A stretch of 64,000 bases of DNA, from the NCBI RefSeq assembly GCF_026385475.1, contig NZ_JANIDW010000001.1, forward strand, positions 310,001-374,000, read 5' to 3'. Each line of letters begins with the position of its first letter. The first letter of the stretch is position 1. Positions 1-64,000 of this stretch are shown piece by piece. This DNA comes from Bombella saccharophila (GTDB lineage Bacteria > Pseudomonadota > Alphaproteobacteria > Acetobacterales > Acetobacteraceae). A program made the translations under genes and the position numbers. A model generated the notes under the pieces. The model was not told the DNA's origin and searched no databases. It saw nothing but the letters and a program-made list of their open reading frames with translations.

Positions 1-147
1 AGGGAGGGGGATGGGAGCTCCTGCAAAGGTGAGGCGTTCGTGATACAAGCCAGCTTGTTCATCAAAACCAGCTTGGTCCCAGAGGGGCAGGGCCTTTTGG
101 CATAACCATGCGTGCCATTGTGTTTGCTCTGTTGTGAGAGACGACAT
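1..147 (-). CDS. AGE-family epimerase/isomerase, N-terminal fragment
   Basis: Only the first 49 codons are inside the window; the gene runs off the left edge. The visible protein starts MSSLTTEQTQWHAWL and continues with a Leu-Trp...Gly-Leu-Tyr-His-Glu-Arg-Leu pattern. This resembles the N-terminus of N-acylglucosamine 2-epimerase / mannose-6-phosphate isomerase (AGE) proteins, which have an (alpha/alpha)6 barrel and interconvert sugar epimers or aldose/ketose phosphates. Its ATG overlaps the TAA of hldE by one base (TAATG), so it is probably translated from the same mRNA and may act on sugars of cell-surface biosynthesis. The family call rests on a short stretch and the exact substrate cannot be told. 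Confidence 0.6.
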   Translation of the reverse strand, partial: MSSLTTEQTQWHAWLCQKALPLWDQAGFDEQAGLYHERLTFAGAPIPLP

Positions 148-1634
148 TAGGGAACGTCCTTTAAAGGGTGCGTATCATCCATGGTTTTGACGATATGGCT
201 TGTGGAATGGCCATCTAACAGCGGAGCAAGGCAGACTCGCCCGCCATAGGCCTTGATGAAATCTCCCCCCACGACTTCATCCTCTTTGTAATCAGCCCCT
301 TTAACGATGATGTCCGGTTTAAGGGCGGTAATGGTCTCAAGGGGGGTGTCCTCATCAAATAGAACAACAAGATCGACATGGCGTAGGGCGCGTATAACCG
401 TTGCGCGGGCTTGCTCATGCTGCAAAGGCCGCCGTGGACCTTTGAGCCGTTTGATAGAAGCATCGCTATTGAGGGCTACAATGAGTTTATCACCTTGCCC
501 TGCAGCATATTGCACAAGGGCAACATGGCCGGGATGGAGCAGGTCAAAACAGCCATTCGTAAAGACGACTGAAGCCCCATGACGCTTCCACGTCTCCACA
601 ATGGCACAAGCATCAGCAAGGGGAAGGTAGGAGCCATTATCGGCAATTTCCGCGAGGAGATGTTGGCGTAATTCCTCATGCGTCACATAGGCTGTGCCTA
701 ATTTGCTCACCGCAATAGCAGCGGCTGTAGTAGCCATAGTGACCGCACTGGGGAGGGCATGACCATCGGCCAACGCGCAGGCGATTGTGGCGATGACCGT
801 ATCGCCCGCGCCAGAGACATCATACACCTCTGAAGGATGAGCTTGGCAATGGAGGGGGGCGGCCTCTTGCTGCCAGAGGGTCATTCCTTTCTCGGAGCGT
901 GTGAGGAGGATATCGCTACCTGTAAGAGGGGCTATGGCTGTGCAGGCTTGCTCAATCTCTGCATCATTATCTAAGGCCCATTCATGCCCAGTAAGGGGGT
1001 GGATAGAGGCGGTTTTTAACGCGGTGCGCAATTCTTGACGGTTGGGTGTTAAAAGGCTTGCCCCGCGATAGGCGGATATATCAGCCCGTTTAGGGTCCAC
1101 TAAGATAGGAATGTCCCGTGCGCGAGCGGCGGCAATAACATTTTGCAGCACATAATCAGACAGCACACCCTTGGCGTAGTCGGAGCAAATGAGGATGCGG
1201 CTCGTCTCTAACGCGGTGAGCGTTGCAGCAATGAGGGCATCTTCAATCGCACGGGGGAAGGGGGTCAGTTTCTCTTGGTCTAAGCGCACAATTTGTTGTC
1301 GCCCGCTAAGAACACGGGTTTTGGTAATGGTTGTCCAGTGAGGGTCGGTAATAAGGCCCGTTAAGGTGATGTCCGACCATTGTGCTAGGGCCTGACGGAG
1401 TGTTTCTGCTGCAGGGTCCTTGCCTACAACCCCGATGAGATGGACCGGATGGCCAAGAGCCGCTGCATTCACCGCGACATTTGCGGCCCCACCGGGGGTT
1501 ACACGCTCTTGCGTGTGCAATAAGACGGGGACGGGGGCCTCTGGGGAGATGCGATTGACCTCCCCGCTAATATATTGGTCTAAAAGCAGGTCGCCCAGAA
1601 TGGTGATAGTGCGGGATGGTATAGGCTTGGACAA
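147..1634 (-). CDS. hldE: Bifunctional heptose-7-phosphate kinase / heptose-1-phosphate adenylyltransferase HldE
   Basis: The 495-residue protein has both HldE domains in the usual order. Residues 1 to about 330 are a ribokinase/PfkB-type kinase, with a GGAANVAVN substrate motif near residue 48 and the DVSGAGDT anion-hole motif at 272-279 (catalytic Asp278). Residues about 350-495 are a cytidylyltransferase-fold domain with FTNGCFDLLHPGH, whose HPGH (367-370) is the nucleotide-binding signature. It phosphorylates D-glycero-D-manno-heptose 7-phosphate and later adenylylates the 1-phosphate, making ADP-heptose for the LPS inner core in the cytoplasm. It lies 32 bases after truA in a minus-strand run def-fmt-truA-hldE. 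LPS genes kdsD and lptABC are found further along the window. Length is typical of the fused enzyme. Confidence 0.95.
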   Translation of the reverse strand: MSKPIPSRTITILGDLLLDQYISGEVNRISPEAPVPVLLHTQERVTPGGAANVAVNAAALGHPVHLIGVVGKDPAAETLRQALAQWSDITLTGLITDPHWTTITKTRVLSGRQQIVRLDQEKLTPFPRAIEDALIAATLTALETSRILICSDYAKGVLSDYVLQNVIAAARARDIPILVDPKRADISAYRGASLLTPNRQELRTALKTASIHPLTGHEWALDNDAEIEQACTAIAPLTGSDILLTRSEKGMTLWQQEAAPLHCQAHPSEVYDVSGAGDTVIATIACALADGHALPSAVTMATTAAAIAVSKLGTAYVTHEELRQHLLAEIADNGSYLPLADACAIVETWKRHGASVVFTNGCFDLLHPGHVALVQYAAGQGDKLIVALNSDASIKRLKGPRRPLQHEQARATVIRALRHVDLVVLFDEDTPLETITALKPDIIVKGADYKEDEVVGGDFIKAYGGRVCLAPLLDGHSTSHIVKTMDDTHPLKDVP

Positions 1635-1666
1635 AATATATACCCCTCCAGAATAGCGTGACGATA

Positions 1667-2467
1667 TTAGCCCATTTTGGTTACGAAGGGATTATCAGGA
1701 TAGCCAACATCCATCAGGCATAGCCCATCAGGTGGAGCCGTAGGGCCTGCTTTGCAGCGATTACGGGCCTCTAAGGCTGTTTTTACACGCTCGGGGGACC
1801 ATTGATGATGGCCAACTAACGCTAACGTTCCCACCATATTGCGGACTTGATGATGGAGAAAAGAGCGTGCTTGTGTATCAATATACACAGCCTCTCCCGA
1901 GCGTGTGATGGTCAGCTCATCCAAGGTGCGGAGGGCATCACGCGCTTGGCAAGCGACAGCACGGAAGGATGTAAAATCGTGACTGCCGAGGAGGTGATTG
2001 GCCCCCGCCTGCATCGCCTCAATATCGAGCGGGGCGCGAATATGCCAGACAAAGCCTTCCTGCATCGCAGGCCGAGCCGGGCGGTTGAGGATGGTGTAGC
2101 GATATCGCCGCCATGTTGCAGAGAAGCGGGCATTCCATCCATCTGGTGCGGGGGCAGCCTCTAAGATGGAGATAGGATGGGGTTTGAGGTGATAGCCCAG
2201 CGCATCACGCACAGCTTTGCGGCTGAGCGGGGCATCTTCTGGGAAGTCTAAATGCGCGACAAGCCCCGCTGCATGCACGCCCGAATCCGTCCGCCCTGCC
2301 GTTACGCTGCTGACCTTGCGGCCCTGTGTGAGATGCTGCGCAGCTTCTTCAATCAGTTGTTGGACGGAAAGGCCGCTCTTTTGCCGCTGCCAGCCTACAA
2401 AGGGCCGTCCATCAAACTCAACACGAATAGCCCAGCGGCTAATACCGGGGGGAGCAGCATCAAACAA
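1667..2467 (-). CDS. truA: tRNA pseudouridine(38-40) synthase TruA
   Basis: The 266-residue protein carries the hallmark GRTDSGVHA motif (58-66) with the catalytic aspartate at 61, and the later SFLHHQVRNMVG motif of TruA. It converts uridines 38, 39 and 40 in the anticodon stem-loop of many tRNAs to pseudouridine. Its start overlaps the end of fmt by 8 bases, implying coupled translation, so formylation of initiator tRNA and tRNA modification genes are expressed together. The order def-fmt-truA is common in alphaproteobacteria. Nothing unusual is seen in length or motifs. Confidence 0.95.
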   Translation of the reverse strand: MFDAAPPGISRWAIRVEFDGRPFVGWQRQKSGLSVQQLIEEAAQHLTQGRKVSSVTAGRTDSGVHAAGLVAHLDFPEDAPLSRKAVRDALGYHLKPHPISILEAAPAPDGWNARFSATWRRYRYTILNRPARPAMQEGFVWHIRAPLDIEAMQAGANHLLGSHDFTSFRAVACQARDALRTLDELTITRSGEAVYIDTQARSFLHHQVRNMVGTLALVGHHQWSPERVKTALEARNRCKAGPTAPPDGLCLMDVGYPDNPFVTKMG

Positions 2468-3392
2468 AGCGGGTCCCTTTGCTAAGCGTGGTACCGCGGA
2501 GGAAGGCGTCTCGTGCCATCATGGCTCGCCCCGGTTTTTGAATTTGCTCAATACGCAAACAGCCTTGCCCGCACGCAATGGTTAAAGCGTCATCCAATAT
2601 GGTGCCCGGTATAGGGGATGCAGCGGTGAGAGCAGTGGCTTCGGCGTCATCCACTAGCGTTACGGCCCCAATGCGATAGCTTTGCTCATCCAATAAGGCA
2701 TAGCTTCCCGGCCAAGGGATAAAGGCCCGGATTTGCCGCTCAATCTCATGGGCGGGGCGTGTCCAATCGATATGCCCATCTTTGCGTTCTAAGCGCGGAG
2801 CGTAGCAGCTTTGGGCATCATCTTGCGGGCGAGGGGTGGGGTGCTCGGCTAAAGCACGGACGATTAAACGCCCACCACTCTCCGCTAATTTATCATGCAA
2901 GCTCCCAGCGGTATCCGTGGGGGTGATGGGTGTGGCCTCGGAGAGAATGACCGCCCCCGTATCAAGCCCTTTATCCATCTGCATAATGCAGACGCCGCTT
3001 TTTTCATCCCCAGCGCGAATGGCTGATTGAATGGGCGAAGCCCCCCGCCAACGTGGCAGGAGGCTGGCATGAATATTTAAGCACCCAAGGCGGGGAGCAT
3101 TAAGAATCGCCTCTGGAAGAAGCAACCCATAGGCCGCCACAATCGCCGCATCTGCGTTGAAGGATTGGAAGATAGCCAGCTCTTCCTCATTATGGCGCAG
3201 TCTTTCTGGGGTGCGAACAGGAATGTTGAGCGCATCTGCGGCCTCATGCACGGGTTGCCGGCGCAATGACTTCCCCCGGCCTGCAGGGCGTGGGGGCTGG
3301 GTATAGACGGCCACAATATCATGGCCCGCTTTTATAAGCGCATGAAGGGCAGGGACGGCAAAATCCGGCGACCCCATGAAGATGAGGCGCAT
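2460..3392 (-). CDS. fmt: Methionyl-tRNA formyltransferase Fmt
   Basis: The 310-residue protein has the formyltransferase fold with N106 and H108 in NIHASLLPRWRGASP and D144 in MDKGLDTG, the same numbering as the catalytic triad of the E. coli enzyme. A C-terminal tRNA-binding domain follows. It transfers a formyl group from 10-formyltetrahydrofolate to Met-tRNAfMet so that translation can start with formyl-Met. It lies 4 bases downstream of def, whose product removes that formyl group, and overlaps truA by 8 bases, so the three form one operon. Confidence 0.96.
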   Translation of the reverse strand: MRLIFMGSPDFAVPALHALIKAGHDIVAVYTQPPRPAGRGKSLRRQPVHEAADALNIPVRTPERLRHNEEELAIFQSFNADAAIVAAYGLLLPEAILNAPRLGCLNIHASLLPRWRGASPIQSAIRAGDEKSGVCIMQMDKGLDTGAVILSEATPITPTDTAGSLHDKLAESGGRLIVRALAEHPTPRPQDDAQSCYAPRLERKDGHIDWTRPAHEIERQIRAFIPWPGSYALLDEQSYRIGAVTLVDDAEATALTAASPIPGTILDDALTIACGQGCLRIEQIQKPGRAMMARDAFLRGTTLSKGTRFV

Positions 3393-3396
3393 GGGT

Positions 3397-3948
3397 TTAT
3401 CGTCTCCGTTTTTGTTCCTTCGCTAGACGCCGCATAATCATATTGCGTTTTAGCGAGGAAAGATGGTCCACAAATAAAATACCATCGAGATGGTCAATCT
3501 CATGCTGGATACAGGTGGCCAGCAAGCCCGAGGCCTCTTGCTCAATAGTCTCACCAGCTAAATTACGATAGCGCACACGGATGGATTCCGGGCGGATAAC
3601 CTCCGCATATTGGTTAGGGAGGGAGAGGCAGCCTTCCTCCCGCGCGGCAAGTGTCTCAGCAGAATCGATGATTTCTGGATTGATGAGGACCATCGGGTCA
3701 CGCGGTTCATCTTCGCGAGCAACATCGACAAGGACAAAGCGTTGGCTTAGGCCCACTTGTGGGGCCGCAAGGCCAATACCGGGGGCCTTATACATAGCCG
3801 AGAACATCCCCGGCAGAGCCTCACGAATTCCGGCCATATCTTCCGGTCGTACCTCATGGGCGACACGGCTGAGAACAGGTTGCGGCGCAACAAGAATTGA
3901 CGTTGGGGCTATATCATCAAGATGATCAAGAAAATCTAAGTCTTTCAT
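3397..3948 (-). CDS. def: Peptide deformylase
   Basis: All three signatures of the metalloenzyme are present in this 183-residue protein: GIGLAAPQVG (57-66), EGCLS (105-109) with metal ligand Cys107, and QHEIDH (148-153) with ligands His149 and His153 and catalytic Glu150. It removes the N-formyl group from nascent proteins at the ribosome exit. The N-terminus (MKDLDFLDHLDD) is acidic and about 15 residues longer than in E. coli. It is the first gene of the minus-strand def-fmt-truA-hldE run; a 173-base divergent region separates it from hsp20 and should hold its promoter. Confidence 0.96.
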   Translation of the reverse strand: MKDLDFLDHLDDIAPTSILVAPQPVLSRVAHEVRPEDMAGIREALPGMFSAMYKAPGIGLAAPQVGLSQRFVLVDVAREDEPRDPMVLINPEIIDSAETLAAREEGCLSLPNQYAEVIRPESIRVRYRNLAGETIEQEASGLLATCIQHEIDHLDGILFVDHLSSLKRNMIMRRLAKEQKRRR

Positions 3949-4097
3949 ACGGCTATGTTAGCGGCTGGGCGGTGTTAATTCCAGCGTCTTCTTTTTATGC
4001 TTAATGAGGGAGGGCTTGCATCTTAGGGGATGGATTATCATATCATGCAGCGTGGGGGATGCCTTTGGTAGGGTCGCCTGCTTGTTATCACGTCTCG

Positions 4098-4110
4098 CTC
4101 CTTGAGGAGG
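4098..4110 (+). promoter_or_regulatory. Hairpin holding the hsp20 ribosome binding site
   Basis: The strong Shine-Dalgarno GAGGAGG (4104-4110), which selects ATG 4122 as the hsp20 start, overlaps a small CTCC-TTGA-GGAG stem-loop (4098-4109). A site closed in this way could act as an RNA thermometer, as is known for ROSE-type leaders of alphaproteobacterial small heat-shock genes, but the stem is only 4 bp and the ROSE link is an inference. Confidence 0.3.
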
Positions 4111-4121
4111 CAGGTTCGCTT

Positions 4122-4640
4122 ATGTCGTCAGGACGTCTTTTTACATCCCCCATGTTTTTGGGGTTTGACCATTTGGAACAAATGCTTGAGCGTGCTTCAA
4201 AAACAGCATCAGACGGTTACCCGCCGTATAATATCGAGCAGTTAAGCCGTACGGCTTTGCGGATTACCCTTGCTGTGGCAGGGTTTGTGATGGATGATTT
4301 GCAGATTACCCAAGAGGATAATCAGCTCGTCATCCGTGGTCGCCAAGCTGATGACGCGCAGGGCCGCGTGTTCATCCATCGTGGGATTGCAGCGCGGCAG
4401 TTCCATAAAGCCTTTGTCTTGGCAGAAGGCATTGAGATTGCCGGGGCGTGGCTTGATAATGGCTTGCTGCATATCGACCTCCACCGCCCAGAGCCAGAAG
4501 TGCGGATAAAGCACATCACCATCCAACAAGGCAGTGCTGAAGCCTCAACAGCAATGCCCGATATAGCCCGCCGGGAAGATGTGAGCCCAGCGCGTGATCT
4601 TTCTCCCATTATGGAGGAGGGGCCGTTTGGGCGAGAGTAA
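4122..4640 (+). CDS. Small heat-shock protein, Hsp20/alpha-crystallin family
   Basis: The predicted 172-residue protein holds an alpha-crystallin domain in its middle (ALRITLAVAGF, then DNQLVIRGRQ, then AFVLAEGIEIAGAWLDNGLLHIDL), as in IbpA/HspA proteins. Such proteins are ATP-independent holdases that bind unfolding proteins in the cytoplasm and hand them to DnaK or ClpB. The start at ATG 4122 is chosen over an upstream in-frame start at 4059 because GAGGAGG lies 11 bases before it and the extra N-terminal 21 residues look non-family. The DUF1150 gene overlaps its 3' end. A CTTGCA element at 4015-4020 might be part of a heat-shock promoter, but the -10 is unclear. Confidence 0.88.
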   Translation: MSSGRLFTSPMFLGFDHLEQMLERASKTASDGYPPYNIEQLSRTALRITLAVAGFVMDDLQITQEDNQLVIRGRQADDAQGRVFIHRGIAARQFHKAFVLAEGIEIAGAWLDNGLLHIDLHRPEPEVRIKHITIQQGSAEASTAMPDIARREDVSPARDLSPIMEEGPFGRE

Positions 4641-4884
4641 AAAGGGGACGTCTGCACTGGCTGTTGTGGAAGCAATGCAGGACCGTGCCCGTGCGATGAC
4701 GGGTACGGAGCTGCGGAATTGGGGCCTGACAGAGATCGCTTATTTACGCCAGATCTCTTATGAGGGAGCCTCAATCGTGGCGATTTATGCCGCTGATGGC
4801 ACGCCCGTAGCGATTGCGGAGGATGAAGCCAGCGCGGTTGATGCTATCCTCGAGCAAGATATGGTACCAACTTTTCTGCAATAG
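4627..4884 (+). CDS. DUF1150 family protein
   Basis: This 85-residue soluble protein matches the DUF1150 pattern, a small alphaproteobacterial family often encoded right after an hsp20 gene: LRNWGLTEIAYLR, then a beta-rich core with IVAIYAADGTPVAIAED and a short C-terminal helix. The function is unknown. TTG 4627 is the preferred start because GGAGGAGG (4613-4620) lies 6 bases upstream; it overlaps the hsp20 coding end by 14 bases, suggesting coupled translation and a role in the same stress response. An ATG at 4594 is possible but has no site. It ends convergently 8 bases from lptB. Confidence 0.82.
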   Translation: MGESKKGTSALAVVEAMQDRARAMTGTELRNWGLTEIAYLRQISYEGASIVAIYAADGTPVAIAEDEASAVDAILEQDMVPTFLQ

Positions 4885-4892
4885 CGTTGAGG

Positions 4893-5642
4893 CTAGAGGG
4901 AGAAATTCTCCCCCAGATAAACGCGGCGTACATCCTCGTGAGCAACGATGGCTTCTGGCGTGCCCTCCATTAAGACGCGCCCGCTATGAAGAATATAAGC
5001 GCGGTCAATCACCTCCAATGTTTCGCGGACATTATGGTCGGTAATCAGCACGCCAATGCCGCGGTCTTTTAGGTGCGAAACAAGGTCACGAATCTCACTT
5101 ACCGCAATAGGGTCAATCCCCGCTAGAGGCTCATCTAGGAGGATATAATTAGGCTGGCTAGCAAGAGCGCGGGCGATTTCTAGCCGCCGCCGCTCACCCC
5201 CTGATAGAGCAAGTGCAGGGGACCGCCGCAGCCGTGTAATACCAAACTCTGCAAGCAGGCCATCTAGCATAGCGTGGCGTTTGTCACGGTCTTTCTCTAC
5301 TGCTTCGAGCGCGACAAGAATATTCTGCTCAACATTTAACCCACGGAAGATGCTGGCTTCTTGGGGGAGATAGCCAACGCCTAAGCGTGCCCGGCGATAC
5401 ATGGGGAGGGGGGTAATATCAGCACCATCAAGGGTGATGCTGCCCATATCGGCCTGCACAAGACCAACAATCATGTAAAAGCTGGTGGTTTTCCCTGCCC
5501 CATTCGGGCCAAGCAGCCCCACAGCCTCACCCCGTTGCACATGGAGGGAAACATCATGCACAACAGTGCGCTTTTTATAGCTTTTGGCAATGCCATGTGC
5601 GGCTAAGCCGGGGGTCTCGCTGATAAGGTCGGTATTAGTCAT
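4893..5642 (-). CDS. lptB: LPS export ABC transporter ATPase LptB
   Basis: The 249-residue ABC ATPase has Walker A GPNGAGKT (45-52), LSGGE signature (146-150), Walker B YILLDE (166-171) and the switch His203 in TDHN. The TDHNVRETLE stretch and the last-gene position after lptC-lptA identify it as LptB rather than a branched-chain amino acid ATPase. With LptF/LptG it drives extraction of lipopolysaccharide from the inner membrane into the LptC-LptA bridge. It overlaps lptA by 4 bases (ATGA). In many alphaproteobacteria rpoN follows lptB; here the next gene is convergent, so rpoN is not at this locus. Confidence 0.95.
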   Translation of the reverse strand: MTNTDLISETPGLAAHGIAKSYKKRTVVHDVSLHVQRGEAVGLLGPNGAGKTTSFYMIVGLVQADMGSITLDGADITPLPMYRRARLGVGYLPQEASIFRGLNVEQNILVALEAVEKDRDKRHAMLDGLLAEFGITRLRRSPALALSGGERRRLEIARALASQPNYILLDEPLAGIDPIAVSEIRDLVSHLKDRGIGVLITDHNVRETLEVIDRAYILHSGRVLMEGTPEAIVAHEDVRRVYLGENFSL

Positions 5643-6559
5643 TGCTTGGTCTCATTAGGGACAATTAGGCCCTGTACAGGGTCGCTAGAGCCAGAGAGCA
5701 TGTGGGAGACGCCCGTTTTAAAGTCCACAATTGCTTGGGAGCCGTTATTTTGGTTCTGCCCTTGGGTGACATGCACATTACCCACCATACGGGCAAGTTG
5801 CGGCCCAGCTAGATAAACCCCTCGGTCCCCTGTGGCAGTTTGTCGCTCGGTACGGACAATGACATGCCCCCAACCGTAAGCGCGGTCTAGGTTTGTGTCT
5901 TGTTGGTCAGAATTGTTAGCACTCTGCCCCTTTTGGCTGGCACGGTTAGCCGCCTTCTGGGCATCAGTGAGTTCAAAAGCTTGCATAATATCGGCGGTGA
6001 TGCGTTTGCCGTCACTCGTATTGACAGTAGCATCCCCCCAGCCGATGGAGACGCGCGTATGGGGGTAATATTCCACAAGGTCGCGTGCGGTGAGGAGATG
6101 GCGCGGGCTTGTGAACTTCATGGCTTTGCCAGTCATCAGCATGACGCCTTTATCGACATCATAAAGCCCGTGATCCCCCCATCCTTGGTCCACAAGGTTA
6201 TAGATATGGACATGCCCAAAGGCCTCTACACGGTAAAGCTCCATATTCCCCGTATCGCTCTCTGTAGTTTGTGCGCTTTGGGGTTTGGGGCGGAGATAAC
6301 CAACCAGCGTATCTGCATCCACAGTCATATCACCACGCTGGGCACGCGCTCCACCTGTGAGGGTAACGGTCTGGCGGTTATGGTCGTAAATCTCCTCCTT
6401 CTTCCAAAAGAGATGCACAACTTGCCCGTGTGATTGGTCGGGCATGACAGTATCAGCCGCATGAGCAGAGCAAGGAGCTGCAAGAAGGGAGGTGGCGAGT
6501 GTTAACCCGGCCACTGCCAGAGGAGTATAAGAGCGAGAGAGGACAGAAAAACGCATCAT
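5639..6559 (-). CDS. lptA: LPS transport periplasmic protein LptA (OstA-like)
   Basis: The 306-residue protein begins with a signal peptide (hydrophobic segment about residues 13-30, likely cleavage after SAHA) and continues with the OstA beta-jellyroll pattern (YDHNRQTVTLTGGARAQRGDMTVDADTL). It forms the periplasmic filament along which LPS moves from LptC to LptD. It is clearly longer than the roughly 185-residue E. coli LptA, with a Gln/Asn/Ser-rich insert around residues 205-225 before a last OstA-like part, which may be a lineage trait. It lies 7 bases after lptC and overlaps lptB by 4 bases. Confidence 0.88.
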   Translation of the reverse strand: MMRFSVLSRSYTPLAVAGLTLATSLLAAPCSAHAADTVMPDQSHGQVVHLFWKKEEIYDHNRQTVTLTGGARAQRGDMTVDADTLVGYLRPKPQSAQTTESDTGNMELYRVEAFGHVHIYNLVDQGWGDHGLYDVDKGVMLMTGKAMKFTSPRHLLTARDLVEYYPHTRVSIGWGDATVNTSDGKRITADIMQAFELTDAQKAANRASQKGQSANNSDQQDTNLDRAYGWGHVIVRTERQTATGDRGVYLAGPQLARMVGNVHVTQGQNQNNGSQAIVDFKTGVSHMLSGSSDPVQGLIVPNETKQ

Positions 6560-6566
6560 GCCCTCC

Positions 6567-7307
6567 TTATGGGCTTTTTACGGGGTTGGGAGAAGAGGGG
6601 GTGGGCGATAAATCAGCAAAATGATTCGTCTTTCCCGCCCCGATGAACTGAATCGTATTTGTTTGTTGGTCCATAAAAGCCCCTTCAGCGTCCTGTGTGC
6701 CAAAAGGCCCCTCTGCATGGACCCAATCATGCGTGGCGACAATTTGTTGTGGCAGGTCGATATCAGCCGTAGGGCTATTCAGCAATAAGCCATCACTGCG
6801 ATAAAGGACAACATGGCCGGTTAGGGTCAATGTTTGCTCATGCTGGAGGTACATCCCTATATCAGCCCTCACATGGACCCATTGCCCGTTATGGAGCATA
6901 ATATCTGCCACGGGGTCGGTCATATCAATGCGATTATGCTCGCTTTGTTGGGCGATGCGCGCGGTGAGCGTGTAGGGCCGTTCATGCGAATCAATATCGT
7001 GATAAATAGCATGTTCCATCATACCGCTATCAGTATGGGTATGGCGCATCATCTCTAAGATAGCTTTATTTTGGTGGATGAGATGATTGATCTCCGGCCA
7101 AATAGCAATGCAGAGCAGCATAAGGAATGCAAAACTCGGCAACCCCCATTTTGCCCGTTTAAACAATAAGCGGCGGCGGGCCATTGCAGCGGCAGAGGGC
7201 GGTGTGCGCCGGCGCGCGAGGGCCTCTTGCCGTAATTGGGCTAGTTGCTGCGTTTTTGCTGCGCGGTCTGGGTCAAAATCATCTCGATTAGGAGGGGGAG
7301 CCTTCAT
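6567..7307 (-). CDS. lptC: LPS export system protein LptC
   Basis: The 246-residue protein has a charged cytoplasmic N-terminus (about residues 1-52, rich in Arg and Ala), a single membrane anchor (about 53-72, WGLPSFAFLMLLCIAIW) and a periplasmic OstA/LptC-type domain. LptC receives LPS from LptFG and passes it to LptA. Sequence similarity alone would be weak, but the position between kdsD and lptA, with 4-base and 7-base junctions, supports the call strongly. The extended N-terminal tail is longer than in E. coli LptC. Confidence 0.87.
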   Translation of the reverse strand: MKAPPPNRDDFDPDRAAKTQQLAQLRQEALARRRTPPSAAAMARRRLLFKRAKWGLPSFAFLMLLCIAIWPEINHLIHQNKAILEMMRHTHTDSGMMEHAIYHDIDSHERPYTLTARIAQQSEHNRIDMTDPVADIMLHNGQWVHVRADIGMYLQHEQTLTLTGHVVLYRSDGLLLNSPTADIDLPQQIVATHDWVHAEGPFGTQDAEGAFMDQQTNTIQFIGAGKTNHFADLSPTPSSPNPVKSP

Positions 7308-8281
7308 GAGAGACCTGCCCGTAAAAGGTCATGAATATGGAGGATACCAAGAGGCCGGTGCTCTTCATCCAAGACGAACAAGCTGCTCACAGGGGTGGGA
7401 CGGTGGCTCATAAGATGTTGCACCTCCTGTGCGCGGGCATGTGCTGTTGTGGTGAGCGGGCTGCGATTCATAATATCGGCTGCACAGGTTGCATCAAGGT
7501 CGCGCTCCAAAGCGGGGCGGAGGTCACCATCGCTGATAAAGCCACTCAGGCGGCCAGCTTCATCTAAAATACCGATACAGCCAAAGCGTTTGCGCGTCAT
7601 TTCTAAAATGATAGAACGCAGCGGCATGGTCTCTTGCCCGAGAGGCATCTCATCGCCGCTATGCATAAAGTCACTTACAGGGCGTAAGCGCGCGCCTAAT
7701 GTGCCAGCAGGGTGCAGTTGGTGGAAATCGTCTTGATTAAACCCCCGGCGGCCTAAAAGGGCAATCGCTAGAGCATCACCCAGAGCGAGTTGCAGCAGGC
7801 AAGAGGTCGTAGGGGCTAGGCCCATTGGGCAGGCCTCGGGTGCTTGTGGGAGGATAAGCGGAATCTGCACAGCACGAGCAAGGGTAGAATCGGGATTGCT
7901 GGTGAGGGCAATTTGCACCAACCCCAACCGCGTCGCATGAAGGAGAATCGGGGCTAATTCATCCGTCTCGCCGGAGTTGGAAAGATAGAGGATGACATCG
8001 CCACGCTCGACCATGCCGAGGTCCCCATGTGCTGCCTCAGCAGCATGGAGAAAGAGCGAGGGGGTTCCCGTGGAGGCTAAGGTCGCGTTGATTTTGCGCC
8101 CAATATGGCCAGACTTCCCCATCCCTGTGAGAACAAGGCGGCCTTTCATAGTGAGGATAGCCTCTAAAGCCGCCTCAAACCCTACCTGCATAGGCCCTTG
8201 CAAAGCGGCTTCAAGCTGCTCAAGCCCCTGACGCTCCATCAATAAGGCGTGGCAGGCTGTTGCGAGGGAGGGAGAGGTCAT
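7304..8281 (-). CDS. kdsD: D-arabinose 5-phosphate isomerase KdsD
   Basis: The 325-residue protein has an N-terminal SIS domain with the sugar-phosphate motifs TGMGKSGHIG and SNSGETDEL, and two CBS domains in the last 120 residues, as in the KdsD/KpsF/GutQ family. It converts ribulose 5-phosphate to arabinose 5-phosphate, the first committed step towards Kdo of the LPS inner core. It overlaps lptC by 4 bases and follows rnd by 12 bases, so LPS sugar synthesis and LPS export share a transcript. SIS His and Glu residues (HAAEAAHGD) are intact. Confidence 0.94.
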   Translation of the reverse strand: MTSPSLATACHALLMERQGLEQLEAALQGPMQVGFEAALEAILTMKGRLVLTGMGKSGHIGRKINATLASTGTPSLFLHAAEAAHGDLGMVERGDVILYLSNSGETDELAPILLHATRLGLVQIALTSNPDSTLARAVQIPLILPQAPEACPMGLAPTTSCLLQLALGDALAIALLGRRGFNQDDFHQLHPAGTLGARLRPVSDFMHSGDEMPLGQETMPLRSIILEMTRKRFGCIGILDEAGRLSGFISDGDLRPALERDLDATCAADIMNRSPLTTTAHARAQEVQHLMSHRPTPVSSLFVLDEEHRPLGILHIHDLLRAGLS

Positions 8282-8293
8282 GAAGCAGTCGTA

Positions 8294-8944
8294 TCAAGCG
8301 CGGTGAGCAAAAATATCCGACACATCATAGCCGAGAAGGTCTAGCTTTGCACGGGTGGGCAGAAACTCATAACAGTCCTGAGCAAGCTCACGCCGCCCTT
8401 CGCGGATGAGCATAGCTTCTAGCTTCTCCCAAAGGGCATGGAGGTACAACACATCAGAGGCTGCATAGCGGAGCTGCTCCTCTGTTAAATGCGGGTTCCC
8501 CCAATCGGAGCTTTGTTGCTGTTTGGACATCTCAATACCGAGAAGCTCCCGGCTGAGATAGGCAAGGCCATGCTTATCGGTGAATGTATAAACAAGCCGT
8601 GCGGCGATTTTTGTGCAGATGATTGCGTTAAGCGTGATGCCCAAATAATGCTGCAATACAGCGACATCAAAGCGGGCAAAATGCATCAGCTTGGTGACAG
8701 AGGCATCTTGCAATAAGGCCTTGAGATTCGGGCAATGATGATAGCCGCGCCCGCCAAGATGCTCCGGGATGAATTGGACAAGATGTGCCTGCCCATCCCC
8801 GCTTGAGAGTTGGACAAGACATAGCCTATCGCGGTGAGGGTTAAGGCCCATTGTCTCGGTATCAATCGCGACAATTTTCCCCAGGTCCAATCCGTCCGGG
8901 AGGTCGCCCTCATGAAGATGAATGGCGTTGTGCGGAGTACTCAT
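8294..8944 (-). CDS. rnd: Ribonuclease D-type 3'-5' exonuclease
   Basis: The 216-residue protein has a DEDDy exonuclease domain: VAIDTETMGL carries the first Asp and Glu, HFARFDVAVL the second Asp, and YAASDVLYL the Tyr and last Asp. It lacks the C-terminal HRDC domains of E. coli RNase D, as is normal for the short alphaproteobacterial form. It probably trims 3' ends of tRNA precursors. The ATG at 8944 (MSTPHNA) is chosen: the longer open frame to 9085 reads straight through the tRNA-Leu gene and is not coding. It heads the rnd-kdsD-lptCAB run directly behind that tRNA. Confidence 0.9.
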   Translation of the reverse strand: MSTPHNAIHLHEGDLPDGLDLGKIVAIDTETMGLNPHRDRLCLVQLSSGDGQAHLVQFIPEHLGGRGYHHCPNLKALLQDASVTKLMHFARFDVAVLQHYLGITLNAIICTKIAARLVYTFTDKHGLAYLSRELLGIEMSKQQQSSDWGNPHLTEEQLRYAASDVLYLHALWEKLEAMLIREGRRELAQDCYEFLPTRAKLDLLGYDVSDIFAHRA

Positions 8945-9004
8945 AAAACCACCGGATTGTCTAAGGGGAGAACACATCCCCCCACATAAGCGGGGAGAAA
9001 GCCT

Positions 9005-9091
9005 TGGTGCCCAGAAGAAGACTCGAACTTCCACGTCCTTGCGGACACAGGCACCTGAAGCCTGCGCGTCTACCAATTCCGCCATCTGGGC
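9005..9091 (-). tRNA. tRNA-Leu (anticodon CAG)
   Basis: The 87-base gene folds as a class II tRNA. The acceptor stem GCCCAGA (9091-9085) pairs with TCTGGGC, followed by an encoded ACCA end at 9008-9005. The D-arm GGCGGAATTGGTAGACGC, the CTTCAGGTG anticodon loop, a long variable arm (GTCCGCAAGGAC-like) and the GTTCGAGTC T-loop are all bacterial leucine tRNA features. The anticodon CAG reads CUG codons. It lies 60 bases upstream of the rnd start on the same strand. Confidence 0.97.
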
Positions 9092-9100
9092 TTGAGGAGG

Positions 9101-9129
9101 TTTCTAGGGGGAACTGGTCTTTTTTGCAA
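9101..9129 (-). promoter_or_regulatory. Probable sigma-70 promoter of tRNA-Leu
   Basis: On the minus strand TTGCAA (9129-9124) and TAGAAA (9106-9101) are separated by exactly 17 bases, and the -10 ends 9 bases before the mature tRNA 5' end. This fits a short-leader tRNA promoter, which may also serve rnd and the genes behind it. Confidence 0.5.
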
Positions 9130-9306
9130 GATGGTAAAGGAGACACAAAAAGGACCGTATCGGACTTATTTATGCAGACTGCACCAATTAAGAGCCGTTC
9201 TTAGAAAGAGGTATGCAGAAAATTAGTCAGTAATGCTGTCTATTTTTCTATCCTTCATTTGTTTATGGGAAAGGTACGATATGCGGATTTAGGGATGGGG
9301 CGTAAA

Positions 9307-10740
9307 ATGGCTGAGCAGATGTTGCAATTCGTAAAATGGTCTCAAAAACGCCCTACGAAACGCCCTGCTGCGGAGAGATGCCGGGATTTTAGGGAGATTT
9401 ATGAAGGCTTTCGCTCGGACGCTGCGCGGGAGCAAGCCTCTCGCTGTTCGCAATGCGGTATCCCTTATTGCACGGTGCATTGCCCGTTAGGCAATATCAT
9501 CCCCGAATGGTTGCGTTTAGCGACAGAGGGACGGTTACAGGAGGCTTATGCGCTGTCCTCCCAAACCAATAGCTTCCCTGAGATTTGCGGGCGTATTTGC
9601 CCTCAAGATCGCCTTTGTGAGGGGAATTGCGTTATCCAACCCGGCTTTAAGAGCGTGACCATCGGGGCGGTAGAGCGCCACATTACCGAGACCGCTTTTG
9701 AGGAAGGCTGGGTGCAACCACGCATACCGCGCCATGAGATAGGGCAGAGTATCGGGATTGTTGGCTCTGGCCCGGCGGGTTTAGCCTGTGCCGAGCGGCT
9801 GCGCGCGGCGGGGTATGAGGTGCATGTTTATGAGCGGCAGGAGAAGCCCGGCGGGTTGCTCATGTACGGCATCCCCGGCTTTAAGCTAGATAAAAGCGTG
9901 GTGGAGCGCCGCTGGAAGTTGCTGGAGGCACAAGGCATTATCTTTCATCTAGGCCAAGCGATTGGGCATGGTGAAGGGGCGATTGCGTTAGAGATCTTAC
10001 GCCAGCAGCATGATGCTGTGTTTCTAGCGACAGGTGTGTATCGGGCGCGGCAGGTCAAAGCCCCCGGTGTGGGTTTAGCCAATGTGCTGGAGGCCCTGCC
10101 TTATCTTAAAGCCTCCCAAAGTGATGAATCCACAACAGAGAGCCTTACAGCGCGGGGGAAGCGCGTTGTTGTGTTAGGTGGTGGTGATACAGCAATGGAT
10201 TGTATGCGCACCGCTATTCGGCAAGGGGCGGCAGATGTGGTCTGCGCGTATCGGCGGGATCGTGACAATATGCCCGGCTCTCGCCAAGAAGTGCTCAATG
10301 CCGAGGAAGAAGGCGCGCGGTTTGAATGGATGCTCACTCCAGAGGCCTTCTTAGGCGATGGGCATGTGGAAGCTGTGCGGCTGCGTGAGATGCGCCTTGG
10401 CGCGGCTGATGAGACAGGCCGTCGAGCCGTAGAGCCGACCGAGCAGGTGAGAGACCTTAAAGCCGATATGGTGATTTGCGCTTTGGGGTTTGAGGCAGAG
10501 CCTCTCCCCACCTTATGGGCAGAGCCAGACTTAGCGGTGACATCGTGGGGGACATTAGCTGTGGGGGAGCGTGGCTATGAGACGAGCCTACCCGGTGTGT
10601 TTGCTGGGGGGGATATTGTGCGCGGAGCGAGCTTGGTTGTGTGGGCCATTCGTGATGGGCGAGGGGCGGCAGACGCCATCATGAAGCATCTTTCTGCTTG
10701 CTCTGTGAGTGAAGAACCATCCGTTGGGGAGTGTGCTTAA
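9307..10740 (+). CDS. gltD: Glutamate synthase [NADPH] small subunit GltD
   Basis: The 477-residue protein has the N-terminal iron-sulfur region of GltD (CSQCGIPYCTVHCPLGN and CGRICPQDRLCEGNC, eight Cys) and two Rossmann motifs: VGSGPAGLACAERL for FAD and VVLGGGDTAMDC for NADPH. It passes electrons from NADPH to the large subunit for conversion of glutamine plus 2-oxoglutarate to two glutamates. ATG 9307 (MAEQMLQFVKW) matches the usual GltD start and has a GGGATGGGG just upstream; in-frame starts at 9259, 9265 and 9295 are possible. Its TAA overlaps the gltB ATG (TAATG), giving a small-before-large subunit order. Confidence 0.95.
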   Translation: MAEQMLQFVKWSQKRPTKRPAAERCRDFREIYEGFRSDAAREQASRCSQCGIPYCTVHCPLGNIIPEWLRLATEGRLQEAYALSSQTNSFPEICGRICPQDRLCEGNCVIQPGFKSVTIGAVERHITETAFEEGWVQPRIPRHEIGQSIGIVGSGPAGLACAERLRAAGYEVHVYERQEKPGGLLMYGIPGFKLDKSVVERRWKLLEAQGIIFHLGQAIGHGEGAIALEILRQQHDAVFLATGVYRARQVKAPGVGLANVLEALPYLKASQSDESTTESLTARGKRVVVLGGGDTAMDCMRTAIRQGAADVVCAYRRDRDNMPGSRQEVLNAEEEGARFEWMLTPEAFLGDGHVEAVRLREMRLGAADETGRRAVEPTEQVRDLKADMVICALGFEAEPLPTLWAEPDLAVTSWGTLAVGERGYETSLPGVFAGGDIVRGASLVVWAIRDGRGAADAIMKHLSACSVSEEPSVGECA

Positions 10741-13700
10741 TGTCAGCCTCTTACAAACATTCTAAAAGCGCATCCTCTTCAGCCGAGACGGCGCAGGGTT
10801 TTGTGGCCTCTTATCAGGCGAATCTCCAACGGTTGGAGGGGTTGTACGACCCTCGCCAAGAGCATGATGCTTGCGGTGTTGGGCTGGTCGCAGCGATGGA
10901 TGGCAAACCCAGCCGTGCCGTGGTGAAAGCGGGTATCGAGGCGTTAGGTAATATTTGGCATCGCGGTGCGGTAGATGCCGATGGCAAAACCGGGGATGGG
11001 GCGGGGATTCATGTCGAAATCCCGCAGAACTTCTTTGAAGATGCCATTCATAATGCGGGGGATTTACGGATTCAGGGCCGTATTTCTGTCGGGATGGTCT
11101 TTCTGCCACGTACAGACCTCGCCGCGCAGGAGCGGTGCCGGCAGATTATTGAGACAGAAATCCTCAAATTTGGGTACGGGATTTATGGCTGGCGGCAAGT
11201 GCCGATTAATACAGCCTGCATTGGCGAAAAAGCGAATGAAACCCGCCCCGAGATTGAGCAGATTATGATTCGCAATGCGCTGGGGCGTGATGAGGAGACG
11301 CTCGAGCGTGACCTCTACATCATCCGCCGGCGTATTGAGAAGGCGGCCACACAGGCGCATGTGGATTTATATATCTGCTCTCTCTCATGCCGTTCTTTGA
11401 TTTATAAGGGTATGTTCCTTGCGGAAAATCTGACGGATTTTTACCCTGATTTGCTTGATGAGCGTTTCATCTCTCGTTTTGCGATTTACCATCAGCGTTA
11501 CTCCACCAATACCTTCCCAACATGGAAGCTCGCGCAGCCCTTCCGCAAGATTGCTCATAATGGGGAAATCAATACGCTTTCGGGCAATGTGAATTGGATG
11601 CGCGCGCATGAGACACGCCTGAGCAGCCCTAAGCTTGATGCTTATATGGACGCCCTAAAACCGGTTGTGCAGGTTGCAGGCTCCGACACTGCGGCGTTGG
11701 ATAATGTGTTCGAGCTGCTGACATTTGCGGGGCGTCATGCGCCTTTTGCTAAAGCGTTACTTATCCCCGCTGCTGCGGGAGCGAACTCGTCCCTCTCTAG
11801 CCGGGCGAAGGCGTTTTACCGTTATTGCAATGCCGTTATTGAGCCATGGGACGGCCCTGCGGCCTTATGTGGTACAGATGGCCGTTGGGTGATTGCGGGG
11901 TTGGATCGGGCAGGTCTTAGGCCCTTGCGCTACAGCCTCACAAAGGATGGGTTGCTGATTGTTGGCTCTGAGACGGGGATGGTCCGCGTGCCTGATGAGG
12001 CCATCGCACAACGGGGGCGGCTAGGGCCGGGCCAAACCCTCGCGCTCGATTTGGATGAAGGGCGTTTTTACACACCTGATGATGTGCAAGAGCAGCTCAT
12101 CACACGGCAGGATTATGAGGGCTGGATTAAAGAGGGCATCCAAGACCTTGCCCCTATAATGGCACAGGTGAGTGAGCCTGAGGGCATCGACCCTGAAACA
12201 CTCCGCCGCCGTCAATTAGCGGTCAACCTCACTTATGAGGATATGGAAGCCACACTTCACCCGATGGTGGAAAATGGGAGCGAGGCCTTGGCCTCTATGG
12301 GCGATGATACGCCCTTGCAGGTGCTCTCGCGCTATTATCGGGGCTTATCGCATTATTTCCGCCAAGGTTTTAGCCAAGTTACTAACCCCCCGATTGATAG
12401 TTTGCGAGAGACGCGGGCTATGAGCCTTGTGACCCGCTTGGGGAATCTGGGCAATATCCTTGCGGAGGAAGCAAGCCAATGCCGGCTTCTTCAACTCTCT
12501 AGCCCGATTTTAACCAATGGGGAGTTCCATCGCCTTCAGGAGATGTGCGGTTCGCAGGGGGCAACGATTGATTGCACCTTCCCCGTAGCAGATGGGGAGG
12601 AGGGCATGCGCGCGGCTTTGACCCATCTATGCCAACAGGCTGAGGAGGCCGTGCGCGGCGGTTGTGCGCATCTCTTCCTCACAGATGAGCATAGTACGGC
12701 AGAGCGTGCCGCCGTGCCGATGGTGCTGGCTGTAGCGGCGGTGCATGTGCATCTCATCACGCATAGTTTGCGGACCTTCACCTCCGTGAATGTACGGGCC
12801 TCAGATGTGTTGGATGTTCATAGTCTAGCGGTGATGGTCGGTGTTGGGGCCTCGACTGTGAATCCGTGGTTGGCTCAGCAAAGCATTGCAGAGCGTCTCC
12901 GCCGGGGCCTGTTTGGCAAAATGACCCTTCGCCAAGCGATGGAGCAATACCGTAAGGCCGTGGATAAAGGCCTTTTGAAGATTATGTCCAAAGCGGGGAT
13001 TTCGGTCGTCTCGGCTTATCGTGGGGGCTATAATTTCGAGGCAATCGGCCTGTCGCGTGCTTTGGTGGCGGAGTTCTTCCCCGGTATGGCCTCGCGTATT
13101 TCGGGCATTGGGCTGCCGGGCATCGCGCGTAATGTCATCAAGGCGCATAAACGCGCATGGCAAGCGGCGAATATTTCACCCCTGCCCATTGGGGGACGGT
13201 ATAAAATCCGCCCCGGTGGGGAGGCTCATTCCTTCTCGGCGAGTGCTGTGCATATGCTGCAAACGGCAGTGCAGGCCAATAGTTACAAGCTCTTTCGCCG
13301 TTATGTTGAGACGTTGGAAGCCCAAGAGCCTGTTGCTCTGCGTGACTTGTTGGATTTCCGCTCCACCGCGCGGCCTATTGATGTTGATGATGTTGAAGGC
13401 ATCACTCAAATTCGCCGCCGCTTGGTGGCACCGGGTATTTCCCTCGGGGCTTTAAGCCCTGAAGCGCACGAGACCTTAGCCATCGCCATGAATCGCATCG
13501 GTGCGAAGTCTGATTCCGGCGAGGGGGGGGAGGACCCGGCGCGGGCGATGCCGCGGCCAAATGGGGATAATGCGTCCTCTGCGATTAAGCAGGTTGCCTC
13601 GGGGCGTTTTGGTGTTACGGCAGAATATCTCAATAATTGCCGCGAGCTGGAGATTAAGGTTGCTCAAGGGGCAAAACCGGGGGAAGGGGGTCAGCTTCCG

Positions 13701-15302
13701 GGCTTTAAAGTGACGGAGCTGATTGCACGCTTGCGCCATGCAACACCGGGTGTGACGTTGATTTCCCCACCCCCGCATCATGATATTTACTCCATCGAGG
13801 ACCTCGCCCAGCTGATTTATGACCTCAAGCAAATCAATCCAGAGGCCAGCGTGACGGTCAAGCTGGTGGCACGGACAGGCATCGGCACGATTGCTGCTGG
13901 TGTGGCGAAAGCCAAAGCGGATGCGATTTTGATTTCTGGTCATTCAGGCGGGACAGGGGCGAGTGCCCAATCCTCCATCTATTATGCAGGCTTACCATGG
14001 GAGATGGGGTTGAGTGAGACGCATCAGGTGTTGATGCTTAATCGCTTGCGTCATCGGTTGAAGTTGCGTGTGGATGGCGGGATTAAAACCGGGCGTGATG
14101 TCGTCATGGCCGCGATGTTAGGGGCGGAGGAGTTCGGCATCGGTACGGCGGCTCTGGTCGCGATGGGCTGCATCATGGTGCGGCAATGCCATACCAACAC
14201 CTGCCCTGTTGGGGTATGTGTGCAGGATGAGGAGCTGCGTAAGAAGTTTGAGGGCACACCAGAGAAGGTGATTAACCTCTTTACCCTCATTGCCGAGGAT
14301 GTTCGTAATATCCTTGCACGTTTAGGTTTCCGCTCCCTTGATGAGATTATCGGGCGGACAGATTTGCTGCATCAGGTCTATCGTGGCTCGGATTATTTGG
14401 ATGATTTGGACTTAAACGCGCTGCTCGTGCAGGCCGATACGGGTGGTTTTGCCCGCCATTGCACCCTAGAGGGCCGTAATGAAGTGCCCGATACGCTTGA
14501 TGCGCAGATTATTGCTGATGCTCAACCACTCTTTGAGCGGCGCGAGAAATTGCATCTTCATTATATTGTCCGCAATACACATCGCGCGGTGGGGACGCGT
14601 CTTTCCTCCCTCATCACCCGCCGCTTTGGGATGGCAAGTCTGCCAGAAGGGCACCTCACATTGTCGTTGCGCGGCTCTGCGGGGCAATCGCTAGGGGCTT
14701 TTGCCGTGCAAGGGCTACGCATTGAGGTAGAGGGGGATGCGAATGATTATGTTGGCAAAGGCCTCTCTGGGGCGACCTTAGTGCTGCGGCCTAGCAAAGC
14801 CACACCTTGTGCGACAGAGAAGAACGCCATCATCGGCAATACGGTGCTTTATGGGGCCACGGCGGGGGCATTATTTGCCGCTGGGCAAGCGGGGGAGCGA
14901 TTTGCTGTGCGTAACTCCGGTGCTATTGCCGTGGTGGAGGGCTGTGGCTCTAATGGTTGTGAATATATGACCGGCGGGACAGTCGTTGTGCTGGGTAAAG
15001 CGGGCGATAATTTTGGGGCAGGCTTTACCGGTGGAACAGCTTATGTGCTGGACCGGGAAGGGGACTTCCTCAAACGGGTGAATCACGACACGGTGATGTG
15101 CCAGCCCGTGACAGCACAACGCTGGAAGGACGAGCTACGCACCCTTGTAGAGCGGCACGAGCGTGAGACAGGCAGTGCCTATGCAGCGGACTTACTGCAC
15201 CATTGGGATGAGATGATGCCGCATTTTTGGCATGTCGTGCCGAAGGATTATGCTCGCATCATTGGCTATGAGGAGGCGGATTTAAAAAATCTTTCGGCCT
15301 AA
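10740..15302 (+). CDS. gltB: Glutamate synthase large subunit GltB
   Basis: At 1520 residues this is a full-length GltB. A propeptide of about 44 residues precedes Cys45 (EHDACGVGL), which becomes the N-terminal nucleophile of the class II glutaminase domain after processing. A central domain and the FMN synthase domain follow, with the SGEGGEDPAR motif. The 3Fe-4S cysteines lie in CIMVRQCHTNTCPVGVC, and the C-terminal GXGXG beta-helix domain contains repeated Gly-Gly patterns. The start ATG 10740 overlaps the gltD stop, with GGGGAG 9 to 14 bases upstream; an in-frame GTG at 10731 is less likely. With GltD it assimilates ammonia together with glutamine synthetase; the PII-modifying glnD is also in this window. 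Confidence 0.97.
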   Translation: MSASYKHSKSASSSAETAQGFVASYQANLQRLEGLYDPRQEHDACGVGLVAAMDGKPSRAVVKAGIEALGNIWHRGAVDADGKTGDGAGIHVEIPQNFFEDAIHNAGDLRIQGRISVGMVFLPRTDLAAQERCRQIIETEILKFGYGIYGWRQVPINTACIGEKANETRPEIEQIMIRNALGRDEETLERDLYIIRRRIEKAATQAHVDLYICSLSCRSLIYKGMFLAENLTDFYPDLLDERFISRFAIYHQRYSTNTFPTWKLAQPFRKIAHNGEINTLSGNVNWMRAHETRLSSPKLDAYMDALKPVVQVAGSDTAALDNVFELLTFAGRHAPFAKALLIPAAAGANSSLSSRAKAFYRYCNAVIEPWDGPAALCGTDGRWVIAGLDRAGLRPLRYSLTKDGLLIVGSETGMVRVPDEAIAQRGRLGPGQTLALDLDEGRFYTPDDVQEQLITRQDYEGWIKEGIQDLAPIMAQVSEPEGIDPETLRRRQLAVNLTYEDMEATLHPMVENGSEALASMGDDTPLQVLSRYYRGLSHYFRQGFSQVTNPPIDSLRETRAMSLVTRLGNLGNILAEEASQCRLLQLSSPILTNGEFHRLQEMCGSQGATIDCTFPVADGEEGMRAALTHLCQQAEEAVRGGCAHLFLTDEHSTAERAAVPMVLAVAAVHVHLITHSLRTFTSVNVRASDVLDVHSLAVMVGVGASTVNPWLAQQSIAERLRRGLFGKMTLRQAMEQYRKAVDKGLLKIMSKAGISVVSAYRGGYNFEAIGLSRALVAEFFPGMASRISGIGLPGIARNVIKAHKRAWQAANISPLPIGGRYKIRPGGEAHSFSASAVHMLQTAVQANSYKLFRRYVETLEAQEPVALRDLLDFRSTARPIDVDDVEGITQIRRRLVAPGISLGALSPEAHETLAIAMNRIGAKSDSGEGGEDPARAMPRPNGDNASSAIKQVASGRFGVTAEYLNNCRELEIKVAQGAKPGEGGQLPGFKVTELIARLRHATPGVTLISPPPHHDIYSIEDLAQLIYDLKQINPEASVTVKLVARTGIGTIAAGVAKAKADAILISGHSGGTGASAQSSIYYAGLPWEMGLSETHQVLMLNRLRHRLKLRVDGGIKTGRDVVMAAMLGAEEFGIGTAALVAMGCIMVRQCHTNTCPVGVCVQDEELRKKFEGTPEKVINLFTLIAEDVRNILARLGFRSLDEIIGRTDLLHQVYRGSDYLDDLDLNALLVQADTGGFARHCTLEGRNEVPDTLDAQIIADAQPLFERREKLHLHYIVRNTHRAVGTRLSSLITRRFGMASLPEGHLTLSLRGSAGQSLGAFAVQGLRIEVEGDANDYVGKGLSGATLVLRPSKATPCATEKNAIIGNTVLYGATAGALFAAGQAGERFAVRNSGAIAVVEGCGSNGCEYMTGGTVVVLGKAGDNFGAGFTGGTAYVLDREGDFLKRVNHDTVMCQPVTAQRWKDELRTLVERHERETGSAYAADLLHHWDEMMPHFWHVVPKDYARIIGYEEADLKNLSA

Positions 15303-15374
15303 TTTAGCCTAATGAGGTGAGGAGAGTGATAAAGGGTGTTTTCAGAGGCTGCTTGCTTGCGGTAGTCTGACAGC

Positions 15375-17195
15375 ATGATGACATCTTTTCTCACCTCGCC
15401 TTCGTCTGTCTCAGCCTCTGGCCCGGTTGCGGCCCCACGCTGGGATTTGTCAGACCTCTATACCTCACCAGAGGACCCAGCCCTTGAGTCGGACTTCATC
15501 CGCTTAACAGCGGAGGCTCAGAGCTTTGAGACCCGCTGGAAGGGTAAACTTGGCAAAGCCTCCGCTGCGGAGCTGGCCCATGCCCTGCAAGGGTATGAGG
15601 TGATAGAGGAGGGGCTCGGGAAGATTGGCTCTTATGCTCAGCTTCTCTTTGCGGCCCATACGACAGAGGCCAGCGTAGGGCGGTTTGCCCAGAGCGTGCG
15701 TGAGCGTCTAACGGCTCTTTCGGCTCATCTGCTCTTTTTCCCCTTGGAGCTAAACCGGCTTGATGATGCTGTTTTAGAGGCTGGCTTTCAGGAGAATAAA
15801 GACCTCGCCTCATGGCAATCTTATCTGCGGGATTTACGCGTCTTTCGGCCTTATCAGCTCTCTGATGAGGTAGAGCGTGTATTGATAGATATGGCCGTGT
15901 CTGGTCGTAATGCGTGGGTGCGTCTTTTTGATGAGACCATGGCCGGGCTGATGGTCCATTTTGAGGGGAAAGACCAGCCCCTTGGTGATGTGTTCAATTA
16001 CCTTACCGATAGTCAGCGTGAGCGGCGGGAGGCCGCGGCAAAGGCCATTAGTGCGACATTAGCAGCGGAGAATAAGCTGCTTGTTGGTATTACCAACACC
16101 TTAGCAAAGGATAAAGCCACAACTGATGCCATGCGCGGTTATCCACGCCCTGTGAGCAGCCGTAACCGGGCCAATATGGTGGAGGATGAGGTTGTTGATG
16201 CGCTGGTGGATGCTGTGCAGGCGGCTTTCCCGCGTTTATCGCACCGCTATTATAGCATGAAGGCCCGTTGGCTGGGGTTAGAGCAGCTGGAGCATTGGGA
16301 CCGTAACGCCCCTCTGCCAGATGTTCAGGATAAACGGCTAAGCTGGGATGAGGGCAAGGCTATTGTTCATCGCGCTTATCAGGATTTTGATGAGGAGATG
16401 GGCCGTCATGCTCATAGTTTTTTGAGCAATCCATGGATTGATGCGGCAGCAGTGCCGGGTAAGTCCTCCGGGGCGTTTGCGCATCCTGTTGTGCCGTCTG
16501 TCCATCCTTATTTATTGATGAATTATCATGGCCGCCCGCGCGATGTGATGACCTTAGCCCATGAGATGGGTCATGGGATTCATCAGATGTTAGCAGGGCA
16601 GAAGCAGGGCTATTTACGCTCCAACACGCCTTTAACGTTGGCAGAGACAGCCTCAGTTTTTGGGGAGATGTTGACTTTCCAATCTCTATTGGATGGGGAG
16701 AGTGACGCTAAATGCCGCCATCATCTCCTCGCATCCAAAGTGGAGGATATGCTCAATACTGTGGTGCGGCAAATTGCCTTTTACCTCTTTGAGGTACAGG
16801 TCCATGATGAACGCCGCAAAGGGGAAATCCCTGCCGAGCGTTTAGGGGAAATCTGGCGTGATGTGCAAACGCGCAGCTTAGGGCCGGCCTTCCATTTCAC
16901 CCCGGATTATGACCTTTATTGGTCATATATCCCACATTTCATTCATTCGCCTTTTTATGTCTATGCTTATGCGTTTGGCGATTGTTTGGTGAATGCCCTT
17001 TATGGTGTGTACCAGGATAGTCCCGCAGGTTTTGCCGGTAAGTATAAGGAGATGTTGGCCGCTGGGGGGACGTTGCGTCACCAAGAGCTGCTCGCTCCTT
17101 TTGGGTTGAATGCGGGTGATCCATCCTTCTGGACGCGTGGGTTGGATGTGATTTCTGGCCTTATTGACCAGCTTGAGGCCACGCCTCATTCCTAA
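15375..17195 (+). CDS. pepF: Oligoendopeptidase F family peptidase (M3)
   Basis: The 606-residue protein is an M3 metallopeptidase with the zinc motif HEMGH (His396, Glu397, His400) and a downstream Glu in the LAETASVFGEML helix as third ligand. The N-terminal helical part (WDLSDLY...) is typical of the bacterial PepF/M3B branch. It should hydrolyse oligopeptides in the cytoplasm, feeding peptide turnover. It begins 72 bases after gltB and is followed 47 bases later by an ABC1 kinase gene on the same strand. No signal peptide is seen. Confidence 0.92.
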   Translation: MMTSFLTSPSSVSASGPVAAPRWDLSDLYTSPEDPALESDFIRLTAEAQSFETRWKGKLGKASAAELAHALQGYEVIEEGLGKIGSYAQLLFAAHTTEASVGRFAQSVRERLTALSAHLLFFPLELNRLDDAVLEAGFQENKDLASWQSYLRDLRVFRPYQLSDEVERVLIDMAVSGRNAWVRLFDETMAGLMVHFEGKDQPLGDVFNYLTDSQRERREAAAKAISATLAAENKLLVGITNTLAKDKATTDAMRGYPRPVSSRNRANMVEDEVVDALVDAVQAAFPRLSHRYYSMKARWLGLEQLEHWDRNAPLPDVQDKRLSWDEGKAIVHRAYQDFDEEMGRHAHSFLSNPWIDAAAVPGKSSGAFAHPVVPSVHPYLLMNYHGRPRDVMTLAHEMGHGIHQMLAGQKQGYLRSNTPLTLAETASVFGEMLTFQSLLDGESDAKCRHHLLASKVEDMLNTVVRQIAFYLFEVQVHDERRKGEIPAERLGEIWRDVQTRSLGPAFHFTPDYDLYWSYIPHFIHSPFYVYAYAFGDCLVNALYGVYQDSPAGFAGKYKEMLAAGGTLRHQELLAPFGLNAGDPSFWTRGLDVISGLIDQLEATPHS

Positions 17196-17242
17196 AAGGT
17201 CATTCCCCGCCCTCATGGGCAGAGTAAAGAAGGATGATGAGC

Positions 17243-18601
17243 ATGGCGCGTGAACGTGACATCGATAAGACCGGCTTTGTCGATAACATGCAGCGTATGT
17301 TTCAGGCATCTGGCATGGTGGGCGGTGTTGCAGTGCGCATGGCAGGCCATAAGCTGGGGCTGCGCAGCAATAAAACGAGCCATGCGGAGGAGTTACGCGC
17401 TGTTTTAGGCTCATTAAAAGGGCCGATGATGAAAGCCGCGCAGCTTCTTTCCACCATCCCCGGGGCTTTGCCGGATGAATATGCGGAGGAGTTAGCACAT
17501 CTCCAATCCAATGCGCCGCCTATGGGGTGGAGCTTCGTGCAACGGCGGATGAAGGCCGAGCTAGGGCCGGGCTGGGAGGGGCATTTCCGCTCTTTTAGCC
17601 ATGAGGCTGTTGCAGCGGCATCATTAGGACAGGTGCATCGCGCGGCTTTGGCCGATGGGCGCGAGGTTGCATGCAAGCTGCAATATCCCGGTATGGCCGG
17701 CGCGATGGAGCAGGATTTAAAGCAGCTTAAACGCGGTTTAGGGGTCTTTAGTCTTGTGGGTAATGCCATTAGGCAAGATGAGGTCTATACCGAGCTTGCG
17801 GAGCGGATGCGCGAGGAGTTGGATTATATTCGTGAGGCCAGCCATGTGCGGCTTTACCAGCATATGTTGGCCGATGTGCCAGAGGTTACCGTCCCTCACC
17901 CTGTGGCAGAGCTAACAACAGGGCGACTTTTGACGATGGATTGGGTGCCAGGTCGCTCCATGAAGTCCGTTTTGGCTGAGCAACGCTCCCAAGAGGAGCG
18001 CAATGCGATTGCGGTAGCGTTGTTTAAAGCATGGTACACGCCCTTTTATCGCTATGGGGTGATTCATGGTGACCCGCATATGGGTAATTTTACCGTGCGA
18101 AAAAATGGCGGGTTGAATCTGTTGGATTTCGGCGCGGTGCGGATTTTCTCGCCTCGTTTTGTAGAGGGTGTCCTTGCGCTTTTTCATGCTCTGCGGGATG
18201 GGGATGAGGAGCGCGCTTATGAGGCTTATCATGCTTGGGGCTTTAAGGATATTTCCCGCGAGCGTGCTGCGGTGCTGAATGAATGGGCACGCTTTTTCTA
18301 CCGCCCTTTGATGACGGACCATGTTTGTGATGTAGGGGAGAGCAATAACCCCCAAGAGGCCCGTAAAGTGTTAGAGCGTGTTTATGAGGGGTTAAAACGG
18401 ACGGGCGGCATCACCTTACCGCGTGAGTTCGTGATGTTAGACCGCTCTGCCATTGGGTTAGGCAGTGCCTTCTTACGGTTGGGGGCGAAGGTGAATTGGC
18501 ACCGGCTCTTTATGGAGCTTACGCAGGGCTTCACGGTGGAAGCCCTCACAGCCCGCCAAAAAGAGGCCTTGGAGAAAGCGCAGGTTAGTCCTGCCCAGTA
18601 A
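17243..18601 (+). CDS. ABC1/AarF/UbiB family atypical kinase
   Basis: The 452-residue protein has the ABC1 kinase features: the N-terminal Lys-x-x-Gln stretch (MKAAQLLST, a variant of KxGQ), an Ala-rich loop (AAASLGQVHRA), the ExD-like EELDYIREA, the catalytic HGDPHMGN and the metal-binding LDFGAVR. COQ8/UbiB proteins are needed for ubiquinone biosynthesis, probably as ATPases handling lipid intermediates. No C-terminal membrane helices as in E. coli UbiB are evident, so it resembles the stand-alone AarF-like group. ATG 17243 is preferred (AAAGAAGG 9 bases upstream); ATGs at 17234 and 17237 are closer to that site. The product may support the quinone-based respiration of acetic acid bacteria. 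Confidence 0.85.
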   Translation: MARERDIDKTGFVDNMQRMFQASGMVGGVAVRMAGHKLGLRSNKTSHAEELRAVLGSLKGPMMKAAQLLSTIPGALPDEYAEELAHLQSNAPPMGWSFVQRRMKAELGPGWEGHFRSFSHEAVAAASLGQVHRAALADGREVACKLQYPGMAGAMEQDLKQLKRGLGVFSLVGNAIRQDEVYTELAERMREELDYIREASHVRLYQHMLADVPEVTVPHPVAELTTGRLLTMDWVPGRSMKSVLAEQRSQEERNAIAVALFKAWYTPFYRYGVIHGDPHMGNFTVRKNGGLNLLDFGAVRIFSPRFVEGVLALFHALRDGDEERAYEAYHAWGFKDISRERAAVLNEWARFFYRPLMTDHVCDVGESNNPQEARKVLERVYEGLKRTGGITLPREFVMLDRSAIGLGSAFLRLGAKVNWHRLFMELTQGFTVEALTARQKEALEKAQVSPAQ

Positions 18602-18608
18602 AAATAAG

Positions 18609-18637
18609 GCCCAACGCGCTTAATGCGTGTTGGGCCT
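18609..18637 (-). terminator. Rho-independent terminator of the small gene at 18665-19021
   Basis: A 12-bp stem with one G-U pair (GGCCCAACGCGC / TGCGTGTTGGGCC arms) and a 5-base loop lies just beyond the stop of the ABC1 kinase. Read on the minus strand it is followed by TTATTTTTA, so it best serves the minus-strand gene; on the plus strand no T-run follows. Confidence 0.7.
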
Positions 18638-18664
18638 CATCATAATGCAGATTATAGCCGGTCC

Positions 18665-19021
18665 TTACCGGAGGAACTTCTTTAGCAATGCGCCACCAAT
18701 CTCTTGGATAACATCTTGCTGAAGAGACTTGCCGAAGTTTGCGACATCGCCGCCTTGCTCCCCAGAGCTTGCCCCGTCTGTCTTTTCGCCAAGATGGCTA
18801 ACAAGCCCAGCAAGCTGCCCCACAAGGTCGCCCGCATGGCCTTGACCATTTTGGAAGATGGAGGAAATTTTCTGGAGGCTCTCGGCCCATTCACCAGCTT
18901 GCTCATCGCCATTTTGGGAGGCTTCCTGCATTTGGCCGGTTAACCGGTCAATGAGTTGAAAAGCTTCCTGTGCGGTGTTGCGAAACTGCGTGTAGCTCTG
19001 CGTAATTTGTTCAATATCCAT
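18665..19021 (-). CDS. Small soluble protein of unknown function
   Basis: I do not recognise this 118-residue protein. It begins MDIEQITQSYTQFR and is predicted mostly helical, with two amphipathic, Gln-rich helices (about residues 5-50), a Gly/Ser-rich linker (about 75-92) and a C-terminal helix ending KKFLR. There is no signal peptide or membrane helix. ATG 19021 is chosen over the 21-residue longer frame because an AAAAAGG lies 9 bases upstream. It is isolated: its 3' end faces the ABC1 kinase across a terminator and its 5' end is divergent from uvrB. The pattern recalls helical phasin or YcfL-like small proteins, but this is only a resemblance. Confidence 0.65.
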   Translation of the reverse strand: MDIEQITQSYTQFRNTAQEAFQLIDRLTGQMQEASQNGDEQAGEWAESLQKISSIFQNGQGHAGDLVGQLAGLVSHLGEKTDGASSGEQGGDVANFGKSLQQDVIQEIGGALLKKFLR

Positions 19022-19190
19022 AAGGGTCAACCTTTTTAGAGACGTACATTCTAAGAAGCGGGCTCGTGGGGAAGAACCCTTCAAGAACTATTAGTCTATT
19101 CTATGGAGATGACGTGGCAAGATGAAGGTAGGTTATTTATTGCATAATCAGCATCTTGTGACGGCCGGGTGATAACCCCATTTAGGGGGC

Positions 19191-21326
19191 ATGGCAGTCT
19201 CATCCTCTCGTAAGAAGAAAAAACCTATCGCCCCGCGTCAGACGGATTTTTTCCCTGAGCGCCAACCGGCAAAGCCAAAGCTAAAGCGGCTTGTTGTGCA
19301 GTCGGACTATGAGCCTTCTGGTGATCAACCCCAAGCGATTGCAAGTTTGGTAGAAGGGCTGGCAGCTGGAGAGCGGGACCAAGTGCTTATGGGCGTGACA
19401 GGCTCTGGTAAGACCTTCACCATGGCGAAGGTGATTGAGGCCGCCCAGCGCCCTACGCTCATCATGGCCCCCAATAAGACCTTGGCCGCCCAGCTTTATA
19501 GCGAGATGAAGCAGTTTTTCCCCGATAATGCGGTGGAATATTTCGTCTCCTACTATGATTATTACCAGCCAGAAGCTTACGTTCCGCGCTCAGATACGTT
19601 CATTGAGAAAGATAGCCAGCGTAATGAGCGCATCGACCGGATGCGCCATGCCGCCACACAAGCATTGTTGGAGCGCAATGATGTCATCATCGTAGCGTCT
19701 GTCTCTTGTATTTACGGTATTGGCTCGCCCGAATCATATGCGCGGATGAAGATTCGCCTCGTACCGGGGGAGATTATCGACCGTGACGACCTCATCCGTC
19801 ATTTGGTGGAGCTGCAATATCAACGCAATGACCTCGCTTTTGAGCGTGGAACCTTCCGTGTGCGGGGGGAGCAGGTGGATATTTTCCCCATCCAGAATGA
19901 GGATCGCGCTTGGCGTGTAATGCTCTTTGGTGATGAGGTGGAGAGTATTACAGAGTTCGACCCGTTAACAGGGGAGAAAACGGCAGAGTTGGAGGAGGTA
20001 AGCCTCTATGCCAGCTCTCATTACGTCACGCCCCGGCCAACGCTGAATCAAGCGATGGTGAGCATTAAAGATGAGTTGCAAGAGCGGATTCGGTATTTCC
20101 AAAATGCGGGGAAACCGCTGGAGGAGGAGCGCATCCTCCAACGGACCAATTTTGACCTTGAAATGCTAGAGACAACAGGCGTGTGTAAGGGGATCGAGAA
20201 TTACTCCCGCTATCTCTCTGGACGCAGGCCCGGTGACCCGCCACCAACCCTCTTTGAATATCTCCCCGAAGATGCGTTGCTCATTGTTGATGAGAGCCAT
20301 GTGGGCGTGCCGCAAATTGGCGGGATGGAGCGAGGCGACCGCGCACGGAAGGAAACGCTGGCGGATTTCGGCTTTCGTTTGCCATCATGTTTGGATAACC
20401 GGCCTTTATCTTTTTCGGAGTGGGATGCGTTCCGCCCGCAAAGTATCTTCGTTTCCGCCACGCCAGGGCCGTGGGAAATGGAACAAACAGAAGGGGCCTT
20501 TGCTGAGCAGATTATCCGCCCCACAGGCTTAACAGACCCGATAACCATCATCCGCCCGGTAGAAGGGCAGGTGGATGATTTGTTGCATGAGGCCAAAGCT
20601 ACGATTGACGAGAATGGTCGTGTTCTGGTCACCACCCTCACAAAACGCATGGCCGAGGATTTGACGGAATATCTCTCTGAACATGGCGTAAAGGTTCGCT
20701 ATCTCCATTCCGATATTGATACGTTGGAACGCATGGAGATTATTCGAGATTTGCGGCTAGGCGCGTTTGATGTGCTGGTGGGCATTAACCTCCTGCGGGA
20801 GGGGTTGGATATTCCCGAATGTGCCCTTGTGGCGATTCTTGATGCGGATAAAGAGGGCTTTTTGCGCTCGCGTACTTCGCTTGTGCAGACTATTGGCCGC
20901 GCGGCCCGTAACGTGAATGGCCGTGTCTTACTTTATGCGGATAAGGAGACCGATAGCCTACGTTATGCGATTGAGGAAACAGCCCGCCGCCGTGAGAAGC
21001 AAATGGCGTGGAATGAGGCCCACGGCATCACCCCGCAAACTGTGCGAAGCCGTATTAGTGATACGCTCTTTCAAGAAGAAATCGCGGGCAAGGAGCCTTC
21101 TGCCGAGGCAGACCCACAGCTTACCCTTGATGAATTGCGTAAAAAGATGCGAGAAGCCGCAGCAGAGCTTGACTTCGAGCAAGCAGCGGCCTTTCGTGAT
21201 GAGATTCACCGGCGGGAGGCAAGTGATATTGGCTTGATAGCTCCCCCCATGCCCGCCAAAGCCGCCCCCCAAGGGCCAGCCCGTAAGACGACCAAACGGA
21301 CAAGCAAACGCAGAAAGAAGGATTAG
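19191..21326 (+). CDS. uvrB: Excinuclease ABC subunit B (UvrB)
   Basis: The 711-residue protein has all UvrB landmarks: a Walker A motif GVTGSGKT, the beta-hairpin [12 protein letters not shown] that clamps damaged [10 protein letters not shown], the DESH motif, helicase motifs V and VI ([15 protein letters not shown]) and a C-terminal UVR domain for UvrC binding. A basic N-terminal extension of about 35 residues (SSRKKKK) and a Lys-rich tail flank the core. It verifies lesions in nucleotide excision repair. No clear alphaproteobacterial LexA box (GTTC-N7-GTTC) is seen in the 169 bases upstream. It is followed 2 bases later by an aldose epimerase gene, giving an operon with greB. Confidence 0.97.
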
Positions 21327-21328
21327 CC

Positions 21329-22234
21329 ATGTTAACCCTAAAGAGAGACGAGCAGAGCCTTACTATCCTGCCTGATGTCGGGGCCGCTTTGGTGCAATGG
21401 CAGGTGCGGGGGCATGATATTCTTCGCCCTGTCGCTAATGAGGCTTTACGCGGGCAAAAGGGTATAGCGGTGGGGGCTTACCCGCTTCTGCCTTATGTGA
21501 ATCGTCTTGCGAAGGGGCAATTCGCTTTTGGGGGGGAGGCGCATCAGCTTGCTTTGAATATGGAAGGCTGCCCTCACTCTATCCACGGTAATGGGTGGGA
21601 GCATGAATGGCAGGTCTCTCATAAGACGGAGAGCCACGCTATTTTGACCTTCGAACATAAACCAGAGGATGAGGCGGCGAAGCGGGAATGGCCTTACGCG
21701 TATCGGGCTGTCATCTCGTATGAGTTACGCGCTGATGGGCTGCATATCTCTTTAGTGATGAAGAATTGTGATGAGCGTGACCAGCCTGTAGGGTTTGGCT
21801 TTCATCCCTTCTTCCATGCAACAGAGGCAGCCCGTTTAACCTTTAACGCGGACTCCGTGTGGTTGACGGATAAGACAGGCCTGCCAGAGACGCAAAAAGC
21901 CTGCGAGGGGGAGTGGGATTTCTCCAAAGGGCAGGCTTTGGCAGGGCGCGTGTTGGATAACGGTTTTGCAGGCTTTACCGGCTCTGCGCTTTTGGAGCCA
22001 TCCCCCACAACGCCGCCTGTGACGATAAAGGCGGATGGAATATTCTCTCATCTCGTGGTGTTCTCCCAACTCGCTGATGACTATGTGGCTATTGAGCCTG
22101 TAACGAGTATGACGGACGCGCTTAATCGGCCTGATAGTGCAGGGCGGGGCGTACATGTTCTTGCGCCGGGGCAAAGCTGTGGGGGAATGCTGCATGTCCA
22201 AGTTGAGGCCCCACGCCGCCCGGCAGAAGGTTAG
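21329..22234 (+). CDS. Aldose 1-epimerase family protein
   Basis: The 301-residue protein has the beta-sandwich galactose-mutarotase pattern: LLPYVNRLAKGQF for the sugar-binding Asn-Arg, a SIHGNGW motif, GFGFHPFFH with a likely catalytic His, and YVAIEPVTSMTD with the probable catalytic Glu. It should interconvert alpha and beta anomers of free hexoses, which suits an organism living on sugars. It is sandwiched between uvrB (2-base gap) and greB (5-base gap), an unrelated housekeeping context. The exact sugar is not visible, and it belongs to the shorter, GalM-like branch. Confidence 0.85.
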   Translation: MLTLKRDEQSLTILPDVGAALVQWQVRGHDILRPVANEALRGQKGIAVGAYPLLPYVNRLAKGQFAFGGEAHQLALNMEGCPHSIHGNGWEHEWQVSHKTESHAILTFEHKPEDEAAKREWPYAYRAVISYELRADGLHISLVMKNCDERDQPVGFGFHPFFHATEAARLTFNADSVWLTDKTGLPETQKACEGEWDFSKGQALAGRVLDNGFAGFTGSALLEPSPTTPPVTIKADGIFSHLVVFSQLADDYVAIEPVTSMTDALNRPDSAGRGVHVLAPGQSCGGMLHVQVEAPRRPAEG

Positions 22235-22239
22235 GCTGT

Positions 22240-22740
22240 ATGGCTGGTGAGAAGATTGCGCTGCATCGTTATCTCTCCCCTCAAGGGGCTGCGCGGATGC
22301 GGGCGGAGCTTAAAGAGCTAACCCAAAAGGAACGCCCGCAGGTTGTGGAGATTGTCTCTTGGGCGGCGAGTAATGGGGATCGCTCCGAGAATGCGGATTA
22401 TCAATATGGTAAACGCCGCCTCCGCGAGATTGACCGGCGCATCCGCTTCCTAACCAAAAGGCTGGATCAGGCCGTGATTGTGGACCCCGCCGCGCAGACC
22501 AACCGCCAGCGTGTCTTTTTTGGGGCTACTGTATGTTATGCTGATGAGGAGGACCGCCATTATACGGTGACCATCCTCGGTGTGGATGAAGCGCGGTTGG
22601 AGCATGGGGAGATTAGCCTGCAAGCCCCTGCTGCACGGGCCTTGATGAAGGCGGCTGTGCATGATGAAGTGACTATGCACACCCCCTCTGGCCCTGTATT
22701 GGTAGAGGTCCTATCTATCACCTATCCTCATCCGGCTTAA
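22240..22740 (+). CDS. greB: Transcription elongation factor GreB
   Basis: The 166-residue protein has the Gre coiled-coil N-terminal domain with acidic tip residues (NGDRSENADYQYGKRRLREIDRRI) and the C-terminal FKBP-like domain. The spacing and the KRRLREIDRRI stretch mark it as GreB rather than GreA. It inserts into the RNA polymerase secondary channel and stimulates cleavage of backtracked transcripts. It is the last gene of uvrB-epimerase-greB; a 62-base gap separates it from gshB. Length and motifs are typical. Confidence 0.92.
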   Translation: MAGEKIALHRYLSPQGAARMRAELKELTQKERPQVVEIVSWAASNGDRSENADYQYGKRRLREIDRRIRFLTKRLDQAVIVDPAAQTNRQRVFFGATVCYADEEDRHYTVTILGVDEARLEHGEISLQAPAARALMKAAVHDEVTMHTPSGPVLVEVLSITYPHPA

Positions 22741-22802
22741 GTCCGGCCTAAGAGAGCCATCTGGCTTGCGCCTTTGTGACCTGCTTTGCGGAGTAATAAG
22801 TT

Positions 22803-23789
22803 ATGGTGTCGTTATCATCGTCCTCATGCCGTGTGGCTGTGCAGATGGACCCGTTGGAGGAGATTAATATTGATGGCGATTCCACCTTCGCATTGATGTT
22901 AGAAGCCCAACGGCGTGGTCATGAGCTTTATGTCTATCATCCCACCACATTGTCTTTATTGGAGGGGAAGGGCACCTCAAGCCGCCTCCAAGCGCGGGGA
23001 CGTAAGGTGAGTGTCCAGCGTAAAAAGGGGGACCATGCGGCTTTTGGCCCAGAGGAGGTGTTAGACCTCGGCAGTTTTGATGTCATCCTCATGCGGCAAG
23101 ACCCGCCTTTTGATATGGGCTATATCACAGCGACCCATATGTTAGAGCATATTCATGGCACAGGGCCGGGGCGGGCATTGGTGGTGAATGACCCTATCTC
23201 GGTGCGCAATGCGCCAGAGAAGTTGCTGGTCACACATTTTCCCCAGCTTATGCCGCCAACCTTGGTTACATGGGATAAGGAGGCGATTGCCGCTTTCCGC
23301 CAGACGCATAAGGACATCATCCTCAAGCCTCTGTACGGCAATGGCGGGGTGGGCATCTTCCGGGTGAAGGAGGATGATGAGAACTTCTCATCCCTTTTGG
23401 AGATGCACTTCTCTCGCTCGCGTGAGCCTTTAATGGTGCAGCGTTACGAACCTGCTGTGCGGTTAGGCGATAAGCGCATCATCCTTGTGGATGGGGAGCC
23501 GATTGGGGCGATCAACCGCGTGCCAGCCCAGGGTGATGCGCGCTCTAACATGCATGTCGGTGGTCGTGCCGAGCGTGTGGCCCTGACAGCGCGAGATAAG
23601 GAGATCTGCAAAGCGATTGGCCCTTACCTTAAAGAGCACGGGCTTATCTTCACCGGCATTGATGTGATTGGCGATTGGCTGACGGAGATCAACGTCACCT
23701 CCCCAACAGGCTTGCAAGAGCTGGACCGCTTTGATGGCATTAATAGTGCTGGGTTAATTTGGGAATGTATTGAGGGGCGTCTAGCCTGA
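22803..23789 (+). CDS. gshB: Glutathione synthetase
   Basis: The 328-residue ATP-grasp enzyme has the GshB signatures: [15 protein letters not shown] at the N-terminus, [13 protein letters not shown], the ATP-binding [14 protein letters not shown] and the C-terminal [18 protein letters not shown] with metal ligands. It joins glycine to gamma-glutamylcysteine to make glutathione. A glutathione-peroxidase-type gene elsewhere in the window may use or relate to the product. ATG 22803 has GGAG about 10 bases upstream. gshA is not in this window. Confidence 0.96.
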
Positions 23790-23801
23790 CCTCTTTATAC
23801 C

Positions 23802-24110
23802 CTATGGCTGGTGTGGGGGAGGTGGCGCATCACCCTCCGCATCATGCTTCTGCGGCTGTTGAGGGGGTGGCTCTGTGTTTTGCTCTTTTCCCGCTTGCGT
23901 GGGCTTTTTAGAAGGGTAAAGATTTTCGCGGAAGGGGACGGCCAGCCCGTCAGAGAAGTAGCCGTCTTTAATCTCTGTATCTTTGGGCATTTTATCACGG
24001 GTGAAGCGGTTAACCGCCCAGGGGATAAGTTGCTCTTTATAATAGACAATATAGAGACTAGCCCATACAACTAGGCAGAGCAGAGCAAGAATGAGGTTAA
24101 GATGCTTCAT
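23802..24110 (-). CDS. Small membrane-anchored protein with Pro-rich tail, function unknown
   Basis: I do not recognise this 102-residue protein. It opens with MKHLNLILALLCLVVWASL, one hydrophobic segment (residues 4-23) that looks like an uncleaved anchor or signal peptide. A middle segment (about 25-70) with KMPKDTEIKDGYFSDGL follows, then a low-complexity hydrophilic tail with runs of Pro, Gln and Lys. ATG 24110 is chosen over the longer frame to 24251, which adds a non-hydrophobic 47-residue leader. It lies tail-to-tail 12 bases from gshB and is divergent from pmtA. It is probably a periplasm-facing envelope protein. Confidence 0.65.
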   Translation of the reverse strand: MKHLNLILALLCLVVWASLYIVYYKEQLIPWAVNRFTRDKMPKDTEIKDGYFSDGLAVPFRENLYPSKKPTQAGKEQNTEPPPQQPQKHDAEGDAPPPPHQP

Positions 24111-24298
24111 TATGGTAGTCCTGCACTGTAGAGTGGGGCCCTGCAAGGCAGATAAACGAATTTTTTTTCCATTATACCCCTTAGCCACCTTGTCAGCAAA
24201 GGGTGAGGAGAGGCAAGAAGGGGCAAACTGATAGGTATCAGTAGCGATCATGCTCCCCGCTTTAATTGGGGGCAGACTGTTGAGGCTGCGTTTTTTTC

Positions 24299-24958
24299 AT
24301 GGTGTCTTCCCCTAACCCTCGTTCTTCTCTTGATGCAGATAGCGTGCGTGAGGCGTATCGTCGTTGGGCGCATATGTATGACAAAGTCTTTGGGGGTGTC
24401 TCAGCCTTTGGGCGACGCCGGGCTGTAGCTGCGGTGAATGCCCTACCAGGAGAGCGCGTGCTGGAGGTCGGGGTTGGTACCGGGCTTGCTTTGCCCTCTT
24501 ATCGGGCTGAAAAACGCATTACAGGAATCGATCTTTCAGAAGATATGCTGGCTTTAGCTAAGGAGCGCGTAAAGCGCGATGGCCTGCGTAATATTGATGA
24601 ACTTTTGGTGATGGATGCAGAGCAAACAAGCTTTGCTGATAATAGTTTTGACATCGCTGTAGGGATGTTTGTGGCCTCTGTGGTGCCGCATCCTGATCGC
24701 CTTTTGGCTGAGCTAAAACGGGTGGTAAAGCCGGGAGGGCATATTCTATTTGTCAACCACTTCCTAGCGCAGAGGGGGATTCGCTTACGTGTTGAGCGTG
24801 TGATGGCACGGGCCTCGCGCGCGCTAGGGTGGCACCCTGATTTTGCGATTGAATCACTTCTACCACCGGAGGATTTAGCGCGTGCGACGGTTACACCTGT
24901 CCCCCCAGCGGGGTTGTTTACCCTCGTGACATTGCCGCAAGAGCCGTCTAAAGAATAA
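24299..24958 (+). CDS. pmtA: Phosphatidylethanolamine N-methyltransferase-like SAM methyltransferase
   Basis: The 219-residue class I methyltransferase has the SAM motif VLEVGVGTGLALP, an acidic GIDLSEDML loop and the DAEQTSF segment. The opening YRRWAHMYDKVFGG and the late PEDLARATVTPVPPAG region resemble the Rhodobacter-type PmtA that methylates phosphatidylethanolamine three times to phosphatidylcholine. That lipid is common in acetic acid bacteria. It is a cytoplasmic, membrane-associated enzyme without membrane helices. The ATG lies 13 bases after a GAGG. UbiE/COQ5 family membership is the alternative, but the typical UbiE signature is absent. Confidence 0.75.
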   Translation: MVSSPNPRSSLDADSVREAYRRWAHMYDKVFGGVSAFGRRRAVAAVNALPGERVLEVGVGTGLALPSYRAEKRITGIDLSEDMLALAKERVKRDGLRNIDELLVMDAEQTSFADNSFDIAVGMFVASVVPHPDRLLAELKRVVKPGGHILFVNHFLAQRGIRLRVERVMARASRALGWHPDFAIESLLPPEDLARATVTPVPPAGLFTLVTLPQEPSKE

Positions 24959-25022
24959 GGTCTTCCATCCGGTTAAGGATGGTTAGATTGGATTGAGACA
25001 AGACTAAACTGGCATCAAAGAC

Positions 25023-26252
25023 GTGACTACAAGGCCTTTATTTCAGAAAACATATTCTACCGCCCTACATCGTGAGGGGGGAAGGTTCTTCTTGCTCGCA
25101 TTTTTTGCGGGCATGTTAGGGGGAAGCTTAGGGATGCCTTTCCTCCATGTGCAACCCTCTGCTGGTGTTGTGGTGGCTCATGCGTTGTTGATGACGCTTT
25201 ATGTCGTCTGCCCTGTGATGTTGGGGGGTATGGCGCAATGGTTCCTCCCCAAGCTTTTAAAGGGTGAGGGGATGGCCCTCCCCACTGCCTCTCACGCCGG
25301 GTTTGTGCTTTTAGCTGTCGGTGTGTTTTTGCTGCCTGTTATGCCCTATGGGGGGTTAGCTCTTTGGGCCTTGGGGATGTTGGCTTTGGCCGTCAATGTT
25401 CTTGCCACAATATTGGAGATGCGCTCTATCACCTTTCGGGCGTTTCCTCCCCTCATTTGGGCTTTTGTGGGGAGTGCTTTGTCTGTTCTCATCGTAGCAC
25501 CGGTTCTTTTGGCTTTCCTCGTGCGTAGTGGCTTTGCGGGTGGTGGGGCAACGGCTTTGCTGGCAGTCCTGCATGGTGGGGTCGAGATGAGCTTGCTGAG
25601 CGTTCCTTCTTTAGGGATTATTGTTGCAGCCCTGCTCCCTGCCAAAGCGGAACGTGGCATGGTCGCACGATGTGCCCCTTATGCTTTTGGGGTGATGGGG
25701 CTTGTGCCTGTTTTATGCTGGGCGGACCATCTATTTGGGGGGCTATCCTCTACGGCGTATAGGGTCGGGCTTGTGGTGGGGCTCGCGATGCCCTGCTTGG
25801 CTCTTTTAGGAGCGTTTCTAGGTGATATGTGGCGCGCGCGTCTGCCATCCGGCCCTGTGGCAAGCTGGGCCTCTGGTGGTTTGGTGCTGCTTTTAGCGGG
25901 CTGGATTTTGATGGTGTTGGGGGGTGTGCAGTCACTCCCCTTTGGGCTTTCAGGCGCGGCGAGTCATCAATTAGTTATGTTTGGTAGCTTATTGGCACTA
26001 GGCGCGGCATTTTATGCGTGGTGCTCTGCGGGGTTGGCGCAGCATAATAAAGGGCTGGTCTTTTTTGGCTCCCTTCATGCTTTTGTGACATTTATAGGGG
26101 CAGTCTGCTCGGTCATGCCGCAGCTTGCCCTCCCCGCGGTTATTTTGATGACGGCGAGTCTGGTCATGTTCGGCTTGGTCGCAGGGCGGCTTTGGTACGC
26201 TCTGTTAGTGGCGCGTGCCAACATTAGAGCCGAGCTTGAGTGTAAAGGGTAA
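25023..26252 (+). CDS. Degenerate heme-copper oxidase subunit I-like (CtaD-like) membrane protein
   Basis: The 409-residue protein has about 11-12 hydrophobic segments and aligns by eye with cytochrome c oxidase subunit I. AHALLMTLYVVCPVMLGGMAQWF matches helix II and keeps a His (53). A stretch at 183-200 matches the helix VI HPEVY region, but the CuB ligand and the cross-linked Tyr appear lost. CWADHLFGG (232-240) replaces WAHHM with Asp-His. SHQLVMFGS (314-322) stands for HFHYV with only one His. It is 120-odd residues shorter than real CtaD, so it is unlikely to be a working oxidase. Start is GTG 25023 with a poor ribosome site. It sits directly before ctaB, where ctaD-type genes often lie. 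It could be a remnant or a repurposed heme-handling protein. Confidence 0.65.
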   Translation: MTTRPLFQKTYSTALHREGGRFFLLAFFAGMLGGSLGMPFLHVQPSAGVVVAHALLMTLYVVCPVMLGGMAQWFLPKLLKGEGMALPTASHAGFVLLAVGVFLLPVMPYGGLALWALGMLALAVNVLATILEMRSITFRAFPPLIWAFVGSALSVLIVAPVLLAFLVRSGFAGGGATALLAVLHGGVEMSLLSVPSLGIIVAALLPAKAERGMVARCAPYAFGVMGLVPVLCWADHLFGGLSSTAYRVGLVVGLAMPCLALLGAFLGDMWRARLPSGPVASWASGGLVLLLAGWILMVLGGVQSLPFGLSGAASHQLVMFGSLLALGAAFYAWCSAGLAQHNKGLVFFGSLHAFVTFIGAVCSVMPQLALPAVILMTASLVMFGLVAGRLWYALLVARANIRAELECKG

Positions 26253-26259
26253 TCGCATC

Positions 26260-27225
26260 ATGCAGGCATCATCCACACCATCCTCATCGCTACTAACGCG
26301 GTTTATGGCTATGTTGCGTGTAGAGGGGCAAAATGGTGATGCCGCCTTGCAAGATTGGATCGCCTTGCTCAAACCGCGGGTGATTTCGCTGGTTGTATTT
26401 ACGGGGCTTGCAGGCATGGCCGTGGCCCCTAAATGGCCGTCTATCCCCGTTGGTCTTGTTATCATTGCTTGTATTTGCATCGGGGCTGGGGCGGCTGGGG
26501 CCATCAATATGTGGTATGACCGCGATATTGATGCGATTATGAAGCGTACGCAGGTTCGCCCCGTGCCAGGCGGGCGTGTAGAGCCGACGAGCGCGCTGGT
26601 TTATGCCGTGATTCTCTCCGTGGCGTCGGTTGTGGTGCTGTGGTTGGCGACAAACCTGCTCGCAGCGGGGATTTTGGCGTTCTCCATCTTCTTTTACGGC
26701 GTGATTTATACGATGTGGCTTAAGCGTAGCACGCCGCAGAATATTGTGATTGGTGGGGCGGCGGGGGCTTTCCCCCCCATGATAGGCTGGGCTGCGAGCA
26801 TGGGCTCGCTAGATGTGTTGCCTGTAGTGATGTTCGCGATTGTCTTTTTATGGACGCCGCCGCATTTTTGGTCTCTCTCCCTTTATGCGTGTAAGGATTA
26901 TGAGAGTGCGGGCATCCCTATGTTGCCAGTCGTAAAAGGTGCACGCCATACGCGCTGGCAGATTGTCATTTATACCGTGATTTTAAGCCTTGTCTCGCTC
27001 GTGCCGAGTGTGGTGGGTCAATGTGGCTGGTTCTACACAGTTTGCACTAGCCTGTTAGACCTCGGCTTTATCTATTACGGGCTGCGCGTTCTCTGTGATA
27101 AGCAAGATGATAAGGGTAACAGCCTGACAAAGGATAGACCAGCTCGCTATGCTTTTCGCTACTCGCTGGCATATCTCTTTTTTCTCTTTTGTGGTCTATT
27201 GATTGATAGGGTTCTTCTGGCATGA
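26260..27225 (+). CDS. ctaB: Protoheme IX farnesyltransferase (heme O synthase)
   Basis: The 321-residue UbiA-superfamily membrane protein has both Asp-rich motifs: NMWYDRDIDAIMKRTQVRP in loop 2-3, and the YTMWLKRSTPQNIVIGGAAGAFPP region typical of CtaB/COX10, with about nine membrane helices. It farnesylates heme b to heme o, needed for the bo3-type quinol oxidase that acetic acid bacteria use. ATG 26260 is chosen (AAAGGG 9 bases upstream); the in-frame start at 26215 overlaps the previous gene. It follows the CtaD-like gene by 7 bases and overlaps the CoxF-like microgene (ATGA). In related bacteria the locus carries a full cta/cox operon. Confidence 0.95.
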   Translation: MQASSTPSSSLLTRFMAMLRVEGQNGDAALQDWIALLKPRVISLVVFTGLAGMAVAPKWPSIPVGLVIIACICIGAGAAGAINMWYDRDIDAIMKRTQVRPVPGGRVEPTSALVYAVILSVASVVVLWLATNLLAAGILAFSIFFYGVIYTMWLKRSTPQNIVIGGAAGAFPPMIGWAASMGSLDVLPVVMFAIVFLWTPPHFWSLSLYACKDYESAGIPMLPVVKGARHTRWQIVIYTVILSLVSLVPSVVGQCGWFYTVCTSLLDLGFIYYGLRVLCDKQDDKGNSLTKDRPARYAFRYSLAYLFFLFCGLLIDRVLLA

Positions 27226-27332
27226 GCGATCTTAATACGACCCCCCGCCGGCAAGGCCGCCTTTTTGGCATTGTTGTTGGCTTGTCCTTTTTTGCTCTTT
27301 CCCTTTTTGTGGCAGCTCTTTACCGGCTGTAA
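27222..27332 (+). CDS. CoxF-like small membrane protein (36 residues)
   Basis: A 37-codon frame starts inside the ctaB stop (ATGA at 27222-27225) and ends with TAA at 27330-27332, before a terminator. The product, beginning MSDLNTTPRRQGRL, has a short basic N-terminus, one membrane helix (about residues 14-33) and ends LYRL. Its size, layout and place right after ctaB resemble the small protein encoded between ctaB and ctaG in alphaproteobacterial cytochrome oxidase operons (CoxF-like). ctaG, ctaC and ctaE are not present here. It is below common gene-finder length limits, so it is easily missed. Confidence 0.6.
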   Translation: MSDLNTTPRRQGRLFGIVVGLSFFALSLFVAALYRL

Positions 27333-27355
27333 GGTGCCCTTATGAGGGCTTATAA

Positions 27356-27397
27356 AAAACCCCGCATCTCACCAGCGCAGGCAGGATGCGGGGTTTT
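27356..27397. terminator. Bidirectional terminator between ctaB locus and Tim44-like gene
   Basis: A perfect 13-bp stem (AAAACCCCGCATC at 27356-27368 with GATGCGGGGTTTT at 27385-27397) closes a 16-base loop. A T-rich tail follows on the plus strand and an A-run precedes it, so it can stop transcription from both convergent gene groups. Confidence 0.85.
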
Positions 27398-27425
27398 CTT
27401 TACCTATTGCTCAGCAGGTGTAAGA

Positions 27426-28391
27426 TTACCCTGCCTGTTGGATGGCAGAGAGAATCCAATTACCGCGTCCATCGGCCCGGAGGAAGGTCCAAAGCTCTGT
27501 AATAGTTTGTGGCTCGGTTTTGCTGCCATCAAGCACTGTGCCCATACTATCGGTCGTGACATCGACAGCAGAATATTGCAGAGCAACGCTAGCGTAAGTG
27601 ATATTGCCTTCCCGCCATGCCTCGGCGAGGTCCCCACGGATGAAACGTACCTGAGAGACGATATTGCGCGCCCCACGGCTTGTAAGCTCGGAGAGTTGGT
27701 TATTGAAGTAACTCACCATCTCCGGCGTGGCCATACGTTGCAGGGAGGCCATGTCCTGCGCGCTCCATGCCGCTTGGACATTGAGCAAGAGTTGTTGGAA
27801 GCTCTGATAATCCTCTGGTGTTAAGGTAACATCTTGTGCTGGTGCAGCCTGAGGTTGGTTGGGGAAGGGAGATGCTCCACCATTAGCGGGCGTAAACCCC
27901 GTTGTAGGGCCATTATTCGTGCTTGAGGATCGCCGCCATAATTTGATGACGAAGTTTATCAGCAACGCAACGAGCAGTGCTTGGAAGATAAAGCCAAAGA
28001 AGGAACCGCCACCACTAAAGCCCCCAAAGAAGCCATGCCCGCTAAGCATTCCAAAAAGGCCAGCCCCTAAGAAGCCACCGGCCAAGCTGGTCAGGAAGGG
28101 ATGACGTGCCGCAAAGGGAGGGCGCATCCCACCACCAAAAGCAGGACGGTTGAAGCCACTGCCCATGGAAGGCTCTGCCGTGCCGTAAGAGGGGGTGCGT
28201 GGGGTCATGCTACGGTCCATAGGCCGTGTCCAGCTAGGGGTAACGCTGGTGCGGGGCGGTGCGCTCCATGTACGGGAGCCACGGCTGCCAAGGGAGGAGC
28301 CCATCCCAGCGCGGGCCTCAGCGGCAGGGGCGAGGGCAAAGAGCGGCAGGCACAGCACCGCTGTGGCAAGAGGGATAAGACGAATACGCAT
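27426..28391 (-). CDS. Secreted/membrane Tim44-like domain protein
   Basis: The 321-residue protein starts with a signal peptide (MRIRLIPLATAVLCL, likely cut after AEARA). A Ser/Gly/Arg/Pro-rich low-complexity region (about 30-90) and a Gly/Phe-rich hydrophobic stretch with a membrane helix (about 105-155, ending FVIKLWRR) follow. The C-terminal Tim44-like domain (about 190-321) includes LQRMATPEMVSYF and ITELWTFLR. Tim44-like domains occur in the mitochondrial import motor subunit and in bacterial membrane proteins whose job is poorly known. ATG 28391 is preferred over the 7-residue longer frame. It follows pmbA by 7 bases. A second Tim44-like gene is at 50796. Confidence 0.85.
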   Translation of the reverse strand: MRIRLIPLATAVLCLPLFALAPAAEARAGMGSSLGSRGSRTWSAPPRTSVTPSWTRPMDRSMTPRTPSYGTAEPSMGSGFNRPAFGGGMRPPFAARHPFLTSLAGGFLGAGLFGMLSGHGFFGGFSGGGSFFGFIFQALLVALLINFVIKLWRRSSSTNNGPTTGFTPANGGASPFPNQPQAAPAQDVTLTPEDYQSFQQLLLNVQAAWSAQDMASLQRMATPEMVSYFNNQLSELTSRGARNIVSQVRFIRGDLAEAWREGNITYASVALQYSAVDVTTDSMGTVLDGSKTEPQTITELWTFLRADGRGNWILSAIQQAG

Positions 28392-28398
28392 AATCGGG

Positions 28399-29745
28399 TT
28401 AGTCTCCAGCAAGACTCATATGGTCGATACGAATGGTCGGGGCGTGATAACCAGCCATGAGGTCGAGGTCATTGGCCGGGATAAGGCGGGCAAACATCTC
28501 AAGCAGATTGCCAGCAATGGTAATGCCAGAGACAGGCTCGGCAATCTCACCATTGCGAATCATAAAGCCAGAGCCACCACGGCTATAATCCCCAGTGAGC
28601 ATATTGATGGCATTGCCCATAAGTTCTGTCAGTAACACGCCTTCTTTAATATCAGATTGCAACGCAGAGGGGGAATGGTCTCCAGGATGGAGATAGAATG
28701 TGGAAAGACCCGGCCGTACACTCCCTCCGCTGCGGATAGCCCGCCCATTGCTTGTAGGGAAGCCTAGCTTACGCGCGCAGCGGCTATCTAGCAACCAGTG
28801 GTTGAGTTGGCCATTCTCAACAAGATTTAATGGAAGAGTCGCGCTCCCTTCACCATCAAAGGGGCGAGACCCCGCAAGGCGAGGGAGGGTTGGGTCATCA
28901 GTTAAGGTGATGCCCTTACGGAAAAGGGCCGCTCCGCGCTTATCTTTAAGAAAGGAGGCCTCTTGTACAATGGCCGCGCCATTAATAGCTGCGGCGAAAT
29001 GCGCTAAGAGAGAGGAGGAGACGCGTGGGGCGAATAATACGGGATAAAAGCCCGTTTTAGGCCGGATAGGGTTGAGACGAGCCAACGCATGACGGGCTGC
29101 TTCATCCCCTAAGTGAGTCGGATTGTGCAAATCGGCCTGATGCACCGCGTTATGGAAGGCATAATCACGCTGCATATGCGGACCTGTGCCTGCCACAACG
29201 CTGATGCTTCGGCTATGCCCACTGCGTTGATACTGCCCCGCAAAACCTGCGCTTGTGGCAAGGGCAATGTCATGCGTGCTGGCACTCGCTGCGGCCCCGC
29301 TACTATTTGTGATGCCCTTATGGGCGAGGGCCGTACCTTCCATTTCCTTCGCTGTGGCGAGGAGGGCGTCTATCTCTGGTGTGGGTGTGGAGTCAAAGAG
29401 GTCTAGCTTTGTGATGGCCTCTTGTGGGAGCGGGATGAGCGGATGCTCGGCTAATCCATCCTCTGGGGAGGGCGGAACGGCTTGAGCCATCGCACAAGCA
29501 CGTTCGGCTAGCTGGTCGAGTGCGTGTGTGGTGAGGTCATTGCCTGACACACTGGCAACACGCCCTTGATGAAAGACACGCAAGCTGAGGGAGAGCCCCT
29601 CTGCATGGCGGATGCCCTCCGCCTTGCCTTGCCGAATCATAGCAGAGCGGTTCTGGCTCCGCATAATGAGGGCATCAGCATGGTCCGCTCCGTGATGGCG
29701 CGCACGTGTGAGAGCATCGTGAAGGGGAGTGAGGAGGTCTGTCAT
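28399..29745 (-). CDS. pmbA: TldD/PmbA family metalloprotease PmbA
   Basis: The 448-residue protein matches the PmbA (TldE) subunit: an N-terminal domain with RQGKAEGIRHAEGLSLSLRV, a central region with PVLFAPRVSSSLLAHF, and a C-terminal domain with GRAIRSGGSVRPGLSTFYL and RGGSGFMIRNGEIAEPV. TldD/TldE complexes degrade unfolded peptides and mature some modified peptides; the zinc site is on TldD, which is not in the window. It overlaps the upstream M16 peptidase gene by 4 bases (ATGA), so the two proteases are probably made together. Confidence 0.93.
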   Translation of the reverse strand: MTDLLTPLHDALTRARHHGADHADALIMRSQNRSAMIRQGKAEGIRHAEGLSLSLRVFHQGRVASVSGNDLTTHALDQLAERACAMAQAVPPSPEDGLAEHPLIPLPQEAITKLDLFDSTPTPEIDALLATAKEMEGTALAHKGITNSSGAAASASTHDIALATSAGFAGQYQRSGHSRSISVVAGTGPHMQRDYAFHNAVHQADLHNPTHLGDEAARHALARLNPIRPKTGFYPVLFAPRVSSSLLAHFAAAINGAAIVQEASFLKDKRGAALFRKGITLTDDPTLPRLAGSRPFDGEGSATLPLNLVENGQLNHWLLDSRCARKLGFPTSNGRAIRSGGSVRPGLSTFYLHPGDHSPSALQSDIKEGVLLTELMGNAINMLTGDYSRGGSGFMIRNGEIAEPVSGITIAGNLLEMFARLIPANDLDLMAGYHAPTIRIDHMSLAGD

Positions 29746-31010
29746 GCCGCCTTCAAAGCGTTATGGAGGCTATCCAGCGTTGGAATGTTGCGTGCGGGCC
29801 CCATAGTGGTGAGGGTTGGTGCCCCTTCAAAGATGGTGCGTGCCATAGCGAGAACATCGCCCTCTGTCACAGCGTCAATCTTGCGGACAATCTCCTCTGT
29901 CGAGATGATGCGGTCATGAACCTGGATTTGCCGCGCAATTTGGGCGCAACGGCTGCCTGTACTTTCCAGCGACATGAGCAAAGAGGCTTTTAGCTGCGTG
30001 CGGGCGCGATTGAGCTCCTCATCATTGATGCCATGTTGCAGATTGCGTAGCTCAGCAAGGGCGGCGGGGATGAGCTCATCGGTTTTATCTGGCCCTGTCC
30101 CAGCATAAAGGCCGAACAAGCCGCTATCAGCAAAGGGGCTAGCGAAGGAATAGACGCTATAAACCAAACCGCGCCGCTCCCGGATTTCTTGGAACAAACG
30201 GGAGGACATGCCCCCACCGAGTAAGGTGGAGAGGACCATCGCGCTATAATAGCCTTGCTCCCGATAGCCAGGGGCGGGGAAGCCCATAAGGATATGCACT
30301 TGGTCTAGCTTGCGTTCTGTCTGCTTCATCCCCCCTTTATAATGGGCGGGAACGGCTTGCGGGGGCGTATGTGTGGGGAGGTCGGCAAAATGTTTGCGGA
30401 CTAATGCGACCACCTCATCATGATGGAGATTCCCTGCCGCAGCGATGACCATATTTTGCGTGCTATAATGGCGGTGCATATAAGCCATTAAAGTGTCACG
30501 GCTCATAGTAGCGATGCCGTTTTCCGTCCCGAGGATGGGGCGGCCCATTGGTTGGTCGGGATAAGCACAATCCTGAAAATGGTCAAAAACGATGTCATCA
30601 GGCGTATCATTGGCTTGGCCAATTTCTTGCAGAATAACGCCCCGCTCACGCTCTACCTCCTCTGGGAGGAAGGTGCTGTGGGTGAGAATATCGCCGATGA
30701 GATCCACCCCTAAAGGGAGGTCATTTTTAAGGAGCTTGACGTAATAAGCGGTATTTTCGCGCGCCGTATAGGCGTTGATATACCCGCCGACATTCTCAAT
30801 CTCCTCGGCAATGCGGATGGCAGAGCGGCGTTGTGTGCCCTTAAAGGCCATATGCTCAAGGAAGTGAGCCGCCCCGTTTGTCTCTGCCTCCTCATGACGG
30901 CTGCCAGCGGCAACATAGGCCCCAAAAGAGACCGTCTCGACCCGTTCCATCCGCTCTGTGACGATGTTGAGGCCATTATCAAGAGTTGTACGTTTGATTT
31001 GTTCGTTCAT
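29742..31010 (-). CDS. M16 family zinc peptidase (mitochondrial-processing-peptidase-like)
   Basis: The 422-residue protein carries the inverted zinc motif HFLEH (His49, Glu52, His53) with the distal Glu ligand near residue 129 (VILQEI). Its C-terminal half has the Arg/Tyr pattern of the second M16 domain (GGGMSSRLFQEIRERRGLVYSV). This group includes the beta subunit of mitochondrial processing peptidase and bacterial homologues of single-subunit type. It has no signal peptide, so it should act in the cytoplasm on peptides. It overlaps pmbA by 4 bases and follows thrC by 48 bases. Confidence 0.93.
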   Translation of the reverse strand: MNEQIKRTTLDNGLNIVTERMERVETVSFGAYVAAGSRHEEAETNGAAHFLEHMAFKGTQRRSAIRIAEEIENVGGYINAYTARENTAYYVKLLKNDLPLGVDLIGDILTHSTFLPEEVERERGVILQEIGQANDTPDDIVFDHFQDCAYPDQPMGRPILGTENGIATMSRDTLMAYMHRHYSTQNMVIAAAGNLHHDEVVALVRKHFADLPTHTPPQAVPAHYKGGMKQTERKLDQVHILMGFPAPGYREQGYYSAMVLSTLLGGGMSSRLFQEIRERRGLVYSVYSFASPFADSGLFGLYAGTGPDKTDELIPAALAELRNLQHGINDEELNRARTQLKASLLMSLESTGSRCAQIARQIQVHDRIISTEEIVRKIDAVTEGDVLAMARTIFEGAPTLTTMGPARNIPTLDSLHNALKAA

Positions 31011-31058
31011 GCAGTTTCGTGATGGTCCATGCGTGTAAAAGAATGGGATATGCGCGCT

Positions 31059-32456
31059 TTAATGGCCCCGATGAGCGCGCACAGCCGCTTTGACCTTGTC
31101 TATATCGTTTGGCAGGACGTCATAACGCTCCTTACGAGAGAACAAGTCGGCCAGATGAGGGGGAAGGGCTGGGTGAATCCCCGTTGCTTTTTTCACCGCA
31201 TCGGGGAACTTTGCTGGATGCGCCGTGGCAGCGGCAACCATCGGCACGCCTGCCTCGCGGAAGCGTTTACCCGCAGCAAGGCCGATGGCCGTGTGAGGGT
31301 CCGCTAGATAATGGCTGCTTTTATAAAGCGCGCGCATAGTCTCGGCAGTGTGCTCATCATCCAAGGCCATGCCAGAAAAGACCTCCCGAATTTGCTCCCA
31401 CGCATCATGGGGGACCGCCATGCACCCGGTTTGGCGGAACTCCGTCATAATAGCGCGGCAGCGGTTGGAATCCCGGCCTAGCATCTCAAACAATAAACGC
31501 TCGAAATTGGAGGAGACTTGAATATCCATCGAGGGTGAGAGGCTCGGCTCCACCTTGCGCTTGGTCATGTCGTTATTGAGGAGGAAGCGCGTGAGAATGT
31601 CATTACGGTTTGAGCCAACGCAGAGATGCTCAATGGGTAGGCCCATCTGGCTGGCGACCCATGCGGCGAGAATATTGCCAAAATTACCCGTCGGCACAGC
31701 AAAGGAGACAGGCCTATCCGGCCCACCAAGGGCGAGGGCTGCATGTACATAATAGGGGATTTGTGCGGCAATCCGTGCCCAGTTGATGGAATTAACAGCC
31801 GAGAGCGAACATTCCTGACGGAAGGTCTCATCAGCGAACATGGCTTTCACCATATCCTGACAATCATCAAAATCGCCCTCTATGGCGATGTTGAGGACGT
31901 TATCCTCCAACACGGTGGTCATTTGCCGCCGCTGGACCTCGGATGTCCGATTATGGGGGTGGAGGATGATGATGGAGATATGCTCTCGCCCGCGGAAGGC
32001 CTCAATCGCGGCAGATCCTGTATCGCCAGAGGTAGCCCCAACGATGGTTACATGGCGGTTGCGTTGCTTCAACACATATTCAAAAAGGCGGCCAAGCATC
32101 TGCATGGCCATATCTTTAAAAGCGAGGGTAGGGCCGTGGAATAATTCTAGCGAGAACAGCCCGTCATCCACCTCAACTAACGGGGTAACAGCGGCATGGT
32201 CGAAGGTGCCATAAACCTCCCGCGCCATTGTGCGGAGTGTATCGCGGTCTATGCTGCCTTCGGTAAAGAGGCCGATGACCTCTGCAGCAAGGTCAGCATA
32301 AGGGAGGGCACGCCAGCTTGTTAAGGTCTCACGCGGGATGTGGGGCCAATGGTCGGGCATATATAGCCCGCCATCATCGGCCAATCCGCTGAGAAGGATA
32401 TCGGAAAAATCAGGAGCAGCGGCATCTAATGTGCCGCGAGTAGATCGATAACGCAT
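31059..32456 (-). CDS. thrC: Threonine synthase
   Basis: The 465-residue PLP enzyme has the threonine synthase pattern: MRYRSTRG at the start, the PLP lysine K114 in GPTLAFKDMAMQ, the phosphate-binding ATSGDTGSAAIEAF loop and VPTGNFGNILAAW. It converts O-phosphohomoserine to threonine. ATG 32456 is preferred to the longer frame (32483) because AGAGG lies about 6 bases upstream and MRYRSTRG is the usual family start. It lies 26 bases after the royal-jelly-related gene; the operon may therefore begin at the iron-regulated PepSY gene, or thrC may have its own promoter within that gene. Confidence 0.95.
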   Translation of the reverse strand: MRYRSTRGTLDAAAPDFSDILLSGLADDGGLYMPDHWPHIPRETLTSWRALPYADLAAEVIGLFTEGSIDRDTLRTMAREVYGTFDHAAVTPLVEVDDGLFSLELFHGPTLAFKDMAMQMLGRLFEYVLKQRNRHVTIVGATSGDTGSAAIEAFRGREHISIIILHPHNRTSEVQRRQMTTVLEDNVLNIAIEGDFDDCQDMVKAMFADETFRQECSLSAVNSINWARIAAQIPYYVHAALALGGPDRPVSFAVPTGNFGNILAAWVASQMGLPIEHLCVGSNRNDILTRFLLNNDMTKRKVEPSLSPSMDIQVSSNFERLLFEMLGRDSNRCRAIMTEFRQTGCMAVPHDAWEQIREVFSGMALDDEHTAETMRALYKSSHYLADPHTAIGLAAGKRFREAGVPMVAAATAHPAKFPDAVKKATGIHPALPPHLADLFSRKERYDVLPNDIDKVKAAVRAHRGH

Positions 32457-32482
32457 GGAACCTCTATAACACTGAAATGCCA

Positions 32483-33520
32483 TTAGGGCAGAGCAATTTC
32501 CAGAAGATGATAATGGCTATCTGCTGCTGTTGGGCCAAGCAGGACCGCCAAATGGCGTTGTGGGCTGGTTTTATCCTTTAAAACAGTGAGGGCTTGGGCA
32601 TCATAAAGCCGGTCATCATGGAGGAGACGTAGCGGGATTCGGTCTGGCCCAAAGGCGAGGAGGTCGCCATGCTCAATATCAGCCATATAAAGCACATCGT
32701 GGCTATCTATCGTTAGGCCACCAAGGCTAGGGGTGCGCCGCCAATTTGCCATGCCCTCAATGCGTTCAGCTGGGCCGAGGCTCGGGTCGGTGAGTAGGTT
32801 TGTACCAATGCGATAAAGCGGCCCTGTTGGAGCCTGATAAAAAAGCCATTGGCGGTTGTGATCTAAAGCGAGGAAGCGGATATTCCCGCCTGTCTCTGCT
32901 TGGCCGCTAGCGGTGGTAACAGGCTGCCCCCGGCGCATAAGAGGGCCGTGCCCGCTCAAGGTAGGGGAGCCTTCTAACAGCCGTTGCATTTTGCCTGTTT
33001 TTAGGTCGATGATGATAAAGGCCGGGACGCCATCATCAGCAAGAATGGCGGTATCATGCGCAATACGCATCGCTGCGATATGGCTACCCGTTGTGAGAAC
33101 TTTTGTAATGCTAATATGATTAAGAATAACACCAGTATCAGGCGCGAGATTGAGGAGCTCTGGCTTAGGGGCCGGCGCGACAGCCCATAAGCCTTGTGCT
33201 GTAGCAGTGACGGCACTGAGGGGGGGAAGCTCATCCATTAAGGTGGTAAGGCGGCCATCAACGGGGTCTAAGCGGTAGAGTTTGCCATTTTTGCTCAATG
33301 TAAAGGGTGTGCCAGCGGGAAGGGCTGTTAGCACAGGGGCGAGCGGTTGGCTGAGGGGGAACTCCTTTATCACCTGCGCGGGTGTTGGGACATCCTGCCA
33401 AGGGCGGTCCGCATGTGCGGCAGTACTCACGCCCAAGAGGGCGGCGGGGAGGGCTAAAGCTGAGGCCAAAAGGCGAGAGAAACAGACTTTCATAACGGGT
33501 ATTTTGAGGCTTCCTGTCAT
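32483..33520 (-). CDS. Secreted major royal jelly protein/Yellow-related beta-propeller protein
   Basis: The 345-residue protein has a signal peptide (cut probably after TAAHA, near residue 37) and then the MRJP/Yellow-type repeat pattern seen in bacterial homologues. PAFIIIDLKTGKMQRLLEG, GGNIRFLALDHNRQWLFYQ with TGPLYRIGTNLL, and SHDVLYMADIEHGDLLAF are the diagnostic segments. Insect Yellow and royal jelly proteins are secreted propellers; some bind small ligands, and the bacterial forms have no established role. The ATG at 33520 overlaps the TGA of the DUF3325 gene (ATGA), which favours this start; ATG 33493 is an alternative. It is probably part of the PepSY-DUF3325 transcript. Confidence 0.8.
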   Translation of the reverse strand: MTGSLKIPVMKVCFSRLLASALALPAALLGVSTAAHADRPWQDVPTPAQVIKEFPLSQPLAPVLTALPAGTPFTLSKNGKLYRLDPVDGRLTTLMDELPPLSAVTATAQGLWAVAPAPKPELLNLAPDTGVILNHISITKVLTTGSHIAAMRIAHDTAILADDGVPAFIIIDLKTGKMQRLLEGSPTLSGHGPLMRRGQPVTTASGQAETGGNIRFLALDHNRQWLFYQAPTGPLYRIGTNLLTDPSLGPAERIEGMANWRRTPSLGGLTIDSHDVLYMADIEHGDLLAFGPDRIPLRLLHDDRLYDAQALTVLKDKTSPQRHLAVLLGPTAADSHYHLLEIALP

Positions 33521-33825
33521 TTTTGCAAGTAGTGATCGCTCAGAGCTTCTTTTTGCACATGCTTTTTGGGCCAGTAAGGTAGGGTAATACCGAGGACAAT
33601 ACCCATAAGTGGCGCGCTAAAGCCCCAGAGGAAGAGGCCATCTAGCCCCGCGAGGCGATAGCTTAAGGCTAAAGCGATGAAAGGGCCTGCGATATAGCAG
33701 GAACGTTGCCATGGGGTAGAGCGTGGAAGATGGCATGGGTTTTGCCGCCTATGGGGAGGCAGGCTGTTGAGATAACAGAGCCCAATGAATCCCCATAGGG
33801 GGAGGAGTATCAGGAGGGTTATCAT
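33517..33825 (-). CDS. DUF3325 family membrane protein
   Basis: The 102-residue protein has about three membrane helices (ITLLILLPLWGFIGLCYL, then a helix around IAGPFIALALSY, then FLWGFSAPLMGIVLGITLPYW). The order and the PPHRRQ loop fit DUF3325, a small family usually found next to a PepSY-type membrane protein and a TonB-dependent siderophore receptor. Its role in ferric-siderophore handling is inferred from context only. ATG 33825 overlaps the PepSY TGA (ATGA) and its own TGA overlaps the next ATG, so three genes are coupled. A longer frame to 33891 is not favoured. Confidence 0.8.
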   Translation of the reverse strand: MITLLILLPLWGFIGLCYLNSLPPHRRQNPCHLPRSTPWQRSCYIAGPFIALALSYRLAGLDGLFLWGFSAPLMGIVLGITLPYWPKKHVQKEALSDHYLQK

Positions 33826-35294
33826 CGTTTTGACCTCAAAATAGCGCGTTTTTTGGCATAATGAGGATGGTAAAGAAGGGCCAATAGGCACGCCCCTCCC
33901 AGACAGGCAGCAAGAGCATCAACGCTAAGAAAAAGAGCTGGGCGGCCTGTATGGAAGGGACGAGTGGCAAGGTCTAGCCCGCTTGTGCCAAGGCCTAAGA
34001 GCATCAACATCATCAATAAATGGCGGGCAGCATGGCGGCTTATCAAGGCGTAAAGAAGTGAGACACCCCATAAGGTGAAGAAAAGCCCTTCCTCCCATAA
34101 GATGGGGGGGAGGGGGGCAGGGAGCCGTGTACTCCAGCAAAGAGCAAGGGTGGCGAGGGGTAAGCCGAATATTGTCGCCATGCTCACCGCGCGATAGAGC
34201 CGTTGCCGAATATGCTGACTGTAAGTGATGGCGTGATGATGGCAGAGGTGATTTTGCTCCGATTGTAAGAACAGCCTCATGCCGGAGCCGATAATTAAGC
34301 ACCCTAAAAGGCCAGTGAGCCCATAAAGACAACGTGTGACGAACCCCGCCCAGCGCAGGTTATGCACCCCGAGGAAAACGCTATGTAGAGTAGGGCATAA
34401 ATTGTGAGGGGGAAGGCGCGGGCGTGAAGCTGTTATGGCTTGGCGGTAAAGGCAGAAATGCAGTGTATCAGGGGCATATAAGGCGAGCTCTTTGCCCGCA
34501 AGCATGAAGAAGCCATTGCCCTCATCACCCCATTGCTGTTGTGCGTTTTGGGCTAATTTGGTGATGAGTGCATCAGAGATAGGGGGTGATGTCTGACTAT
34601 GGGCCTGATGGCGGTTTGCAGGTCGTGCTGTGTGGGAGGGCGGATTGATAAAATGAAGGAGTTTTTGGGATTGCAGCACAAGGCCAGAGCCCCCCACGAT
34701 GAAAAGAATTGGTATGCTGAGCGTTCCCCCAAGGAGGTGGAGGTCCAACCATTGGCGATGGCGTGCCGCATGAGGGCGGAAAAGGAGTAAGTCAGGGAGA
34801 AAGCGGCGGAGTTGAAGCCATAAACCGCTGATGAGGGCTATCATCAAGGCCAAGCCAGCTAAGGCAGTGAGACATTGTCCCCACGGCGTAGGAAGATACA
34901 GGCTGCTATGGAGGGTGGTGAAAAAGGAGCCCCCGACAACATCCGATGTGAGGAGAGGCAAGCCGGTATCGGCAGCAAGCGCAGGGCCGCGGAAAATATG
35001 GCCATCATAATGCCATAGGCGGAAAACAGGGTCTCGTTGTGAGGGCAGTTTTAAAAAGGCGAACTGGCCTTTATCAAGCTGGGCTTTAAGCTGATGGCTT
35101 GCCTCTATAAGGCCGGTTTGGCTCATGGGAGGGGAAGAGGGGCGCAAGGCTGCCTCTGGCTGCATCCAGTTTTGGACTTCTGGCCCAAAGCAAGCAAGGC
35201 TCCCTGTAAAACAGAGGATGAATAAAAAGACCCCAAAGGGAAAGCCAACCCAACGGTGGATAACGCGCAAAATGGTGCGGAGCCTAGGGGACAT
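33822..35294 (-). CDS. PepSY-associated membrane protein (PiuB/FoxB-like, iron uptake)
   Basis: The 490-residue protein begins with the family signature HRWVGFPFGVFLFILCFTGSLACF (His13, first membrane helix). Periplasmic PepSY-like parts, internal helices near residues 140-160, 190-215 and 335-360, and several helices in the last 110 residues follow. Members of this family (PiuB, FoxB, FsrB-like) sit beside TonB receptors and are thought to reduce or release iron from siderophores at the inner membrane. It is divergent from the TonB receptor gene; a Fur-like box (35314-35330) stands 20 bases before its ATG. It overlaps the DUF3325 gene by 4 bases. Confidence 0.88.
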   Translation of the reverse strand: MSPRLRTILRVIHRWVGFPFGVFLFILCFTGSLACFGPEVQNWMQPEAALRPSSPPMSQTGLIEASHQLKAQLDKGQFAFLKLPSQRDPVFRLWHYDGHIFRGPALAADTGLPLLTSDVVGGSFFTTLHSSLYLPTPWGQCLTALAGLALMIALISGLWLQLRRFLPDLLLFRPHAARHRQWLDLHLLGGTLSIPILFIVGGSGLVLQSQKLLHFINPPSHTARPANRHQAHSQTSPPISDALITKLAQNAQQQWGDEGNGFFMLAGKELALYAPDTLHFCLYRQAITASRPRLPPHNLCPTLHSVFLGVHNLRWAGFVTRCLYGLTGLLGCLIIGSGMRLFLQSEQNHLCHHHAITYSQHIRQRLYRAVSMATIFGLPLATLALCWSTRLPAPLPPILWEEGLFFTLWGVSLLYALISRHAARHLLMMLMLLGLGTSGLDLATRPFHTGRPALFLSVDALAACLGGACLLALLYHPHYAKKRAILRSKR

Positions 35295-35313
35295 AGGGGT
35301 GCGACAACATATG

Positions 35314-35330
35314 AATGAGAATTGTTCGCA
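35314..35330 (-). promoter_or_regulatory. Fur-like iron box before the PepSY operon
   Basis: AATGAGAATTGTTCGCA on the plus strand; its reverse complement TGCGAACAATTCTCATT matches 15 of 17 bases of the box before the TonB receptor. It lies 20 bases upstream of the PepSY ATG, a suitable place for repression by an iron sensor of the Fur family. Confidence 0.65.
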
Positions 35331-35431
35331 TCTTTAATGGGCTTTCTAAACGCTGTAAATGGCGGTGAGAAAGATTGTTAAAGCTTAGCAACAGAGGGAG
35401 GGGGAAGGTGAGAGTGCTGATAAAGAATCAT

Positions 35432-35448
35432 TGCGAATAATTTTCATT
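35432..35448 (+). promoter_or_regulatory. Fur-like iron box before the TonB receptor
   Basis: TGCGAATAATTTTCATT, 37 bases before the likely receptor start. The same 17-base pattern occurs on the opposite strand before the PepSY gene (15/17) and before the iron ABC importer at 54342 (12/17). It resembles known proteobacterial Fur boxes. Confidence 0.65.
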
Positions 35449-35485
35449 TACATATAAACAGCACTCCCTGGCTCCCTTATTTAGG

Positions 35486-37735
35486 ATGATTGAAGAGATG
35501 GTGTCTCTATTTCGTATGTCTTATAAAACTGTTGGTTTATGGGGATTGGTGGTTGGGAGCAGCTTGGCAAGCCCATCTTTATGGGCCGCGGAATCATCTC
35601 ACTATGCTCCTGTTGGTAAAGGAAAGAGTGACGCACAACACCCTTCCTCCAAAGTGGCGAAAGCGAACCTAAAACAGCAACATCCTCCACAAGAGACGAT
35701 CATCGTTAAAGCGCGGCGGCGTGAGCGGATGGAGGTTCAGCTTGGGGGGCAAGCTGGTGTGTTGGGGACTAAAAAGGGGTTAGACCTTCCCTTTAACCTC
35801 CGCAGCTATACCTCCAGCATGATTTTGAATCAGCAATCACAGACATTAGGTCAGGTTTTGGAGAATGACCCCTCCGTACGGACAACCTATGGCTACGGCA
35901 ATTTCTCGGAAGTATTTATCATTCGTGGTCTGCCTATTTATGGGGATGATGTTGCCATTAATGGGCTTTATGGCATTACCCCGCGCCAGCTTGTCTCACC
36001 GCAGCTTTATGATTCTGTGCAGGTGATGAATGGGGCGAATGCCTTCCTCAATGGGGCGGCTCCCGGTGGGACCTCTATTGGTGGGAATATCAATCTTCAA
36101 TTCAAACATGCCGGGAAAGACCCGCTATTACGCGTAACAGGCGATTATACCGGGACAGGCCAAGGCGGCGGTAATGTGGATATGAGCCGGCGGTTTGGGG
36201 AAAGTCAGCAATTTGGTGTTCGCTTTAATGCTGCTGGAATGGACGGGCAGACCTCCATCCACGGGGAGCGGCGACATTCCGTGGCATTAGGGTTGGATAC
36301 GGATTGGCATAATGAGGCAGAGACAACCCGCATTACGATGGATATTAACTACCAGAATCAGAACGTCCAGCAGGGGCGCGGTGGGGTTTTGTTATCATCT
36401 GCCTTAACCTCTGTCCCCAAACCAACGGCACCGTCTCATAATTGGGGCCAGCGTTGGAGCTATGAAGACATGCATTATGTCTTTGGGATGGTGAATGTAG
36501 AGCATGACCTTAACAAGCACATCACGCTTTACGGAGCGTTTGGCGGGTTAACAGGGAAAGAGGAAGGGAATTATAGCTCTCTCACCGTGACGAACGCCCA
36601 AACAGGGGCGGGGACAGATGGCTTCCTTTATGTGCCGTATCAGGAGACGAATGAGAGTACGCGTGGCGGGGCGCGTGTGCATGTTAATACCGGGCCATTA
36701 AAGCATGAGATTAATCTTGGGGCATCCAGCTTGTGGAATGAGGTTGCACGCGCATGGGGTTTTGGGAAGTCGAGTGCGAGCAACCTCTATGCACCTATTT
36801 ATTCGCCTTTGCCTGAAACGACCTTAACAGGGGGGAATGTTCATCATCCTAAAAGAGATATGATGACACGGCTTTATAGCGTGTTCTTCTCCGATACTGT
36901 GTCCTTCTGGCATGACCGCATCGCGCTGACAGGGGGCTTCCGTTATCAGAACATTATGACAAAATCCTACGGCTATAAGCAGGTTTTGACGGACCATTAT
37001 GACCGTGATGCCATCACCCCTGTGGTAGGGCTTGTCATCCATATGACAAAACATTCCTCCTTTTATTTTAACCGTGTTGAAGGGTTGGCGCCGGGCCCAC
37101 AGGCAACAGGGGCGAATATTGTTAATATGGGACAGCTCTTTGCCCCAGTGCGGACAGTGCAATATGAGTTCGGCGGGAAGTACGATATTGGACGGTTTAG
37201 CGCGTCTTTAGCTTTTTACCGCTTAACGCAGCCTAATAGTTATGTCCGCCCTTATGGCAATACAGGGCAAGGTATTTTCACCGTGGATGGAGAGCAGCGT
37301 AACCAAGGGATTGAGTTCAATATCAATGGGGAAATTATCAAGGGCCTGCGCTTTAATGGGGGAACGGCCCTCATTGATGCCAAACAGATGAAAGGAACCT
37401 ATGAAGGGCAACGGGCCATCGGGGTGCCCGGTTATACGATCAACGGGAATATAGAATATGACATCCCTTTTGCTAAAGGGCTGACCTTAACGGGGCGCGT
37501 GATTCATACTGGCCATCAATGGGCGAATGCACAGAACACACAGCGTATTGCCAACTGGACGACTTACGACCTCGGCGGGCGATATACGTTCTTGATGACG
37601 CGTAAACAGCCTATGACATTACGCTTTGGTGTAGAGAACCTGACCAATAGCCATTATTGGGCATCCTCTTATGGTGGCTATCTGACAGAGGGGCTACCGC
37701 GGACCTTTAAAGCCTCGTTGACGATGGATTTATAA
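35486..37735 (+). CDS. TonB-dependent siderophore receptor
   Basis: The 749-residue protein has a signal sequence (hydrophobic core LWGLVVGSSLASPSLW, cut near AA at 34-35), a TonB-box-like ETIIVKA, and a plug domain with LGQVLENDPSVRTTYGYGNFSEVFIIRGLP. The beta-barrel ends in RTFKASLTMDL, whose final hydrophobic residue is typical. The sequence resembles ferrichrome/pesticin-type receptors of the FcuA/FhuA group; the exact ligand is unknown. It should bring ferric siderophores across the outer membrane using TonB energy. ATGs at 35498 and 35516 also precede the signal core, and no strong ribosome site decides between them. A Fur-like box lies upstream. Confidence 0.9.
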   Translation: MIEEMVSLFRMSYKTVGLWGLVVGSSLASPSLWAAESSHYAPVGKGKSDAQHPSSKVAKANLKQQHPPQETIIVKARRRERMEVQLGGQAGVLGTKKGLDLPFNLRSYTSSMILNQQSQTLGQVLENDPSVRTTYGYGNFSEVFIIRGLPIYGDDVAINGLYGITPRQLVSPQLYDSVQVMNGANAFLNGAAPGGTSIGGNINLQFKHAGKDPLLRVTGDYTGTGQGGGNVDMSRRFGESQQFGVRFNAAGMDGQTSIHGERRHSVALGLDTDWHNEAETTRITMDINYQNQNVQQGRGGVLLSSALTSVPKPTAPSHNWGQRWSYEDMHYVFGMVNVEHDLNKHITLYGAFGGLTGKEEGNYSSLTVTNAQTGAGTDGFLYVPYQETNESTRGGARVHVNTGPLKHEINLGASSLWNEVARAWGFGKSSASNLYAPIYSPLPETTLTGGNVHHPKRDMMTRLYSVFFSDTVSFWHDRIALTGGFRYQNIMTKSYGYKQVLTDHYDRDAITPVVGLVIHMTKHSSFYFNRVEGLAPGPQATGANIVNMGQLFAPVRTVQYEFGGKYDIGRFSASLAFYRLTQPNSYVRPYGNTGQGIFTVDGEQRNQGIEFNINGEIIKGLRFNGGTALIDAKQMKGTYEGQRAIGVPGYTINGNIEYDIPFAKGLTLTGRVIHTGHQWANAQNTQRIANWTTYDLGGRYTFLMTRKQPMTLRFGVENLTNSHYWASSYGGYLTEGLPRTFKASLTMDL

Positions 37736-37748
37736 GACCAGCTTATGG

Positions 37749-37783
37749 AAAAGGACCATGCAGTAAAATGGCATGGTCCTTTT
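37749..37783. terminator. Terminator between TonB receptor and glnD
   Basis: A perfect 13-bp stem (AAAAGGACCATGC with GCATGGTCCTTTT) closes a 9-base loop, with a T-run at 37780-37784. The preceding A-run allows action on the convergent glnD transcript as well. Confidence 0.85.
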
Positions 37784-37799
37784 TAAGGGGCGGGTAAAG

Positions 37800-40622
37800 C
37801 TAGGTTGTTGGCTCTGCTGTTTGATGGAGGGTGTTGATTAACGCAGCCGCCAAGGCTTCTTCCTGCGCTGGGGAGGTGAGTTTATGGCCCGTTGCATCAG
37901 TGATGTAAAAGACATCCACCGCGCGTAGCCCATAGGTCATAATATGGGCGGAGGAGATATGCAGCTTCATCCGGCTGAGCGTGGCTGTGATGTTGTGCAG
38001 AAGAGCAGGCCGGTCCCGCCCATTGACCTCCACAATACTACAGCTTTCTGAGGCTTCATTATCAATAAGTACTTGCGAGGGGATATGCAGGGCCTCTAGC
38101 CGCCGTGTGAGCGGGAATTGCGCTGCCTTGAGCGTCTCGCTGAGGTCAATCTCACCATGAATGGCTTGGATGACCGTCTCACGCAAGCGGTCCAGATGCT
38201 CTTCCTCTATAAAGGCTTCCCCATAGGGGTCTTGGAACCAGAATGTATCGAGCACCATATTGCTGTTAAGCGTATGGATGCGCGCATCGGCAATGGAAGC
38301 CCCACATAACGCTAACGCCCCCGTAATGCGGGAGAATAGCCCCGGTTGATCCTTACAAAAAACAGTTAGCTCTGTAATGCCGCGCTCTGGTAGGGGGGCG
38401 ATATCTAAGAGGATGGCATCATCCCGCCCTTCGGCACGATAGCGGCTAACAAGCCGTGCATGGCGGAGCTGGCTATCTCCATCAAAGCCAAGCCAATAGC
38501 CCGGGCGGCCTAACTTGATGAAATGAGCAATATCAGCAGGGGTCATGCCTTCTGCCTGCAATGCCTCTTGGACAAAGATTTTATTTTGCTCTACGCGCTC
38601 ATCATCTTCTTGGGCTTGTAATCCACCCTCTAAGACATCAGCAATACGGCTATAGAGGCGGCCAAGGAGGGTCGCCTTCCACGCATTCCATGCGTGTGGG
38701 CCAACGGCGCGAATATCAATAATGCTAAGGAGCAATAAGAGCCGGAGCCGCTTGGGGGACTGGATAATATCGGCGAGGTCTAAGATGGTTTGTGGGTCAT
38801 CAATATCCCGGCTAAAGGCGGTGCGGGAGAGGAGTAAATGATGCAGCACAAGCCATGAGACTGTATCGCTATCGCTAGCAGAGAGGCCAAGTTGCTGGCA
38901 AATGCGCGTGGCGAGTTGTGCGCCAATTTCGGAATGTCCGCCCCCACGCCCCTTGCCAATATCGTGCAATAAGGCTGCGAGATAAAGGACTGTTCTTTGG
39001 GTAATGGTGCGGGCAACTTTATAAGCAAGGGGAAGCTCATCAGCCATTTGCCCTTGCTCAATCAGCCGCAAAATACGGATAGATTCAATGATGTGGGCAT
39101 CAACACTATAAAGGTGATAGCCGTCAAATTGTGTCCGCCCTAAAATGCGAGACCAGCCGGGGAGGAAGTGTGAGAGTATCCCCGTCTCATTAAGTAAAGG
39201 CAGCCAGAAGGTGCGTTCGTGCTCTGTATGGGCGGGGGAGGCCTCCGGTTGGGAGGGGGCGTCCTTTAGGGGGTCGCAGAGTAGTTGTAAGAAAAGCGAT
39301 GAAGCCTCTGCATTCCCACATAGCGCTGCTGCGTGACGTTCAAAACGGATAAGCTGCTGGAAGGCAGCTGGGTGTAACGGTAATTGATAACGCCGGGCAC
39401 AATCTAATAAGCGGAAAATAGTGATTGGCTCTTTTACCAAGATAAGCGGGTTAGGCAGGTTAAGATACCCATCAACACGTTGGAATCCCTCAGGCCCGGC
39501 TTCAATATGCGGAGGGCTTTGTTGGATTTGATGGCGCAGATAGAGAATAAGAGCCGGCTGGAAAACATGCGATAGCCGCATCACTGCGCGTGCCATGAGG
39601 AAATGATGCCGCATAAAGCGGTCCACCCCACGTTGATGGCCATGGTTACCATAACGCATCCGCGCACCAATAATGGGCTGGACGTCAAATGTTAGTCGCT
39701 CTTCATTACGCCCGGTGATGTAATGGAGGTGAAGGCGGACTGTCCAAAAGAAGTTCCATAAAATGCGTGTACGGGTGATTTCACGTTTTGTCAGCAAACC
39801 TAATAACGTGCTGATAGGCGCAAGCCCGCGTGCGTGCCGAAAGGTGGAATGTTCTGGCACGTCATAGCCTAAAGCAGCATGACCGATCCAACTAAGGACT
39901 TGGAGGTCCCGCAGGCCGCCTTTCCCTTCTTTAATGTGAGGTTCGACAAGGTAAGGTGTATCGCCAAAGGCGTGATGGCGGTCCTCTCGTTGGGCAATGG
40001 CCCCACGGATGAATTTTTTAAGGGTTGGCCCTTTTAGATAAGCATCATGCTGTTTGCGTAATGTATGGGCGAGGCCCTCTTGACCATAGAGAGGGCGGAT
40101 GTCTAGGAGGGTTGTACAGGCGGTTTGGTCTGTTTTGGCCATCTCCATCGCGCTCTCAATAGTGCGGGTAGCATGGCCTACGCGCACACCAAGGTCCCAG
40201 AGAGTATAGAGCACATACTCAATAGCTTTAATGAGCTTTGGCGAAGGGGCTTCCTTAGTTAGGAAGAGGAGGTCCACATCACTAAAAGGCGCCATTAAAG
40301 CAGCCCCGTACCCCCCCGTTGCACAGAGGCAAAAGGCTTCTTCTGTATCATCATCCTGCGTATGGGCAGGTAGATTCGCATAATGGGCGAGCTTGTTGAT
40401 GATATGGTCCATGAGGAAGGCGAGGCTGCGGGCTGTGGCTATACCGTTAGCTTCGCGCTGCTCAAAACGCTGACGAATAGACTCGCGCTGGGTACTTAGC
40501 TCCGCACAGAGGCGTGTGAGGGCTTCTTCCCGAGGAAGGCGAGGTTGATAGGCCACATGGTGATCAGAAGCGGACATAGGGTCGTTCCTCTCTACAGGGG
40601 CGTTTGGCCAGGATATGGTCAT
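37800..40622 (-). CDS. glnD: [Protein-PII] uridylyltransferase / uridylyl-removing enzyme GlnD
   Basis: The 940-residue protein has the GlnD order: a nucleotidyltransferase domain with GGYGAALMAPFSDVDLLF (Gly103-106, Asp115 and Asp117), a middle domain, an HD domain with AALLHDIGKGRGGGHSEIG, and two C-terminal ACT domains (ITELTVFCKDQPGLFSRI and IVEVNGRDRPALLHNI) that sense glutamine. It uridylylates PII at low glutamine and removes UMP at high glutamine, steering ammonia assimilation, including the GltBD step encoded nearby. Its ATG 40622 overlaps the mutS stop (ATGA); ATG 40577 with GAGG is an alternative. The mutS-glnD pairing has no obvious functional logic. Confidence 0.95.
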   Translation of the reverse strand: MTISWPNAPVERNDPMSASDHHVAYQPRLPREEALTRLCAELSTQRESIRQRFEQREANGIATARSLAFLMDHIINKLAHYANLPAHTQDDDTEEAFCLCATGGYGAALMAPFSDVDLLFLTKEAPSPKLIKAIEYVLYTLWDLGVRVGHATRTIESAMEMAKTDQTACTTLLDIRPLYGQEGLAHTLRKQHDAYLKGPTLKKFIRGAIAQREDRHHAFGDTPYLVEPHIKEGKGGLRDLQVLSWIGHAALGYDVPEHSTFRHARGLAPISTLLGLLTKREITRTRILWNFFWTVRLHLHYITGRNEERLTFDVQPIIGARMRYGNHGHQRGVDRFMRHHFLMARAVMRLSHVFQPALILYLRHQIQQSPPHIEAGPEGFQRVDGYLNLPNPLILVKEPITIFRLLDCARRYQLPLHPAAFQQLIRFERHAAALCGNAEASSLFLQLLCDPLKDAPSQPEASPAHTEHERTFWLPLLNETGILSHFLPGWSRILGRTQFDGYHLYSVDAHIIESIRILRLIEQGQMADELPLAYKVARTITQRTVLYLAALLHDIGKGRGGGHSEIGAQLATRICQQLGLSASDSDTVSWLVLHHLLLSRTAFSRDIDDPQTILDLADIIQSPKRLRLLLLLSIIDIRAVGPHAWNAWKATLLGRLYSRIADVLEGGLQAQEDDERVEQNKIFVQEALQAEGMTPADIAHFIKLGRPGYWLGFDGDSQLRHARLVSRYRAEGRDDAILLDIAPLPERGITELTVFCKDQPGLFSRITGALALCGASIADARIHTLNSNMVLDTFWFQDPYGEAFIEEEHLDRLRETVIQAIHGEIDLSETLKAAQFPLTRRLEALHIPSQVLIDNEASESCSIVEVNGRDRPALLHNITATLSRMKLHISSAHIMTYGLRAVDVFYITDATGHKLTSPAQEEALAAALINTLHQTAEPTT

Positions 40623-43303
40623 GACGGGGACCTTTCTTCATGTGGCGTGCCTGTTTCATGATGGTCTTTAAGCAGTTTTTTTAACTGGTAAAGAACATTA
40701 TGGGCCTCTCGTGGGGAGAGAGAATCCGGGTCCAAGTCCTCAAGGAGCTGGATGGCTTCTAAGGGTGAGTCGGTGAGAGGGGCATGATGATTTTGTTCAA
40801 AAAGAGGGAGAGACGTGGCTTTTTGGTTGTTGCTGCGCTCCTCCTCTAAATGCGTTAGGAGGATGCGCGCTCGGTGAATGATAGTGGACGGTATTCCTGC
40901 TAATTTTGCAACATGCAAACCCCAGCTTTTTTGTGCAAGACCGGGGCGGACTTCATGTTGGAAGATGACCTCTCCCTTCCATTCCCGCACGGCCATTGTA
41001 TAGGCCCCAAGGCGGGGGAGTGTGTCCAGTAATGCGCCAAGCTCATGATAATGCGTGGCAAAGATGGTGCGGCAGCGTAATTGGGAATGGAGAGCTTCCA
41101 ACGTTGCCCATGCGATGGAAAGCCCATCCAGCGTTGAGGTGCCACGACCAATTTCATCCACCACGACAAGGGAGCGCGGCCCCGCTTGGTTGAGGATAGC
41201 GGCAGTCTCAGTCATTTCCACCATAAAGGTGGAGCGGCCACGCGCGAGGTCATCAGCGGCTCCAACGCGGGAGAAGAGACGGTCCACAATCCCAATTTTG
41301 GCCTCTTGAGCAGGGAGGGGGAGGCCGGCTTGGGCAAGAATGACCGCTAGAGCATTTTGGCGGAGGAAGGTCGATTTCCCCGCCATGTTAGGCCCGGTGA
41401 GTAAGATAGCGTGTTTTTCTGGCGGTAGGGTGCAATCATTCGCGATGAAGGGGCTATTATGGGCAGGGTTATCCTGCAAAGCCGCTTCCACCACAGGGTG
41501 ACGGCAGGTATGGAGGCTGAAATCCCGCCCCTCGGTCATGACCGGGCGGCACCATGAGCCGCGTGCCATGAGAGTAGCGCATGAGAGCAGAACATCCAGC
41601 TCGGCCAAAGCAAGGCCGATTTCATCAAGGGCAGGGGTGTTTAGGCATTGCTGGGCGAGGTCGGTAAAGAGGTGGCGTTCTAATTGGTCTGCTTTTTCAG
41701 ATGCTTCTAAAATAGCTTGATTAAGGGATGTGAGTTCTTCGTTGGAGAAACGCGCGAGGCTTGTCGTCCCTTGGCGGAAGCTTAACTCCTCATGCTGGCG
41801 TAAGGTACGACCGGCCGCCGTGGGGACCTCGATAACATAACCAAGTTGATTGTGATGGCGGATACGCAAGCTTGTTATGTTGTAATGCTCTGCCAAACGG
41901 ACTTGAAGCTGAGCGACCAGACGACGGCTATTATCGCGGAGGTCCCGTTGATGGTCTAATTCCGCATCAAAGCCGGGGGCAATGACCCCACCATCCTCAA
42001 TCTTGGCGGGGAGGTCCGGGTTTAGCGCAGCGTCTAAACGTTCGAGCAATGTGTCAGCACGGCCATAGAGTTTAGCGCCAATCTGACGGATATAGGAGGG
42101 CATAGACTCCGTTGCTAATGGGGCTAGGGCCTCGGTGACGAGGTTGGCTGTTCGTAGCGTATCGCGGAGTGCTGCAAGGTCCCGTGGGAGGGGGCGTCCG
42201 CTGGAGATACGGCCTAAAGCACGTGCAGAATCAGGGGCCTGTTTGAGGATGTCGCGTAACGTAGTGGTCAGCTGAGGGTGTTGATGCAGCCAATCCCATC
42301 CCTCTTGTCGTTGCGTGATGAGGGTGAGGTCTGTGCTAGGGCTGCTAAGCCATGACGCTAAGAGGCGTGTCCCAGCGGCCGTATTGGTCTGATTCACGCT
42401 GTTAAAAAGCGTGTGTTTTGTATCGCCATCGCGGGATTGGAGAATATCAAGGCTGCTGCGTGTGGCAGGGTCTAGCCCCATGATGGTGTCTAAACCATGG
42501 TCGATGGGTGGGGCTAAGCGGGGGAGGCCGCCAGCCTGACTACGGCGGACATAATTTAGTAATACCGCACAGGCTATGCTTTGCTCTGTACTGAAATCCC
42601 CTAACGAATCTATTTGAGCAACGTGATAAGCCTCTTTTATCGTGCGCTCTGCTGTGGCTTGGTCTGGGCAAGCCGTGGAGGGGGTGAGAAGGCCAGCATA
42701 ATCAGCAGGGATGAGGGATGGCTCAGCCAAAATCTCGGAGGGGGCCAGGCGGGCAAGAAGTTCAGCAAGGGCATCTTGTGTGAGTGCGAGCATTTCCAAC
42801 GTGCCGGTGGAAATATCAATCCATGCTGCGCCGAGCCGGTTTTTATGGCGTTTATCAGCGGCGGTAATGGCAAGGAGCGTGTTGGCCCGCCCAGCTTCTA
42901 AGAGTTCATCCTCTGTGAGGGTGCCGGGGGTTATAACACGGATGATCTCGCGCCGGAGCGGGCCTTTTTGGCCTTTACTTGGGGTTTCTGTCTGCTCGGC
43001 AACGGCAACGCGGAAGCCACGGCGGATGAGGCGGGAGAGGTAAATTTGTGCCGTGCCAACAGGGACGCCGCACATAGGGATAGGGGCATCATCATGCATA
43101 CCGCGCTGGGTGAGGGTGATGTCCAAAGCCAGAGAGGCGGCTTCTGCATCCCCGAAGAATAATTCGTAAAAATCCCCCATGCGGAAGAAAAGTAATGCGT
43201 CAGGTTCTTGGTGTTTTAAGCTAAACCACTGCTCCATGGTCGGTGTGACTTTGCCCGTTTTTTGAGCGGGAATAGGGGGGATATGTGGCTTTTGGTTGAC
43301 CAT
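40619..43303 (-). CDS. mutS: DNA mismatch repair protein MutS
   Basis: The 894-residue protein has the mismatch-binding FFRMGDFYELF motif near residue 40, the connector and clamp domains, and the ATPase with Walker A TGPNMAGKST, the DEIGRGTST Walker B and the ATHYHEL motif. A Pro/Gln-rich N-terminal leader of about 18 residues precedes the core. It recognises mismatches after replication and recruits MutL. It is divergent from the fRMsr gene by 181 bases and is coupled to glnD by a 4-base overlap. Length and motifs are full, so no mutator defect is implied. Confidence 0.97.
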   Translation of the reverse strand: MVNQKPHIPPIPAQKTGKVTPTMEQWFSLKHQEPDALLFFRMGDFYELFFGDAEAASLALDITLTQRGMHDDAPIPMCGVPVGTAQIYLSRLIRRGFRVAVAEQTETPSKGQKGPLRREIIRVITPGTLTEDELLEAGRANTLLAITAADKRHKNRLGAAWIDISTGTLEMLALTQDALAELLARLAPSEILAEPSLIPADYAGLLTPSTACPDQATAERTIKEAYHVAQIDSLGDFSTEQSIACAVLLNYVRRSQAGGLPRLAPPIDHGLDTIMGLDPATRSSLDILQSRDGDTKHTLFNSVNQTNTAAGTRLLASWLSSPSTDLTLITQRQEGWDWLHQHPQLTTTLRDILKQAPDSARALGRISSGRPLPRDLAALRDTLRTANLVTEALAPLATESMPSYIRQIGAKLYGRADTLLERLDAALNPDLPAKIEDGGVIAPGFDAELDHQRDLRDNSRRLVAQLQVRLAEHYNITSLRIRHHNQLGYVIEVPTAAGRTLRQHEELSFRQGTTSLARFSNEELTSLNQAILEASEKADQLERHLFTDLAQQCLNTPALDEIGLALAELDVLLSCATLMARGSWCRPVMTEGRDFSLHTCRHPVVEAALQDNPAHNSPFIANDCTLPPEKHAILLTGPNMAGKSTFLRQNALAVILAQAGLPLPAQEAKIGIVDRLFSRVGAADDLARGRSTFMVEMTETAAILNQAGPRSLVVVDEIGRGTSTLDGLSIAWATLEALHSQLRCRTIFATHYHELGALLDTLPRLGAYTMAVREWKGEVIFQHEVRPGLAQKSWGLHVAKLAGIPSTIIHRARILLTHLEEERSNNQKATSLPLFEQNHHAPLTDSPLEAIQLLEDLDPDSLSPREAHNVLYQLKKLLKDHHETGTPHEERSPS

Positions 43304-43484
43304 GTAGGAAAGAGAACCTTAACGAATAAGCAACAATTAACCTATTTATCTGAGAGTAACAGGGTTTCAATCAAGAATGCGACTATTTTCTCGCTCAATG
43401 ATGGGAAGCATGTTGGAAGTTACCTAAAAAGACAGCGTAATTCTTTCCTTGTTATCATTGGGGGGAGAATGGCATGGTGTGTTT

Positions 43485-43958
43485 ATGAGTACTGCACCGC
43501 AAAATCCAATTTTATTTGATGATGTTCTGCCGATGGCCCAAGGATTGCTAGAGGCCGAATGTGATGAGATTGCTAACCTCGCCAATATCGCTGCTTTGTT
43601 GTTTGAGGCGATGGCTCAAGTAAATTGGGTTGGGTTTTACGTGATGAAAGCCGGCGAGCTTGTGCTTGGGCCTTTCCAAGGGCGGATTGCTTGTACGCGG
43701 ATTGCTGTTGGTAAAGGCGTGTGTGGCACCGCCGTAGCAGAGCGTGCGACCCAACGCGTGGCAGATGTGTATGCCTTCCCCGGTCATATTGCCTGCGATG
43801 GGGCCTCAGCCTCGGAGATTGTTATCCCGATTATGCGCGACGGGCAGGTTTATGGCGTGTTGGATATTGATAGCCCCGTGACGAATCGTTTTTCAGCAGA
43901 TGACCAAGAGCAGCTTGAATCATTAGTCCGTTTGATAGAAGCGCACTTCGCTGGCTGA
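43485..43958 (+). CDS. msrC: Free methionine-(R)-sulfoxide reductase (GAF domain)
   Basis: The 157-residue GAF-domain protein has the three redox cysteines of the YebR/fRMsr family: Cys70 (GRIACTRI), Cys80 (GKGVCGTA) and Cys104 (GHIACDGAS). The NWVGFY motif is also present. It reduces free methionine-R-sulfoxide, protecting the methionine pool from oxidation. ATG 43485 gives the family-like start; the upstream frame from 43449 adds non-family residues. It ends only 4 bases from the convergent murJ with no visible terminator. Confidence 0.92.
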   Translation: MSTAPQNPILFDDVLPMAQGLLEAECDEIANLANIAALLFEAMAQVNWVGFYVMKAGELVLGPFQGRIACTRIAVGKGVCGTAVAERATQRVADVYAFPGHIACDGASASEIVIPIMRDGQVYGVLDIDSPVTNRFSADDQEQLESLVRLIEAHFAG

Positions 43959-43962
43959 GGGC

Positions 43963-45519
43963 CTAGCGTTTTAAGCGTTGGAGGAGACGTGCGCGCAGCT
44001 CGGTGAGGTTTAAAACACCGAGGAGAAGGAGCAGCCCCCCATAAAGGGCCGCACTGCTGCTGATGAGCAGCATCAACATCCCTAATTTGGGTAGGGCATG
44101 CCAGTTGGGGAGGTTAGGGGCAAAGAGGGCCGTTCCACCCCATGCCCATAGCCCCATCAGCATGCCTGCCCCTAGGATACGCCCCGCGCGTGTCAGGCTT
44201 GTCATGGTGGGGAGGAAGGAGTCTCGCCGCCATAACATCCAGCCGAGGGCGAGCATATTCACGAGTGCGGCTAAGGTGCTGGCAAGGGGCGGGGCAAGAT
44301 GAGCTAATGAGCGGTAAAGGAGGAGATTGAGGGCGAGATTGAGCCCTAGCGTGACGAAACCGATACGCACAGGCGTTGTGGTATCGCCTTCAGCAAAAAA
44401 GGCCGGGGCTAATAATTTCACGATGATAAAAGCGGGCAGGCCAAGCGCATACATACGCAAAGCCGCTGCGGAGTTGTGAACATCACGGGGGGTGAAGTGC
44501 CCATAGCCAAATAGGGTTGCCATAATTTCTGGGGCGAGGCTGAATAGGCCAATCATTGCCGGTAGGCTGAGGAGCAGCGCGTAATCCAGAGCGCGGTTAA
44601 GGCTTGCTTGGAGGGCAGGGCGGTCATTGGCGGTGATATGGCGCGTAAAGAGGGGGAGAAGCGTTGTGCCTAACGCCGCCCCTAAGACGCCTAAAGGCAG
44701 CTGATTAACGCGGTCGGCAAAATAGAGCCACGAGATAGAGCCTGTGGGCAATAAGGTGGCGATGATGGTATCAATCGTGAGGTTGATTTGCGTTACGCCA
44801 GAGCCAATAAGCCCCGGCATCATACGGCGGAGTAAGCGTTTTATGTCGGCTGAAAGAGTGGGGCGGACCAAAGGGGGCATGACCCCGGCGCGTTTAGCGG
44901 CCCATAAAAGGCCGGCGAGTTGGACAATACCAGAGAGGGTAATGCCCCAAGCACTGGCTGGGGCGACGCTATGTTGCCCGCAATAAGCCCCGACTAAGAT
45001 GGCCGCAATCCCAACAATATTGAAGCTGATATAAGCAGCAGAGGCCGCCGCAAAATGGCTGCGTGCATTGAGGATGCCCGCCACAAGGGCCGCGCCGCAA
45101 ATCAGCACCGTATAGGGCATTGTAATGCGCGTGAGCTGGACTGCGAGGGTGAAACGCTCTGCCCCAGAATGGCGGAAGCCGGGGGCGATGAGGTCAATCA
45201 CCCATGGCATGAAGATTTCAGCAAGGAGGGTGAGGAAGGTGAGCCATAGCAGCAATAAGGAGAAGGCTTGCCCTGCGAGTAAGAGAGCTTGCTTGCGGCC
45301 CTGTTCTTCATAACGTGCGGTAAAGAGTGGCACAAAGGCTGCGTTAAGCGCGCCCTCGCCAAATAAGCGGCGGAACATATTGGGCAGGCGGAAGGCGATT
45401 TGATACGCATCTTGCACCGCTCCCGCACCGAGGAACATAGCAAGGAGCTGGTCTCGCACAAGGCCGAGCAGGCGGGAGAGCATGGTCCACCCGCCAACAG
45501 TGAGGAGGTTCCGCAGCAT
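43963..45519 (-). CDS. murJ: Lipid II flippase MurJ
   Basis: The 518-residue protein has 13-14 membrane helices and the MVF-family signature. LSRLLGLVRDQLLAMFLGAGAVQDAYQIAFRLPNMFRRLFGEGALNAAFVP at residues 13-65 contains the conserved Arg and Asp of helix 1, seen as LVRDQ and RRLFGEGA. It flips lipid II for peptidoglycan synthesis across the inner membrane. It is the last gene of tsaD-gpsA-gpx-murJ, 3 bases after the peroxidase. Charged residues within the first helices match the family, and the length is normal. Confidence 0.95.
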   Translation of the reverse strand: MLRNLLTVGGWTMLSRLLGLVRDQLLAMFLGAGAVQDAYQIAFRLPNMFRRLFGEGALNAAFVPLFTARYEEQGRKQALLLAGQAFSLLLLWLTFLTLLAEIFMPWVIDLIAPGFRHSGAERFTLAVQLTRITMPYTVLICGAALVAGILNARSHFAAASAAYISFNIVGIAAILVGAYCGQHSVAPASAWGITLSGIVQLAGLLWAAKRAGVMPPLVRPTLSADIKRLLRRMMPGLIGSGVTQINLTIDTIIATLLPTGSISWLYFADRVNQLPLGVLGAALGTTLLPLFTRHITANDRPALQASLNRALDYALLLSLPAMIGLFSLAPEIMATLFGYGHFTPRDVHNSAAALRMYALGLPAFIIVKLLAPAFFAEGDTTTPVRIGFVTLGLNLALNLLLYRSLAHLAPPLASTLAALVNMLALGWMLWRRDSFLPTMTSLTRAGRILGAGMLMGLWAWGGTALFAPNLPNWHALPKLGMLMLLISSSAALYGGLLLLLGVLNLTELRARLLQRLKR

Positions 45520-45522
45520 AAA

Positions 45523-46020
45523 TTAGCGGCGTTGTGCGCTTACCCGTTGGATTTCCTCCAACAGACGGGGGGCGTGCGGGGTTGTGAGAGGGGTGAACCA
45601 GCGTTGTAAATGCCCCTCCCGATTGATAAGATATTTATAGAAGTTCCAACGCGGGCGGGAGAGGAAGCCGCCTTCTTTTGCTAACCATTGAAAGAGTGGA
45701 ATCGCCGCATGTCCCTTGACGATGGATCGCGCGGCAAGGGGGAAACTCACACCATAACGCCGTTGGCAGAATTGCTTAATCTGCCCTGAATCCCCCGGTT
45801 CTTGCTGGCCAAAATCATTACTGGGAACGCCTAAGATGATAAGCCCATCCGGCGTAGAATGGCCCATCTCCCGCCAGAGTTGTTGGAGGCCCTCATATTG
45901 CTTGGTAAAGCCACATTCTGATGCTGTATTGACGATTAAAACCGGACGCCCCCGCCATTGTGAGAGGTCAATCTCTCCCCCTTCAAGCGCGGGTAGTTTG
46001 AAATCATACAGGCTGGTCAT
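45523..46020 (-). CDS. Glutathione peroxidase family protein
   Basis: The 165-residue thioredoxin-fold protein has the catalytic Cys36 in NTASECGFT (cysteine, not selenocysteine), LGVPSNDFGQQEPG with the conserved Gln, and WNFYKYLI with the conserved Trp-Asn. It should reduce hydroperoxides; bacterial Cys forms often use thioredoxin rather than glutathione. ATG 46020 with AGGA at about 9 bases upstream is chosen over the 8-residue longer frame. It follows gpsA by 56 bases and precedes murJ by 3. Confidence 0.92.
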   Translation of the reverse strand: MTSLYDFKLPALEGGEIDLSQWRGRPVLIVNTASECGFTKQYEGLQQLWREMGHSTPDGLIILGVPSNDFGQQEPGDSGQIKQFCQRRYGVSFPLAARSIVKGHAAIPLFQWLAKEGGFLSRPRWNFYKYLINREGHLQRWFTPLTTPHAPRLLEEIQRVSAQRR

Positions 46021-46076
46021 GAGGGTATATCCTGAAAGCAGCATAAGGCCATAAGGGCCGGACTCGGGGCGGCATA

Positions 46077-47048
46077 TTATTCAAAACAAGGAGGACGGTC
46101 CAATAATTCATCACGGGCTTGATGGGGGGTCAGCTCCCCGGAGAGTAAGCGGGTGATGACATTAATAATGGGCGTATCAATTTCAAAACGGCGGCCAAGT
46201 TCGCGTAGGGTTGGGGCGGTGAGAACGCCTTCTGCCACTGTATTGCGGCGGGCGAGGATGTCGTCAATATTCTCGCCCTTACCCATTGCCACACCAAGGC
46301 TATAATTGCGTGAGCCCGCCCCCGTGGCAGTGAGGATGAGGTCTCCCATCCCAGCGAGGCCGTACATAGTACGCCCTTGCCCGCCCATAGCTTCGACAAG
46401 GCGGGCGGTCTCGGCTAAAGCACGGGTAATGATGGCAGCACGGGCATTTTCTCCCATGCCTGCCCCCACACTAATGCCCGCTCCAATGGCGATGACATTT
46501 TTCGCAGCCCCAGCAAGTTGCACACCAAGCGGGTCCGTACTGGCATAAAGACGTAAGCTCGGTGTTGTGAGGGCCTGCGTAAGTTGTGCGCTTAATGCGG
46601 CATCCTCTGTAGCTAGCGTGGCCGCGCTGGGCATACCTTGGGCGACTTCGATAGCAAAATTGGGACCGGATAAAACCGCAGCAGGGCGGCCGGGCATGGT
46701 TTGGGCGAGGACCTCCAACGGGAGGAGGAAGGTGCCTTGCTCCATCCCTTTGCAGCATGTGACGACAGGGACATGAGCAGCAAGCTGCTTTTGTAGTGCA
46801 AGGCTCGTATCACGCAGCCCCTGAGTGGGGACGACCAGCAACACAATATCCGCCTCGCTAGGCAATGAGCTGGAAATTGTAACGCTCTCGGGGACGGTCA
46901 CTTGGGGGAGATGCGGCATGTTACGCGTCCCTGCGGGGACGGGGGTGCGCGTCCATAAGCTGACCTTAGCAATAGGGGCGAGGCTACAGGCGAGGGCGAT
47001 TCCCCACGCTCCAGCCCCGATGACGGCAATGCGTGGCGGGGCAGTCAT
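46077..47048 (-). CDS. gpsA: Glycerol-3-phosphate dehydrogenase [NAD(P)+]
   Basis: The 323-residue enzyme has the N-terminal Rossmann motif IAVIGAGAWGIALA, the LSGPNFAIEVAQGMP segment, a KNVIAIGAGISVG lysine helix and GLAGMGDLILTATG. It makes sn-glycerol 3-phosphate from dihydroxyacetone phosphate for phospholipid synthesis. ATG 47048 overlaps the tsaD stop by 4 bases (ATGA); the longer frame into tsaD is not used. tsaD-gpsA is a conserved alphaproteobacterial pair. Confidence 0.95.
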   Translation of the reverse strand: MTAPPRIAVIGAGAWGIALACSLAPIAKVSLWTRTPVPAGTRNMPHLPQVTVPESVTISSSLPSEADIVLLVVPTQGLRDTSLALQKQLAAHVPVVTCCKGMEQGTFLLPLEVLAQTMPGRPAAVLSGPNFAIEVAQGMPSAATLATEDAALSAQLTQALTTPSLRLYASTDPLGVQLAGAAKNVIAIGAGISVGAGMGENARAAIITRALAETARLVEAMGGQGRTMYGLAGMGDLILTATGAGSRNYSLGVAMGKGENIDDILARRNTVAEGVLTAPTLRELGRRFEIDTPIINVITRLLSGELTPHQARDELLDRPPCFE

Positions 47049-48160
47049 GATGATGGCTCCATTAACGAGGGGGAGATTGAAGCAGAAGGATGAGCAGAAG
47101 GCGCACAGCGTTCGCTTAACGGCCAACGAGGGCGTGGGGCAAGGGCAATATCACCGGGTTGCTCACCTTGATATAGGCGTTCCAAAGTGGCCCAGCCAAT
47201 CATGGCTGCATTATCGGTGCAGAAGCGCAAAGGCGGGGCGAGGAAGGCGATATGATGCTCTTGTGCAATGTTCTCTAAGCGTTGGCGCAGCGTCTGATTC
47301 GCAGCCACTCCACCCGCTACGACCAAAGCTGTGACCGGTGGGACCGTAGCGAGAGCTTGCTTTACACGGTCTGTCATTACATCAGCGACAGCTTGCTGAA
47401 AGGATGCAGCAAGATCTGCGGCGATGTGTCGAGGCAGAGCCTCTCGGCCAAAGGGTTCAAGATAGCGGGAGACGGCTGTTTTAAGTCCGGAGAAGGAGAA
47501 GTCACAGCCGGGGCGACCTTTGAGCGGGCGGGGCAGGGTGTAAGCGCGGGGGTTACCCTCTTTTGCCAGTGCCTCCAAAGCGGGGCCGCCGGGCCAGCCA
47601 AGGCCAAGCATCTTTGCAACTTTATCGAAGGCTTCCCCTGCAGAATCATCAATCGTACCGCCAAGACGGCGATATTGGCCGACGCCTTCCACAAGGATGC
47701 ATTGGCAATGCCCCCCAGAGACTAACAAGGCTAAGTAAGGGAAGTTTGGTGCGGTTTCTTCTGGGCGGAGAGAGGCCGGTAGGCGTGGTGTGAGGATGTG
47801 CGCTTCAATATGATTAATGCCCATAAAGGGCTTCCCGCGCGCCATGGCTAGCCCCTTGGCGTAAGAGCTACCAACAATCAAACCGCCAATTAAACCGGGG
47901 CCTGTCGTGGCGGCAAAAAGGGCAATATCGCTAAGGGCTAGCCCTGCACGCTCTAAGGTGAGGTCCACAAGGCTGGGCAAAGCTTTAAGATGGGCACGGG
48001 CGGCAATTTCCGGCACGACCCCCCCTAAGGCTGCGTGGTCCTCTTGCGAGAGGACGCTTTCCCCCAACAAGGTGCCATGACTATCGAGAATCGCGCAGGC
48101 GGTATCATCGCAGGAGGTCTCAATAGCTAAGAGGGGGGTGAGGGAGGATAGGTCGGACAT
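47045..48160 (-). CDS. tsaD: tRNA N6-adenosine threonylcarbamoyltransferase TsaD
   Basis: The 371-residue ASKHA-fold protein has LAIETSCDDTACAI, the metal-binding HIEAH motif (GINHIEAHIL), SGGHCQ, and a C-terminal AAMIGW segment. With TsaB, TsaE and threonylcarbamoyl-AMP it makes t6A37 in tRNAs reading ANN codons. It starts divergently from hemC over 69 bases, a typical alphaproteobacterial arrangement, and has AAGG a few bases before the ATG. The Ser-rich tail after the core is slightly longer than in E. coli. Confidence 0.96.
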   Translation of the reverse strand: MSDLSSLTPLLAIETSCDDTACAILDSHGTLLGESVLSQEDHAALGGVVPEIAARAHLKALPSLVDLTLERAGLALSDIALFAATTGPGLIGGLIVGSSYAKGLAMARGKPFMGINHIEAHILTPRLPASLRPEETAPNFPYLALLVSGGHCQCILVEGVGQYRRLGGTIDDSAGEAFDKVAKMLGLGWPGGPALEALAKEGNPRAYTLPRPLKGRPGCDFSFSGLKTAVSRYLEPFGREALPRHIAADLAASFQQAVADVMTDRVKQALATVPPVTALVVAGGVAANQTLRQRLENIAQEHHIAFLAPPLRFCTDNAAMIGWATLERLYQGEQPGDIALAPRPRWPLSERCAPSAHPSASISPSLMEPSS

Positions 48161-48229
48161 AGTGCCTTATTATGCCGGATTCTCCAGAAGCATGACACCC
48201 CTTAGAAAATCGGTTATGGAGGGCAGACC

Positions 48230-49279
48230 ATGAATGCTTCTTCTTTTTCTTCCGCTTCGCTCCAAAAGGTCGCTGCTGAGGCAGCGCGCCGTTCGCACGC
48301 GCAAACCCCGCCGGACCGCCGTAAACTCCCCTTACGAGTGGGGACGCGGGCATCCCCACTGGCCCTTGTGCAAACGCGGCATTTTTTAACGCGGCTAACG
48401 CGATTTTGCCCCGTATTGCGGGATATGGGGGCTTTTAAAGAGGAGCAGATGCAAACCTCTGGCGACCTGAATCTAAAAGACAGGCTCGCTGAGATTGGCG
48501 GAAAAGGGCTGTTCTCTAAGGAAATTCATGAGCTTCTCGCTGTAGGTGGGATTGATTTTGCCGTCCATAGTCTCAAAGACCTTGAGACGCATCTCCCGCC
48601 GGGGCTTGTGCTAGCTTGTACGATGAAGCGTGAAGATGCGCGCGATGTCCTCATGCTACGTAAGCGTGGGGTAAAGGTGGACCCGGCTAAGCCGTTTGAT
48701 TGCCTGCCAGAAGGGGCCTTAGTGGGCTGTGCGTCTGTACGGCGGCAAGCGCAGATGCTCCATGTCCGGCCAGACCTCCGCTTCACCCTTCTGCGTGGAA
48801 ATGTGCAGACTCGCTTGGATAAGCTGGGTGCGGGGCAATGTGATGCCACCTTGTTGGCTTATGCGGGGCTAAAACGGTTAGGCATGGAGGACCGGATTGA
48901 TGTTCCTCTCTCCCCCGAGGTGATGTTGCCTGCCTCTGGCCAAGGGATTGTCGGCGTTACCGTGCGCGAGAGCGATCATGAATTACGGGAGCTTCTCTCA
49001 GCTATCGAGGACCCGGAGGCCCGCGCTGTTGCAACGGCTGAGCGTGCTTTATTGGCAGAGCTTGATGGCTCGTGCCGGACCCCGATTGGGGGTTATGCCC
49101 AGTTGAAAGAAGGGCGGTTGCATCTCTCTGGCCTTGTGGCGAGTGAGGATGGCACCTTCTTGCTACGGCGTGAGTATGAGGGTCTCCCAGAGGATGCCGC
49201 GCGGATGGGGTATGAGCTTGCTTGTGAGCTAAGGCGCGATACACCACCGGCGATTTTTGCAAAGATTGTTCAATCATAA
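48230..49279 (+). CDS. hemC: Porphobilinogen deaminase (hydroxymethylbilane synthase)
   Basis: The 349-residue protein has LRVGTRASPLALVQT, GGKGLFSKEIHELL, the AVHSLKDLE region, and the dipyrromethane-cofactor Cys282 in LDGSCRTPIGGYA. It joins four porphobilinogens into hydroxymethylbilane for heme. About 35 extra residues, rich in Ser, Ala and Arg, precede the core. ATG 48230 has a good GGAGG about 8 bases upstream and no other Met lies before the core, so the extension is probably real. hemD follows after 2 bases. Confidence 0.95.
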   Translation: MNASSFSSASLQKVAAEAARRSHAQTPPDRRKLPLRVGTRASPLALVQTRHFLTRLTRFCPVLRDMGAFKEEQMQTSGDLNLKDRLAEIGGKGLFSKEIHELLAVGGIDFAVHSLKDLETHLPPGLVLACTMKREDARDVLMLRKRGVKVDPAKPFDCLPEGALVGCASVRRQAQMLHVRPDLRFTLLRGNVQTRLDKLGAGQCDATLLAYAGLKRLGMEDRIDVPLSPEVMLPASGQGIVGVTVRESDHELRELLSAIEDPEARAVATAERALLAELDGSCRTPIGGYAQLKEGRLHLSGLVASEDGTFLLRREYEGLPEDAARMGYELACELRRDTPPAIFAKIVQS

Positions 49280-49281
49280 AG

Positions 49282-49965
49282 ATGATGCGCCGGGTTGTTC
49301 TTATCACCCGGCCAGAGCCGGGCTTGCGGGAGACACTTGCGCGTGTGCAGGCACAAGGTTGGCACGGTGTGGCAAGCCCTGTGATGCACATACAGCCCAC
49401 CCCGCCTATTGCTGATTATCCCTGCCAGGCGATGTTGGTGACGAGTCGGCAGGTCCTCCCTTTTTTAGCGCATCAGAATCGAGAGCGTTTGGTCCTGACT
49501 GTGGGGGAGGCCACAGCGCGTCATGCGCGGGCGATGGGCTTTCAGCATGTCGAGGCCGCAAGTGGTGACCAAGAAGCGTTAGAGGCTCTTTGCCAACAAA
49601 AAGGCTTGCGCGGGCCGAGCCTTGTTTTGGCGTGTGGACGTGGGCGTGATGGCCAGCTTTACGGGGCAGGGCTAGTGCAGTCCTTGGGGGTGCAGCGGCT
49701 CGAGGCGTATCATGTACGGCCGGTTCCGTCTTTAAGCGATGCAGCCCTGAGGGCTCTTGCTCATGATGAGGTAACGGCCATCCTCTTTTATTCGCGTGAG
49801 ACGGTAACGCTTTTTATGGAACTCTGCCCCGCAGAGCTACGCGCTGTATTACGCCATTGCCGTGCGCTTTGCTTGTCGGAGGCCATCGCAGCCCATGCCA
49901 GAAGCTATGATATATGGGGCGAGGTGGAGTTTGGACCTCCTCTTACCCTTTTGGGCCACATATAG
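49282..49965 (+). CDS. hemD: Uroporphyrinogen-III synthase
   Basis: The 227-residue protein opens with RRVVLITRPEPGLRETLARV, the usual HemD start, and has a two-lobed pattern with a VTAILFYSRETVTLF segment in the second half. It closes and flips hydroxymethylbilane to uroporphyrinogen III. HemD sequences diverge strongly, so the 2-base linkage to hemC is key support. It ends convergently with secB 46 bases away. Confidence 0.92.
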   Translation: MMRRVVLITRPEPGLRETLARVQAQGWHGVASPVMHIQPTPPIADYPCQAMLVTSRQVLPFLAHQNRERLVLTVGEATARHARAMGFQHVEAASGDQEALEALCQQKGLRGPSLVLACGRGRDGQLYGAGLVQSLGVQRLEAYHVRPVPSLSDAALRALAHDEVTAILFYSRETVTLFMELCPAELRAVLRHCRALCLSEAIAAHARSYDIWGEVEFGPPLTLLGHI

Positions 49966-50011
49966 CGGCTATGGAGGGTAAAAGGAGGCCAAGAGGCTAG
50001 GCCTTCGGTGA

Positions 50012-50530
50012 TTATGCTTCGCCTTCTGGCTCGGGGAAGTTTTGTTCCTGCTTTGCTTGCCATAGGGCTGCGAAATCAATCGGCTGGAGAACAACCGGCG
50101 GGAAGCCCCCATCACGCGTTACATCACTGATGATGGCGCGGGCGAAGGGGAAGAGCAAACGAGGGATTTCAACCAACAGAATCGGCTCAATCAGCTCTTG
50201 GGGTGGGTTCTCTAGCGTGATGATGGCGGCATAGGAGAGCTCTGCAATAAAGACGACAGGACCAGCCGTTTGCTCACCCTCAGCAGGGGCCTCGGTGGCT
50301 TCTGCACGGATGATGAGCGTGACCTCATAGATGGATTGCTCTTCCTCAATCCGGCTGGCTTGGACATCAATATTCACACCTACTTGCGGTGGTGCTTGGA
50401 GGGAGGCAAAGGTCGCTGCTCCGCGGGGGACTTCAAAAGAGAGGTCCTTTGTATATTGCAGATTAATGGCCAAAGGCAGGGCTGGAGGGGTGTTATCCTG
50501 CCCAGCGGTAGGGCCGTTAGAAGCTGACAT
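50012..50530 (-). CDS. secB: Protein-export chaperone SecB
   Basis: The 172-residue protein has the SecB core: LAINLQYTKDLSFEVP, VNIDVQASR, FIAELSYAAIITLENPP and LFPFARAIISDVTRDGGFPPVVLQPIDF. It forms a tetramer that keeps secreted precursors unfolded and hands them to SecA. An Ala/Glu/Gly-rich insert (about residues 78-90) and an acidic tail are typical for alphaproteobacteria. AAGGA lies about 10 bases before ATG 50530. It is divergent from the Tim44-like gene. Confidence 0.95.
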   Translation of the reverse strand: MSASNGPTAGQDNTPPALPLAINLQYTKDLSFEVPRGAATFASLQAPPQVGVNIDVQASRIEEEQSIYEVTLIIRAEATEAPAEGEQTAGPVVFIAELSYAAIITLENPPQELIEPILLVEIPRLLFPFARAIISDVTRDGGFPPVVLQPIDFAALWQAKQEQNFPEPEGEA

Positions 50531-50795
50531 GGGGGGTCATCCTTGCATGATGAGAGGATTATAAGGTGATGTATGCATGCTTTATGAGGACAATCTCCCC
50601 ACAAAGTAGAGGCGTCTATCGTTCTCAGGCGGTAGCATGTCTTAGGGAGAGGGCCAAGCGAGAGGGATGATCTTTTATCGAAATTCTGGCATGTTTTTAG
50701 GAACAAAAAAGAGGTGTATTTGTGCTTATCCTGTTACTAAGGAGCAATAGATGCTCTTGAGATTGTAGCGGGGGCGTCCTACCTATGAGGAATTA

Positions 50796-51545
50796 TTGGG
50801 GGAAGTGCATTATGCCTTCCCAGCTTGGATGGATGATTTAGGACATACAATGGTGGATTTCCCCTGGGATATCGTGGTGTGGGCTGTAGTAGCTGTCATT
50901 ATTGGCAGTGCTGTATTTTTTGTATTAGGGCGGCGTATGGGTGCGCAGGCTTTCCGGCGTGAGACGATCTCTTCTTCCTTAGCTGTGCGTGCCTCCAAGG
51001 AGGCTTCGTCGGCAGATGCGCTTAAGCCACCACCTTTGCCTAACCGCGTCGGACCGGAGCAAAAAGTAACAGAATATGGCATCCCAACGGGCGATAGTGC
51101 TTTAGCGCAGTCCCTGGGGCGAGTCGGTGATGTTGTAAGTGGCTTCTCAGCAGAATTTTTTCTTAAAAAAGCGGAAGATGTATTTGCACGAACAGTGAAG
51201 GCTTTCGCTTGTGCTGATCGGTCAATGCTTGCATCTGTTCTCGCCCCTGAGTTGCTAGAGCATTTTACGAAAGTGCTTGATGAACGTGCTGAACGACATG
51301 AGCAAGTGCATCTGGAGTTACGGCAGATCGAACGGCTAGAGTACATCTTTGCAACGGGGGATAAAGCAGAAGAGGGGCCGTGCCAGTTAGGGGTGCGGAT
51401 TATCTCGTGGCAGGTCAGTTATTGCCGGGATGAAAAAGGGACCATCGTCGAAGGGACAGAAGCTTTGACGGAATTTAGGGATTGTTGGACCTTTGAATAT
51501 GATATGAAAGGCCAATGGAAGATTGTTGCAACAAGGGCGGATTGA
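50796..51545 (+). CDS. Tim44-like membrane protein (TimA-type)
   Basis: This protein of about 249 residues has one N-terminal membrane helix (IVVWAVVAVIIGSAVFFVLG), a charged linker (about 45-85, KPPPLPNRVG) and a C-terminal Tim44-like domain with FLKKAEDVFARTVKAFACADRSML and FRDCWTFEYDMKGQWKIVATRAD. Alphaproteobacterial homologues have been compared with mitochondrial Tim44. The start is uncertain: TTG 50796 has GAGGAA too close (3 bases), GTG 50805 is better spaced (12 bases), and ATG 50829 also works. Its position between secB and mltA is conserved in Acetobacteraceae. Its exact role is unknown; an envelope or secretion link is only inferred. Confidence 0.82.
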   Translation: MGEVHYAFPAWMDDLGHTMVDFPWDIVVWAVVAVIIGSAVFFVLGRRMGAQAFRRETISSSLAVRASKEASSADALKPPPLPNRVGPEQKVTEYGIPTGDSALAQSLGRVGDVVSGFSAEFFLKKAEDVFARTVKAFACADRSMLASVLAPELLEHFTKVLDERAERHEQVHLELRQIERLEYIFATGDKAEEGPCQLGVRIISWQVSYCRDEKGTIVEGTEALTEFRDCWTFEYDMKGQWKIVATRAD

Positions 51546-51628
51546 GCGTCTTTGGGGGCAAAAAGCCTCTCTCATATATGTGATGGGAGATTATATTGAA
51601 ACAGTCCACTACTCTAAGGTGGACCGTA

Positions 51629-52864
51629 ATGTGTCGTGGTATGATGAAACGTTCTTTTCCTTCAATTAGTGTTGTTATGTTCCCTTTACTGGTGGCTCTG
51701 GCAGGTTGTATGCCGGGTTTGCCTTCGGGGAAAATGGATGTGACATCAGCAGAGTATAGCAATCTCTCTGGTTGGGAGCGTGAAGATCATCCACGGCTTA
51801 TTAAAATGTTAGCTGATGAATGTCAGCGCATTGATAAACTTCCCGCCGGGACGTTTTTAGGTGGGGCACGGACTCTGCCTTCTGGGCAGCATGTGGAAGA
51901 TTGGCGTAATGTATGCGCAGCTCTTGCAGATGTGCAGAATGGTGATGATGCACAAGCGCGGCAGTTTTTTGAGACATGGTTTCAGCCTTATTTAGTCGTT
52001 AAAGGGGCATTTTATACAGGATATTATGACCCAGAAGTCCCCGCCTCTCTTACAAAAGGTGGTGCGTATCAGATCCCTCTTTATCGTCGTCCTAAAGACC
52101 TTCTCCGGGGGCGTAATGCCAATGGTGAGTTAGAGTTTGGGCATTGGGTGAATTCAGTATTCCGCCCTTATGATGACCGAGCCGCTATTGATGGTGGGTC
52201 TTTGGAGGGGAGAGGGCTAGAATTAGCATGGTTAAAAAGCCCGTTAGATCTTTTCCTATTGCAAACACAAGGTTCTGGTCGCTTGCGGTTGCAGGATGGG
52301 GGGGAGATGTTTGTTGGGTATGACGGCCGCAATGGGCAGCCTTATGTACCGATCGGGCGTGTGTTAGTACATAAAGGCGAGATGCGCGCAGAGGATGTGA
52401 ATATTAAGAATATTCGCGCGTGGTTGGAGGCACATCCAGACCAAGTGAAGCCCGTCTTGGAAGCAAATCCGAGTTATGTTTTTTTCCGCCCTGTAGAGCG
52501 TAAGGCTGAGGAAGGGCCGATGGGGGCTTTTGGCGTACCGCTAACAGCGGGTCGTTCTATGGCTGTGGATAGGCGGCTTATTGGATATGGGATGCCAATA
52601 TGGGCTGATATGAGCGGTAAAGGGCGTGATGGGCAGGCTGTTATATGGGCGCAGATGACGTTTGCCCAAGATACAGGGAGCGATATACGAGGGGCTGGAC
52701 GGGGCGACCTCTTCCTTGGTTGGGGGCAGGAAGCTGCTAATATTGCGGGGAACATGAAGGATTATGGCCGTATGTTTGTTTTGGTCCCACGCACCTCTTT
52801 GACGCTCGCACCCAATGTTCCGGCCGGGCAGGCAACCGCTGGAGGGGGACAGACGGCCAAATGA
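51629..52864 (+). CDS. mltA: Membrane-bound lytic murein transglycosylase A (MltA)
   Basis: The 411-residue lipoprotein has a lipobox LVALAGC (Cys27), a long substrate-binding region (FYTGYYDPEVPASL, LQTQGSGRLRLQDG), and the C-terminal 3D domain with DTGSDIRGAGRGDLFLGWG carrying the catalytic Asp. It cleaves peptidoglycan glycan chains, making 1,6-anhydromuropeptides, from the inner face of the outer membrane. ATG 51629 is chosen because AAGGTGG lies 6 bases before it; the TTG at 51596 and ATGs at 51641/51644 are alternatives. Its stop overlaps the methyltransferase ATG by 4 bases. Confidence 0.93.
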   Translation: MCRGMMKRSFPSISVVMFPLLVALAGCMPGLPSGKMDVTSAEYSNLSGWEREDHPRLIKMLADECQRIDKLPAGTFLGGARTLPSGQHVEDWRNVCAALADVQNGDDAQARQFFETWFQPYLVVKGAFYTGYYDPEVPASLTKGGAYQIPLYRRPKDLLRGRNANGELEFGHWVNSVFRPYDDRAAIDGGSLEGRGLELAWLKSPLDLFLLQTQGSGRLRLQDGGEMFVGYDGRNGQPYVPIGRVLVHKGEMRAEDVNIKNIRAWLEAHPDQVKPVLEANPSYVFFRPVERKAEEGPMGAFGVPLTAGRSMAVDRRLIGYGMPIWADMSGKGRDGQAVIWAQMTFAQDTGSDIRGAGRGDLFLGWGQEAANIAGNMKDYGRMFVLVPRTSLTLAPNVPAGQATAGGGQTAK

Positions 52865-53685
52865 TACGTGCGCGTCGTGAGACGCTAGGAGAACATGCTT
52901 TAATCCGGGGTGATTGCCTCAGCGTGATGCGGCGTATGCCTATGGGGAGTGTGGATGTCGTAGTAACATCGCCTCCCTATAATCTTGGTCTTGCCTATCG
53001 TAGTTATAAAGATAGCCTCTCTGAAGAAAGCTATTTGGATTGGATGGAGCTTATCTGCCAAAAGATAGCCCGTGTTCTTAAAGAAGATGGTTCGTTTTTT
53101 CTCAATATTGCAGGCTCCTCCGCACAGCCTTGGTTACCTTTTGAGCTTATGGTCCGGTTGCGTGGGATTTTTGTGCTGCAAAATCATATTTCATGGGTCA
53201 AATCTATAGCCATTGGTGAGGTTACGCATGGGCATTTTAAGCCTGTAAACTCCCCGCGCTATGTTAATCGTAATCATGAACATATTTTTCACCTCACCAA
53301 ACAAGGTGCAGTAGAGCTTGATAGGCTAGGGGCGGGGGTGCCCTTTACGGATAAGAGCAATATTCATCGCCGCCAACATCAAGAGGATAGGCGGTGTCGG
53401 GGGGATACATGGTTCATCCCTTACGAGACGGTACGGAGTCGTCACGCACGGTATAGCCATCCAGGGACATTTCCTGTTGCCTTGCCAGAGCGTTGTATTC
53501 GCCTGCATGGCTTGAGGCCTGATATGATGGTGTTAGACCCCTTTATGGGCACAGGCACCACCCTTATCGCCGCAGAGGCGTTAAAGGTGCGGTCCATCGG
53601 GATTGAAGCCGATACAACATATGTCCGCTTTGCGCGTAAGCGTCTGCGTGCGATGATAGAGCAAGGCCAAGAGGCGGATGTATGA
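52861..53685 (+). CDS. Orphan site-specific DNA methyltransferase (beta-class, N4-C or N6-A)
   Basis: The 274-residue protein has the catalytic motif TSPPYN (36-41) before the SAM motif DPFMGTGT (226-233). This is the beta-class order, typical of N6-adenine or N4-cytosine DNA methyltransferases. The Ser before PPY leans slightly to N4-cytosine but does not decide it. The middle segment HFKPVNSPRYVNRNHEHIFHLTK and the CRGDTWFIPYETV stretch are target-recognition candidates. There is no restriction gene nearby, and the ATG overlaps the mltA stop, so it is embedded in a housekeeping operon with smr 21 bases downstream. It is not CcrM: that enzyme has DPPYNL and a different layout. Confidence 0.88.
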   Translation: MIRARRETLGEHALIRGDCLSVMRRMPMGSVDVVVTSPPYNLGLAYRSYKDSLSEESYLDWMELICQKIARVLKEDGSFFLNIAGSSAQPWLPFELMVRLRGIFVLQNHISWVKSIAIGEVTHGHFKPVNSPRYVNRNHEHIFHLTKQGAVELDRLGAGVPFTDKSNIHRRQHQEDRRCRGDTWFIPYETVRSRHARYSHPGTFPVALPERCIRLHGLRPDMMVLDPFMGTGTTLIAAEALKVRSIGIEADTTYVRFARKRLRAMIEQGQEADV

Positions 53686-53706
53686 TGGAAGTGGGGCGGT
53701 AAGAGC

Positions 53707-54279
53707 GTGGCAAAGCGAGCATTAGGTGAAGATGAAGCCGCCCTTTGGCGTGCCGTGATGCAGGATGTCACGCCATTGCGCTCTCGTCAGGCTGTTAAGG
53801 CGGTACGCCCGCCTAAGCCCCCTCATAAGCCAGAGTTAAAGCAAGAGGTGGGGGAGGAAAAGCTGGTGCAGCCCGCCCCAATGGTGATGATGCAGCTTGC
53901 TGTATCGCCTGCTAAACCGCTCATCAAGCCTCGGCCTGTGCCACATGTGGGGGTACGGGCGGCTGGGTTGGATGATACACAATGGCGGCGTCTCTCACGG
54001 GGGCAATTACGTGTTGATGCACGGCTCGATTTACATGGCTATATCGTGCAAGAGGCTTTTGAGGTGTTCCATCGGTTTATGCAACGCGGCCGCGTGATGG
54101 GGTGGCGATGTGTGGAAATTGTTACAGGGCTAGGCAGCGGGGCGCGCGGCGGGACAATCCGGCAAGAATTACCCTTATGGTTGCAGCGCAGCGATATTGC
54201 GCCAATGGTGTTGGGGGTTGTCCATAGTCATCGCGGTAATCAAGGGGCTTTAAGGCTTTTATTACGAAAGAAACGTTAG
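53707..54279 (+). CDS. Smr/MutS2-C-terminal-domain protein
   Basis: The 190-residue protein has a Pro/Lys-rich N-terminal half (about 1-95) and a C-terminal Smr domain with LDLHGY, VTGLGSGARGGTIRQELPLWL and GALRLLLRKK. Stand-alone Smr proteins are nucleases; in E. coli SmrB rescues collided ribosomes by cutting mRNA, but that function for this branch is inferred. GTG 53707 is the start, preceded by GGGGCGG at 12 bases. It is the last gene of the mltA-methyltransferase-smr run. Confidence 0.87.
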   Translation: MAKRALGEDEAALWRAVMQDVTPLRSRQAVKAVRPPKPPHKPELKQEVGEEKLVQPAPMVMMQLAVSPAKPLIKPRPVPHVGVRAAGLDDTQWRRLSRGQLRVDARLDLHGYIVQEAFEVFHRFMQRGRVMGWRCVEIVTGLGSGARGGTIRQELPLWLQRSDIAPMVLGVVHSHRGNQGALRLLLRKKR

Positions 54280-54341
54280 GCGGTGAGAAAGATGTTATTT
54301 ACCCTTGGATAAGGGCGAAGGCTCTTCTATAACCAATAGAA

Positions 54342-54358
54342 CGCGAATGATTATTAAT
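54342..54358 (+). promoter_or_regulatory. Fur-like iron box before the ABC importer
   Basis: CGCGAATGATTATTAAT shares 12 of 17 bases with the box before the TonB receptor. It lies 76 bases before the likely start of the substrate-binding gene, inside a 154-base gap. A further small inverted repeat (CCATCG at 54377-54382 with CGATGG at 54394-54399) follows it. Confidence 0.5.
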
Positions 54359-54433
54359 TGAGGCATAAAGTCCAGACCATCGAGCAGAAGCAACGATGGA
54401 CCGGCGTCTCTAGTGGGTAAAGGCGTAATAACG

Positions 54434-55570
54434 ATGGTCTCACTCAAAAGCTTCTTTAATCCTGTAAGTTTAACGATGGCTATGTTGGCAGGAGCTATGC
54501 TCCCGTTACAGGCTCAAGCGAAGGATGTGCGCGATATTACGGGGGAGGTTGTCTCTGTCCCCGACCATCCGCAGCGGATCATCCTTGGGGAAGGGCGGCT
54601 GATTTACGCGCTGGAGCCTTTAGAAGGCCGCCATTTGTTTGACCATATCGTGGGCTGGCAAGGGGAGTTCCGCGAGGCAGATACGCAGAATTACGAGCAA
54701 ATGCTCAAAACCTTCCCAGAGGCGGCACATGTTGCAGTGATTGGCCGCACAACAGCCGATACGATTAGCCCAGAGAAGGTGTTAGACCTCCACCCAGACC
54801 TTGCCATCTTTAGCACAACAGGCCACGGGCCGGGGCAATCTGGCGATGTAACGGCGCGGCTTAGAGCAGCGCACATCCCTGTTTTATTTGTGGATTTCCG
54901 CCAAGACCCGGTAAAGACGACTGTGCCGAGTATGCTCATTTTAGGGCAGGCTCTTGGTCGTGAGGCCGAGGCCAAAGCCTATACGGATTTTTATGAAGAA
55001 CGGCTAAAGGCCATTCGTTCGGTCGTGGAGACCATCCCAGAGGCACAAAAGCCGACTGTATTTATCAATATGCTAGCCGGGGCACGCCAAAGCTGCTGTC
55101 ATACAGCTGGGCGTGGGAATATGGGTGCGTTTATCGAGGCCGCTGGTGGTCGTAATATCGCGGCATCTCTTTTGCCTGGTTATATTGGGGATGTCTCTGC
55201 CGAGATGGTTATCGCCCAAGACCCTGACGTACTTATCTTGGATGGGACACGCGGCCCCGGCCCCAGTGGTCCAGGCCTAAAGATGGGCTCTCAAGTCACG
55301 CCGGAGATGGCAGAAGCCTCATTAAATAGCCTCTTACAAGCCCCGGAGCTTGCAGGGTTGAAGGCTGTGCGGAATGGGCGTGCTTATGGCATCTGGCATA
55401 CATTTTATGACAGCCCCTTTAATATCCTAGCGATTGAGGTCATGGCTAAGTGGTTTTACCCAGAGCGGTTTAAGGATTTAGACCCAGAGGCGGATCGCAG
55501 CCTTGTGCAGAGCCGCTTTACAGCTATGCCAAATAGCGGGACATATTGGATCAAGGCGCATGTCCAGTAA
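54434..55570 (+). CDS. Iron/siderophore ABC transporter, periplasmic substrate-binding protein
   Basis: The 378-residue protein has a signal peptide (MLAGAMLPLQAQA, cut after residue 29) and a type III (BtuF/FhuD-like) binding fold with the pattern DLHPDLAIFST, a Cys-containing GARQSCCHTAG and VIAQDPDVLILDGTRG. Such proteins carry ferric chelates, heme or cobalamin to a FecCD-type permease; ferric iron or siderophore is favoured by the Fur-like box and the window's other iron genes. ATG 54434 is preferred over the in-frame start 21 bases upstream. The permease gene overlaps its end by 11 bases. Confidence 0.88.
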   Translation: MVSLKSFFNPVSLTMAMLAGAMLPLQAQAKDVRDITGEVVSVPDHPQRIILGEGRLIYALEPLEGRHLFDHIVGWQGEFREADTQNYEQMLKTFPEAAHVAVIGRTTADTISPEKVLDLHPDLAIFSTTGHGPGQSGDVTARLRAAHIPVLFVDFRQDPVKTTVPSMLILGQALGREAEAKAYTDFYEERLKAIRSVVETIPEAQKPTVFINMLAGARQSCCHTAGRGNMGAFIEAAGGRNIAASLLPGYIGDVSAEMVIAQDPDVLILDGTRGPGPSGPGLKMGSQVTPEMAEASLNSLLQAPELAGLKAVRNGRAYGIWHTFYDSPFNILAIEVMAKWFYPERFKDLDPEADRSLVQSRFTAMPNSGTYWIKAHVQ

Positions 55571-56657
55571 TGAGGTAAAAAAATCGTTGGGTGATGGGTC
55601 ATCTGAGGAGATGACCCGTCTAGCCACACGTTTGACGGGCATACAAACAGCTTATGTGCAGCTTACGCGCCATAGGGTGGCTCTATTAAGCGTGTTGGCT
55701 GGATTGATTTTGCTGTCACTTTTATTGGACTTCTCCTTAGGGCCAGCTGGGCTGGGGCCACGTGCTTTAGTACATGCGCTCTTTAACCCTTCCTCTGGGA
55801 CAAATGGTGTAATTGTCTGGCATATTCGCTTGCCTTACGCGCTTATGGCTATCCTTGTTGGGTGTGCTTTAGGCATCGCCGGTGGCGAGATGCAAACAGT
55901 GTTGGATAATCCATTGGCCAGCCCTTACACACTTGGCGTGTCTGCGGCTGCGGCCTTTGGGGCATCTTTAGCGATTGTGCTGCATTGGCACATTCCTTAT
56001 GTGCCAGAGACATGGATGGTCCCGCTAGAGGCTTTCTTATTTGCTGTTGGATCAGCTTGTTTGCTGGAGGTTGTGGCACGGGCACGTGGCCATTCCACCA
56101 CGATGGTGGTTTTGTTCGGGATTGCGCTTGTGTTTACCTTCCATGCTTTTGTGGCGTTGATGCAGTTCATTGCCGATGAGGATGCCCTACAAGACCTCGT
56201 CTTTTGGACAATGGGCAGTTTAACACGCGCCGATTGGGGGAAGATTAGCGTCATGGCGGTAGGCTGTGCGGTGGTTTTGCCTTTTTGCTTCCGTGCAGCC
56301 CCAGCTTTAACGGCTCTGCGTCTGGGGGAGGATCGTGCGGCGAGTTATGGGGTGGATGTCAAACATTTGCGGATGATGTCTTTATTGCGGATTAGCGTCC
56401 TCTCAGCTCTAGCGGTGTCCTTTGTGGGGACGATTGGGTTTGTCGGGTTGGTAGCCCCGCATATTGCACGGCGACTTTTGGGGGAGGATCATCGTTTTTA
56501 TCTTCCCGGTTCTGCCCTATGTGGGTGCTTGATAATGTCTCTTGCCTCCATAGCAGCGAAGAACATCATGCCGGGGGTAGTGATTCCTGTTGGGATTGTG
56601 ACCTCCTTAGTGGGGATTCCTTTCTTCCTTGCTGTGGTTTTACGAAAGGGGGCGTAA
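55560..56657 (+). CDS. FecCD-family ABC transporter permease
   Basis: The 365-residue protein has a soluble N-terminal extension (about 50 residues) and then the FecCD permease signatures: RLPYALMAILVGCALGIAGGEMQTVLDNPLASPYTLGVS, seen as LGIAGGEMQ, and the C-terminal VGTIGFVGLVAPHIARRL that contacts the ATPase. About nine membrane helices are visible. ATG 55560 (AAGG 4 bases upstream) is chosen; the frame to 55503 overlaps the binding-protein gene more deeply. Iron or heme is the probable substrate by context. The ATPase gene starts one base after its stop. Confidence 0.9.
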   Translation: MSSNEVKKSLGDGSSEEMTRLATRLTGIQTAYVQLTRHRVALLSVLAGLILLSLLLDFSLGPAGLGPRALVHALFNPSSGTNGVIVWHIRLPYALMAILVGCALGIAGGEMQTVLDNPLASPYTLGVSAAAAFGASLAIVLHWHIPYVPETWMVPLEAFLFAVGSACLLEVVARARGHSTTMVVLFGIALVFTFHAFVALMQFIADEDALQDLVFWTMGSLTRADWGKISVMAVGCAVVLPFCFRAAPALTALRLGEDRAASYGVDVKHLRMMSLLRISVLSALAVSFVGTIGFVGLVAPHIARRLLGEDHRFYLPGSALCGCLIMSLASIAAKNIMPGVVIPVGIVTSLVGIPFFLAVVLRKGA

Positions 56658-57434
56658 ATGCTGGAGATTGAGAGCCTTTGCGTCCATTATGGGCGGCGGG
56701 AAGTGCTGCACCGTATGACATTGGCCCCCATGCAAGCAGGGCGTGTTACAGCCCTTTTGGGGCCGAACGGGTCGGGAAAATCGACCTTTATGCGCGGTAT
56801 TGCGGGGCTTGTTCGGGCAGAGGGGCGTATTCGCCTAGGGGGGAAGGACCTCTCTAGCCTTGCTGTGGGGGAGCGGTCACGCTTAGCGGCGTATTTACCG
56901 CAGAGCCTCCCTCCAACAGTGCATCTTCAGGTGATTGAAGCGGTGATGGTAGCGCGGCGGGCAGGCGAGGCTGTCTCGGCTGAATGTGCTTTGCGCGATA
57001 GCACTGATGTGTTGGAGGAGCTAGGGATTGGCCATCTTGCCCTCCGTTATATGGATGAACTCTCCGGTGGGCAGCGTCAGATGGTTGGTCTGGCACAAGC
57101 CTTAGTGCGCCGTCCTGCGATGTTGTTGCTTGATGAGCCCTTAAGCGCGTTGGATTTACGCTATCAGTTTGCTGTGATGGATGTTGTGAGGCGGGAGACG
57201 CGTAAACGCAATATCGTCACATTGCTGGTTGTGCATGACCTCAACATCGCTCTCCAACGCGCTGATGATGTCGTCTATATGCGCAATGGTCGCCTTGTCG
57301 CACAGGGTAGCGTGATGGGTGTTACCACACCTGAGGTTCTCGGTGATGTTTATGGGGTTGAGACCCGTCTTGAAGTCTGCCCCCGTGGCCTGCCTCATGT
57401 GCTGGTAGATGGCATTATAGGAGAGGATGCTTAA
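56658..57434 (+). CDS. Iron-type ABC transporter ATP-binding protein
   Basis: The 258-residue ABC ATPase has Walker A GPNGSGKST (35-43), the LSGGQRQMVGLAQAL signature, Walker B MLLLDEPLSALD and a VVHDLNIALQRADDV switch region. The last fits the FecE/FhuC/BtuD group importing chelated iron or cobalamin. It follows the permease directly, and the three genes make a complete importer with no separate outer-membrane receptor here; the TonB receptor at 35486 could serve it. It ends 24 bases from the convergent hemF. Confidence 0.92.
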   Translation: MLEIESLCVHYGRREVLHRMTLAPMQAGRVTALLGPNGSGKSTFMRGIAGLVRAEGRIRLGGKDLSSLAVGERSRLAAYLPQSLPPTVHLQVIEAVMVARRAGEAVSAECALRDSTDVLEELGIGHLALRYMDELSGGQRQMVGLAQALVRRPAMLLLDEPLSALDLRYQFAVMDVVRRETRKRNIVTLLVVHDLNIALQRADDVVYMRNGRLVAQGSVMGVTTPEVLGDVYGVETRLEVCPRGLPHVLVDGIIGEDA

Positions 57435-57458
57435 GAAGGCGCCCTCTCTATGGGAGGA

Positions 57459-58364
57459 TTAAGGCCAGATAACCTCTGGCGGCATGGACATGAGGATAGC
57501 CTCCGTATTGCCCCCTGTTTTTAACCCAAAGAGCGTGCCTCTGTCGTAAAGGAGGTTAAACTCCACATAACGACCGCGCCGCTTGAGCTGTGCTAGGCGG
57601 TCTTCCTCGCTCCATGGGGTGAACATGCGTTTGCGGACAATGGCAGCGTAGCATTCCAAAAACGCATCGCCGACATCGCGGGTGAAGGTAAAGTCGCTTG
57701 CGAGATTACCGCTATCGAGCCAATCATAAAAGATGCCTCCAAGCCCGCGTGGTTCATTGCGATGTTTGAGGAAGAAATATTCATCACACCAAGCTTTAAA
57801 GCGTGGGTAATAAGCAGGGTCGTGCCTATCGCACGCTTGCTTAAAGGCGGCATGAAACATAGCCGCATCATCAAGAGCTTCTTGGCTCTCGGGGAACATG
57901 GGGGTGATGTCGCCACCACCGCCAAACCAGCCCTTGGAGGTCAGGATCATCCGTGTGTTGAAATGCGCTGCACTGACATGCGGGTTACAGGGATGAGCTA
58001 CGAGAGAAATACCAGTGGCAAAAAAGCGTGGGTCACTCTCTGCCCCGGGGATGGATTTGCGGAACTCCGGCGTGAACTCCCCCCACACGGTGGAAATATT
58101 GACACCAACTTTCTCAAACACGCGGCCTTTCATGACGGACATAACCCCGCCGCCACCTTCAGCACGCTTCCATGATGTTTGTTGGAAGCGACCAGCCTCC
58201 GTACGCCCCTTCAATGTTGGGGCATTTTCTGCAACGGCCTTATCCTCCAAAGCTTCATAGGTGGCACAAAGCCGGTCACGTAAGTTCTCAAACCAATATT
58301 GGGCGTCTTTTGTTAACGCTGTATGAGGGAGGTCAGGTAGAGTGAAGCTATTGGAGGAAGGCAT
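57459..58364 (-). CDS. hemF: Oxygen-dependent coproporphyrinogen III oxidase
   Basis: The 301-residue enzyme has the HemF landmarks: [25 protein letters not shown], the GGGGDITP motif (here [12 protein letters not shown]), [19 protein letters not shown] and the final [19 protein letters not shown]. It oxidises coproporphyrinogen III to protoporphyrinogen IX with oxygen, a cytoplasmic step of heme synthesis. ATG 58364 has AGGAAG about 7 bases upstream. A perfect inverted repeat lies 20 bases before the ATG (58384-58412) and could be an operator. Confidence 0.96.
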
Positions 58365-58681
58365 AATGATCTTCCTATTCCTCATAGAATGAAGCGATTT
58401 CTTTCATTCTATCATAGGGGAATGTCCTCACAAGACAAAAAGCCGTGTCTGCTTACTGGCTGTTCTTGATTCTGTAATTAGGAGACGCAAAACTATAGTT
58501 AGTCTGTTCTCCCATGCTGTAAAAGGTGAAGAGAGATAGAAGATCGTCTTTAACTCTTGATTTTAGGGTTGCTCTTCTGAAAAACTCTTCGTTATCTGAG
58601 AAAGGACTGTCAGCAGCTTGGTAGGGGGCTATGGAGAGCTTATCAGCCAGGCCGGGTTTAGGCAGGATGGAGTGAGGATTT
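58365..58681. other. Intergenic region hemF/mtnP
   Basis: This 317-base gap between divergent hemF and mtnP holds the hemF-side inverted repeat (58384-58412) and AT-rich sequence that must contain both promoters. One minus-strand frame (58453-58713) crosses it but overlaps the mtnP start and looks like noise. I see no tRNA, no terminator and no recognisable riboswitch. Confidence 0.5.
58384..58412. promoter_or_regulatory. Perfect 10-bp inverted repeat before hemF
   Basis: ATAGAATGAA (58384-58393) and its exact complement TTCATTCTAT (58403-58412) are separated by 9 bases and centred about 34 bases upstream of the hemF ATG. The dyad has operator-like size and could be bound by a heme, iron or oxygen regulator; it has no T-tail, so it is not a terminator. 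It matches no Fur or FNR box that I know. Confidence 0.45.
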
Positions 58682-59578
58682 ATGGTTGCAGAAGATACAA
58701 TCGAGCCTGTCATTGGTGTTATCGGAGGCTCCGGCCTTTATGAGATTGATGGGCTGGAAAACCGGGAATGGCGTCGTTGTGAGTCGCCATGGGGTAAGCC
58801 TTCGGACGAGCTGCTTTTTGGCACGCTGGAGGGTGTGCGATGCGTCTTTTTACCACGCCATGGCCGTGGGCATCCTATCCCACCTTCCCGTTTGAATTAT
58901 CGTGCTAATATTGATGCGCTCAAACGTGCAGGTGTGACGGATATTATTTCCCTTTCCGCTGTTGGCTCTTTGAAGGAAGATTTAGCTCCCGGCCATTTTG
59001 TGTTGGTTGATCAGTTTATCGACCTCACACAAGGCCGTCCCCGGACCTTCTTTGAGGAAGGCTGCGTGGCCCATGTGGCCATGGGTGAGCCTGTTTCAGC
59101 ACGAATGGCTAAAACATTAGCTGAGGAGGCTGAAAAGCTGGATATTTCCGTCACGAAGGGCGGGACTTATGTGGTGATCGAGGGGCCTCAATTCTCCACA
59201 CGGGCCGAGAGTGAGCTTTATCGCTCTTGGGGGGCGTCTGTCATTGGGATGACAAACATGCCAGAAGCACGCCTCGCGCGGGAAGCAGAGATGAACTACG
59301 CTACCGTTGCGATGGTGACGGATTATGATTGCTGGCATGAGGAGCATGAGCATGTCACGGTGGAGGCTGTAATTCGGACGATGAAGAGCAACTCCACCCA
59401 TGCGCGGGAGCTTGTCCGCCGCGCTATTCCTGCCCTTGGGAAGCCGCGGCCTATTTGCACAGGCCCCGGTGCGGCAGAGCGTGCGTTGGATAACGCCATT
59501 ATCACCCCGCCAGAAGCACGGGATTTTGCGGCTATTTCACGCTTGGATGCGGTCGCAGGCCGTGTTTTGATGGGCTAA
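58682..59578 (+). CDS. mtnP: S-methyl-5'-thioadenosine phosphorylase
   Basis: The 298-residue protein has the MTAP signatures: GVIGGSGLYEIDGL, PRHGRGHPIPPSRLNYRANI, SAVGSLKEDLAPGHFV, IEGPQFSTRAES and MTNMPEARLAREAEM. It splits methylthioadenosine into adenine and methylthioribose 1-phosphate, feeding purine and methionine salvage. The remaining mtn salvage genes are absent from this window. ATG 58682 has GAGTGAGG about 5 bases upstream. It is followed by a strong terminator. Confidence 0.95.
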   Translation: MVAEDTIEPVIGVIGGSGLYEIDGLENREWRRCESPWGKPSDELLFGTLEGVRCVFLPRHGRGHPIPPSRLNYRANIDALKRAGVTDIISLSAVGSLKEDLAPGHFVLVDQFIDLTQGRPRTFFEEGCVAHVAMGEPVSARMAKTLAEEAEKLDISVTKGGTYVVIEGPQFSTRAESELYRSWGASVIGMTNMPEARLAREAEMNYATVAMVTDYDCWHEEHEHVTVEAVIRTMKSNSTHARELVRRAIPALGKPRPICTGPGAAERALDNAIITPPEARDFAAISRLDAVAGRVLMG

Positions 59579-59613
59579 GTCCAGCCTGTGATGATGCAGG
59601 AATGACGCTGTAG

Positions 59614-59652
59614 AAAAGCCCCTCTGTTCCATTGTAAGCAGAGGGGCTTTTT
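59614..59652. terminator. Terminator between mtnP and the SDR gene
   Basis: A perfect 13-bp stem (AAAAGCCCCTCTG at 59614-59626 with CAGAGGGGCTTTT at 59639-59651) closes a 12-base loop, with a run of Ts after it and As before it, so it can work for both convergent genes. Confidence 0.88.
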
Positions 59653-59678
59653 CTATCTTTTTCTAGGATGAATGGGGC

Positions 59679-60467
59679 CTAAAATCCGTGGAGCAAGCCG
59701 CCATCAATCGGGATGCGCGTCCCGGTGATATAAGCGGCAAGCGGGCTTGCGAGAAATGCTACGAGATGGCCGAACTCCTCAGGCTGGGCATAACGGCCTG
59801 CGGGGATCCCAGCTTCTTTTTGTTTGCGAAACTCTGCGAGGGGAATCCCCGCTTTTTCGGCACGGATTTTATTGAGCGTTGCAGTGCGTTCTGTCTCAAA
59901 CCGACCGGGGAGAATGGTGTTAACAGTCACGCCATCCTGCGTTACCTCACGCGCAAGCGTTTTGCCCCAACTCGCCAAAGCAGAGCGTAACGCGCTAGAG
60001 AGAACAAGATTAGGGATAGGCTCCACAATACTGGTGGAGGAAATCATAAGGATGCGCCCAAATTGCCGTTGCCTCATCCCCGGTAGATATTGGCTGACAA
60101 GCTGCATAATGGGCAGCAGCATGGTTGTGGCTTCTTGCTGCCATAGGGCTGGGTCGCACTCTGTTGCAGGGCCAAGGGGCGGGCCGCCGCCATTGCCGAT
60201 GATAATATCAACTTCTGGCAAATCTGCTTTTAAGGTTTTGAGGCACGTTTGGACACTCTCTTGAGAGGCAAAATCTACACTATGCCACTGTGGTGTGATG
60301 CTTGTCTCAGCCGTGATTTTTGTTGCAGCCTGTTGGAGGGTCGCCTCATTGCGAGCGAGGAGATAAGGGCGTACCCCTTCTTTTGCAAGGGCTAGGGCGG
60401 CCCCTAGTCCCAGCCCTTGGCTACCCCCCATAATAATGGCCGAGCGGCGCGTAAGATGTAGGTCCAT
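59679..60467 (-). CDS. SDR-family protein lacking the canonical catalytic Tyr and Lys
   Basis: The 262-residue Rossmann protein has the nucleotide-binding GGSQGLGLG (14-22), a NGGGPP motif (92-97), MISSTS (141-146) with the catalytic-position Ser, and the late PGRFETER and IPIDGG segments of classical short-chain dehydrogenases. In the helix that normally carries Tyr-x-x-x-Lys, residues 157 and 161 are Ser and Arg (NLVLSSALRSAL). It belongs to a divergent 3-oxoacyl-ACP-reductase-like subgroup, so dehydrogenase activity is doubtful. AGGGGGAG lies about 8 bases before the ATG. Its leader holds an inverted repeat (60497-60541). Confidence 0.85.
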   Translation of the reverse strand: MDLHLTRRSAIIMGGSQGLGLGAALALAKEGVRPYLLARNEATLQQAATKITAETSITPQWHSVDFASQESVQTCLKTLKADLPEVDIIIGNGGGPPLGPATECDPALWQQEATTMLLPIMQLVSQYLPGMRQRQFGRILMISSTSIVEPIPNLVLSSALRSALASWGKTLAREVTQDGVTVNTILPGRFETERTATLNKIRAEKAGIPLAEFRKQKEAGIPAGRYAQPEEFGHLVAFLASPLAAYITGTRIPIDGGLLHGF

Positions 60468-60496
60468 AATCTGGCTCCCCCTTTTAAAAGACCTTC

Positions 60497-60541
60497 ACAC
60501 CATTCATCCTCTCGGAGAGGAGCGCAAGAGGGAGATGGTGT
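60497..60541 (-). repeat. Structured leader / inverted repeat before the SDR gene
   Basis: ACACCAT (60497-60503) pairs with ATGGTGT (60535-60541), enclosing a smaller CCTCTC/GAGAGG repeat (60508-60520). It lies 30 bases upstream of the SDR ATG. It could be a leader RNA stem or protein operator; neither is shown by the sequence alone. Confidence 0.3.
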
Positions 60542-60627
60542 TTGACATAGAATAAGAAAATCTAATGAATAATAGATATTAAAAGGCAATAACGATTAAA
60601 AAACATCATAAGGACGCCTCTCTCCTG

Positions 60628-60656
60628 CTTGACGCTGCTAGAGGGCATCACTATCT
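60628..60656 (+). promoter_or_regulatory. Heat-shock (sigma-32) promoter of groES-groEL
   Basis: CTTGAC (60628-60633) and CTATCT (60651-60656) are separated by 17 bases, close to the alphaproteobacterial RpoH pattern (CTTGAC, 17-18 bases, CYTATNT). It lies 108 bases before the groES ATG, leaving a long leader with the inverted repeat listed next. Confidence 0.7.
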
Positions 60657-60686
60657 CTCATTCGCCCCACAAAATGGGGAGTTTTC

Positions 60687-60715
60687 TTGGTGCGCTGCTA
60701 GATTGAGCGCAATAA
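60687..60715 (+). promoter_or_regulatory. CIRCE-like imperfect inverted repeat before groES
   Basis: TTGGTGCGCT (60687-60696) and AGCGCAATAA (60706-60715) are 8/10 complementary across a 9-base spacer, the geometry of an HrcA-binding CIRCE element. The arms differ from the consensus TTAGCACTC/GAGTGCTAA, so this may be a degenerate CIRCE or just a leader hairpin. Confidence 0.4.
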
Positions 60716-60764
60716 CCCGGCTGCGCTGCTTTATGAGAAGGGCCAGCCTAGAATGGAGTGATCC

Positions 60765-61055
60765 ATGACGAAATTTCGTCCCCTTCACGACCGTGTAGTG
60801 GTCCGTCGCCTAGATGGTGAGGAAAAAACCGCTGGTGGCATTATCATTCCTGAGACCGCTAAGGAAAAGCCAATGGAAGGCGAGGTTCTCGCTGTTGGCT
60901 CTGGTGCCCGTAACGAGCAAGGCCAGGTTGTGCCGTTGGATGTTAAAGTGGGCGACCGTGTCCTCTTTGGCAAATGGTCCGGCACTGAGGTGAAGGTCAA
61001 TGGGGAAGACCTGTTGATCATGAAAGAGAGCGACATTCTTGGCGTTGTTGGCTAA
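60765..61055 (+). CDS. groES: Co-chaperonin GroES
   Basis: The 96-residue protein has the GroES pattern [33 protein letters not shown] with the mobile loop, and ends [10 protein letters not shown]. Seven copies cap GroEL during folding. It is the first gene of groES-groEL, behind a sigma-32-type promoter, and GGAGTGATCC precedes the ATG. A 57-base gap leads to groEL. Confidence 0.97.
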
Positions 61056-61097
61056 GGCTGCGCCCTCTCTTTAAATCCTGTTCTGACCTTTGTTTAA

Positions 61098-62774
<1,677 letters not shown>

Positions 62775-62788
62775 TCGCTCATTCTTCC

Positions 62789-62814
62789 CCATCCCGGTCA
62801 TGTGGCCGGGATGG
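62789..62814 (+). repeat. First hairpin after groEL
   Basis: CCATCCCGG (62789-62797) pairs with CCGGGATGG (62806-62814) across an 8-base loop. A second hairpin, ACCTGTC/GACAGGT at 62817-62832, follows before the T-tailed terminator. They may protect the groEL mRNA 3' end. Confidence 0.45.
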
Positions 62815-62838
62815 CCACCTGTCACGACAGGTCAAAAG

Positions 62839-62873
62839 AAAAGCCCTGTTCCTTGCCGGAGCGGGGCTTTTTT
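62839..62873. terminator. Terminator after groEL
   Basis: A 14-bp stem with two G-U pairs (AAAAGCCCTGTTCC with GGAGCGGGGCTTTT) and a 5-base loop is followed by TTTTTT ending at 62873. It closes groES-groEL and, from the other side, may stop the helicase transcript ending at 62893. Confidence 0.88.
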
Positions 62874-62892
62874 CATGCGTTGTTTTTGTGCG

Positions 62893-64000
62893 TTATGGGT
62901 TAAGAAACCCATTAATATCCTCCAACGCTTCAGCAAGAGGGAGCCTTTGGATGGGCACTCCCTCGGGGAAGGCGGAGAGTAAGCGGGAGGGCATGCGGCG
63001 GTCTAAAATAATGAACACGCCGCGGTCATCCGCACGGCGAATAAGCCGCCCAAAGGCTTGTTGTAGGCGCATCCGGGTGATGAGGTCGTCATAATCACCC
63101 GGCCTGCCGCCGGAGAGATGGCGGCGGCGTTCACGGTGGAGGATATCGGGCCGTGGCCAAGGGGTGCGCTCTAACACGACCATACGCAGGGCCTCACCGG
63201 GGACATCCACGCCATCGCGCATCGCATCTGTGCCGAGTAAGCAGCTATTGGTCTCGGTGCGGAAAACATCCACCAAGGTGGCGTTATTCATCGCATCAAT
63301 ATGCTGGGCATAGAGGGGGATGTGTTTCATCCCCAAAGGTTCATGAATACGGCGATGAACCTCTTTAAGCCGATTAATGGCGGTAAATAACCCTAACGCG
63401 CCGCCATGAGCAACTTCAAAAAGGGCTTGGAAGGCTTGCGCCTGCGCGGCAGGGCCTTTGGCGAGGTCGGTAATGATGTAAGCGCGGGTTTGATGGGCGT
63501 AATCAAAGGGACTCATTAAAGAAGCCCGCATAGGCGGCTTGAGGAAATGCGTCGTCCCTAGCCGCCTTTCAGCGCGTTCCCAGCCGTCTTTTTCATCATC
63601 ATCAGCTTTGCGGTCCCGCAATGTTGCAGAGGTAATAAGCAGCCCGTGGGTGGTGCTTTGCAGTGTGCTGGCAAAGGGGATGGTAGGGTCTAACCAATGG
63701 CGGTTGAGGGCAATGTCATGCCCCTCTTGCCCAAAGCGTGCCGTGGGTAAGGGTTCGCGATGGATGAAGTCCACAAAGGTGGGGAGTGTTGGGCTGAGGG
63801 GAGAGCTTGCAAGGATAGAGCGCAACATACTAATCCACCCCTGCAAACGGGAGAGGGCACGGCGGTAGAGGCTGCGTATTGCGCCTTCCACCCGTTGTTG
63901 AAAAGCGGTGTCGAGCTCCTCTTGGTCTTCCAACGCCTCGCGAAGAATACGCAGGATGTCATCAAGTGGGGTGACAATCGCTTGCAGAGCGGTAAGGAGG
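62893..64000 (-). CDS. DinG/YoaA-type ATP-dependent DNA helicase, C-terminal part
   Basis: The frame stays open to the right window edge, so the N-terminal part (Walker A, iron-sulfur cysteines) is outside. The visible 368 residues hold the C-terminal helicase domain: LLITSATL, a motif V-like LLGTDAMRDGVDVPGEAL, a motif VI QAFGRLIRRADDRG and the Trp-Pro-rich RTPWPRPDIL. This is the pattern of the XPD-like DinG superfamily 2 helicases that unwind R-loops and damaged DNA. It ends convergently with groEL. Family assignment beyond DinG/YoaA is not possible without the N-terminus. Confidence 0.85.
   Translation of the reverse strand, partial: LLTALQAIVTPLDDILRILREALEDQEELDTAFQQRVEGAIRSLYRRALSRLQGWISMLRSILASSPLSPTLPTFVDFIHREPLPTARFGQEGHDIALNRHWLDPTIPFASTLQSTTHGLLITSATLRDRKADDDEKDGWERAERRLGTTHFLKPPMRASLMSPFDYAHQTRAYIITDLAKGPAAQAQAFQALFEVAHGGALGLFTAINRLKEVHRRIHEPLGMKHIPLYAQHIDAMNNATLVDVFRTETNSCLLGTDAMRDGVDVPGEALRMVVLERTPWPRPDILHRERRRHLSGGRPGDYDDLITRMRLQQAFGRLIRRADDRGVFIILDRRMPSRLLSAFPEGVPIQRLPLAEALEDINGFLNP

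Follow-up and report, generated by a model that had tools for sequence, protein, structure and literature searches.

A protein descended from subunit I of cytochrome c oxidase, with a predicted low-spin heme site, conserved beside heme O synthase in acetic acid bacteria

What keeps a membrane protein resembling subunit I of cytochrome c oxidase next to the gene for heme O synthase, once most of its catalytic residues have gone? The accessible part of one source describes aa3 oxidase as absent in acetic acid bacteria (PMC4007555), and that of another names ctaB and ctaD as conserved genes of three A. pasteurianus genomes (PMC5158111). Such a protein, here called ctaDx, is encoded within the window (i.e., the whole stretch of 64,000 nucleotides that was analysed), where these features were identified:

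24299..24958, + strand: class I SAM methyltransferase; the nearest NCBIfam model is PmtA-like, below its cut-off; conserved upstream neighbour
25023..26252, + strand: ctaDx, 409 aa with a GTG start; COX1-descended, with 12 predicted transmembrane helices and no binuclear centre
25179..25181, + strand: codon of His53, the helix II ligand position for the low-spin heme, placed by alignment with CtaD
25725..25730, + strand: Asp235-His236, replacing the CuB His-His pair, placed by alignment with CtaD
25965..25967, + strand: codon of His315, the helix X ligand position for the low-spin heme, placed by alignment with CtaD
26260..27225, + strand: ctaB, heme O synthase (NF003349, 1.2e-99; TIGR01473, 1.1e-98)
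27222..27332, + strand: CoxF-like 36-aa protein with one transmembrane segment, in ATGA overlap with ctaB; position and residue pattern as in intact cta operons
27356..27397, no strand: inverted repeat rich in G+C, bordered by runs of A and T and lying between convergent genes, read from the sequence

Gene order and descent from ctaD

The coupling of ctaDx to heme O synthase and a CoxF-like protein, which a sequence-only reading of this DNA had pointed out, was borne out by a spacing of 7 bases between the ctaDx stop and the ctaB start and a 4-base overlap between the ctaB stop and the 36-aa reading frame. This ctaB was the single match in the genome at E <= 1e-10. The 36-aa, CoxF-like reading frame resembles the small one-TM protein of intact cta operons in its equal place and its basic-then-hydrophobic pattern; a strict CoxF-like motif was present in 46 of 56 ctaDx loci, and four of the other 10 (L013, L014, L036 and L039) have a fitting reading frame by eye. 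The inverted repeat that follows is likely to be a two-way terminator; it was missing from the output of the promoter and terminator scan, where the loop limit was 8 and the counts were close to those of shuffles.

Upstream, 64 bases separate the methyltransferase from ctaDx, and no ctaC occurs at that spot. A search of the same genome gave no match to CtaG/Cox11 and no second, intact ctaD, the sole PF00115 match being the CyoB gene; the genome has a cyoABCD operon without an adjacent cyoE. The lack of ctaC at this place and of CtaG agrees with the first description, and the sole PF00115 match speaks against a second, intact ctaD that would make ctaDx an ordinary paralogue.

A relationship to oxidase subunit I, originally proposed by eye, was found in comparison with COX1 chains of the PDB (phmmer, best E 3.5e-10). 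The window protein alone matched no Pfam and no NCBIfam model; among 32 members of the ctaDx family, 24 matched PF00115 and 18 matched TIGR02891 (CtaD). An AlphaFold model resembled COX1 structures (TMq up to 0.81; pLDDT 68.6, pTM 0.73); its input alignment comprised 2 ctaDx and 24 canonical CtaD sequences, and because 24 of the 26 rows were canonical the modelled fold was partly steered, and is support rather than independent proof. The model from the window sequence alone was poor (mean pLDDT 52.1, pTM 0.33) and was left unused. Several ctaDx proteins retain the C-terminal NYWGEGA...EW stretch of CtaD. In length, ctaDx falls short of the four intact CtaD used for comparison by about 120-140 residues.

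Gene order pointed the same way. All of the 45 distinct ctaDx loci compared have the order methyltransferase - ctaDx - ctaB; the methyltransferase also precedes ctaDx in L185 and L186, and all three genes were present in 19 of 19 further stretches, for which presence alone was tabulated. Two relatives with an intact enzyme (L046 and L048) have methyltransferase - ctaC - ctaD - ctaB, and two others (L047 and L051) have ctaC-ctaD-ctaB with no methyltransferase within 4.5 kb; in L046 and L048, ctaC was confirmed by its COX2 domains. The matching order in L046 and L048 upholds the suggestion that this locus is a stripped aa3 operon. By homology and gene order, ctaDx is the in-place descendant of ctaD. 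That the subunit I descendant has been retained in association with ctaB, also part of the original suggestion, agrees with the position of ctaB immediately downstream of ctaDx in 56 of 56 loci.

Metal and heme ligands

Ligand positions were compared in an alignment of first 56 and later 75 ctaDx proteins with four intact CtaD. The 75 comprised the 60 best matches of the genome search described below, eight more divergent matches, six sequences from genus searches and one from Komagataeibacter. In the 56-row MAFFT alignment, one overlong open frame was trimmed and L155, an intact COX1, was excluded.

In the window copy, the heme a ligand of helix II is kept as His53 and that of helix X as His315, while the CuB His of helix VI is Gly186, the helix VI Tyr is Ser190, the HH pair is Asp235-His236 and the heme a3 His is Ala313. 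The sequence-only reading was right that the His and Tyr of the HPEVY region had gone and that the HH pair had become Asp-His; its reading of the HFH motif as His-Gln-Leu was out of register by two, since HFH aligns with Ala313-Ser314-His315, anchored by an ungapped H-x5-G in both ctaDx and CtaD. It had also noted that His53 and His315 were kept. What went unrecognised was that, in the alignment, these two residues are exactly the axial ligand pair of the low-spin heme, i.e., a complete bis-His site. Of the oxygen-reducing centre, the window copy has lost the His of the high-spin heme, two CuB ligands out of three, and the Tyr.

This pattern extended across the family. The low-spin heme His of helix X was present in 75/75 ctaDx proteins and that of helix II in 74/75, the exception (L204, from genome G303) being a frameshifted copy with its N-terminal part in another frame. 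Neither the CuB His nor the Tyr of helix VI occurred in any (0/75 each). At the HH pair, the first His was found in 34 and the second in 10, and both together in none; the high-spin heme (a3) His was found in two (L014 and L040). The K-channel Lys was absent throughout (0/75), the CuA-side Trp remained in one protein of the 75, and the Arg-Arg loop, presumably the clamp for the heme propionates, was missing from 73. At the helix I position that we assume to contact the heme a formyl, Arg occurred in 8/75. Identity to canonical CtaD was highest in the ligand helices (II, 0.40; X, 0.39) and lowest in helix VIII (0.16); helices VII and XII, the latter taken to line the low-spin heme, both stood at 0.22.

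Membrane proteins with bis-His sites usually carry redox hemes, and such a site within a COX1-like fold was counted in favour of ctaDx being a one-heme membrane cytochrome, one that either transfers electrons, for example by taking them from a c-type cytochrome or quinol and giving them to some other acceptor, or senses redox state or heme, with the proximity of ctaB incidental. The loss of the CuA-side Trp, the Arg-Arg loop and the K-channel Lys from nearly all or all of the proteins argues against this reading, as does the pattern of gene loss described below, and it was considered improbable.

Constraint, origin and co-loss with ctaB

The sequence-only reading had named a remnant under decay as the plain alternative. 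On this view, ctaDx would be kept only through membership of the ctaB operon. Most catalytic residues have indeed gone, and further points in its favour are that ctaDx changes faster than CtaB, has been lost in one lineage (G001) and is frameshifted in one genome (G303). The state of the reading frames speaks otherwise. A search of 299 family genomes with a ctaDx profile gave open frames of 404-481 aa in the best 60 (E up to 1.4e-83), apart from a single outlier, G042, where the frame of 751 aa runs on upstream; in score, canonical genes followed close behind these 60, their frames measuring some 530 aa or longer. None of the best 60 was interrupted; the one stop reported, in G214, falls immediately ahead of the ORF's start. 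The gene was intact in 11 of 11 genomes of its own genus and in 8 of 9 of another, the ninth being G303, an 85%-complete assembly.

Comparison across related genomes, which had been suggested as a check, showed purifying selection. Twenty pairs were compared; YN00 gave ctaDx dN/dS values of 0.06-0.24 in 17 of the 18 pairs that yielded a value, and NG86 gave 0.08-0.24 in 19 of 20. The nearest genome pair had higher values (0.49 by YN00, 0.32 by NG86), from few changes. CtaB in the same pairs had YN00 values of 0.015-0.13 (15 values), and where YN00 gave values for both proteins (15 pairs), the dN of ctaDx exceeded that of CtaB by a factor of 1.4 to 10. ctaDx evolves faster than CtaB, yet is clearly constrained.

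The constraint was concentrated at few positions. Of the well-filled alignment columns (i.e., filled in at least 90% of rows), only 4/371 were invariant in the 74 unbroken rows: His53, Trp146, Trp233 and His315. The same four were invariant in the first 56 rows (4/363), in which the median pairwise identity was 26% across 21 genus labels (Komagataeibacter may repeat another label). The chance that two named columns would be among four drawn at random from 363 is 9e-5, shared ancestry being ignored. Both conserved His vary silently in their codons (56 rows: His53, CAT 35 and CAC 21; His315, CAT 46 and CAC 10). Retention of both His in all 74 unbroken copies across the whole clade, together with the open frames and low dN/dS, makes decay very improbable. 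Pseudogene status was rejected on the same grounds, the one frameshifted copy among 75 counting against that rejection. ctaDx is repurposed and not decaying, and the kept heme His pair beside the heme O gene suggests that the protein handles heme.

A quick IQ-TREE phylogeny of CtaB (99 rows, including 40 of 83 canonical CtaB rows) placed the 56 ctaDx rows and G001 in one clade (SH-aLRT 97), with two family genomes that have intact CtaD (G283 and G187) as its sister. In G001, where ctaDx has gone and ctaB has been kept, the methyltransferase has ctaB after it; in a 9.5-kb stretch of this genome, no ORF of 40 aa or more matched the ctaDx family profile. G001 was the one case of ctaB kept without ctaDx among the 57 CtaB rows of the clade. 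With one ctaDx clade and one nested loss, a single origin with at least one later loss is the simplest history.

Co-occurrence with other oxidase genes was examined in 68 ctaDx genomes (the 60 best matches plus the eight more divergent). None of the 68 had a match to CtaG_Cox11, which was found in 182 of all 299 family genomes. CtaA was present in 35 of the 68 and absent in 33, the window's own genus among the latter. Any heme of ctaDx therefore cannot generally be heme A: this ligand was excluded for the 33 genomes that lack CtaA, and the other 35 still allow it.

Fifteen of the 299 genomes gave no match to the ctaDx profile. ctaB was sought in 12 of these (all except G198, G280 and G282) and was absent in ten; the two with ctaB were G031, which is fragmented and CtaG-positive, and G050, where the match was weak. 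Five genomes without ctaDx (G029, G066, G070, G116 and G210) are small (1.7-2.1 Mb) and 98-100% complete, and they too lack ctaB; in none of them did the family profiles match any subunit of bo3 or aa3. Three of the five had one PF00115 match each (frames of 785-833 aa, ~1e-41 to 1e-42), judged from their size to be presumably quinol NO reductases, and two had none. The joint absence of ctaDx and ctaB from these near-complete genomes suggests that ctaDx goes when heme O goes, and loss together with ctaB and bo3 is the further point against an independent redox cytochrome. The dependence is not absolute: G001, and G077 outside the clade (with ctaB and one oxidase subunit I), have ctaB and no ctaDx, so that ctaDx is not strictly needed.

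Constant coupling to ctaB and co-loss with it would also be expected of a scaffold, i.e., a protein that stabilises CtaB or an assembly complex and binds no heme, and rapid sequence change outside a few positions fits this as well. This proposal is in print: the accessible part of one source describes a deranged COX1-like protein adjoining ctaB in Acetobacter, which it states is without all metal-binding residues and probably stabilises CtaB (PMC10715153). A scaffold gives no reason for the low-spin ligands to be two of only four invariant columns, and the alignment contradicts the published statement that every metal-binding residue has been lost. The scaffold was judged unlikely.

Proposed role and comparison with known systems

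Heme ligands that have been kept, a catalytic centre and electron entry that have gone, and co-occurrence with ctaB together led to the proposal that ctaDx is a repurposed oxidase subunit, a one-heme membrane protein that would help CtaB to supply cytochrome bo3 with heme O; we give this reading an even chance. The sequence-only reading had likewise offered heme transfer or CtaB assembly as the job of the protein, and this may hold. The acetic acid bacteria probably inherited a stripped aa3 operon from their ancestor, ctaC having disappeared from its place and ctaG from the genomes. ctaD stayed beside ctaB and kept the bis-His low-spin site, while the heme a3-CuB centre, the CuA-side electron entry, the K-channel Lys and the Arg-Arg loop for the propionates were lost. 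There ctaDx may bind one b- or o-type heme and, in contact with CtaB in the membrane, could hold or dock heme O, or the heme B from which it is made. Heme O would then be handed over to cytochrome bo3; in this genome no cyoE accompanies the cyo operon. Heme bound loosely and in passing would be consistent with the lost propionate clamp.

Several observations were counted against a one-heme partner of CtaB: the loss of the Arg-Arg loop (73/75), the poorly kept helix XII, the genomes G001, G077 and G303, the dN/dS of the nearest pair (0.49/0.32), and a ctaDx dN above that of CtaB. Two further points weigh against it: E. coli CyoE functions without a ctaDx-like partner, and the CtaB of A. pasteurianus is reported to be functional when expressed in E. 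coli.

A more specific form of the one-heme proposal, which we put forward tentatively and with less confidence, is that a former client became its own chaperone. In a single conversion, subunit I of an oxidase since lost would have become a protein dedicated to carrying or docking one heme, through which the native heme O synthase could serve a bo3 oxidase that came without cyoE. If so, ctaDx would be a mono-heme version of the heme-copper oxidase fold without oxygen chemistry. To our knowledge, the exit of a farnesylated heme from its synthase and its route to the oxidase are poorly understood; in ctaDx, the low-spin site would stand by itself next to the synthase, with the rest of the oxidase gone, so that heme transfer becomes testable by gene removal and point mutation in acetic acid bacteria, which are non-pathogenic. 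ctaDx would also be a clear case of an enzyme subunit in which catalysis has been lost and one cofactor site is still under selection.

Among known proteins, ctaDx is most like CtaD/Cox1, subunit I of the alphaproteobacterial aa3 oxidase, in operon position, COX1 fold and the low-spin ligand pair. It differs in being shorter and in lacking the binuclear centre, the Tyr and the CuA-side entry, with no ctaC in place and no ctaG in the genomes. With CyoB, subunit I of bo3 and present in this genome, ctaDx shares the superfamily; CyoB scores far above the PF00115 cut-off, whereas the window ctaDx has no Pfam match and another gene place. Heme insertion and assembly factors such as Surf1 and the CtaA-CtaB complex have, as far as we know, folds unrelated to ctaDx, and none is known to be a converted oxidase subunit. 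The likeness to these oxidase assembly factors, from the accessible part of the source (PMC9145763), lies in the shared task proposed, the delivery of a special heme to subunit I after its synthase has made it.

The ctaDx gene and its link to CtaB are already known. Matsutani, in 2014, is said to have described a deranged COX1-like protein, with ctaB and ctaA functional and the lack of ctaD function ascribed to accumulated mutations. A search of the literature, mostly of titles and the starts of abstracts, found no report of an invariant heme site, a one-clade origin, purifying selection or co-loss with ctaB. By gene place and by its description in the accessible part of PMC10715153, the deranged COX1-like protein of Acetobacter belongs to the ctaDx family. 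Relative to that description, which ctaDx corrects on the matter of metal-binding residues, the family is marked here by predicted low-spin heme ligands that are invariant in unbroken copies, and by purifying selection across the clade.

Neighbours of the operon

Two genes flank the operon of ctaDx (the COX1-descended gene) and ctaB (heme O synthase) in the window:

24299-24958, (+), PmtA/UbiE-like methyltransferase, 5' of ctaD/ctaDx-ctaB
27426-28412, (-), Tim44-like domain protein, convergent with the ctaDx-ctaB operon

The methyltransferase kept its position 5' of ctaDx-ctaB in the genomes carrying ctaDx, and the same gene preceded ctaD-ctaB in two of the four intact aa3 loci. It was retained ahead of ctaB even in G001 (L180/L183, G001:C7), a member of the ctaDx clade in which ctaDx has been deleted, leaving no such gene between methyltransferase and ctaB. 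G001 also contained a COX1 of intact appearance, encoded by a frame of 984 aa. Its second protein of the COX1 family (PF00115) had a frame of 676 aa, CyoB-like in size. Downstream, proteins behind ctaB in L183, L185 and L186 carried, by eye, an N-terminal stretch like the window's Tim44-like protein.

Variant copies of ctaDx

Only one ctaDx copy was frameshifted (L204, G303:C21, about 800-1959); it came from an assembly that was 85% complete, and the frameshift may be a genuine break or a sequencing error. Two ctaDx proteins, L014 and L040, had His at the high-spin heme ligand position, with the CuB set lost. In L033 (G042) the frame of ctaDx extended upstream, giving an ORF of 701 aa that overlapped the methyltransferase gene.

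Relatives without ctaB

Five small, near-complete relatives (G029, G066, G070, G116 and G210) lacked ctaB, and no family-profile match to a bo3/aa3 subunit was found in them. Three of the five had only a long PF00115 protein, its size that of a quinol NO reductase.
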